25,651 nucleotides of DNA from a virus: positions 1 through 25,651 of IMG/VR virus record IMGVR_UViG_3300024255_000974; one strand, 5' to 3'. Position 1 is the stretch's first letter, and every line of letters begins with the position of its first letter. The notes below the pieces were generated by a model. It was not told where the DNA came from and did no database searches. It saw only the letters and a list, made by a program, of their open reading frames with translations. The position numbers and the translations under genes are program-made. Positions 1-25,651 of this stretch are shown in pieces.

Positions 1-915
1 TCTAAGTTTTTGCTTCTTGGCACCTGCTTCTAGTAATGCAGGTAAGTCTTGCATCTTGCTGTGATTAATTTCTTCGCCTTCTTGTAATGCCATTGCTAGA
101 CCGTGGTCTCTACTGTAACTGTAATGTAATGCTGGACGTACACCCCTCCAACTTTCTTTGACTTGCTGTATTCTATCGTCATCTGGTTGTATGTATTCCT
201 CATCACGTATCCAATGATGATGTATGTCCAGTACCAATGCAACTTTGTGTCCTACCTTAAGGCTTTCGTCTAGTCCCCAACACATCTCATCATTCTCAAT
301 AGTAATAATATTCTTTGCTTCTGGACTGAGCAGTTCCAATGTTTCTAAGAAACCTTCTGCTCCACGTCTACCTGATATATGTATGTTGCATTTGAAGTCT
401 TGGAACTCTTTACCATACCCCATCCAACGTGCCATATTTGCGTGATACTCAAACTCTTCTATACTGCGTTCAACTACATCAGGCTTATCACTTGCAAGTA
501 CACAAAACTGTCCCGGATGAAAACTGAGACGTACATCTTTCTCTCTAGCAAGTTTACCAACCTTAGCAAATCCTTCTTCAAGCATTTTAACATTTGTAGG
601 ATCTTCCCACATATACTTCCAGTCTGCCTGTGTTGCACCTGGTAATTGATTACTGCCTAATCTCACCATTCTACGATTCTCAGGTAATGTGCTTACCCAT
701 TCAACAAGATTGTATGCTGATTGCATATTGTGTGTAACAAGTTCAAGCATACGTTCTTCTGCTACATTCTTTTCTTGATTGTTAAGCCAAGTAATAGTAG
801 TCATACGTTCTGTAAAGTTCTGTTGTATTTCTTTTAGTATTTTAGGCTTCTGTGTTTGGTCAGGATCCATATACTTACAGCAAAAGCCAATACGTTTAAT
901 GTCTTGTGCCGTCAT
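1..915 (-). CDS. uvsE: UV damage endonuclease UvsE/UVDE (3' end outside window)
   Basis: UV-damage endonuclease of the UvsE/UVDE TIM-barrel family, which nicks DNA 5' of cyclobutane dimers and 6-4 photoproducts so that repair can start without photolyase. The reading frame is open from the ATG at 915 to the window edge (305 codons, no stop seen), so the C-terminus is missing. Family hallmarks read on the reverse strand are an N-terminal RIGFCC segment, the metal-site strand LSFHPGQFCVLAS, a central NIHISG strand, TIENDE, and the histidine pair in LVLDIHHHW. It overlaps the upstream unknown gene by 20 bases, so the two are probably co-transcribed and translationally coupled. The family assignment rests on several conserved blocks and is strong. 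A general xylose-isomerase-like TIM barrel is the only real alternative. Confidence 0.88.
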   Translation of the reverse strand, partial: MTAQDIKRIGFCCKYMDPDQTQKPKILKEIQQNFTERMTTITWLNNQEKNVAEERMLELVTHNMQSAYNLVEWVSTLPENRRMVRLGSNQLPGATQADWKYMWEDPTNVKMLEEGFAKVGKLAREKDVRLSFHPGQFCVLASDKPDVVERSIEEFEYHANMARWMGYGKEFQDFKCNIHISGRRGAEGFLETLELLSPEAKNIITIENDEMCWGLDESLKVGHKVALVLDIHHHWIRDEEYIQPDDDRIQQVKESWRGVRPALHYSYSRDHGLAMALQEGEEINHSKMQDLPALLEAGAKKQKLR

Positions 916-1372
916 CGTCCTTATCCTTTTTGTAAGTTGCTAAGTCTACTACATTGTCTGTGTTCTTTTCTTTTTTTTCTGTTGCAGGCTTAATACTTAT
1001 GTTACCTAATTTATCATCAAAATCTATTGTTACATTAAATATGTCTTCTGCTTTATCTTTGTTCATAGAAAATGTATCCATTAAGCCTTTTTCATATTCT
1101 AAGAAATTGCTGTAATAGGCTCCGCCTGGCTCAAAGTCTATTGTTCTATATATCTGACTGTTAAGAATTGCTTCGTTTATATCTGACAGCATTAGTATTA
1201 GATTGTTTTGTACATCTTCTGCATCAAACCCAAAAGGACTTACAACTTCTTCGGAGTATGCAATAGGCATTCCTTCTTTGCTGTATAATACTTCTCTAAC
1301 TTCATAGATGTCTCTAGAAAAAACATTTCCTGGATCTGTGATAGGCACTTTAAATAATCTATATTTCCACAT
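896..1372 (-). CDS. Unknown phage protein, 158 aa
   Basis: I do not recognise this protein. The ATG at 1372 is preferred over a TTG five codons upstream at 1387, because it gives the start MWKYRLFKVP and a 14-base overlap with the upstream gene instead of 29. The first 100 residues are a mixed alpha/beta sequence with many aromatic residues. The last 30 or so are a Lys/Asp/Glu-rich, probably disordered tail. There is no signal peptide, membrane segment or cysteine motif. It sits between a paralogue-family protein and uvsE, overlapping both, so it belongs to their transcription unit. Confidence 0.7.
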   Translation of the reverse strand: MWKYRLFKVPITDPGNVFSRDIYEVREVLYSKEGMPIAYSEEVVSPFGFDAEDVQNNLILMLSDINEAILNSQIYRTIDFEPGGAYYSNFLEYEKGLMDTFSMNKDKAEDIFNVTIDFDDKLGNISIKPATEKKEKNTDNVVDLATYKKDKDDDGTRH

Positions 1373-2264
1373 TATATCTGTTTGCAAAATTTAACCAATC
1401 CTTTGTAATGAAAGCATTGTAATTGTGTTCGCATATTTGTCTTGTGTTGTCATACAACTGCTTTATGTCTTTAGTTGATATATTATTACATAGTTCTGCT
1501 ATGTTGTCAAGTTTAATATTAGGATCTTTTTGTGTATCGAAACTCTCATCAATTACACTATCAAATGTTTTAAAGCCTTCTCGTTTGAGTATGTCATATA
1601 CTCCGTGTTTGTTATTGCTCATATAGATAAACGGACGTTTACTTAAAAAACATTTAAACAGTTTGGGACTTATAAAATGTTGTCCTTTGTTATTACTTGC
1701 AGGTAAATCGCAATTGGTATCGCACACTATTTGAAATAATCCATCTTGTATTAGTGCAACATCGTTGGCATTTAGATCCCAAATGTGTTGATAGTCTTTG
1801 TTGTCAGGTACTTGGGTAAACTTTATGCCATTCCAATGCCTTCCTGCTATATTATTAAATCGTTCTACAAGATTTGTGTAGTCATACTCTGTTTCGTTCT
1901 CATCATAGGGAGGATTATTAGGATCTATAAAGTTATTTGCTGTCCAATTCATAGTATGTCCTACATTTTCTAACAGTTTAAGCAGTAGTATGGGCCTAGG
2001 TAACCACGGATTGCCGTTCAGCATAGTAAAATGTTTACTGGGTAAGCCTGTCTCCATATATTTGCTTCCGTGTCTAAGGGTTTCTTCTACAAATATTAAG
2101 TCGTAAACAGTATTTTTATATGCAAAGTCCTCATAGTTAAACGTGCAATGGCTAACAAACTTGTTTGACGGACAGTTTTGTAGTGTGTTCTCTGACACAA
2201 AGCATTCTCCATACTCTGGATGCCTATTAGAACTGCCATTTACCTGTTTAATAAATTCTTTCAT
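1359..2264 (-). CDS. Phage protein of unknown function, paralogue of 14182-15093
   Basis: A 301-residue cytoplasmic protein without signal peptide or membrane segment. It shares an arrangement with the protein at 14182-15093: an ISPKLFK block (ISEKTWK in the other), then a Pro-Phe strand (RPFIYMSN against RPFLHFSN), then LKREGFKTF (LKQQGFELF) and an acidic segment with 'DESFD'. This similarity was read by eye and lies in the C-terminal half. Such proteins are frequent in marine T4-like phages next to glycosyltransferases, so a role in glycan transfer is possible, but I see no classical DxD site. Two TAAATAC elements lie in the divergent region upstream. No clear Shine-Dalgarno sequence precedes the ATG. 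Confidence 0.75.
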   Translation of the reverse strand: MKEFIKQVNGSSNRHPEYGECFVSENTLQNCPSNKFVSHCTFNYEDFAYKNTVYDLIFVEETLRHGSKYMETGLPSKHFTMLNGNPWLPRPILLLKLLENVGHTMNWTANNFIDPNNPPYDENETEYDYTNLVERFNNIAGRHWNGIKFTQVPDNKDYQHIWDLNANDVALIQDGLFQIVCDTNCDLPASNNKGQHFISPKLFKCFLSKRPFIYMSNNKHGVYDILKREGFKTFDSVIDESFDTQKDPNIKLDNIAELCNNISTKDIKQLYDNTRQICEHNYNAFITKDWLNFANRYNVEI

Positions 2265-2278
2265 ACACTACAATAATT

Positions 2279-2286
2279 GATAAATA
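2279..2286 (+). promoter_or_regulatory. T4-type late promoter motif (GATAAATA)
   Basis: GATAAATA differs at one base from the T4 late promoter octamer TATAAATA. If used, the start point would be near 2292, giving a leader of about 28 bases before the ATG at 2320. It forms one half of the palindrome at 2281-2300. Confidence 0.5.
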
Positions 2287-2300
2287 CTTACAAGTATTTA
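2281..2300. promoter_or_regulatory. Palindrome carrying back-to-back TAAATAC elements in a divergent intergenic region
   Basis: TAAATACTT and AAGTATTTA form 9-bp inverted arms around a 2-bp centre. Each arm contains TAAATAC, so one arm reads towards the plus-strand gene at 2320 and the other (TTTAAATA at 2302-2295) towards the minus-strand gene starting at 2264. It is the only spacer between the two divergent units and probably serves both. Confidence 0.5.
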
Positions 2301-2319
2301 AACATTACAGGCTACGATT

Positions 2320-3141
2320 ATGAAATATACTGATTTACAAATCAAACAAAAAATAGATGAACTATGGGGCGGTGGCGGAGTACCAGACTACACCACAATG
2401 CCTGCATACAAATTAAAGAAGGCATCAAAGAACGGCAAAAAGTTTTTTGTGCCAAGCAATGAACCAACTCCTAAAGGTGTAGAAGCAGTAGAAGGTAAAT
2501 CCCCTCATAAAAAAGGTAGCAAGAAATATAAAAAACATATGGCGGCAATGCACGCCGAGAGTGGTATGAAAGAAGAAATGTCAAATCGTTTTGCATTGTA
2601 TGTTGACGGTAAAGATTCACAAGTAAGAATGAGTGACGAAGATAAAGCACAGGAGTTGGCAGACCAAATGAACAAAGACAACAAGAAGGTAGAAGTTAAA
2701 AAAGTTGGAGTTAATGAAGAAGAGTTTGGTGGAAGATTTATTACACAAGACTTTAACGATATTTTAAGAGACCCAATGCTAAAACTACCTAAGAATATAA
2801 ACTATAACAATTTCTTAAACTTTATGGAATATGCTATGTCAGATTCACAATACAAAGGTTTGACTTTAGAACAGTTCGGTGATAAACTAAAAATGATATT
2901 CAGTCAATGGAAAGCAAATTCAGTACACGGAGTAGACAAACGTAATAAAAAAGGTAGCATACCTGATCCTGTTAAACCAACAGCATACAGAACACCAGAA
3001 GGCAAAGTTCCTTCAGATGCTGACAAATGGTTTATGATAGAATCAGAAGCAAAAGAAAAATTAAGCACATACCCAAGTAAGTATCAAAATACTTGGGCAT
3101 TAAAAAAATATAAAGATGCCGGTGGCACTTGGAGTAAATAA
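2320..3141 (+). CDS. Basic phage protein with C-terminal YPSKY/GGTW repeat-type domain (DUF5872-like)
   Basis: A 273-residue hydrophilic protein that opens the plus-strand cluster. The N-terminal 20 residues form a helix ending in a four-Gly run. Residues 30-80 are Lys-rich, with KKGSKKYKKHMAAMHAE near residues 65-80, a sequence type common in phage internal proteins. The C-terminus (251-271) has YPSKY...LKKYKDAGGTW, which matches the pattern YPSAY...CRKKGAKNW in the protein at 3766-4269. That motif recurs in marine phage structural or head-associated proteins and I relate it to DUF5872. No enzyme signature is visible. The stop codon overlaps the next start as TAATG. A role as an internal or scaffolding head protein is inference. 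Confidence 0.75.
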   Translation: MKYTDLQIKQKIDELWGGGGVPDYTTMPAYKLKKASKNGKKFFVPSNEPTPKGVEAVEGKSPHKKGSKKYKKHMAAMHAESGMKEEMSNRFALYVDGKDSQVRMSDEDKAQELADQMNKDNKKVEVKKVGVNEEEFGGRFITQDFNDILRDPMLKLPKNINYNNFLNFMEYAMSDSQYKGLTLEQFGDKLKMIFSQWKANSVHGVDKRNKKGSIPDPVKPTAYRTPEGKVPSDADKWFMIESEAKEKLSTYPSKYQNTWALKKYKDAGGTWSK

Positions 3142-3398
3142 TGAGTTGGTTGATTATATTATCACTTAAGGCTATACTATCTAGTATTATAGGCAGTAGT
3201 TTTTATCAGTGGTTTAAAAACACCAAAGTAGGTGTATGGTTCCAAGTAAAAATGGATAACACAATGGAATGGGTAGCAAACAGATATGATTTAGAAATTG
3301 CTACTAGAGAAGAAAAATGGTTATCCCAGTATCCACATTTAGCAGATAGAATAGTTACACTTGAAAAAGAAGTAGCAAAACTTAAAAAGAAAAAATAG
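3141..3398 (+). CDS. Small membrane-anchored protein with coiled-coil tail, 85 aa
   Basis: Starts in a TAATG overlap with the previous gene. Residues 3-22 are a hydrophobic segment, probably one transmembrane helix. The rest is hydrophilic and ends in a short heptad-like helix (VTLEKEVAKLKKKK, 72-85). No catalytic motif is seen. With the 51-residue protein next to it, it forms a pair of small membrane proteins. Possible roles are lysis or superinfection control, but nothing in the sequence decides this. Confidence 0.7.
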   Translation: MSWLIILSLKAILSSIIGSSFYQWFKNTKVGVWFQVKMDNTMEWVANRYDLEIATREEKWLSQYPHLADRIVTLEKEVAKLKKKK

Positions 3399-3407
3399 GA
3401 GAACATT

Positions 3408-3563
3408 ATGGATTGGCTTAAAGCAAGATTAAAAGAAAGAACAAGTTGGGACGGAGCAGTCCTCATAGGTGGTGGCATAGTTATGCTACTAGTACCAACA
3501 ACTTTAATTGGTTGGGGTATGATTGCCTACGGTGGTTGGACAATCTGGAAAAAAGAAGACTAA
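3408..3563 (+). CDS. Small membrane protein, 51 aa
   Basis: A short gene with a good ribosome binding site (AGGAG, 7 bases before the ATG at 3408), ending in TAA at 3561-3563, which overlaps the next ATG by one base. The first 15 residues are charged. Residues 16-45 are hydrophobic and Gly-rich, enough for one long or two short membrane helices, and the C-terminus is WKKED. The ribosome binding site and the overlapping borders on the 3' side make it a convincing gene despite its size. Function is unknown. Confidence 0.75.
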   Translation: MDWLKARLKERTSWDGAVLIGGGIVMLLVPTTLIGWGMIAYGGWTIWKKED

Positions 3564-3769
3564 TGCTCATAGAGGAAGTTGTACAAGAGAATGCTAAAGG
3601 TGGAATGAAAAAATGGTTCAACCAGATGTCACCTTTATCCAAAGCAACTTCCGAAAGTAAACCAAAAGGAAAGCCTGGCAGAAAGCCTAAGGCAGAAGTA
3701 GTTGACACTTCAGAAGACACTAAGTCAAAACAAAGAGTTAAAGCAATGGCCAAGAAGGCTAGTAAATGA
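3563..3769 (+). CDS. Small Lys/Pro-rich basic protein, 68 aa
   Basis: The ATG at 3563 overlaps the preceding stop (TAATG). A longer frame from 3446 exists but would run through the 51-residue gene. The protein begins MLIEEVVQE, followed by a Lys-rich body containing KPKGKPGRKPK, similar to an AT-hook minor-groove binding element, and ends in a Lys/Ala helix. This composition suggests a nucleic-acid-associated or internal head protein. The N-terminal helix ending in QE also resembles a targeting peptide of the kind T4 removes from internal proteins, less clearly than in the next gene. Function is inferred only from composition. Confidence 0.7.
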   Translation: MLIEEVVQENAKGGMKKWFNQMSPLSKATSESKPKGKPGRKPKAEVVDTSEDTKSKQRVKAMAKKASK

Positions 3770-4269
3770 GAGCAAGAGATTTTATTACAGAAGACCTAAG
3801 AGCCTGGTTTGGCAAAGGCAAGAAAGGTGGAGCCGGTGGTGGCGGTTGGGATAGATACAACACCAAAGGCGAACGTATTGGTAAGTGTGGAGATGCTGAG
3901 AAAGGCGAAGGTAAGCCTAAGTGTTTAAGCAAATCAAAAGCCGCAAGTCTAAGATCCTCAGGTGGTAAGAAGGCTATTGCTAAAGCCGTAAATAGAAAAC
4001 GTAGAAAGGATCCTAATAAGGATAGAAAGGGAAAGGCTAAGAATGTTAAAAATGAAAGTTTAACTAATATCCCATTTAGTCAATGTCCTAGTTGCGGTGG
4101 CGAGATTCATTATATGGACGAAGCCAAAAAGAAAACAAAAAAGGATGCTTGTTATCACAAAGTGAAAGCAAGATATGATGTTTGGCCCAGTGCTTACGCC
4201 AGTGGTGCATTAGTACAATGCAGAAAGAAAGGTGCTAAGAATTGGGGCAACTCAAAGAAGAAGAGTTAA
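3766..4269 (+). CDS. Basic Cys-containing phage protein, DUF6321-like plus DUF5872-like domains
   Basis: Starts within an ATGA overlap. The first nine residues, MRARDFITE, closely resemble the capsid-targeting peptide of T4 internal proteins, which T4 prohead protease removes by cutting after (I/L)xE. Residues 11-90 are a Gly-rich stretch followed by RIGKCG (C41) and KPKCLSKSKA (C53) and a strongly basic stretch, a pattern I relate to DUF6321. C107 and C110 (CPSCGG) may form half of a zinc ribbon. The C-terminus 127-161 has DACYHKVKARYDVWPSAYASG and CRKKGAKNW, the DUF5872-like block also present at the end of the 2320-3141 protein. The protein is very basic and fits a DNA-associated head protein, which is inference. 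Confidence 0.75.
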   Translation: MRARDFITEDLRAWFGKGKKGGAGGGGWDRYNTKGERIGKCGDAEKGEGKPKCLSKSKAASLRSSGGKKAIAKAVNRKRRKDPNKDRKGKAKNVKNESLTNIPFSQCPSCGGEIHYMDEAKKKTKKDACYHKVKARYDVWPSAYASGALVQCRKKGAKNWGNSKKKS

Positions 4270-4271
4270 TT

Positions 4272-5759
4272 ATGAGATACAAAGAAATTAAAGAAGGTTC
4301 GTTAGACGGTTACTATCTTGCACAAAGAGCCGCTGACTTATGGCACAAAGACAATCCAGATAAACCTCGTGATCATTTTTGGAGAATTGGTGTAGACGTA
4401 CAAGACGAGTACACTGAAAAAGCAGGTGGCATAAAAGGCGCATATCAAGGTAAAGGTGTTAGTAATTGGACTACAAAGCCTAAAGAATCTGCTAACCCAT
4501 CTTTAGAAGCATTAGTAAAACATATCAAAGAAGGTGTTCCATTATGCGATAGCATATTTAGACATCACAGTGAATCATATCTTGATACATTTAAACACGC
4601 AAAGCAATTAAAAGAACAAGGCGTACTGCCAGAACTAGATTGGGAAAGTGAAGAAATGCTTACACTCGATATAGGTGAAAGTGCAACACTGATGAACGGA
4701 GAGACTGTTTGGTTAGATGTTCCTTATATGATAGAAGCAGAAGCACCAAACATTTCAGATAATATGATAGGAGTACCAGATAACTTTTATGATGAAGAAG
4801 AAAGAAGAGAAGCACATAAAGATTATATGGAGTTTATAGATAGATATCCAGAAGATGACTATGGTAGTGTAGCAGATGGCTTTTGCCCTGAATGTGGTGG
4901 CAATGGTTATCAAGACGGCGATGAGTACGACGACGATGGAGAAGAGAATACAGAGTGCGACGGTACTTACACACACGGTTGTGATGAAGGCGAAATAGAA
5001 AATGCAAGTTGGGTAGACATTTTCAAACACGATAAACGTAATGCACAAAGACAACAAGCAAAAGATAATTATCCAGGTGACGAAGTAGTAATAAAACAAG
5101 TTGCCGCATATATGAAACAGATGGATGATCCAAGACAAGCATATCAACAGATGGCTATTGATTATCCCCATATGGGCAGAGCAGAAAGAAGTGGGTTACT
5201 AGCAAAAGCACAAAAGATTGCATTTCCTGAAGTAACAGAAATGAAAAGACTTGCAGGAATAAATGAAAGCAATCCCAAAAGAGAACGTGCCGCACAGATG
5301 CTACACGACTTAGTGGAACCAGATTTAGATAATTTCAGTTCTAGAGACGAACTAGAAAGTTATATGTCAAACAATATGCCAGAATTTTACAGAGGACGTG
5401 ATACAGGCAAAGCAATAGAAGATGCTATTGAGTTACTATCACCCAATCATAAAATACCAGAAGCAGAATACCAAGGCAAGAAAGTAGAACTCAGCAAACC
5501 TAAAAGAGGTGGCAGTAAGAAGTTTTATGTGTACGTTAAAGATCCTAAAACTAAGAACATTAAGAAAGTTAGTTTTGGTGCTGACAGTGGCGGTGGTAAA
5601 CTTGCTGTTAAATTAAAAGATCCAAAGGCTCGTAAAGCATTTGCAGATAGACACAACTGTGACCAAAAGAAGGATAAAACCAAAGCAGGTTACTGGAGTT
5701 GTAGACTTCCAAGGTATGCTAAGAGTTTAGGTTTAAGTGGAGGAGGTACTTGGTGGTAA
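4272..5759 (+). CDS. Large multidomain phage protein with DnaJ-type zinc finger and C-terminal VKDPKT/GYWSCR domain
   Basis: The ATG at 4272 is chosen over 4242 because it avoids a 28-base overlap and gives MRYKEIKE, in keeping with the short N-termini of neighbouring genes (495 residues). In order: an N-terminal domain (1-150); an acidic linker; a zinc-finger-like segment with CPECGGNG (C205, C208) and C229...C237, spaced like DnaJ-type CxxCxGxG modules; a helical part; the motif EMKRLAGINES (323-333), which recurs in the 7538-9778 protein; and a C-terminal domain with FYVYVKDPKTKNIKKVSFG (418-436), DPKARKAFADRHNCD and GYWSCR. That C-terminal block is common in T4-like marine phage proteins. 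No catalytic signature is visible. An internal head or scaffold-associated protein seems most likely. Confidence 0.78.
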   Translation: MRYKEIKEGSLDGYYLAQRAADLWHKDNPDKPRDHFWRIGVDVQDEYTEKAGGIKGAYQGKGVSNWTTKPKESANPSLEALVKHIKEGVPLCDSIFRHHSESYLDTFKHAKQLKEQGVLPELDWESEEMLTLDIGESATLMNGETVWLDVPYMIEAEAPNISDNMIGVPDNFYDEEERREAHKDYMEFIDRYPEDDYGSVADGFCPECGGNGYQDGDEYDDDGEENTECDGTYTHGCDEGEIENASWVDIFKHDKRNAQRQQAKDNYPGDEVVIKQVAAYMKQMDDPRQAYQQMAIDYPHMGRAERSGLLAKAQKIAFPEVTEMKRLAGINESNPKRERAAQMLHDLVEPDLDNFSSRDELESYMSNNMPEFYRGRDTGKAIEDAIELLSPNHKIPEAEYQGKKVELSKPKRGGSKKFYVYVKDPKTKNIKKVSFGADSGGGKLAVKLKDPKARKAFADRHNCDQKKDKTKAGYWSCRLPRYAKSLGLSGGGTWW

Positions 5760-5774
5760 GCCAAACATTTTATT

Positions 5775-6074
5775 ATGAAATCACAAGCAAAAACACAAAC
5801 GGAATACAAAGACAATTATATAACAGAAGATGTATTTGTAAGAACTATTTCCAAAGATGTAACAACATCTAACGAGTATACTTGGCACAGAGATTCTAAT
5901 GATAGGTCAGTTGAAGTAGTCGAAAGCAATGGCTGGAAGTTACAATTTGACAATGAACTACCCAGACTGCTTTGTGAAGGTGACTTAATTTATATCAAGA
6001 AGAAACATTTCCATAGAATAATTAAAGGCGAAGGCGACTTAGTAGTTAAGATTACTGAAAACGACACGTTCTAA
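5775..6074 (+). CDS. Small cupin-fold protein, 99 aa
   Basis: Residues 30-95 read as a short cupin barrel: TWHRDSNDRSVEVVESNGWKL, then LPRLLCEGDLIYIKKKHFHR and a final GDLVVKI strand. The first motif gives one possible metal ligand set (H38, D40) and the second a histidine (in HFHR), as in small single-domain cupins that bind a metal or a sugar. No further domain is present. The stop overlaps the next start as TAATG. Substrate unknown. No strong Shine-Dalgarno sequence precedes the ATG. Confidence 0.7.
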   Translation: MKSQAKTQTEYKDNYITEDVFVRTISKDVTTSNEYTWHRDSNDRSVEVVESNGWKLQFDNELPRLLCEGDLIYIKKKHFHRIIKGEGDLVVKITENDTF

Positions 6075-6223
6075 TGAGAGCAAATGATTTCATAGCAGAG
6101 TTTAAAACTCCTAAGAAAGTATACGATACTGCTGACGATTACATACAATTCAAATACAAAGATAGGTTCAAACAACTGTTCAGTAAAGGACCTAAAGTCA
6201 AAACAAAAAAGAAAAAGAAATAA
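6074..6223 (+). CDS. Small basic protein with capsid-targeting-like N-terminus, 49 aa
   Basis: A short gene starting in a TAATG overlap with the cupin gene and ending in TAA at 6221-6223, directly against the stop of the convergent gene at 6224. It begins MRANDFIAE, almost the same as MRARDFITE of the 3766 gene, and ends in KVKTKKKKK. The N-terminus resembles the T4 internal-protein peptide that ends FIAE and is cut after the Glu; cleavage here would leave a 40-residue basic peptide suited to packaging with DNA. Size and composition support an internal head protein, but this is inference. Confidence 0.72.
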   Translation: MRANDFIAEFKTPKKVYDTADDYIQFKYKDRFKQLFSKGPKVKTKKKKK

Positions 6224-6856
6224 TTATTGCCAAGTAACTAACTTGAATTTCTCTTTGGGTAGTTTAAGTTGTTCAGTAGTCCACTTGCTTTGTCCTACAA
6301 AGTCTAAATGAATCCACTCATCTTTATATTTTAATTTAAAATTAGCAAACTCTTGCCAGTCCATACTAAACAAAATCTCTTGTATTTCTTCTTTCTTTGC
6401 TAGTACTTCGTCTAACTCGTTGCTATCCCATTCATAATGAAACAGTTCCATAGTGTTATATCTATTGCTGTCTACATAATCCAAACTAATATCTATACCC
6501 CACTTGGATTTAAGTTGAGTCATTTTGTGTATAAGATGATTGCCTTCTGCCCAATGCCCTAACTGTTCAAGTGCATAACCGTGATAGCCTTTACGTTCAA
6601 ACAAGTAAGAATGATTGATGTGTGGACCTGTTTTATTAGTCTCACTTAGTATCCAAGGTTTAGCAATAGCACGTCTATAACGTATATACTCTGGCTCTCC
6701 CATATTTACTTTGGCATACTCTTGTTCTAGTGGACATAAGTCGTAACCTGATTGGTCAAACAAGTGTAGCATATCTATATTGGGACAATGCATCTGTTCT
6801 ATTGCAGTACCCCAAGTACGTCTATTTGAAAATTCTTCGTTGGATAATTTAAACAT
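6224..6856 (-). CDS. Unknown phage protein, 210 aa
   Basis: Not recognised. It is a soluble protein rich in Tyr, Trp, His and Glu, without cysteine clusters, signal peptide or membrane segment. The N-terminal half holds WILSETNKTGPHINHSYLFERKGYHGYALEQL, given here only as a landmark around residues 68-98, and the C-terminal half has long charged helices. It overlaps the upstream gene start region by one base (stop and ATG share position 6856). Its 3' end abuts the convergent plus-strand gene with no spacer and no room for a terminator between them. Confidence 0.7.
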   Translation of the reverse strand: MFKLSNEEFSNRRTWGTAIEQMHCPNIDMLHLFDQSGYDLCPLEQEYAKVNMGEPEYIRYRRAIAKPWILSETNKTGPHINHSYLFERKGYHGYALEQLGHWAEGNHLIHKMTQLKSKWGIDISLDYVDSNRYNTMELFHYEWDSNELDEVLAKKEEIQEILFSMDWQEFANFKLKYKDEWIHLDFVGQSKWTTEQLKLPKEKFKLVTWQ

Positions 6857-7536
6857 TATAACCTATTTAAGTCATAACCCGATGAACACCAATTAGGATG
6901 TTCAGAAGCCTCTAATACTTCTTCTTTGGTTATTTCTATAGGCCCATATGTTATTGGATATGCACAGCAAGGTATTGGTGGATTTTCTGTGCCTGTTACA
7001 TATATTTTGCCTGTTTCTGTGTGTACTTTATATAGTTTACCGTTAGAAAGTCCGGGTTCATCAAATGCTTTATCGATTCTTCCTATGTCTTCGTAGTCCC
7101 ACCATTCTTGAACACTTGCTGGTATACCTATACGGTTAGTTGATATCTTATCAGTTAAGTTATTAACGCCTGTTCCTCTCCATTTACCTTGATCTACTAT
7201 TAAACCATCTCTAGTTTTATAACCATCTACATAATTTGTATACATTTCACCTATTTCATCTGAATGATTCTCTAATAACCATTCTAACTCTACGGGCCAT
7301 TCATCTAATGTTTCGTCTATGTTTAGTTCTTTTACTTTTTCCCATATTCTTGTGCCGTCCATATTTAATATAGACTCTCCATTCATAGTAGGATACTTAC
7401 TAATTGTTTTAACTAGTTCGCCGTTATTGTATTTCTTGATATTTTGACCGCCATCTACTGATTCGTATCTGAGGTTGTCGCCAACTGTGAAGTGCATTAC
7501 TCGAGTCGCAGGATCATACTGCCAATCGATGTTCAT
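6856..7536 (-). CDS. Unknown phage protein sharing an N-terminal DW-x-(Y/F)-DPA-(T/S)-R motif, 226 aa
   Basis: No known family recognised. The N-terminus MNIDWQYDPATRVMHFTVG is strikingly like residues 12-29 of the oxygenase-like protein at 9797-10468 (FDWHFDPASREVDVQYVG), which suggests a shared short beta-hairpin module. The rest is beta-rich and aromatic, with cysteines in PPIPCCAYP and HPNWCSSGYD near the C-terminus. The start at 7536 lies just after the stop of the upstream gene (7538), so translation is probably coupled. No membrane segment. Confidence 0.7.
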   Translation of the reverse strand: MNIDWQYDPATRVMHFTVGDNLRYESVDGGQNIKKYNNGELVKTISKYPTMNGESILNMDGTRIWEKVKELNIDETLDEWPVELEWLLENHSDEIGEMYTNYVDGYKTRDGLIVDQGKWRGTGVNNLTDKISTNRIGIPASVQEWWDYEDIGRIDKAFDEPGLSNGKLYKVHTETGKIYVTGTENPPIPCCAYPITYGPIEITKEEVLEASEHPNWCSSGYDLNRL

Positions 7537-7537
7537 A

Positions 7538-9778
7538 TTAACTTACGCCGCTAGGATCTTCGTCTTCTATATCTAATTCTAATTTGTAGTTCGCATCATC
7601 TATAGCAGGAACTTCTAAACTGTTTTCTAAGTAATGTTTAGCACTACTCATATATGTACCTGCTTTAGTAACTTTTGCTTGCCACCAATTAGGGAAGTCT
7701 GAATCTGGTAAGTCGCCTAGCATTTTAAATAATTCTACACAATACTTGCCTGTTTGGTAAAGTTGCCTTCTAATCATATCACGTTCATTGTCAACGTGAC
7801 CTATTGCAACTTTCTTAACTGTACCCATATCGTGTACTGGATCAATCTCTACATCGTCTTCCATTACAACACTTTCATTTATCTTGCTGTTAAAGTCTAA
7901 AACCTTAGTCTTCTTTGGTTCTGCTTCTGCTGATTGACCTGGAAGTAGTTCCATAAATCTTTTTGCTAAATTAGGTTCTGCTACAACATCACTTAATGCT
8001 TTTACTAATGCTGAACCTTCTTGTCTTTCTGCTGGTGCAAGTTTAGTAAAGTCTCCTGCAACCATTTTCTCTAGAGCATTTAGTGCCATATTAATATTAT
8101 TAATACCTACTTTGTCTCTAATTCTTGATATATCTCCTGCACCAACTTCTGCTTCTGAAGTTAAACCTGCTAGTTCTTTTATTCTATCTAACTCTACTTC
8201 GTTAACAGGTAAATCTGTATCTGTTGGACAATCACATTGACTTGATATTTTGTTACAAGCAGGACATTTATTTTTTTGCATCGCTTTATTTATGGGTGCC
8301 ATATGTCTTAAATATCTATCCATTGGTGCTTCTTCGGCTTCATCGATGTCTCTTACATCTTCTCTTGCACCTTCTAAACCTTTTTGTTGCACCATTGTGA
8401 TGTAATCTTGAATCACTTCGTTTGCATACTTCTCATCCATACCTTCTGGATTTGTAAACATCAATGCACCTAAATCTTCTACACATTGCTCTTCGCTTTC
8501 GCAATTATTAATTACACCTACGCAATCTGTCATAGCAATATCAAAAGCATTGCCACCTTCTTGCATATATTGTTCTAATGTATATTCTTCGTCCTCACCG
8601 TCAAGTTTAAACTTTGTGCCTTTTGGCATACCTTTTGCTTTTAGATCCTGTACTTTTTTAGCAAATTTGTTCTGTTCTGCAACTTCGCCTTCTTCAAGTT
8701 CACCTTCGAACTTTGCAACTACACCTTTACTGTGTACTAAATCTTTTAATTCCCCAAACCCTACTGTTGATTGTAACTTAGCAAGGAACTTTTCTTTTGG
8801 TTGAGGTTTCTGTATAATATGTAATAGACTTCTTAATGCCATTGCTTCTGGAACTGAAACTTTAATGTCATCGCCATCGTCTGTTTTAATATGTTGTACT
8901 GGTTTGTACTTGTCTGCATCAACTACGTCTTTAATTGATTCGCTATCAATAATTTTTCCTAATTGGTCATACACACTTTTCTCTTTAAATCCAGGTCCAA
9001 ACTCTGCATCGTCTGATGGCAAAGAGCCTGTATCTACTGTGTATTCATCTTCATTTAATCCTGCGAGTTGGCGCATTCTTTTTAAATCTATTTGTTCCAT
9101 TTGTTCTTCCTTTGCTAATTTGGTTCTAATTAAATTAAAAACCTCTTCATTGTATTTATCATATAAATCAACAAATGCCTGCTTTGCTGTATCGACATCG
9201 CCGCCTAATATGTTCCTTATTTCACTTGCACTCTTAACACTAAAGCCTGCTACGTTAAATGGTTTAGTATCTAAAGTTATAACGTATGCCCTTCTACTTG
9301 CTTTATCGCCCACTGGTCTTATATCTTTTTCTTCTGCAGGTAGTCTTTGTAATGCTTTTTCTTTGCCTTTTGCCGTCATTGCCAATCCTGTTGTAGGAAA
9401 CTGGAATCTAGCATCAGGCCCGTCCATATCTTTTTGACTGACTGCCAAGTATAATGAATTGGTGTCTTCATCTATATCTAAAGCATTTACATACTCTTCG
9501 ATATTGTATGGACTTGTCTTTACTTCCATAATAGCATCTGCTGGAATGCCTGCAAGTATCATCATTTGTTTCTTTTCTTCAAATGTAAACGGCGAATCCG
9601 TATCATTTGTTTTGCCTGATGTTGCTATAACTACTTTGGAATTAGGATATTGGCTCTTGAGTGATTCATAAATGGACTTGTGTCCTTTATGGAATGGATG
9701 AAACCTACCAGGAAATACTACCACAGGCTCAATAGAGTCTGCTTCGAATAATGCTAATATGTTAAAATTGTAATCCAT
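7538..9778 (-). CDS. Nucleotidyltransferase (HxGH) fused to a long phage structural-type polypeptide
   Basis: A 746-residue fusion. Residues 17-220 form a cytidylyltransferase-like nucleotidyltransferase: FPGRFHPFHKGH (HxGH at 30-33) and the second signature VKSASEIRNIL (181-191), as in NMN adenylyltransferase-type enzymes; the substrate cannot be told. After this come acidic, low-complexity stretches, two copies of a short motif (RMRQLAGLNEDE, 234-245, and RIKELAGLTSEAE, 532-544), a possible zinc site CPAC...CDC (505-517), and a C-terminal helical domain with DFPNWWQAKVTKAGTYMSSA (694-713). The very N-terminus MDYNFNILALFEA could be a prohead-type cleavage site (LFE|A). A late-promoter octamer lies 6 bases before the ATG and there is no Shine-Dalgarno sequence. 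Probably a virion protein carrying an enzyme domain. Confidence 0.8.
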   Translation of the reverse strand: MDYNFNILALFEADSIEPVVVFPGRFHPFHKGHKSIYESLKSQYPNSKVVIATSGKTNDTDSPFTFEEKKQMMILAGIPADAIMEVKTSPYNIEEYVNALDIDEDTNSLYLAVSQKDMDGPDARFQFPTTGLAMTAKGKEKALQRLPAEEKDIRPVGDKASRRAYVITLDTKPFNVAGFSVKSASEIRNILGGDVDTAKQAFVDLYDKYNEEVFNLIRTKLAKEEQMEQIDLKRMRQLAGLNEDEYTVDTGSLPSDDAEFGPGFKEKSVYDQLGKIIDSESIKDVVDADKYKPVQHIKTDDGDDIKVSVPEAMALRSLLHIIQKPQPKEKFLAKLQSTVGFGELKDLVHSKGVVAKFEGELEEGEVAEQNKFAKKVQDLKAKGMPKGTKFKLDGEDEEYTLEQYMQEGGNAFDIAMTDCVGVINNCESEEQCVEDLGALMFTNPEGMDEKYANEVIQDYITMVQQKGLEGAREDVRDIDEAEEAPMDRYLRHMAPINKAMQKNKCPACNKISSQCDCPTDTDLPVNEVELDRIKELAGLTSEAEVGAGDISRIRDKVGINNINMALNALEKMVAGDFTKLAPAERQEGSALVKALSDVVAEPNLAKRFMELLPGQSAEAEPKKTKVLDFNSKINESVVMEDDVEIDPVHDMGTVKKVAIGHVDNERDMIRRQLYQTGKYCVELFKMLGDLPDSDFPNWWQAKVTKAGTYMSSAKHYLENSLEVPAIDDANYKLELDIEDEDPSGVS

Positions 9779-9784
9779 TAACAG

Positions 9785-9792
9785 TATTTATC
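9785..9792 (-). promoter_or_regulatory. T4-type late promoter motif (GATAAATA) 6 bases before an ATG
   Basis: GATAAATA followed by CTGTTA and then the ATG at 9778. By T4 spacing (octamer at -13 to -6) transcription would start one base before the ATG, giving an almost leaderless mRNA. No Shine-Dalgarno sequence lies in this interval. Confidence 0.5.
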
Positions 9793-9796
9793 TGAT

Positions 9797-10468
9797 TTAG
9801 ATAGAAACTGATTGAGGATCCTTTAAGTGTAATGCATCAGGAGTTACTTGTCCTGTTATAGTTAGGCAGTATCTGGGCCAGTAACCTACGTTACCTGTTG
9901 CGTGATAAACTCCTTCTCTCCAACAATGTATGTCTCCTATCCTATATTGATGTATAGGAGTGTTGCCTATTAACACATAGTGACCCCAGTTCCAATCATT
10001 TAGTTGTACCAAGTATCGTATAACTTCTGTATCATCACTAACTTTAGCAAAGTTACGTCTATAATTATTATAACTATCTCTATGCCAAGGAATGGATCTA
10101 CCTGGTGGTTGTTCTAAAAACATTATTTGTGGATCTTTAAGACCACTCAACTCTGCCATTTTATGAAACTCTTCTGGTAAGTCATCGCGTCTTTGGTTGC
10201 CGCCTGTGTTGTGGCTAGTAAAACCTGCACGAGTTAAGTCATTGTGATAGCCTTCCATTATTTCTGCGGCTTCTTTGTTGTAAGGAGTGCCTTTAATACT
10301 TACTTCATCGTATGCATCGTCAGGTGTGAACTGTGATGCTGTATTGGCAACAACATCTGCTAAATCTTCTTTTACAAATCGTCCTACATATTGTACATCG
10401 ACTTCTCTACTTGCTGGATCAAAGTGCCAATCAAAATTTTCTTTGTTCCATTTCCAATAACTATCCAT
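9797..10468 (-). CDS. 2-oxoglutarate/Fe(II)-dependent oxygenase-like (double-stranded beta-helix) protein
   Basis: A 223-residue protein whose C-terminal half has the iron-binding layout of Asp/Asn beta-hydroxylase or cupin-type oxygenases: PPGRSIPWHRD (H129, D131), IRYLVQLNDWNWGHYVLIG, the turn RIGDIHCWREGVYHATGN (distal H189), and RYCLTITG, whose R199 may bind 2-oxoglutarate. The N-terminus carries FDWHFDPASREVDV, shared with the 6856-7536 protein. It overlaps the GH6 gene by 8 bases and is therefore co-transcribed with it. Substrate unknown; hydroxylation of a protein or glycan would both fit. An inactive cupin is the alternative, but the metal triad looks intact. Confidence 0.75.
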   Translation of the reverse strand: MDSYWKWNKENFDWHFDPASREVDVQYVGRFVKEDLADVVANTASQFTPDDAYDEVSIKGTPYNKEAAEIMEGYHNDLTRAGFTSHNTGGNQRRDDLPEEFHKMAELSGLKDPQIMFLEQPPGRSIPWHRDSYNNYRRNFAKVSDDTEVIRYLVQLNDWNWGHYVLIGNTPIHQYRIGDIHCWREGVYHATGNVGYWPRYCLTITGQVTPDALHLKDPQSVSI

Positions 10469-11312
10469 TATAATTTGAATTCCTCACTAATTCCTCAGCC
10501 ATTTCGCCCCACATTCTTCCTGCTCTCGGGCCGTTGTTTTTTGTTCCATCTGACTCTCCAGGTATCTTTACCCATAAAAGAGCATCACATTTATCTACAT
10601 TTGTATCAGTAGTTGGCAACTCTCCTAAGGCTCTTCCTGGAGGATTGCACCATTCATTCCCATAAGGACCATTACCATTGCGACTAGTGTCTATTACAAA
10701 GTAATCATTGGGACGGTGTTCACATACTTTAAGTGCCCACTCTGTACATTCTTTTGTTGTCCTGTAATTACTTATATTTACACTAAATCCCCTTATTTTG
10801 TCATTAGATACGGCATCTAACAGTTTGCCTGCTTCACTAGGATTAAGCCAATTGCTATGTCCTACGTCTATATAAACTATTGCATTAGACTTTTCTGTGA
10901 GCATATTCAATGCTGTCTTCATCATTTCAAGCCGCCACAGGGCATCTGCTTTGCTCATATGAGTTGTATGCGGTAAAGCATCTGGTTCGAATATAACAAT
11001 AGGTTTTCTTTGTCCTATGCCTTCTGCAAACTGTTCAATAAAGGAATAGTAGTATTCTTCTGTTCTTGCACCGCCTTTGCTGTATTGTCCTACATCACGT
11101 TGCGGTAAGTTGTATATGCAAAATATAGGTTCGTAGTCACCTGCACGTTTATACAGTCTGTGTAAACTTTCTTTTAATTTCTTTACAGGGCGTTTATCTC
11201 GTTGACCATACCATAATGCTAATGGCTGTTTGAATATTATTTTACTTAAAGGGTATTGTTCTTCGTAATCTCTAACACGGTTATAGTCCCATACCCAAAA
11301 CGGATACTGCAT
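10461..11312 (-). CDS. Glycoside hydrolase family 6 (cellulase-type beta-1,4-glucanase)
   Basis: The 283 residues follow the GH6 fold block by block: IYNLPQRDVGQYSKGGA (66-82), IVIFEPDALPH (105-115), VYIDVGHSNWL (146-156), RGFSVNISNY (174-183), YFVIDTSRNGNGP (204-216), EWCNPPGRALGE (220-231) and LLWVKIPGESDG (245-256). Known GH6 enzymes are inverting endoglucanases or cellobiohydrolases; the general acid corresponds here to D111, with supporting D73 and D255, all present. There is no signal peptide, no carbohydrate-binding module and no linker, so it is a bare catalytic domain and must leave the cell by lysis or ride on the virion. An AAGGA ribosome binding site precedes the ATG at 11312. It overlaps the oxygenase gene downstream. 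A GH6 enzyme in a phage is unusual. The family call is firm; the substrate (cellulose or another beta-1,4-glucan) is inferred. Confidence 0.9.
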   Translation of the reverse strand: MQYPFWVWDYNRVRDYEEQYPLSKIIFKQPLALWYGQRDKRPVKKLKESLHRLYKRAGDYEPIFCIYNLPQRDVGQYSKGGARTEEYYYSFIEQFAEGIGQRKPIVIFEPDALPHTTHMSKADALWRLEMMKTALNMLTEKSNAIVYIDVGHSNWLNPSEAGKLLDAVSNDKIRGFSVNISNYRTTKECTEWALKVCEHRPNDYFVIDTSRNGNGPYGNEWCNPPGRALGELPTTDTNVDKCDALLWVKIPGESDGTKNNGPRAGRMWGEMAEELVRNSNYNG

Positions 11313-11313
11313 T

Positions 11314-11874
11314 CTATTTCCTTGCTTGACTAAACTTCTTTAATAGTTTATCTCGTTTCTTTATAGCACGTTGTAGTTTAAAGTCGCTGGCATATTCTAT
11401 AAACAGCCTACCATCTAAGTGGTCGTATTCGTGTTGGAAAATACGTGAGTCCCACTCGTCTAATTCTTCTACTACTTCTTTCTTGTTTGAGTCTTGGTAC
11501 TTAACTTTAATTATTTTGGGTCTAGTCAAATGAATAAACAATGCAGGAAAACTTAAACAGCCTTCTTCCATAGTTATTTGTTCCTCACTGACGTCTAGTA
11601 TCTCTGGATTGTATACTCCAATATGTCCTTTTGTTGAATGACGCATAGCAAAGAATTTAACAGCATCGCCTACTTGCGGAGATGCTAACCCTATACCATA
11701 ATTGTGTACCATAGTGTTAAACATCTTTTCTTCGTGTCCAACTACTTCACCGTCGTTGCTCCAAACCAAGTCACTCTTAAAAGGATCTAAATCTATTTTA
11801 ACTCTTAGTATAGGATCGTTAGTGGGTACTAAATTTAATTTTTGTATATCGTTTGCGTCTACTACATCTACCAT
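11314..11874 (-). CDS. def: Peptide deformylase
   Basis: Removes the formyl group from the N-terminal Met of nascent proteins. All three family motifs are present: GIGLASPQ (60-67), EGCLSFP (104-110; C106 metal ligand) and HEYDH (148-152; two His ligands and the catalytic Glu). The ATG at 11874 is chosen over 11961: it has an AGGA site 9 bases upstream, gives the usual length (186 aa) and leaves only a 7-base overlap with the gene upstream. Unlike the shortest cyanophage deformylases it keeps a C-terminal basic helix (163-186). Phage deformylases are common in marine T4-like viruses. Confidence 0.93.
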   Translation of the reverse strand: MVDVVDANDIQKLNLVPTNDPILRVKIDLDPFKSDLVWSNDGEVVGHEEKMFNTMVHNYGIGLASPQVGDAVKFFAMRHSTKGHIGVYNPEILDVSEEQITMEEGCLSFPALFIHLTRPKIIKVKYQDSNKKEVVEELDEWDSRIFQHEYDHLDGRLFIEYASDFKLQRAIKKRDKLLKKFSQARK

Positions 11875-12245
11875 AAGTATATTCCTGTTGTTGTTACAAA
11901 TCCTATTATAACAAAATATGTAATCAAATGCAAGAGTTGATCCGTTCCGTGCAATACCCAAAACATTTGATCCGAAGAACTATATTTATTTCTTCTCATC
12001 AAGTTACTCTTAGTGTAGTCTATGTGATAGTGTATAATAGTATCAAATAAAAATGCTAGTAAAAGTAAATTAAGTTCAAACCCAAAACATAATAAAACTA
12101 AAAAAGTTCCTACGCCGTGAGCAACTGAATGCGATAATCCTTTTAGGTTTCCATATGTAGCCTTGTTGAGATACATAAATGGAAACTGCAAGTAGTAATC
12201 GATTACAATGTGTTTAAATATAAAGGCTAGCCATAATGTGTTCAT
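11868..12245 (-). CDS. DUF3307-like polytopic membrane protein
   Basis: 125 residues with about three membrane segments (roughly 3-25, 42-68 and 104-124). Conserved-looking polar residues sit at their edges: KHIVIDYYLQFP, a His-rich LSHSVAHGVGTF, DTIIHYHIDYTK and LHGTDQLLHL. This pattern of an Asp/Gln-rich first helix and repeated histidines matches DUF3307 phage and bacterial proteins of unknown function. It overlaps peptide deformylase by 7 bases and shares one base with the upstream glycosyltransferase. Function unknown; the histidines could bind metal in the membrane. Confidence 0.8.
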   Translation of the reverse strand: MNTLWLAFIFKHIVIDYYLQFPFMYLNKATYGNLKGLSHSVAHGVGTFLVLLCFGFELNLLLLAFLFDTIIHYHIDYTKSNLMRRNKYSSSDQMFWVLHGTDQLLHLITYFVIIGFVTTTGIYLW

Positions 12246-13054
12246 TATAATCCAGAGCCGACTCCCTTAGCATTCTTACGTTCTTCTTGCCATTCCTCGT
12301 AAGGATTAACTTCATTAGTTATTACTTTATTAAAGTACTCTTGTGTTTCTGGTTGACCAATCTTACTACAGAACCAACTAATTTTGTGCATACAATGTTC
12401 TCTTGCTTTTGTCATATTAGGATGCTGGAAGTCTTCTGGATCATTTGGATTGCCTTCTTTGTATATTCTATTCCTAAATGTGTCGTCATCATTATTACCT
12501 GTTAGGTCAAATCTATCGTGTAATATATCTATTTCAATAGGTTTAAGTACGTTTAATGCCTTTGCTATTGTGCTAATCCAAGCATCGTTTTGTGCATTTA
12601 AACTAAAGTAACCTATTAATAAGTACCAATCAATTGGTACAATAGGAAACAATGCGTATGGATGTGGATGATTAGTTTGATTCATTTTAAATACTGCAAA
12701 CTTATCTTCTTGTTCTGATAATATTGTATCCCAACCTTTGGTTTGTAAAATACAATCATCGTTCCATAGTACCAAGTAATCTCCTGATGCATATCCACAT
12801 AAAGCATTCACGTATTCGTGTAGTTTACTATATCCCAAAGGATTAAACTTCAATACTTTAGTGTCGTTGTTGTAACCTTCTAATATCTTAGGTAGTTCGT
12901 TTGCTACATAGTCTGCTGTGTCTTGGTCGTCATTGTCTACACCAAGTAATAATTCAATCTCTGAAGGGTTGTCTGCTGTTTCCATAATGCTAAGAATTGA
13001 TTTCTCTAGCATTTCTTTTCTTTCCCTTGTGGGTATTAAAAATGATGTTCTCAT
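12245..13054 (-). CDS. GT-A fold glycosyltransferase (family 2-like)
   Basis: 269 residues starting RTSFLIPTRER, the nucleotide-binding first strand of GT-A enzymes, with LLLGVDNDDQD (36-45) as the second strand and GDYLVLWNDDCIL (91-103) holding the DxD-equivalent WNDD that binds metal and sugar nucleotide. No membrane anchor. Donor and acceptor cannot be told. It lies next to a second glycosyltransferase and the paralogue family protein, so the three may act on the same glycan, either host lipopolysaccharide or a virion decoration. Confidence 0.82.
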   Translation of the reverse strand: MRTSFLIPTRERKEMLEKSILSIMETADNPSEIELLLGVDNDDQDTADYVANELPKILEGYNNDTKVLKFNPLGYSKLHEYVNALCGYASGDYLVLWNDDCILQTKGWDTILSEQEDKFAVFKMNQTNHPHPYALFPIVPIDWYLLIGYFSLNAQNDAWISTIAKALNVLKPIEIDILHDRFDLTGNNDDDTFRNRIYKEGNPNDPEDFQHPNMTKAREHCMHKISWFCSKIGQPETQEYFNKVITNEVNPYEEWQEERKNAKGVGSGL

Positions 13055-13055
13055 A

Positions 13056-14123
13056 TTATTTCTTCTTTGTTACTTGCTCTATTTCAACTGGCTCTGCTGG
13101 TGCTGGTGGTTGACCTGCTACTTGCGGTTTGTCGAACTCAGGCATAAGTCTAATAGGTCTATCGTCCATTCCTTGTCTATATAACTCTCCTACATTAGAT
13201 ACATTATCGCCACCTATAATCTTTCTCACATTACCTCTAAATGTGTAATGTCCACTATGGTTAAGTGCTACTCTAGGATCTAACCAAATCTCTCCACCCA
13301 TATCCTGCCAACGTCTACAGAATGTGTAGTCCTCTGACAAGTAACGTCTGCTTTCTGGATCAATGATACAATCAAATAAAGCATACATATACTGTTCAAA
13401 TTTAGGATCAATGTTTAAGTCATTGTTGTATTTGAACTCAGGGTGTTTATCAAACATCTGTTGTATTGTGTCTCGCTTAATACACATAAATCCTGTGCCA
13501 CCATCTAACAATCTAATTAAGTTGTCTGTGATTTTGATGTTAGGCATTTTGTTGCCTTGTTCATCTTTTTCAAAGTCAAAGTTTACAACGTAATTTGAAC
13601 TGTGTCCTTCAATAGTGTTTGCGTTTTCAGTAGGATCTTTTCTTGCCGCATTTATAATGCTATCCCAATTGATTGCTTTCTTAGGATATGCACCTACTGT
13701 GATTGGCTTATCATATGCCAACATTCTCAATACATCTTCTGCATTAAACTCTATATCTGCATCAATAAAAAACAAATGAGTTGCTGTGGTATTTTCCATA
13801 AAGAAACTAACAAGTGTGTTACGTCCTCTAGTAATTAAACTTTCATTTGCTAGTGTACTGATAGTATATTGAATATTGTATTGTGAACACATTAGAACTA
13901 ATTTCATCATACTTCTAAAATATGGTTCTAATATTTGTCCACCGTAACAAGGTGTTGCAATAAACAAATGCTTATCTTGAAATGCTTCTATAGGAATCTC
14001 AATCTTTCTCTCTAAAAGATTATATAAAGTCTGCTCCTGAGCAGTAAAAGATGCTTTTCTTTCTGAAGCCTTCTTAGATTGTAGTTTGCCAGTGGACTTT
14101 TTCTTTCTAGGTTTATTTGACAT
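13056..14123 (-). CDS. Glycosyltransferase-like protein with DAD motif
   Basis: 355 residues. The first 30 are Lys/Ser-rich. The catalytic-type core has LFIATPCYGG (53-62), TRGRNTLVSFFM and HLFFIDADIEF (116-126) with the DxD motif, followed by LLDGGTGFMCIKRD and the acidic SEDYTFCRRW, as in many phage GT-A proteins. The C-terminal 25 residues are Pro/Glu-rich and end in KKK. An AAGGA site precedes the ATG, and an AATAAATA late-promoter-like octamer lies 15 bases further up. Sugar and acceptor unknown. The family assignment is good. Confidence 0.82.
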   Translation of the reverse strand: MSNKPRKKKSTGKLQSKKASERKASFTAQEQTLYNLLERKIEIPIEAFQDKHLFIATPCYGGQILEPYFRSMMKLVLMCSQYNIQYTISTLANESLITRGRNTLVSFFMENTTATHLFFIDADIEFNAEDVLRMLAYDKPITVGAYPKKAINWDSIINAARKDPTENANTIEGHSSNYVVNFDFEKDEQGNKMPNIKITDNLIRLLDGGTGFMCIKRDTIQQMFDKHPEFKYNNDLNIDPKFEQYMYALFDCIIDPESRRYLSEDYTFCRRWQDMGGEIWLDPRVALNHSGHYTFRGNVRKIIGGDNVSNVGELYRQGMDDRPIRLMPEFDKPQVAGQPPAPAEPVEIEQVTKKK

Positions 14124-14138
14124 ATTGTTCCTTTGAGT

Positions 14139-14146
14139 TATTTATT
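14139..14146 (-). promoter_or_regulatory. T4-type late promoter motif (AATAAATA)
   Basis: AATAAATA, one base from the T4 octamer, 15 bases before the ATG at 14123 and followed by a leader with an AAGGA ribosome binding site. A second, weaker TTAAATAC lies at 14158-14151. Confidence 0.4.
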
Positions 14147-14181
14147 AAGTGTATTTAACCGTGTGCAAACCTTTATTGAGT

Positions 14182-15093
14182 CTAAAACCGGCTGTTTTTT
14201 ATTTGTTTTATTTTATCCTTTTGTATTTGTATAAACTTATCTAAGTTGTTCTTATTGTGTTCTATTTTGGGTAGCAGTTTTTTATACACTTGATTTAAAT
14301 CTACGTCTTTCAATTGCTCTAGCACTCTATTAATCATTTGTATTTGTGCGGGCCATTGCATATCATTATTGTATTCAATATCAAAGTCCTCCCAAAACAA
14401 TTCAAACCCTTGCTGTTTTAAAAAGTCATTGACGTATATGTTTGAGAAATGCAAGAAAGGTCTCATACCATATATAGGCTTCCAAGTCTTTTCACTGATA
14501 AAAATAGTGCTAGGGTCTTTCCATTCATATTGTGTTTCACTAACTATGTTAAGTAAATGACTGTTCCACACTTCCATATCTCCCAAACTGTTTATGTCGT
14601 TTGGTATATCCCAATCTCCTTTTTGTTCTTTGCCTAGTGTAGTAGTTCCAAATGCTTGAAACTTTTGTAGTGTTTGATACAAGTCCCAACGTTGTCCTGT
14701 GTTCTTTCTTTGATAGCACAAAAAGGATTTGGTAAAGTCTCCAGTGAGTTGTTCTTTGGTGTACTGTTTGAACTGTCCTTCAGTATCAAAACCCAAACAC
14801 CAATAGTTCAAATAGTCATCAGTATTACTGCCAACTACTCTTATGTTGTTTCGTATGTTTGCTTCTGCTAGATGCGGTAATAAATTTGTGTTGTTCTCTC
14901 CTGGGAAGACAGGATCGTAACAATTGAATACTAATATATTGTCTGCTGTGGTGTTTAAGAAGTCGTAGAAAGGTAGTTGTTGCCAACTGACTGTTGCAAC
15001 TGTGTGATTATCATCTTTAAACTGTTCTAACCAATTAGCAAAGTTGCTAACTGATACGTCAGGATGATTATTGCTTTCTTTAATCAGATCCAT
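14182..15093 (-). CDS. Phage protein of unknown function, paralogue of 1359-2264
   Basis: 303 residues, cytoplasmic. The C-terminal half contains TIFISEKTWKPIYGMRPFLHF (split here as a landmark near 196-216), LKQQGFELFWEDFDIEY and a final Lys-rich helix; the same order of blocks appears in the 1359-2264 protein. The N-terminal half (VATVSWQQLPFYDFL, NILVFNCYDPVFPG) looks Rossmann-like. The location beside two glycosyltransferases makes a glycan role likely but unproven. The start lies only 10 bases after the terminator-like hairpin at 15104-15129 and lacks a Shine-Dalgarno sequence, so expression must depend on read-through or an unseen start. Confidence 0.72.
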   Translation of the reverse strand: MDLIKESNNHPDVSVSNFANWLEQFKDDNHTVATVSWQQLPFYDFLNTTADNILVFNCYDPVFPGENNTNLLPHLAEANIRNNIRVVGSNTDDYLNYWCLGFDTEGQFKQYTKEQLTGDFTKSFLCYQRKNTGQRWDLYQTLQKFQAFGTTTLGKEQKGDWDIPNDINSLGDMEVWNSHLLNIVSETQYEWKDPSTIFISEKTWKPIYGMRPFLHFSNIYVNDFLKQQGFELFWEDFDIEYNNDMQWPAQIQMINRVLEQLKDVDLNQVYKKLLPKIEHNKNNLDKFIQIQKDKIKQIKNSRF

Positions 15094-15103
15094 AATGTTT
15101 TGT

Positions 15104-15129
15104 AAAAAAGGCGAGCATACACCCGCCTT
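15104..15129 (-). terminator. Rho-independent terminator after the tRNA-Glu RNA unit
   Basis: On the minus strand AAGGCG, a 10-base loop and CGCCTT form a 6-bp stem followed by a run of six T. It closes the transcription unit that begins at the promoter 15429-15457. Confidence 0.75.
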
Positions 15130-15195
15130 CTGTATTATCTACATACGTTGGTTTAAGTCGCACGTTTTGACTGCAAATATTGGTTTTTAGTTTAA

Positions 15196-15233
15196 AGAGT
15201 CTCCAACCTCCCGGGCACCCGGGTAACCGCTCT
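15196..15233 (-). other. GC-rich predicted RNA hairpin downstream of tRNA-Glu
   Basis: CCCGG and CCGGG form a 5-bp stem with a GTGC loop (minus strand), enclosed by AGAG and CTCT. It stands out as a GC island in an AT-rich intergenic region and lies between tRNA-Glu and the terminator. There is no coding frame. Function unknown; possibly a 3' processing or stability element of the tRNA transcript. Confidence 0.4.
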
Positions 15234-15239
15234 ATAAAT

Positions 15240-15315
15240 TGGTATCCCGTAGGGGAGTCGAACCCCTGTTGCCGAGATGAAAACCCGGTGTCCTAGGCCT
15301 CTAGACGAAGGGAGC
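15240..15315 (-). tRNA. tRNA-Glu (UUC), with irregular acceptor stem
   Basis: The D arm (GTCTAGAGGCCTAGGAC), the anticodon stem with loop TTTTCAT (anticodon TTC) and the T arm (AGGGG-TTCGACT-CCCCT) are canonical for tRNA-Glu, and CCA is encoded. The 7-bp acceptor GCTCCCT/ACGGGAT has mismatches C2-A71 and C6-C67 and wobble pairs at 1 and 3. A one-base shifted register pairs only TCCC/GGGA. It may be repaired, tolerated or degenerate. Confidence 0.85.
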
Positions 15316-15320
15316 AAATA

Positions 15321-15380
15321 TGAGCAGGCAGTACACTTAGGGATTTACCCAATTTACGAAATACCATTCGTGCCTGCTCA
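15321..15380 (-). ncRNA. Predicted three-way-junction RNA element in the 5' part of the tRNA-Glu transcript
   Basis: TGAGCAGGCA and TGCCTGCTCA are perfect 10-base inverted arms at the two ends. Between them lie two small hairpins, GGG/CCC with a 5-base loop and CGAA/TTCG with a 6-base loop, giving a three-way junction. It lies between the consensus promoter at 15429-15457 and tRNA-Glu. No U tract follows, so it is not a terminator. A 40-codon frame (15415-15293) also crosses it but runs into the tRNA and lacks a ribosome binding site. Function unknown. Confidence 0.5.
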
Positions 15381-15428
15381 AAACTTGTAACTTGTAGAGG
15401 GTTCCTATGTTTCATTCTACTTGCTACT

Positions 15429-15457
15429 ATTATACTAAAATTGTATAATATTGTCAA
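15429..15457 (-). promoter_or_regulatory. Consensus sigma-70 promoter for the tRNA-Glu RNA unit
   Basis: TTGACA (15457-15452), a 17-base spacer and TATAAT (15434-15429): an exact match to the bacterial consensus. The predicted start is near 15422. It follows the stop of the 85-residue gene by only a few bases. The upstream bases CGG before TTGACA are shared with the second promoter at 15751-15779. Confidence 0.85.
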
Positions 15458-15460
15458 CCG

Positions 15461-15718
15461 TTAAGCAACTTCTAACATTGACAAAGGAACATTATAACGA
15501 CCCTCTGGCAAGTTTACTATTGCTTTCTTGATGTTTACTTTTTCAACAGTACCCAAAGTACGTTTAGTTTTTTGAACTACATACACTTGGTCACCTACGT
15601 TGATAGAAGCCTTAGCCTGAAGTGTCATTGTGCTTCTAGTAAACTCAATTAGTGAAGACAACTCATCGTGAGTAAATCCACCTCTTGCTATATCTTGTTT
15701 GATTTGATTTAAATTCAT
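15461..15718 (-). CDS. Small phage protein with KOW/SH3-like C-terminal barrel, 85 aa
   Basis: An N-terminal helix pair (1-35) is followed by a small beta-rich part, INVGDQVYVVQKTKRTLGTV and KAIVNLPEGRYNVPLSMLEV, resembling KOW or SH3-like barrels of nucleic-acid-binding proteins. An AGGAG site lies 6 bases before the ATG. It has its own exact-consensus sigma-70 promoter 33 bases upstream, so early expression by unmodified host RNA polymerase is likely. Function unknown; a regulator of host RNA polymerase or translation would fit, but this is inference. Confidence 0.8.
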   Translation of the reverse strand: MNLNQIKQDIARGGFTHDELSSLIEFTRSTMTLQAKASINVGDQVYVVQKTKRTLGTVEKVNIKKAIVNLPEGRYNVPLSMLEVA

Positions 15719-15726
15719 TAACTACT

Positions 15727-15770
15727 CCTACTTAATTAAACTATACATATATTATACTAAATTAAGTAGG
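15727..15770. promoter_or_regulatory. 11-bp inverted repeat spanning the promoter of the 85-aa gene
   Basis: CCTACTTAATT (15727-15737) and AATTAAGTAGG (15760-15770) are perfect inverted copies with centres 33 bp apart. One arm lies inside the -35/-10 spacer and the other overlaps the ribosome binding site. Because one arm is upstream of the start point, it cannot form an RNA hairpin, which points to a protein-binding operator or chance. Confidence 0.45.
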
Positions 15771-15779
15771 TAGTGTCAA
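15751..15779 (-). promoter_or_regulatory. Consensus sigma-70 promoter of the 85-aa gene
   Basis: TTGACA (15779-15774), 17-base spacer, TATAAT (15756-15751); exact consensus. It shares CGGTTGACA and TTTAGTATAATA with the promoter at 15429-15457. Confidence 0.87.
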
Positions 15780-15787
15780 CCGAATAT

Positions 15788-15862
15788 TGGCGGTCTGACG
15801 GGGAATCGAACCCCGAACACCGCCGTGACAGGGCGGAATTATAACCGTTTAACTACCAGACC
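15788..15862 (-). tRNA. tRNA-Asp (GUC)
   Basis: Complete cloverleaf: acceptor GGTCTGG/TCAGACC, anticodon stem CCGCC/GGCGG with loop CTGTCAC (anticodon GTC), T arm CGGGG-TTCGATT-CCCCG, discriminator G and encoded CCA. Confidence 0.95.
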
Positions 15863-15868
15863 GGTTAA

Positions 15869-15944
15869 TGGTGGAGCCACGCGGGTTCGAACCGCGGACC
15901 TTCTGGTTGCAAACCAGACGTTCTCCCAACTGAACTATGGCCCC
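15869..15944 (-). tRNA. tRNA-Ala (UGC)
   Basis: Complete cloverleaf: acceptor GGGGCCA/TGGCTCC, anticodon stem TCTGG/CCAGA with loop TTTGCAA (anticodon TGC), T arm CGCGG-TTCGAAC-CCGCG and encoded CCA. Six bases separate it from tRNA-Asp. Confidence 0.95.
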
Positions 15945-15952
15945 TGTAAACT

Positions 15953-16213
15953 TTAACTTGCTTTTCTATTCAAGTATGCTTTCATTCTATCGCCAACTGC
16001 TTTAGAGTTTCTAGCAACATTGTCGCCAATTGCTTTAGAGTTTCTAGCAACATTGTTGCCAATTGTTTCAGCATTCTTCATAAGGTTCTTGCTGATTTGC
16101 TCTGCATTCCTTTGAATGTTCGCCGCAATAACTTTACCGTCCCACGGATTAGTTGTTGCTTTTTTTGTAACTTTCTTTGTTACTGCTGTTTTGGTTGCTT
16201 TTGCTTTTACCAT
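15953..16213 (-). CDS. Small basic protein with 11-residue coiled-coil repeats, 86 aa
   Basis: Residues 1-22 are Lys/Ala/Thr-rich, like histone H1 tails. Residues 36-78 hold three 11-residue repeats of the type RNSKAIGDNVA, a hendecad pattern expected for a right-handed coiled coil or an amphipathic surface helix. An AGGA site lies 9 bases before the ATG. The gene is inserted between tRNA-Thr and tRNA-Ala, so its message must be cut out of a tRNA precursor. No known family recognised. DNA or membrane binding by the basic tail is inference. Confidence 0.75.
   Translation of the reverse strand: MVKAKATKTAVTKKVTKKATTNPWDGKVIAANIQRNAEQISKNLMKNAETIGNNVARNSKAIGDNVARNSKAVGDRMKAYLNRKAS
15991..16056. 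repeat. Two 33-bp tandem repeats inside the 86-aa gene
   Basis: Two 33-bp units (15991-16023 and 16024-16056) differ by one base, with a third degenerate unit beginning at 16057. They encode the 11-residue protein repeats, so the protein grew by recent unit duplication. Confidence 0.85.
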
Positions 16214-16269
16214 TTTATTGTCCTGTTGCGTATTGCAACGTTATTAATGTCCTCCAAGAGGTCCTGTAA
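16214..16269 (-). other. Spacer with two small hairpins between tRNA-Thr and the 86-aa gene
   Basis: CCTC-TTG-GAGG and GTTGC-AATAC-GCAAC lie in tandem on the minus strand. There is no U tract after either. They may mark RNase cleavage sites in the mixed tRNA/mRNA transcript. Confidence 0.35.
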
Positions 16270-16344
16270 TGGTGCTGAAGGAGGGAATCGAACCCCCAAC
16301 CTACTGATTACAAATCAGTTGCTCTACCGTTGAGCCACTTCAGC
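16270..16344 (-). tRNA. tRNA-Thr (UGU)
   Basis: Complete cloverleaf: acceptor GCTGAAG/CTTCAGC, D arm GCTC/GAGC, anticodon stem ACTGA/TCAGT with loop TTTGTAA (anticodon TGT), T arm GGGGG-TTCGATT-CCCTC and encoded CCA. Confidence 0.95.
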
Positions 16345-16356
16345 ACTTACTTGAAT

Positions 16357-16364
16357 TATTTATA
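16357..16364 (-). promoter_or_regulatory. T4 late promoter octamer TATAAATA upstream of tRNA-Thr
   Basis: Exact TATAAATA. With T4 spacing the start would be near 16351, seven bases before tRNA-Thr. It could also act as a weak sigma-70 -10 element. Confidence 0.5.
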
Positions 16365-16396
16365 TACAGTAGGACCTATTGCTAAATATTAGTGGT

Positions 16397-17071
16397 ATGA
16401 AGATTTCAACACTAAGAGCAAACTTTAAATTTCCTAGAGGTTTTATTTTCTGTGCAACAACACACAAAATATATCTGCCTTTTGAAAGAGTAGGCTCCAA
16501 GTATGCTTTCCCAAAGTTTGAAGAAGAGTATGAAACTCCTTGGATAATGAACGATTACCCTGGCGAAGAACAGTTAAATGCTTATTGGGACACATTGTTA
16601 GAAGGCAAAGGTGACATTGACGTATTCCCCACAATGCTAACTAGATGTCCATACGAAAGATTTATTAGTGGCTTTGAAGTAATGTTGTTTACTGGTAAAC
16701 ATTGGCCCGAAGAACTGTTTAATTTTAAAATGCGTAGAGTATATAATTTAGAATCTTATTTAAATCTAGATCCATTTAACACATCAGGGATAATAGAATG
16801 TTTTAATCTGTTTGTGCAATTGATATGCAGAAATAATTTAGATTATAACTTTACAAATCCAATAACAGACAACTTCAAAGATTTAAATGTGCTAGATGAA
16901 ATAGAAATTATCGACTTGTATGAGTTTACAAAAACTTCTCACAACAAGGATTTTGTCAAAGAAAAAGTAACAAAAATTACCAAGCAAGAATACTTTGCAG
17001 ACTCCATTACAAAAGCATTATTCGACAAAAGGTTTGCCCAAGATATCATAAGATTTGGGTACAGTCTATAA
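16397..17071 (+). CDS. Sulfotransferase-like protein, 224 aa
   Basis: The ATG at 16397 is chosen over a TTG at 16379. The layout is that of membrane-type sulfotransferases (Sulfotransferase_2): an N-terminal strand and loop FCATTHKIYLPFERVGSKYA (18-37), equivalent to the 5'-phosphosulfate loop of PAPS enzymes; RCPYERFISGFE (83-94), the 3'-phosphate motif; and a C-terminal YFADSITKAL...FAQDIIRFGYS, typical of the family's final Tyr-x-x-D element. The usual Lys in the first loop appears replaced by Arg (ERVG), so PAPS use is probable but not certain. It would sulfate a glycan or protein. A GCTAAATA element lies 8 bases before the ATG and no Shine-Dalgarno sequence is seen. Confidence 0.72.
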   Translation: MKISTLRANFKFPRGFIFCATTHKIYLPFERVGSKYAFPKFEEEYETPWIMNDYPGEEQLNAYWDTLLEGKGDIDVFPTMLTRCPYERFISGFEVMLFTGKHWPEELFNFKMRRVYNLESYLNLDPFNTSGIIECFNLFVQLICRNNLDYNFTNPITDNFKDLNVLDEIEIIDLYEFTKTSHNKDFVKEKVTKITKQEYFADSITKALFDKRFAQDIIRFGYSL

Positions 17072-17093
17072 CAAAGTCATATACTTAGATATA

Positions 17094-17101
17094 GATAAAT
17101 A
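17094..17101 (+). promoter_or_regulatory. T4-type late promoter motif (GATAAATA)
   Basis: GATAAATA ahead of the 55-aa gene; predicted start near 17107. The leader carries AAGGAG at 17116-17121, 12 bases before the ATG at 17134. Confidence 0.5.
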
Positions 17102-17133
17102 TTACTGTAACTAACAAGGAGTAACAGTAGCAA

Positions 17134-17301
17134 ATGGCTAATAAAACACCATACGAAATAAGACTAGAACTTATACAAGAAGCAAGATTAATATTACAGG
17201 CTCAAAGTTCAAAACCTGAATTTATGCCATCAACAGAAGACGTCGTTGCTGAAGCAGAAAAACTTAACGAGTTTGTATCTAAAAAACCAGACGTTAGATA
17301 A
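17134..17301 (+). CDS. Small conserved phage protein, 55 aa
   Basis: A short gene from the ATG at 17134 to TAA at 17299. It begins MANKTPYEIRLELIQEAR and ends NEFVSKKPDVR. A helical N-terminal half and a Pro-containing middle (KPEFMPSTEDVVAEAEKL) give a soluble two-helix protein. An AAGGAG site and a late promoter octamer lie upstream. Short proteins starting with 'NKTPYEIRL' are, from memory, common in T4-like marine phages; function unknown. The last 8 bases overlap the convergent gene on the other strand. Confidence 0.8.
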   Translation: MANKTPYEIRLELIQEARLILQAQSSKPEFMPSTEDVVAEAEKLNEFVSKKPDVR

Positions 17302-17434
17302 TATCCTTTTTATTCTTTTCCTTTCTGGGAATTACCTTAGATTTATCTTTTTGAACCTTATGCCCGTACGGAGTGTCGTGGGTAAACAGTTCACGATGTG
17401 CTCTAGACTTTGGTGCTGACTTTTTCTTCTTCAT
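17294..17434 (-). CDS. Small basic phage protein, 46 aa
   Basis: Starts at the ATG at 17434 and reads MKKKKSAPKSRAHRELFTHD, then TPYGHKVQKDKSKVIPRKEK and a Lys-rich end. The RAHRELF...TP(Y/F)GHK core resembles a short protein seen in cyanophages (from memory). It is strongly basic, with no membrane segment. Five bases upstream of the ATG lies AATAAATA, and a sigma-70-like promoter overlaps the same bases, so the mRNA may have almost no leader. It ends overlapping the plus-strand 55-aa gene. Confidence 0.75.
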   Translation of the reverse strand: MKKKKSAPKSRAHRELFTHDTPYGHKVQKDKSKVIPRKEKNKKDII

Positions 17435-17439
17435 AACGG

Positions 17440-17472
17440 TATTTATTATACAGATAATAGCAGACTTGTCAA
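17440..17472 (-). promoter_or_regulatory. Overlapping sigma-70-type and late-type promoter before the 46-aa gene
   Basis: TTGACA (17472-17467), 16-base spacer, TATAAT (17450-17445). The same bases continue as AATAAATA (17447-17440), ending 5 bases before the ATG. Both promoter classes predict a start at or within a few bases of the ATG. The -35 lies inside the coding region of the 54-aa gene. Confidence 0.6.
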
Positions 17473-17610
17473 GAGCAATAGTCCACTAATTGCACCTAAG
17501 AATAAAAGTGCTACAAGAAATGCAAATAGAATTATTCGCAAGGGTGTTATTTTAAAAGGATTTCCTTTTTTGCCTACGCCTATTACAGCCTTTAGTGCTT
17601 CAACAATCAA
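17446..17610 (-). CDS. Small membrane protein, 54 aa (TTG start)
   Basis: A frame of 54 codons with a TTG start at 17610 overlapping the upstream TGA (TTGA, equivalent to ATGA coupling). It reads IVEALKAVIGVGKKGNPFK, then a hydrophobic stretch over residues 25-53 forming one or two membrane helices. No ATG is available in frame, and the start codon is the weak point of this call. The amphipathic N-terminal helix plus a membrane helix resembles small phage holin-like or antiholin-like proteins, but there is no defining motif. Confidence 0.6.
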   Translation of the reverse strand: MIVEALKAVIGVGKKGNPFKITPLRIILFAFLVALLFLGAISGLLLLTSLLLSV

Positions 17611-17795
17611 AATATAATACTGTTAAACCAAAATACTGCCAACATCATACCAAACACCACAACCTGAATTACTGCTGGTATAACAACAAACATTTTCATA
17701 GCATCGAAGTCACCTGTCATAAAGAAGTCTTCACCGTTTTGCCAGTTGTGAACTTGTTCTGGTGTTGCTTCTGTATAGTTTTTAATTTCTTTCAT
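17607..17795 (-). CDS. Small membrane protein, 62 aa
   Basis: The ATG at 17795 is preferred over 17828, which would overlap the 20-codon gene. The N-terminal 36 residues are soluble (YTEATPEQVHNWQNGEDFF), and the C-terminal part is a strong hydrophobic helix (KMFVVIPAVIQVVVFGMMLA). A single-pass protein with its N-terminus outside the membrane segment is expected. Overlap of its TGA with the TTG of the next gene indicates translational coupling. Function unknown. Confidence 0.68.
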   Translation of the reverse strand: MKEIKNYTEATPEQVHNWQNGEDFFMTGDFDAMKMFVVIPAVIQVVVFGMMLAVFWFNSIIF

Positions 17796-17797
17796 AA

Positions 17798-17860
17798 TTA
17801 TCTCTGTGGATGCCAGGGTTGTATCCAATATTTAAAAAATATTCTTAGTAGTTTTTGCAT
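17798..17860 (-). CDS. Micropeptide, 20 aa
   Basis: ATG at 17860, TAA at 17800-17798. GGAG lies 9 bases before the ATG, and the ATG overlaps the previous stop as TAATG. The peptide MQKLLRIFFKYWIQPWHPQR is amphipathic, aromatic and basic, resembling a membrane-binding or precursor peptide. The ribosome binding site and coupling support translation, but at this length chance remains possible. Confidence 0.5.
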   Translation of the reverse strand: MQKLLRIFFKYWIQPWHPQR

Positions 17861-17982
17861 TACAATTTCTCCGCTTGTACATAATATGTTGTATTGATAT
17901 CTCTTAGACCCCTTAGTATGCCTGCAATATTATCAGTTTGCGTTGCAAAAAGCAATAGTATATAGCATATCAAGTTCTTCAT
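17860..17982 (-). CDS. Small protein with N-terminal membrane or signal segment, 40 aa
   Basis: ATG at 17982 overlaps the preceding TGA (ATGA); its TAA overlaps the next ATG. It begins MKNLICYILLLFA, a signal-like hydrophobic helix with one Cys, followed by a polar region TDNIAGILRGLRDINTTYY and a short tail. Export or membrane anchoring is likely. It is part of the microprotein chain directly downstream of the radical SAM gene. Function unknown. Confidence 0.58.
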   Translation of the reverse strand: MKNLICYILLLFATQTDNIAGILRGLRDINTTYYVQAEKL

Positions 17983-18104
17983 AGGTTAGGTACTACGCCT
18001 CCTATGGCTAGTATAAAGATAGATACTAGTGCCGTTAATTCGATTGAATCACGTATGGTTGCTGGTGTTACTGTTTTAAATTTGTTTTTAACTAACTCTG
18101 TCAT
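17979..18104 (-). CDS. Small single-pass membrane protein, 41 aa
   Basis: ATG at 18104, TGA at 17981-17979, which overlaps the next ATG. Residues 1-20 are polar (MTELVKNKFKTVTPATIRDS) and 21-41 form a membrane helix (IELTALVSIFILAIGGVVPN). A GAG lies 9 bases upstream, and a GGGAGAA lies further up. First gene of the microprotein chain. Confidence 0.6.
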   Translation of the reverse strand: MTELVKNKFKTVTPATIRDSIELTALVSIFILAIGGVVPNL

Positions 18105-18253
18105 TTGTTTCTCATTGTTCTCCCAAATCAAAACATAGACATTCTACCAAGTAGTAGTCAAAATTTATATCTTGTAAGGGAAATACTATATTAGTCTTAC
18201 TAATATTATATTATTAATTGTATTTATATAATTGATTGACTTACGGCCCTATT
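18105..18253 (-). promoter_or_regulatory. AT-rich intergenic region with hairpin and TATAAATA element
   Basis: No gene seen. It contains an exact TATAAATA (18228-18221, minus strand), an 8-bp hairpin ATATTAGT/ACTAATAT with a 3-base loop near 18190-18208, and a weak TTGACT. It separates the radical SAM gene from the microprotein chain and probably holds the promoter of the latter. Confidence 0.45.
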
Positions 18254-19282
18254 TTAGGCATTTTTTGAAATCTGTATGTCTGACAGGTTGTTGCAGTAAT
18301 CAAAAGGACAAAGTGTGCCAGTGGGTTCTGGCATTTGGAAAGTGTTGTCATACACATTGCCATAGTCTTTTGCACCACACCAACTGCTTTTAACATCACC
18401 TTTCATATCAATATTGAACTTTTCCATACCTATACTACACTTCATACCTTTAAATGTATTCAGTTTATCTTTTACTATTTGGTCTAACTCATAGTACAAT
18501 GTTTTATCATCATACTCAAATGTTATTAACCAATCACTTGGGTGTGGCTTGGGTGGTGGAGGTGCATTAGGATCTGGTGGAGGTGCGTCTGGATTCTCTA
18601 ACCAACTTTGCTTCTGCATTATGAAAAGTTCATCGCTGGTGTATTCATAAAAGTTTTGACCCATTCTTGCGTTTCTGCTGTTTAGTTCTTTGACTAACAT
18701 TGTTTTTACATTGATGTTTACATTCCAATAGTCTTGAGGACTACCTTGTTTAAAGCAGTCTCTTATCAAGTAACTGATTCTATCACACTCGTGTACTTTG
18801 CCTTCCACTCCTGCTAAATGAAAACTACAGTAAATAGAATCCTTTACTTCCTCAACAACTTCAATCATATGTGTATGATCCAAACTGTCTATGTGATAAC
18901 TGTATACTATTTCATCTATTAAATGCTTTGCTTGACTCCACCATCTAACTGTTCTACTGCCGTTAGTAAACATAAAAGTTGTTACATTGTTGTAGTTTGT
19001 TTTTATATGGGAAAGCAGTTCAAGTATACCAGGCATCACAGTTACTTCACCGCCTATGAATTCTATTGTTATATGGTCTTTGTGTTCTGCAAATATAGGC
19101 AAGAACTTATCGACTGCGTTTATATATTCTTGTATTGGTTTCCAAGGATAGGAACCATTGTGCAATTCGCTAGGACAATACTCACAACTAAAGTTACAAC
19201 TATTGCCCAAACTCCATTGGATTCGAATTGTGTGACTTGCGTCTTTACCTAGAGGACTTACTACCCTTTTAAGAATAGACAC
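18254..19282 (-). CDS. Radical SAM enzyme with C-terminal cysteine (SPASM/twitch-like) domain
   Basis: 342 residues. CNFSCEYC gives the CX3CX2C cluster (C29, C33, C36) that binds the [4Fe-4S] centre cleaving S-adenosylmethionine, and IEFIGGEV (73-80) holds the GGE SAM-binding motif. C-terminal C282, C302, C325 and C330, in KCSIG, SSWCGAKDYGN and CPFDYC, can hold an auxiliary cluster, as in SPASM/twitch enzymes that modify peptides. A proline-rich insert (PDAPPPDPNAPPPPKPHP, 231-248) separates the halves. The start is GTG at 19282, six bases after the subtilase stop, with no clear ribosome binding site. Peptide modification is a reasonable family-based guess; the substrate is unknown. The small proteins directly downstream are candidate partners. 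Confidence 0.85.
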   Translation of the reverse strand: MSILKRVVSPLGKDASHTIRIQWSLGNSCNFSCEYCPSELHNGSYPWKPIQEYINAVDKFLPIFAEHKDHITIEFIGGEVTVMPGILELLSHIKTNYNNVTTFMFTNGSRTVRWWSQAKHLIDEIVYSYHIDSLDHTHMIEVVEEVKDSIYCSFHLAGVEGKVHECDRISYLIRDCFKQGSPQDYWNVNINVKTMLVKELNSRNARMGQNFYEYTSDELFIMQKQSWLENPDAPPPDPNAPPPPKPHPSDWLITFEYDDKTLYYELDQIVKDKLNTFKGMKCSIGMEKFNIDMKGDVKSSWCGAKDYGNVYDNTFQMPEPTGTLCPFDYCNNLSDIQISKNA

Positions 19283-19288
19283 ATTTGC

Positions 19289-20914
19289 TTAAGGCTTCAT
19301 TTCCGCCGAATAAGTAAATGCGTGGAAGTTCCTTTCACTAAATGTACCATCACCGTTATCAACTGTGTATACTTCTGAAGCATTAATAATGTTTGCACTA
19401 TTAACTTCAGTTATGAATATACCAATGTTAAAATGTCTTGGATAAGCAACACCGTTAGAGTCTGTACCTATAAGCACAAAGTTATAAAGTGTATCTGCAC
19501 TAACACCTGACATTGAAGTTGAATCTGCTGTGATTCTGTTGTTAGTAGTATCTAATGTAAAGATACTTGGTAAACTTGCATACGAGGCTGATGATAAAGT
19601 AACACCTGCTCCTACGTCTAAGTCAAAACTAATTGTATCTGTTTTTAAATGGTTACCAATTGATCCTGCAGGAGTATTCCATACAGTAGCATAGTAACTG
19701 TTTTCTACATACACAATGTTGTTTGGTGTACCACTATATGTTGATTCATCTCTGAACAACATACCTGTTAGTGATTGTGAAACTAAGTAGTTTTTAATAC
19801 TTTCTGAATCTGGTGTACCGTTCATACTGCTCTTTTCAATTGCTAGAGCCGCCGCACCTGCTACAATAGAGCAAGAACAACTAGTTCCACTTGATAGTCT
19901 AAAGTCAGATGTAGTATTATGCTGAGCAACTGTAACATTAACACCTGGAGCAAAAATATCTAATTGCTCACCGTATGGGTTAAGTCCTGTTCCAGTTGAG
20001 TCTGATCCTGGAGGGAAGTTAGTAAATGTTGTCATAGCATCTGTTTGGTCACTAGCACCTACAGTAACAATAGTATCTAACCCTGCTGGGGAATAATCAT
20101 TAACGTCGTTGCCGTGATTACCAGCCGCCGCCACTATAACTGTATTCTTATTAACTCTTAACCATTCGCACACATAATCAATTACGGGGGATTTGTTTGT
20201 GTACCAAGGTGTACAAATTACTTGGGGCATTGTTCTATATCTGAACATTTCATTGTTTAATGAAACATTGGAATATCTAATAGTGTTATCAGTAGTTGAT
20301 AAGGCGTCCCATTCTGCATTAATATGAATAATTCTGCCTACTCTGTATCCTTCAATCTTATCAAAGCCTTCAACTATGTCTTTAAGATCACCTATACCAG
20401 TAGCATCGTGAATCTTACAGTTATGTAAGTGTGCATTTCTGGCAACACCTACAGTTTCACCTACAATTAAACTAGCCATTGCAGTACCGTGTCCTGATGC
20501 ATCTTGGTAATCGCCACTTAATGATGTGTGAATATTAGTAATTGTTGCATTTGCAAATTCATCGTGGTCAGCATCAATGCCGCTGTCCATTAAATAAATG
20601 TTTACGCCGTCACCTGTATAAGTTGCGTCATATTCTGTTCTTAAAGGTAAGTTTCTAGTTACCAATCTTTGTAAATGCCAGTGACTTGTTGCTTCACTTG
20701 TTACAAAGGAGTTTGCTGAAGTACCTTCTTTAAATTGAAATCCAGTTAATCCATCTATGTTATCAACTTGATCTGCTGGAACATCGACTAGTAATAAAGA
20801 TTTTTCTTCTTCTGACAAGTCTTGATATCTTTTAGAGACCGTTCCGCCAAGTCCCGTAATCGCCGCATTAGCAGTATTACCTGCTTGGTCAATTTTAACT
20901 ATGAATTCTGCCAT
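19289..20914 (-). CDS. Subtilisin-like serine protease (peptidase S8) with Ig/cadherin-like C-terminal domain
   Basis: 541 residues. The Asp-His-Ser triad is intact: D110 in YLMDSGID, H142 in SGHGTAMAS and S345 in SSGTSCSCS, with oxyanion N266 in AAAGNHG. The first 75 residues look like an I9-type propeptide, and there is no signal peptide, so it is made in the cytoplasm of the infected cell. Residues 430-515 are beta-rich with LPSIFTLDTTNNRITADS, like putative Ig/cadherin domains of phage tail proteins. A GGGGAAA ribosome binding site precedes the ATG, and it overlaps the PP-loop gene by 16 bases. Together with the PAAR neighbour this suggests a tail-associated protease or a processing enzyme for the radical SAM substrate. 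Both are inference. Confidence 0.88.
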   Translation of the reverse strand: MAEFIVKIDQAGNTANAAITGLGGTVSKRYQDLSEEEKSLLLVDVPADQVDNIDGLTGFQFKEGTSANSFVTSEATSHWHLQRLVTRNLPLRTEYDATYTGDGVNIYLMDSGIDADHDEFANATITNIHTSLSGDYQDASGHGTAMASLIVGETVGVARNAHLHNCKIHDATGIGDLKDIVEGFDKIEGYRVGRIIHINAEWDALSTTDNTIRYSNVSLNNEMFRYRTMPQVICTPWYTNKSPVIDYVCEWLRVNKNTVIVAAAGNHGNDVNDYSPAGLDTIVTVGASDQTDAMTTFTNFPPGSDSTGTGLNPYGEQLDIFAPGVNVTVAQHNTTSDFRLSSGTSCSCSIVAGAAALAIEKSSMNGTPDSESIKNYLVSQSLTGMLFRDESTYSGTPNNIVYVENSYYATVWNTPAGSIGNHLKTDTISFDLDVGAGVTLSSASYASLPSIFTLDTTNNRITADSTSMSGVSADTLYNFVLIGTDSNGVAYPRHFNIGIFITEVNSANIINASEVYTVDNGDGTFSERNFHAFTYSAEMKP

Positions 20915-21957
20915 TCTTTTTCCCCGAGTTGTTTATATTCGTTTATTATATCTATTTCAAGTGTTGGTATAGATACAATTTTTTCTAGATGTTTACGAAA
21001 TCTATTGTCGAAAACATCGTGTTGTTCATTATATTTATCTACATAGTAACGTTTTACTCCTTCGAACCCGGTATATTTGTTGCTTTTAGGAACAACATCA
21101 AAGCCACCTGCAGAGTAATACTGCTGTCGTTTTATATAATGACTGACAATTCTTAAATAATTACCAGGATTTTTACTGCCAACCATATTTAAAACGGTAT
21201 CGTTTAACTTTTTACCTTCTGTATATTCGCTTACTAATGAATCATTTAATTTCTTAGCATCTACTAGTGTAGTTTGTTGTAAAGCATCATATTCTAAATA
21301 TCTACTGTCTGTCATATTTAAATGTGTTTGCTTAATTGTTTTGTATGTGCAAATTGCTAAAGCAGTATTATAATAATGCAAGTTTCCTAAATCGCAACCT
21401 TTGTCACTAAAGAATAAATCATATACCATAGAGTTATTCTCTGGTATAAGTTGTGGTAAATCAGGTTGTGGACCTGGTGCCATTCTTGGCACAAAGAAGT
21501 TTCCTCCTACTGCTACATCCTCCCCTATAATATCAAACATTTTTAAATGTAAACATAACTGAGGACTAGTACACTTGTAAGCAGTTCCATAACTTATAAA
21601 CTCTCCGTTATCAAAAAAGTTAGCAAAGTTTACGTCTACATATTGATATGGTATGTCTAACTCTTCGCAAGTTTGTACTGCATATTGTATATCATAATCA
21701 TTATAACATACACCATTGTCCATCCATCTGCCTATTATACACTTTACGTTTCTGTGTTTGTGAAACAATCTAAGCATTACATCACTGTCTAATCCTCCAC
21801 TACAACATACTGTGATGTCTTTGTGATTGCTAGTTACTTCTAGTATGTTATCACTCCAACTTAAATCATTAGTTGCTGTATCTTTAAAATTAAACATTAC
21901 TCTATTTGTAATGTTATCTATTAGTATTGTTTTATCTTGGTAATCCCTTTGTTCCAT
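20899..21957 (-). CDS. PP-loop ATP pyrophosphatase-like protein
   Basis: The ATG at 21957 is chosen over 21993, which would run into the PAAR gene. Residues 50-62 read VCCSGGLDSDVML, the SGGxDS pyrophosphate loop of N-type ATP pyrophosphatases (asparagine synthetase, NAD synthase, QueC and MnmA families), which adenylate a substrate before amidation or thiolation. The zinc cysteines of QueC are not apparent, nor a glutaminase domain, so the acceptor is unknown. The downstream part has many aromatic and charged residues. It sits between PAAR and subtilase genes, all within a few bases, so it very likely belongs to the same operon. Confidence 0.8.
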   Translation of the reverse strand: MEQRDYQDKTILIDNITNRVMFNFKDTATNDLSWSDNILEVTSNHKDITVCCSGGLDSDVMLRLFHKHRNVKCIIGRWMDNGVCYNDYDIQYAVQTCEELDIPYQYVDVNFANFFDNGEFISYGTAYKCTSPQLCLHLKMFDIIGEDVAVGGNFFVPRMAPGPQPDLPQLIPENNSMVYDLFFSDKGCDLGNLHYYNTALAICTYKTIKQTHLNMTDSRYLEYDALQQTTLVDAKKLNDSLVSEYTEGKKLNDTVLNMVGSKNPGNYLRIVSHYIKRQQYYSAGGFDVVPKSNKYTGFEGVKRYYVDKYNEQHDVFDNRFRKHLEKIVSIPTLEIDIINEYKQLGEKEWQNS

Positions 21958-21958
21958 A

Positions 21959-22273
21959 TTATGCCAGACCAGCAAACACATTAAAAGCACCACTCATAAT
22001 AGGATGTCCGCAAGTAGTTAAATCTCCCATTCTTGCTACAGGTCTACCATTGAATAGTACAGCCATAGGTGGGGAAAATGCTCCAGTGGCAATTTTGCTT
22101 ACAGCACAGGTAGGTACATCAGGTGCTGGTGGATGAGGTGTTATACTGTCGCCAAGTAGTGCGGCTGGTAAGCCATTAACTAATACTGGCCCAAATATAC
22201 CTACACCAATTGCTCCTGGTCCTATGATAGGTCCAATTGCTGAGTCTATAAAAATTCTTGCTACGGGTCTCAT
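21959..22273 (-). CDS. PAAR-domain tail spike tip protein
   Basis: 104 residues covering a PAAR domain: repeated Gly/Pro-rich turns, the signature GRPVARMGD (76-84) and candidate zinc ligands H47, C56, C88 and H90. In T4 the PAAR protein gp5.4 caps the central spike; in type VI secretion PAAR proteins also carry effectors. No extra domain is attached here. A late promoter octamer ends 5 bases before the ATG, with no Shine-Dalgarno sequence. Confidence 0.9.
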   Translation of the reverse strand: MRPVARIFIDSAIGPIIGPGAIGVGIFGPVLVNGLPAALLGDSITPHPPAPDVPTCAVSKIATGAFSPPMAVLFNGRPVARMGDLTTCGHPIMSGAFNVFAGLA

Positions 22274-22278
22274 ACAAG

Positions 22279-22286
22279 TATTTATC
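22279..22286 (-). promoter_or_regulatory. T4-type late promoter motif (GATAAATA) 5 bases before an ATG
   Basis: GATAAATA, then CTTGT, then the ATG at 22273. With T4 spacing the first transcribed base is the A of the ATG, i.e. a leaderless mRNA for the PAAR gene. Confidence 0.55.
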
Positions 22287-22297
22287 TACTGTAAATA

Positions 22298-22621
22298 CTA
22301 GCCTGTTAAGATTTTTTTGTCAGGTGAGGAAGGTCTAATTATGTTTGATGTACTCTGCTGATATGCGTCTGCAACTTCAGAGTCTGTTTCAACTAGTGCT
22401 AAAACACTATTAATATTAATTGTTGTAGGGCCAGGCTTACAACTAAAGATCCAAGGAACTAATCCAACTCCGCCTTGTGGAGTAGGACTTAGTGCTAATG
22501 GTTTATCAATTGATAAAGAAGTATCATCAGCCTCTTGAAAACTAGCAACGACTTCTTCGCCACTTGCTAATTTAAGTGTTATAGTATCGTGTTTTTTTAA
22601 TGTGTTTAGAATTGTTTTCAT
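22298..22621 (-). CDS. Small beta-rich phage protein, 107 aa
   Basis: Not assigned to a family with certainty. Residues 10-80 show Sm-like strand order: DTITLKLASGEEVVASFQEA, a loop with LALSPTPQGGVGLVPWIFS, and ININSVLALVETD, then a disordered tail. Such barrels are found in marine phages near tail genes. It lies between nrdB and the PAAR gene, 18 bases after nrdB. ACAAC/GTTGT could form a hairpin just before the ATG. Function unknown. Confidence 0.7.
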   Translation of the reverse strand: MKTILNTLKKHDTITLKLASGEEVVASFQEADDTSLSIDKPLALSPTPQGGVGLVPWIFSCKPGPTTININSVLALVETDSEVADAYQQSTSNIIRPSSPDKKILTG

Positions 22622-22639
22622 ACAACTACTTATGTTGTA

Positions 22640-23737
22640 TTATAGACTGAAGCCTTTGAAAGTGGTATCGTCAACATCTTGTTTAGTGCCACCAATAACG
22701 TAACTGCTGATTTCTGTTTCTTGAGGTGCTACTTGTACACTACCACCAGTAATCCAAGACTGAGTCCAAGGTAAAGGATTTGTGCCTGTGCTGTATGGAG
22801 TCTCTAAACCTACTGCTCTCATTCTTTTACCAGCAATAAATTCTACATACTGCTTTAACAATTCAGCATTTAGTCCAATAATACTTCCATCTTTAAATAA
22901 GTAATCTGCCCAAGCCTTTTCTTGTTCTACTGCATCAAAGAACATTTGTTTACATTCTTCTATAGACTCTTCTTTAATCTTAGCAAAGTCCTTATCCTCT
23001 AGTGGTAAGAGTTTTAACATTTGTTGTGTACTTGCCAAGTGAACGTTCTCATCTCTAGCAATAAATTTAATAATTTTTGCGTTGCCTTCCATTCTTTTAA
23101 GTTCAGCAAATGCCCAACTACAAGCAAATGATACATAAAAACGTACACCTTCTAATATGTTTACACTCATTAAACATTTGTATATTCTTTTCTTATGTTC
23201 ATACTCATCGTAACTAGAAAGTCCTCTTTCTCTGAGCATATTGTATTCAATAAGTTTATCATAGTTTTCTGTGATGCTGTCTGCACAATCACATATTTCT
23301 TTGATGTCTAACATCTCGTCAAAAACCTTGCTCGGGTCAGGATATACGTTTCTGATAATATGCGTGTAACTTCTGCTGTGAATGGTTTCACTGAATGCCC
23401 AAGTCTCTATCCAGGTTTCTAATTCTGGTAGACTAACAATTGGCAATAAAGCCAAGTTAGGGGAACGTCCTTGTACACTATCTAACAATATTTGTCGTTT
23501 TAAGTTGCTAGTAAAGATGTGTTGCTCAAAGTCTGTTAGGTCTTTAAAGTCTTTGCTGTCTTTGGTAATATCAACTTCTTCAGGTCTCCAAAAGAACCCT
23601 AATTGCTTATCTGTTAGGTTATCGAATTGTTTGTACTTTAATACATCAAATCTCTGCATACCAAGTCCACCATTAGAGTCTAAGAACATCTTAGCCTTTG
23701 TGTGGTCTGATTTATTTTTTACGTCTAATACACTCAT
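22640..23737 (-). CDS. nrdB: Ribonucleotide reductase class Ia, small subunit
   Basis: 365 residues. Provides the tyrosyl radical and di-iron centre for dNTP synthesis. Ligands and radical site are present: D86, E117 and H120 in WAFSETIHSRSYTH, the radical Y124, E in VNILEGVRFYV, and E/H in DENVHLAS. The C-terminus (DTTFKGFSL) is the tail that docks to NrdA. It shares one base with the nrdA stop (TAATG), so the two subunits are coupled. Confidence 0.96.
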   Translation of the reverse strand: MSVLDVKNKSDHTKAKMFLDSNGGLGMQRFDVLKYKQFDNLTDKQLGFFWRPEEVDITKDSKDFKDLTDFEQHIFTSNLKRQILLDSVQGRSPNLALLPIVSLPELETWIETWAFSETIHSRSYTHIIRNVYPDPSKVFDEMLDIKEICDCADSITENYDKLIEYNMLRERGLSSYDEYEHKKRIYKCLMSVNILEGVRFYVSFACSWAFAELKRMEGNAKIIKFIARDENVHLASTQQMLKLLPLEDKDFAKIKEESIEECKQMFFDAVEQEKAWADYLFKDGSIIGLNAELLKQYVEFIAGKRMRAVGLETPYSTGTNPLPWTQSWITGGSVQVAPQETEISSYVIGGTKQDVDDTTFKGFSL

Positions 23738-25651
23738 TAAATTTTACAACTCTCGCAATCTTCGTCATCTAGTTCGCCTAACGGCAGGTCTTCTAGTTTG
23801 TCATCTTTATTGATGTCTATCTCACCTTGTCCATCGTATGTGTTATTGTAGTATAACTGTTTGCCGCCATACTTATAAAACATTAGAAGATCCTGAATTA
23901 GCACACTCATTGGTACTTTTTCATCTTCATAGTGTTCTGGATTATACGATGTATTTACCGAAATACCTTGGTCTATATACTTTTGAAGCACAGCCATTAT
24001 TTTCAAGTAACCTTGTGGACTCTTCTGCTCCCATAGTAAATCATATTTATTTTTATAGTATGGAAACCCTGGTACCACTTGTTTAAGAATACCGTGTTTG
24101 CTCTGTTTAATGCTGACAAAACTGCGTGGTGGTTCAATACCATTAGTGCTATTACTAATCTGTGCAGATGTTTCACTAGGCATAAGTGCCATTAGTGTTG
24201 AGTTACGAATGCCTGTTTCTTTAAGTTGCTTACGCAAACCTTTCCAGTCTTGTCTCTCTTTGTGTTTAATTAAATCATCGACATCCTTTTTGTATGTCTG
24301 GTTAGGTGTTATGCCTTGTCCGTATTTTGTTTCGGGTGTGCCTGGACAAGCACCTTTTTCTACTGCGAGATCGGCACTTGCTTTAATTAAACTGTAACTC
24401 CAGGCCTCTGCCCATTCGTCGACTAGTTCTAAATTTGGATCTTGATAATTTGTATCGTGTTTTGCTAACCAATATGCAAAGTTAATAATACCAATACCTA
24501 ATGGACGTCTCTTCATTGTGCTGAGTTCTGCCGCCAATACTGGATACTCTTGATAATTTAGCAGTTCATCTAATCCTCTAACTGCTAAGTTACATACTTT
24601 ATCCATATCAGTAAAGTCTTTTATAACTCCCCAATTAACAGCACTCAATGTACACAAACTGATTTCACCTTCTGGATCTGCAATATTATTCAAAGGCTTA
24701 GTTGGTAAATTAATTTCACAACATAAGTTACTTTGCCTAATAGGTGCAAGATCTTCTATGAATGAACCGTGTGTGTTTGCGTGGTCAACATTCATTAAGT
24801 ACATTCTACCTGTATCTTTACGTTCAGTAACAAAAGCACTGAACAAGTCAATAGCAGGAATACTTTTCTTTCTAATACTTGTTTTACGTTCTGCCGCTTC
24901 ATATAATTCTTTAAATTTATCTTGGTCTGCGAAAAACGAATCGTACAGTCCAGGAACATCTTTAGGCGAGAACAATGTAATATTACCACCACTAATAAGT
25001 CTTTCGTACATAATTTTATTAAATTGTACACCATAGTCCATATGACGTACCCTGTTATCTTCTGTACCTTTGTTGTTCTTTAATACTAGTAAGTCTTCAA
25101 CTTCTAAATGCCAAATAGGATAGTATAATGTTGCCGCTCCGCCTCTTACTCCGCCTTGTGAGCAAGATTTAACTGCTGACTGGAATAATTTAAAGAATGG
25201 TATAACGCCTGTGTGAGTTGCATCTCCACTCCTAATTGGTGAGCCGATTGCTCTAATACTACCTGCACCTATACCAATGCCTGCTTTTTGACTTACATAC
25301 TTAACTACGGCACTAGACGTTGCGTTAATGCTATCCAAACTGTCATCAGTTTCAATTAATACACAACTACTAAATTGTCTTTGTGGTGTACGAACACCTG
25401 CCATAACTGGCGTAGGCAAAGAAATTTTGAAAGTACTGATAGCATCGTAATATGCTTTTACATAACTCATTCTTGTTTCTGCTGGATACTTACTAAACAA
25501 TGTAGCCGCAATCATCATATATGCTACTTGTGGTGTTTCGTAAATTTTACCTGTGCTTCTGTTCTGTACTAGATACTTGCCACGGAATTGTTCCATAGCC
25601 GCATAGGTTAATACTTCATCTCTATCGTGTTTAATATAAGTTTGCAGTATA
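23737..25651 (-). CDS. nrdA: Ribonucleotide reductase class Ia, large subunit (5' end outside window)
   Basis: Open from the window edge to TAA; the frame continues upstream of the ATG at 25596 (ILQTYIKHDRDEVLTYAAME...), so the N-terminal part, with most of the ATP cone, is cut off. Catalytic features: C in FSSCVLIE (active-site pair), SNLCCEINLP with the thiyl-radical Cys followed by a second Cys and the Glu, SLCTLSAVNWG (partner Cys), PLGIGIINFA and MPSETSAQISNSTNGIEPPR. The C-terminal CESCKI supplies the swinging redox pair as CxxC. Paired with nrdB downstream. Confidence 0.96.
   Translation of the reverse strand, partial: ILQTYIKHDRDEVLTYAAMEQFRGKYLVQNRSTGKIYETPQVAYMMIAATLFSKYPAETRMSYVKAYYDAISTFKISLPTPVMAGVRTPQRQFSSCVLIETDDSLDSINATSSAVVKYVSQKAGIGIGAGSIRAIGSPIRSGDATHTGVIPFFKLFQSAVKSCSQGGVRGGAATLYYPIWHLEVEDLLVLKNNKGTEDNRVRHMDYGVQFNKIMYERLISGGNITLFSPKDVPGLYDSFFADQDKFKELYEAAERKTSIRKKSIPAIDLFSAFVTERKDTGRMYLMNVDHANTHGSFIEDLAPIRQSNLCCEINLPTKPLNNIADPEGEISLCTLSAVNWGVIKDFTDMDKVCNLAVRGLDELLNYQEYPVLAAELSTMKRRPLGIGIINFAYWLAKHDTNYQDPNLELVDEWAEAWSYSLIKASADLAVEKGACPGTPETKYGQGITPNQTYKKDVDDLIKHKERQDWKGLRKQLKETGIRNSTLMALMPSETSAQISNSTNGIEPPRSFVSIKQSKHGILKQVVPGFPYYKNKYDLLWEQKSPQGYLKIMAVLQKYIDQGISVNTSYNPEHYEDEKVPMSVLIQDLLMFYKYGGKQLYYNNTYDGQGEIDINKDDKLEDLPLGELDDEDCESCKI

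Follow-up and report, generated by a model that had tools for sequence, protein, structure and literature searches.

The question raised by this locus is why a virus should carry a gene for a cellulase. The secreted cellulases of glycoside hydrolase family 6 (GH6) are textbook enzymes, classically bacterial and fungal, and the chemistry of the family is the inverting hydrolysis of beta-1,4-glucan. The gene lies in the window, by which we mean the whole 25,651-base virus record analysed here; a 47-kb contig matches this record in five blocks with 97.7-99.5% identity. The GH6 frame opens with an ATG at 11310-11312 and stops at 10461-10463 on the minus strand, exactly where the sequence-only reading had placed it. 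That reading had named a family 6 hydrolase from the letters alone, and the profile search that it proposed bears this out: PF01341 matches the protein with an E-value of 9.3e-53 and 180.4 bits (cut-off 27), aligning protein residues 24-261 with positions 19-300 of 305 in one continuous stretch that covers nearly the entire profile. Further, a phmmer search of PDB sequences returns 46 distinct matches at E <= 1e-3, with Mycobacterium tuberculosis Cel6 at the top (1up0, E 2.9e-47), then a GH6 from a compost metagenome and Thermobifida fusca Cel6A (TfCel6A), and 4 of 4 alignments among the matches listed are to GH6 enzymes. As far as sequence comparison can tell, the similarity to GH6 in PDB and Pfam is far beyond chance; in PHROGs, the protein has no match at E <= 1e-3.

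The protein is a bare catalytic domain. Measured from the aligned start, 77 of the proteins encoded by the best 80 of 160 related IMG/VR stretches are only 272-286 aa long (the other three are 312-316 aa), so the window protein and its relatives carry no extra domain, and in 76 of the 80 loci the open frame continues for no more than 15 codons ahead of that start. The highest 12-residue mean hydropathy within the first 60 aa is 0.94, in keeping with an absent signal peptide; both the missing binding module and the missing signal peptide had been noticed from the sequence alone. The features of the locus are collected in Table 1.

Table 1. Coordinates of the GH6 gene, its active-site codons and its neighbours in the window.
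Feature	Position	Strand	Remarks
2OG-Fe(II) oxygenase-like protein	9797..10468	-	HxD...H + R invariant in 13 rows
GH6 endo-beta-1,4-glucanase-type catalytic domain	10461..11312	-	283 aa, without signal peptide, without binding module
Codon of D255 (TfCel6A D265 equivalent)	10548..10550	-	alignment; invariant in 67/67
Codon of D111 (TfCel6A D117 equivalent)	10980..10982	-	alignment; invariant in 67/67
Codon of D73 (TfCel6A D79 equivalent)	11094..11096	-	alignment; invariant in 67/67
Peptide deformylase	11314..11874	-	PF01327 E 3.5e-36, phrog_2890
Shine-Dalgarno-like AAGGAA	11318..11323	-	before the GH6 start, within the end of the deformylase gene
Glycosyltransferase-like gene (first)	12245-13054	same as GH6	upstream of GH6; PF00535
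Glycosyltransferase-like gene (second)	13056-14123	same as GH6	upstream of GH6; phrog_1574, unknown function
PAAR protein, virion-type	21959-22273		10.6 kb from GH6

The predicted structure agrees with the distorted alpha/beta barrel of GH6. With 27 phage homologues as input, AlphaFold gave a model (pLDDT 83.5, pTM 0.88, with weak, low-pLDDT loops at 74-78 and 215-220) that was compared with known structures, as had also been proposed beforehand. The best 50 matches listed consist of GH6 enzymes and GH6-based scaffolds, with Z scores from 22.2 to 28.0. The closest is 1up0 (Z 28.0 and 3.0 A over 276 residues at 33% identity, by the VIA alignment); the remaining bacterial endoglucanases score 26-27 (T. 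fusca Cel6A, 1tml, 26.6), and the cellobiohydrolases 22-24. Because the bacterial endoglucanases score above the cellobiohydrolases and share with the phage protein a length near 283 residues, the model suggests that the phage enzyme is likely an open-cleft endoglucanase, although the fungal endoglucanase 1dys (Z 22.7) breaks this order. The nearest structures are short bacterial endoglucanases, and therefore a fold that lacks the substrate tunnel is compatible with the assignment to GH6. Among the 50 matches listed from the viral structures of BFVD, none is named GH6, and the best TM score is about 0.4.

The active site is intact and conserved. The equivalents of TfCel6A Y73, D79, D117, E263 and D265 (Y67, D73, D111, E253 and D255 in the window protein) are unchanged in all 67 distinct phage proteins, which comprise 66 from the best 80 of the 160 IMG/VR stretches and the window protein itself; W34, W155, W221 and K249 are unchanged in 27 phage rows. 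We take D117 of TfCel6A, and with it D111, to be the catalytic acid, and D79 and D265 to be further conserved aspartates of the family; these are the three residues that the sequence-only reading had singled out as catalytic. Moreover, the phage GH6 genes are under strong purifying selection: of 15 pairs, 13 have a dN/dS between 0.03 and 0.10 (with dS just above 1 in four of them); of the remaining two pairs, one has an undefined dS and the other, with 2 differences, a ratio of 0.25. Overall, family membership and conservation suggest that the protein would be an active endo-beta-1,4-glucanase with the presumed inverting mechanism of its family.

GH6 genes are rare in named phages and numerous in environmental ones. 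Only 3 of 50,697 named phage records encode one, at about 33% identity to the window protein; two of these are Streptomyces phage Gilgamesh and one is a human-fecal scaffold. In IMG/VR, by contrast, a single-sequence search finds 36 loci and a profile search finds 160 stretches that encode relatives. The expectation that such a gene would be unusual in a phage therefore holds for the named records and fails for the environmental contigs, and viral GH6 genes have already appeared in print.

One branch, supported at 100/100, separates the phage proteins from the other rows; their stem is about 1 change per site long and lies among endoglucanases of Actinomycetota and Myxococcota. The tree holds 71 rows: 28 phage rows, taken from the single-sequence scan of 36 loci rather than from the profile search (eight near-identical rows dropped and the partial L035 left out, as in the alignments), 39 cellular rows, 2 other phage rows and 2 PDB rows. 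The cellular rows include searches of two phyla, with matches in 13 of 282 and 22 of 296 genomes, and exclude the duplicates L064 and L091, and L044 and L076, which score under 100 bits. Cellular relatives reach an identity of up to about 44%, and one Actinomycetota protein (L102) is placed next to the phage clade, weakly supported (88/64). Elsewhere in the tree are the fecal scaffold and Gilgamesh gp72. In particular, gp72, a 444-aa protein annotated as a glycoside hydrolase, contains a phage GH6 domain that is 33% identical to the window protein and groups with other cellular GH6 proteins outside the window clade; its match begins at its residue 181, opposite query residue 26, which leaves a long N-terminal extension, and its gene is the second after that of a minor tail protein. 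This arrangement would fit one old capture into a jumbo-phage lineage and separate captures in Gilgamesh and in the fecal scaffold. On the tree, the captured gene most likely encoded a secreted endoglucanase of bacteria, similar to the enzymes of Actinomycetota and Myxococcota, the donor group being uncertain because Pseudomonadota lie outside the survey.

The phage clade differs from such secreted enzymes in its cysteines and in its N-terminus. We take the disulfides of TfCel6A to be C80-C125 and C232-C267. At the C80 site, 38 of 39 cellular proteins have a cysteine versus none of 67 phage proteins; within four columns of C125 the counts are 38/39 versus 1/67, and at the C267 site 38/39 versus 14/67 (counted within two columns for the phages). 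The window protein has no cysteine at any of these three sites, with V in place of C80 and K in place of C267. The fourth site, C232, is kept as C222 in the window protein, which also adds a cysteine at 242 that is present in 36 of 36 phage rows versus 2 of 39 cellular rows. C222 and C242 are each kept in 62 of the 67 phage proteins; the exceptions, five with a gap in the C222 column and five with Val at 242, may reflect a shift in the alignment. Further, 31 of 39 cellular rows have a hydrophobic stretch within the 150 aa before the GH6 match, whereas a leader-like stretch occurs in 0 of 35 phage rows (first 60 aa) and in 1 of 80 (first 40 aa), a comparison of stretches of unequal length. The window protein, without a leader and without cysteines at three of the four sites, thus falls outside the secreted bacterial GH6 cellulases. 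For example, M. tuberculosis Cel6 (CelA1, 1up0) shares with it the common fold, the catalytic aspartates and a similar length, but this enzyme and its close cellular relatives have the disulfide cysteines that are mostly missing from the phage form, and most cellular GH6 rows have the leader-like stretch. Because the export signal and most disulfide cysteines are absent, the sequences point to a phage enzyme that folds and is stored in the reducing cytoplasm.

The carriers of this gene include very large phages. The two largest contigs have 339,794 bases (G607) and 216,820 bases; G607 holds 10 tRNA genes and, by tblastn, homologues of T4 gp17, gp18, gp20, gp21 and gp23 at 27-35% identity. The same T4 proteins find only gp15, gp17 and gp18 in a 130-kb carrier (G004), only gp17 in a 98.6-kb carrier (G022) and, among those tested, none in the window, which is a 25.6-kb fragment. 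The T4 capsid family PF07068 matched 0 of 26 carrier records, but it matched no control either. The G607 capsid is 70% identical to those of PA5oct, Paride and other Pseudomonas jumbo phages, 64.5% to that of Sinorhizobium phage Phosso and 62-64% to those of Vibrio and Cronobacter jumbo phages, and the carrier terminases are 56-58% identical to the PA5oct type (56% for G607). By capsid and terminase identity, the nearest named relatives of the carriers, of which the window is a fragmentary member, are the PA5oct-type jumbo phages, whose records contain no GH6 match at E <= 1e-5. The label "T4-like" in the sequence-only reading thus survives in a broad sense, through the structural homologues in G607, and fails in the narrow one, in that the nearest named relatives are of the PA5oct type and the window itself contains none of the tested proteins. 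The window is assigned to the lineage of G607, G004 and G022 because its RNR genes are 76-91% identical to theirs; RNR proved uninformative as a lineage marker.

The frequency of GH6 within this lineage was approached through neighbouring genes used as baits. A glycosyltransferase-like neighbour recovers 27 contigs, and by comparison of names GH6 is present in 14 of the 15 that are at least 29 kb long; the fifteenth ends 2.1 kb past the glycosyltransferase-like gene. In the stretches covered, GH6 is absent from all 12 contigs of lesser length; most of them end near the bait gene, but one extends 6 kb downstream and three extend 4-5 kb without GH6. They do not settle the frequency, since in some contigs the distance between the two genes is 5 kb or more. 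The search also favours near relatives, because the window's own sequence was the query. A deformylase bait places GH6 within about 3 kb in 2 of the best 80 of 477 loci, which says little because the other 78 loci are only 37-44% identical. On these gene contexts, GH6 is common, and perhaps near-core, in a jumbo-phage lineage close to the PA5oct type.

Upstream of GH6, and separated from it by 1 base between stop and ATG, lies the peptide deformylase gene, whose frame as listed opens with a TTG and reaches 11961, its first ATG standing at 11874. Among the best 80 of 160 stretches, which hold 66 distinct proteins and thus include near-copies, deformylase is found upstream on the same strand in 61 loci and within 60 bases in 45, with more than 700 bases of upstream sequence available in 77; it is the most constant upstream neighbour among the genes tested. 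The same-strand run of deformylase and GH6 reads like an operon that may be co-transcribed. A link between peptide deformylase and glucan cleavage is not obvious, and in the 340-kb G607, which has no match to the window deformylase, a glutaredoxin gene precedes GH6 in its stead. As for late-promoter timing, TATAAATA is not enriched in the window (2 occurrences versus 3.88 expected).

On the downstream side, the oxygenase-like gene overlaps GH6 by 8 bases, from which a coupled glycan function had been proposed. The data do not support this proposal. Only 21 of 80 loci have the gene on the downstream side of GH6. All 13 members of the oxygenase family match Asp_Arg_Hydrox (Asp/Asn beta-hydroxylase) at E <= 1, weakly and below the cut-off (best 0.022, window 0.15). 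The low-confidence model (pLDDT 66.6) mostly matches 2OG hydroxylases among the structures listed (best Z 8.2), where a Z near 8 may reflect only a common arrangement. The protein is probably an enzyme of the protein-hydroxylase type, a role more likely for it than one in glycan chemistry. Of the two glycosyltransferase-like genes upstream, the second has a related phage gene annotated as a putative glycosyltransferase and is 70-74% identical among the window, G004, G022 and G607; in the stretches covered, the first occurs at 31 of 80 GH6 loci and the second at 26 of 80. The surroundings in the window also hold metabolic genes (deformylase, nrdAB), and a distance of 59-107 kb separates GH6 from the five T4-type structural homologues in G607. 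The GH6 gene is not cleanly outside virion functions, because a PAAR gene lies in the same window. In relatives, a protein beside nrdA was read as tail-fibre-like.

These observations are compatible with a cytosol-folded GH6 endo-beta-1,4-glucanase that is released at lysis onto a cellulose-type matrix, a reading that we regard as having an even chance of being correct. Its ancestor would have been a secreted bacterial endoglucanase, captured once and long ago, that subsequently lost its signal peptide, any linker or binding module and most of its disulfide cysteines. The protein would be made and folded inside the infected cell, in its reducing cytoplasm, and lysis would bring it to its substrate, a cellulose-type beta-1,4-glucan in the extracellular matrix of the host. 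Cutting this glucan would free progeny from cell debris, an aggregate or a biofilm and also open the matrix around the next cells. We infer the release, its timing, its benefit and a cellulose-making host from the features described above. Several observations count against this reading: the PAAR gene, the tail-fibre-like protein of the relatives, the lack of enrichment of TATAAATA, the retention of C222, the 14 of 67 proteins with a cysteine at the C267 site, the 12 shorter contigs without GH6 in the stretches covered, and a deformylase without an evident connection to glucan cleavage and without a match in G607. The PAAR gene, 10.6 kb away, would instead suit a depolymerase carried on the tail or capsid that cuts a beta-glucan capsule or matrix on entry, as would the long N-terminal extension of Gilgamesh gp72 and its place two genes after a minor tail protein. 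Such a virion-borne role is unlikely, given a bare catalytic domain without an anchoring domain (272-286 aa in 77 of 80 proteins), structural homologues (gp17, gp18, gp20, gp21 and gp23) tens of kilobases off in G607, and immediate neighbours in the window that are enzymes.

The absent signal peptide, the few disulfide cysteines and the nearby metabolic genes (deformylase, nrdAB) would equally suit work inside the cell or at its membrane, with the enzyme trimming nascent cellulose at the synthase and thereby halting the matrix or recovering glucose for the phage. Cellulose synthase, however, exports its chain from the cytoplasm, so an enzyme in the cytosol would seldom encounter it until the cell lyses, and a Pfam scan of 20 window proteins gives no match to a beta-glucosidase; we hold this reading to be rather improbable. 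It is a long shot that GH6 acts on a glycan made by the phage itself, together with the downstream oxygenase and the two same-strand glycosyltransferase-like genes upstream, of which the second is 70-74% identical among the window and three relatives. The gene order is inconstant at the 80 loci (31, 26 and 21 for the first and second glycosyltransferase-like genes and the oxygenase), the oxygenase resembles protein hydroxylases, and the residues conserved in the active site belong to the beta-1,4-glucanase set. The classical home of GH6 in bacteria and fungi, and cellular relatives at up to about 44% identity, might have suggested host contamination or a recent stray bacterial gene with no phage role, which we consider refuted by 80 viral loci with shared synteny, one clade on a long stem with low dN/dS in 13 of 15 pairs, and the presence of GH6 on a contig with T4-type structural genes. 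A broader reading would have a widespread jumbo lineage keep a cytosol-adapted cellulase as a near-core gene and meet beta-1,4-glucan at or inside the infected cell; we put this forward tentatively, as a possibility on the doubtful side. If it is true, the gene marks its hosts as cellulose makers, and bacterial cellulose is a routine barrier that giant phages break from within.

Viral GH6 genes as such are already published. In the available text of PMC8725595, viral GH6 is among the auxiliary metabolic gene (AMG) candidates of Mariana Trench sediments and is proposed to help degrade algal cellulose, and that of PMC9948696 reports viral GH6 AMG candidates on metagenome contigs from the Aral Sea basin. 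The text available from these two sources reads viral GH6 as aiding hosts in degrading algal or plant polysaccharides, and describes no jumbo-phage GH6 clade, disulfide loss or deformylase synteny. Likewise, the accessible portion of PMC9123017, on marine jumbo phages, makes no mention of cellulase, hydrolase, glucan or deformylase, and that of PMC13282480, a jumbo phage review, none of cellulase, glycoside hydrolase, depolymerase, glucanase or deformylase. Among the matches listed, no title or abstract opening describes a jumbo-phage GH6 clade, in a survey whose scope leaves aside bioRxiv and most subscription papers. The "GH6" passages in the part of PMC10227523 at hand concern GH62.

The phage clade, with its export signal absent and most disulfide cysteines gone, stands in contrast to the secreted GH6 enzymes of the textbooks. 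If the enzyme is active, it offers a testable reason for cellulases in large environmental phages, which could use them to escape from, or to reach, cells bound in cellulose. It would also supply compact GH6 enzymes, poor in disulfides, that are expected to fold in the cytoplasm of laboratory bacteria; viral cellulases that have been read as helping hosts degrade environmental carbon may sometimes serve the phage directly. An active phage GH6 would also be a marker for host prediction. As a separate observation on hosts, the tRNA-Thr gene near GH6 in G607 matches 40 phage records, mostly of gamma-proteobacterial phages and two of Staphylococcus, which is only a hint to the host of G607.

A pair of cysteines may set the phage GH6 proteins apart from their cellular relatives. 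In particular, all 36 of the aligned phage rows carry a cysteine at GH6 residue 242, compared to 2 of the 39 cellular rows; across the wider set of 67 distinct phage proteins, cysteines are present at residue 222 in 62 and at residue 242 in 62, and the remaining proteins have a gap at 222 and a valine at 242. The pattern hints that C222 and C242 form a phage-specific pair, or else that the alignment is shifted at these positions.

Around GH6 in the 340-kb carrier (G607, about 160-178 kb, stretch L191), there is a cluster of several short proteins that resemble 2OG oxygenases, one of which matches Asp/Asn beta-hydroxylase below the cut-off (E 0.0026), together with two membrane proteins whose sequences read as fatty-acid-desaturase-like. 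The window's own oxygenase-like protein lies at 9797-10468. Further, the GH6-flanking loci contain putative ferredoxin-like, CGFS-type monothiol glutaredoxin-like and IscU-like scaffold proteins (gene clusters 9, 32 and 35), assigned by reading their translations, with Pfam confirming the identity of the G607 glutaredoxin. These read like iron-sulfur cluster genes borne by the GH6-carrier phages.

Three other genes in the window are listed below. The nucleotidyltransferase-type protein has 746 aa, versus 834 aa in the near-identical contig G002; this 88-aa difference is an indel inside the gene. The subtilase has relatives in the 130-kb (G004) and 98.6-kb (G022) carriers, and the PP-loop-like gene adjoins it; the domain match of the PP-loop-like protein scores 22.5 bits against a cut-off of 20.6.

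Coordinates and domain matches of three window genes
Feature	Window position	Strand	Domain match
Nucleotidyltransferase-type protein	7538-9778	-	CTP_transf_like
Subtilase-family (S8) peptidase	19289-20914	-	PF00082, E 5.2e-24
PP-loop-like protein	20899-21993	-	tRNA_Me_trans HUP domain, E 1e-4

At the contig end of G004 (L045:25-555), the translation of an ORF appears to resemble the catalytic domain of class III nucleotidyl cyclases; a signalling cyclase would be unusual for a phage.
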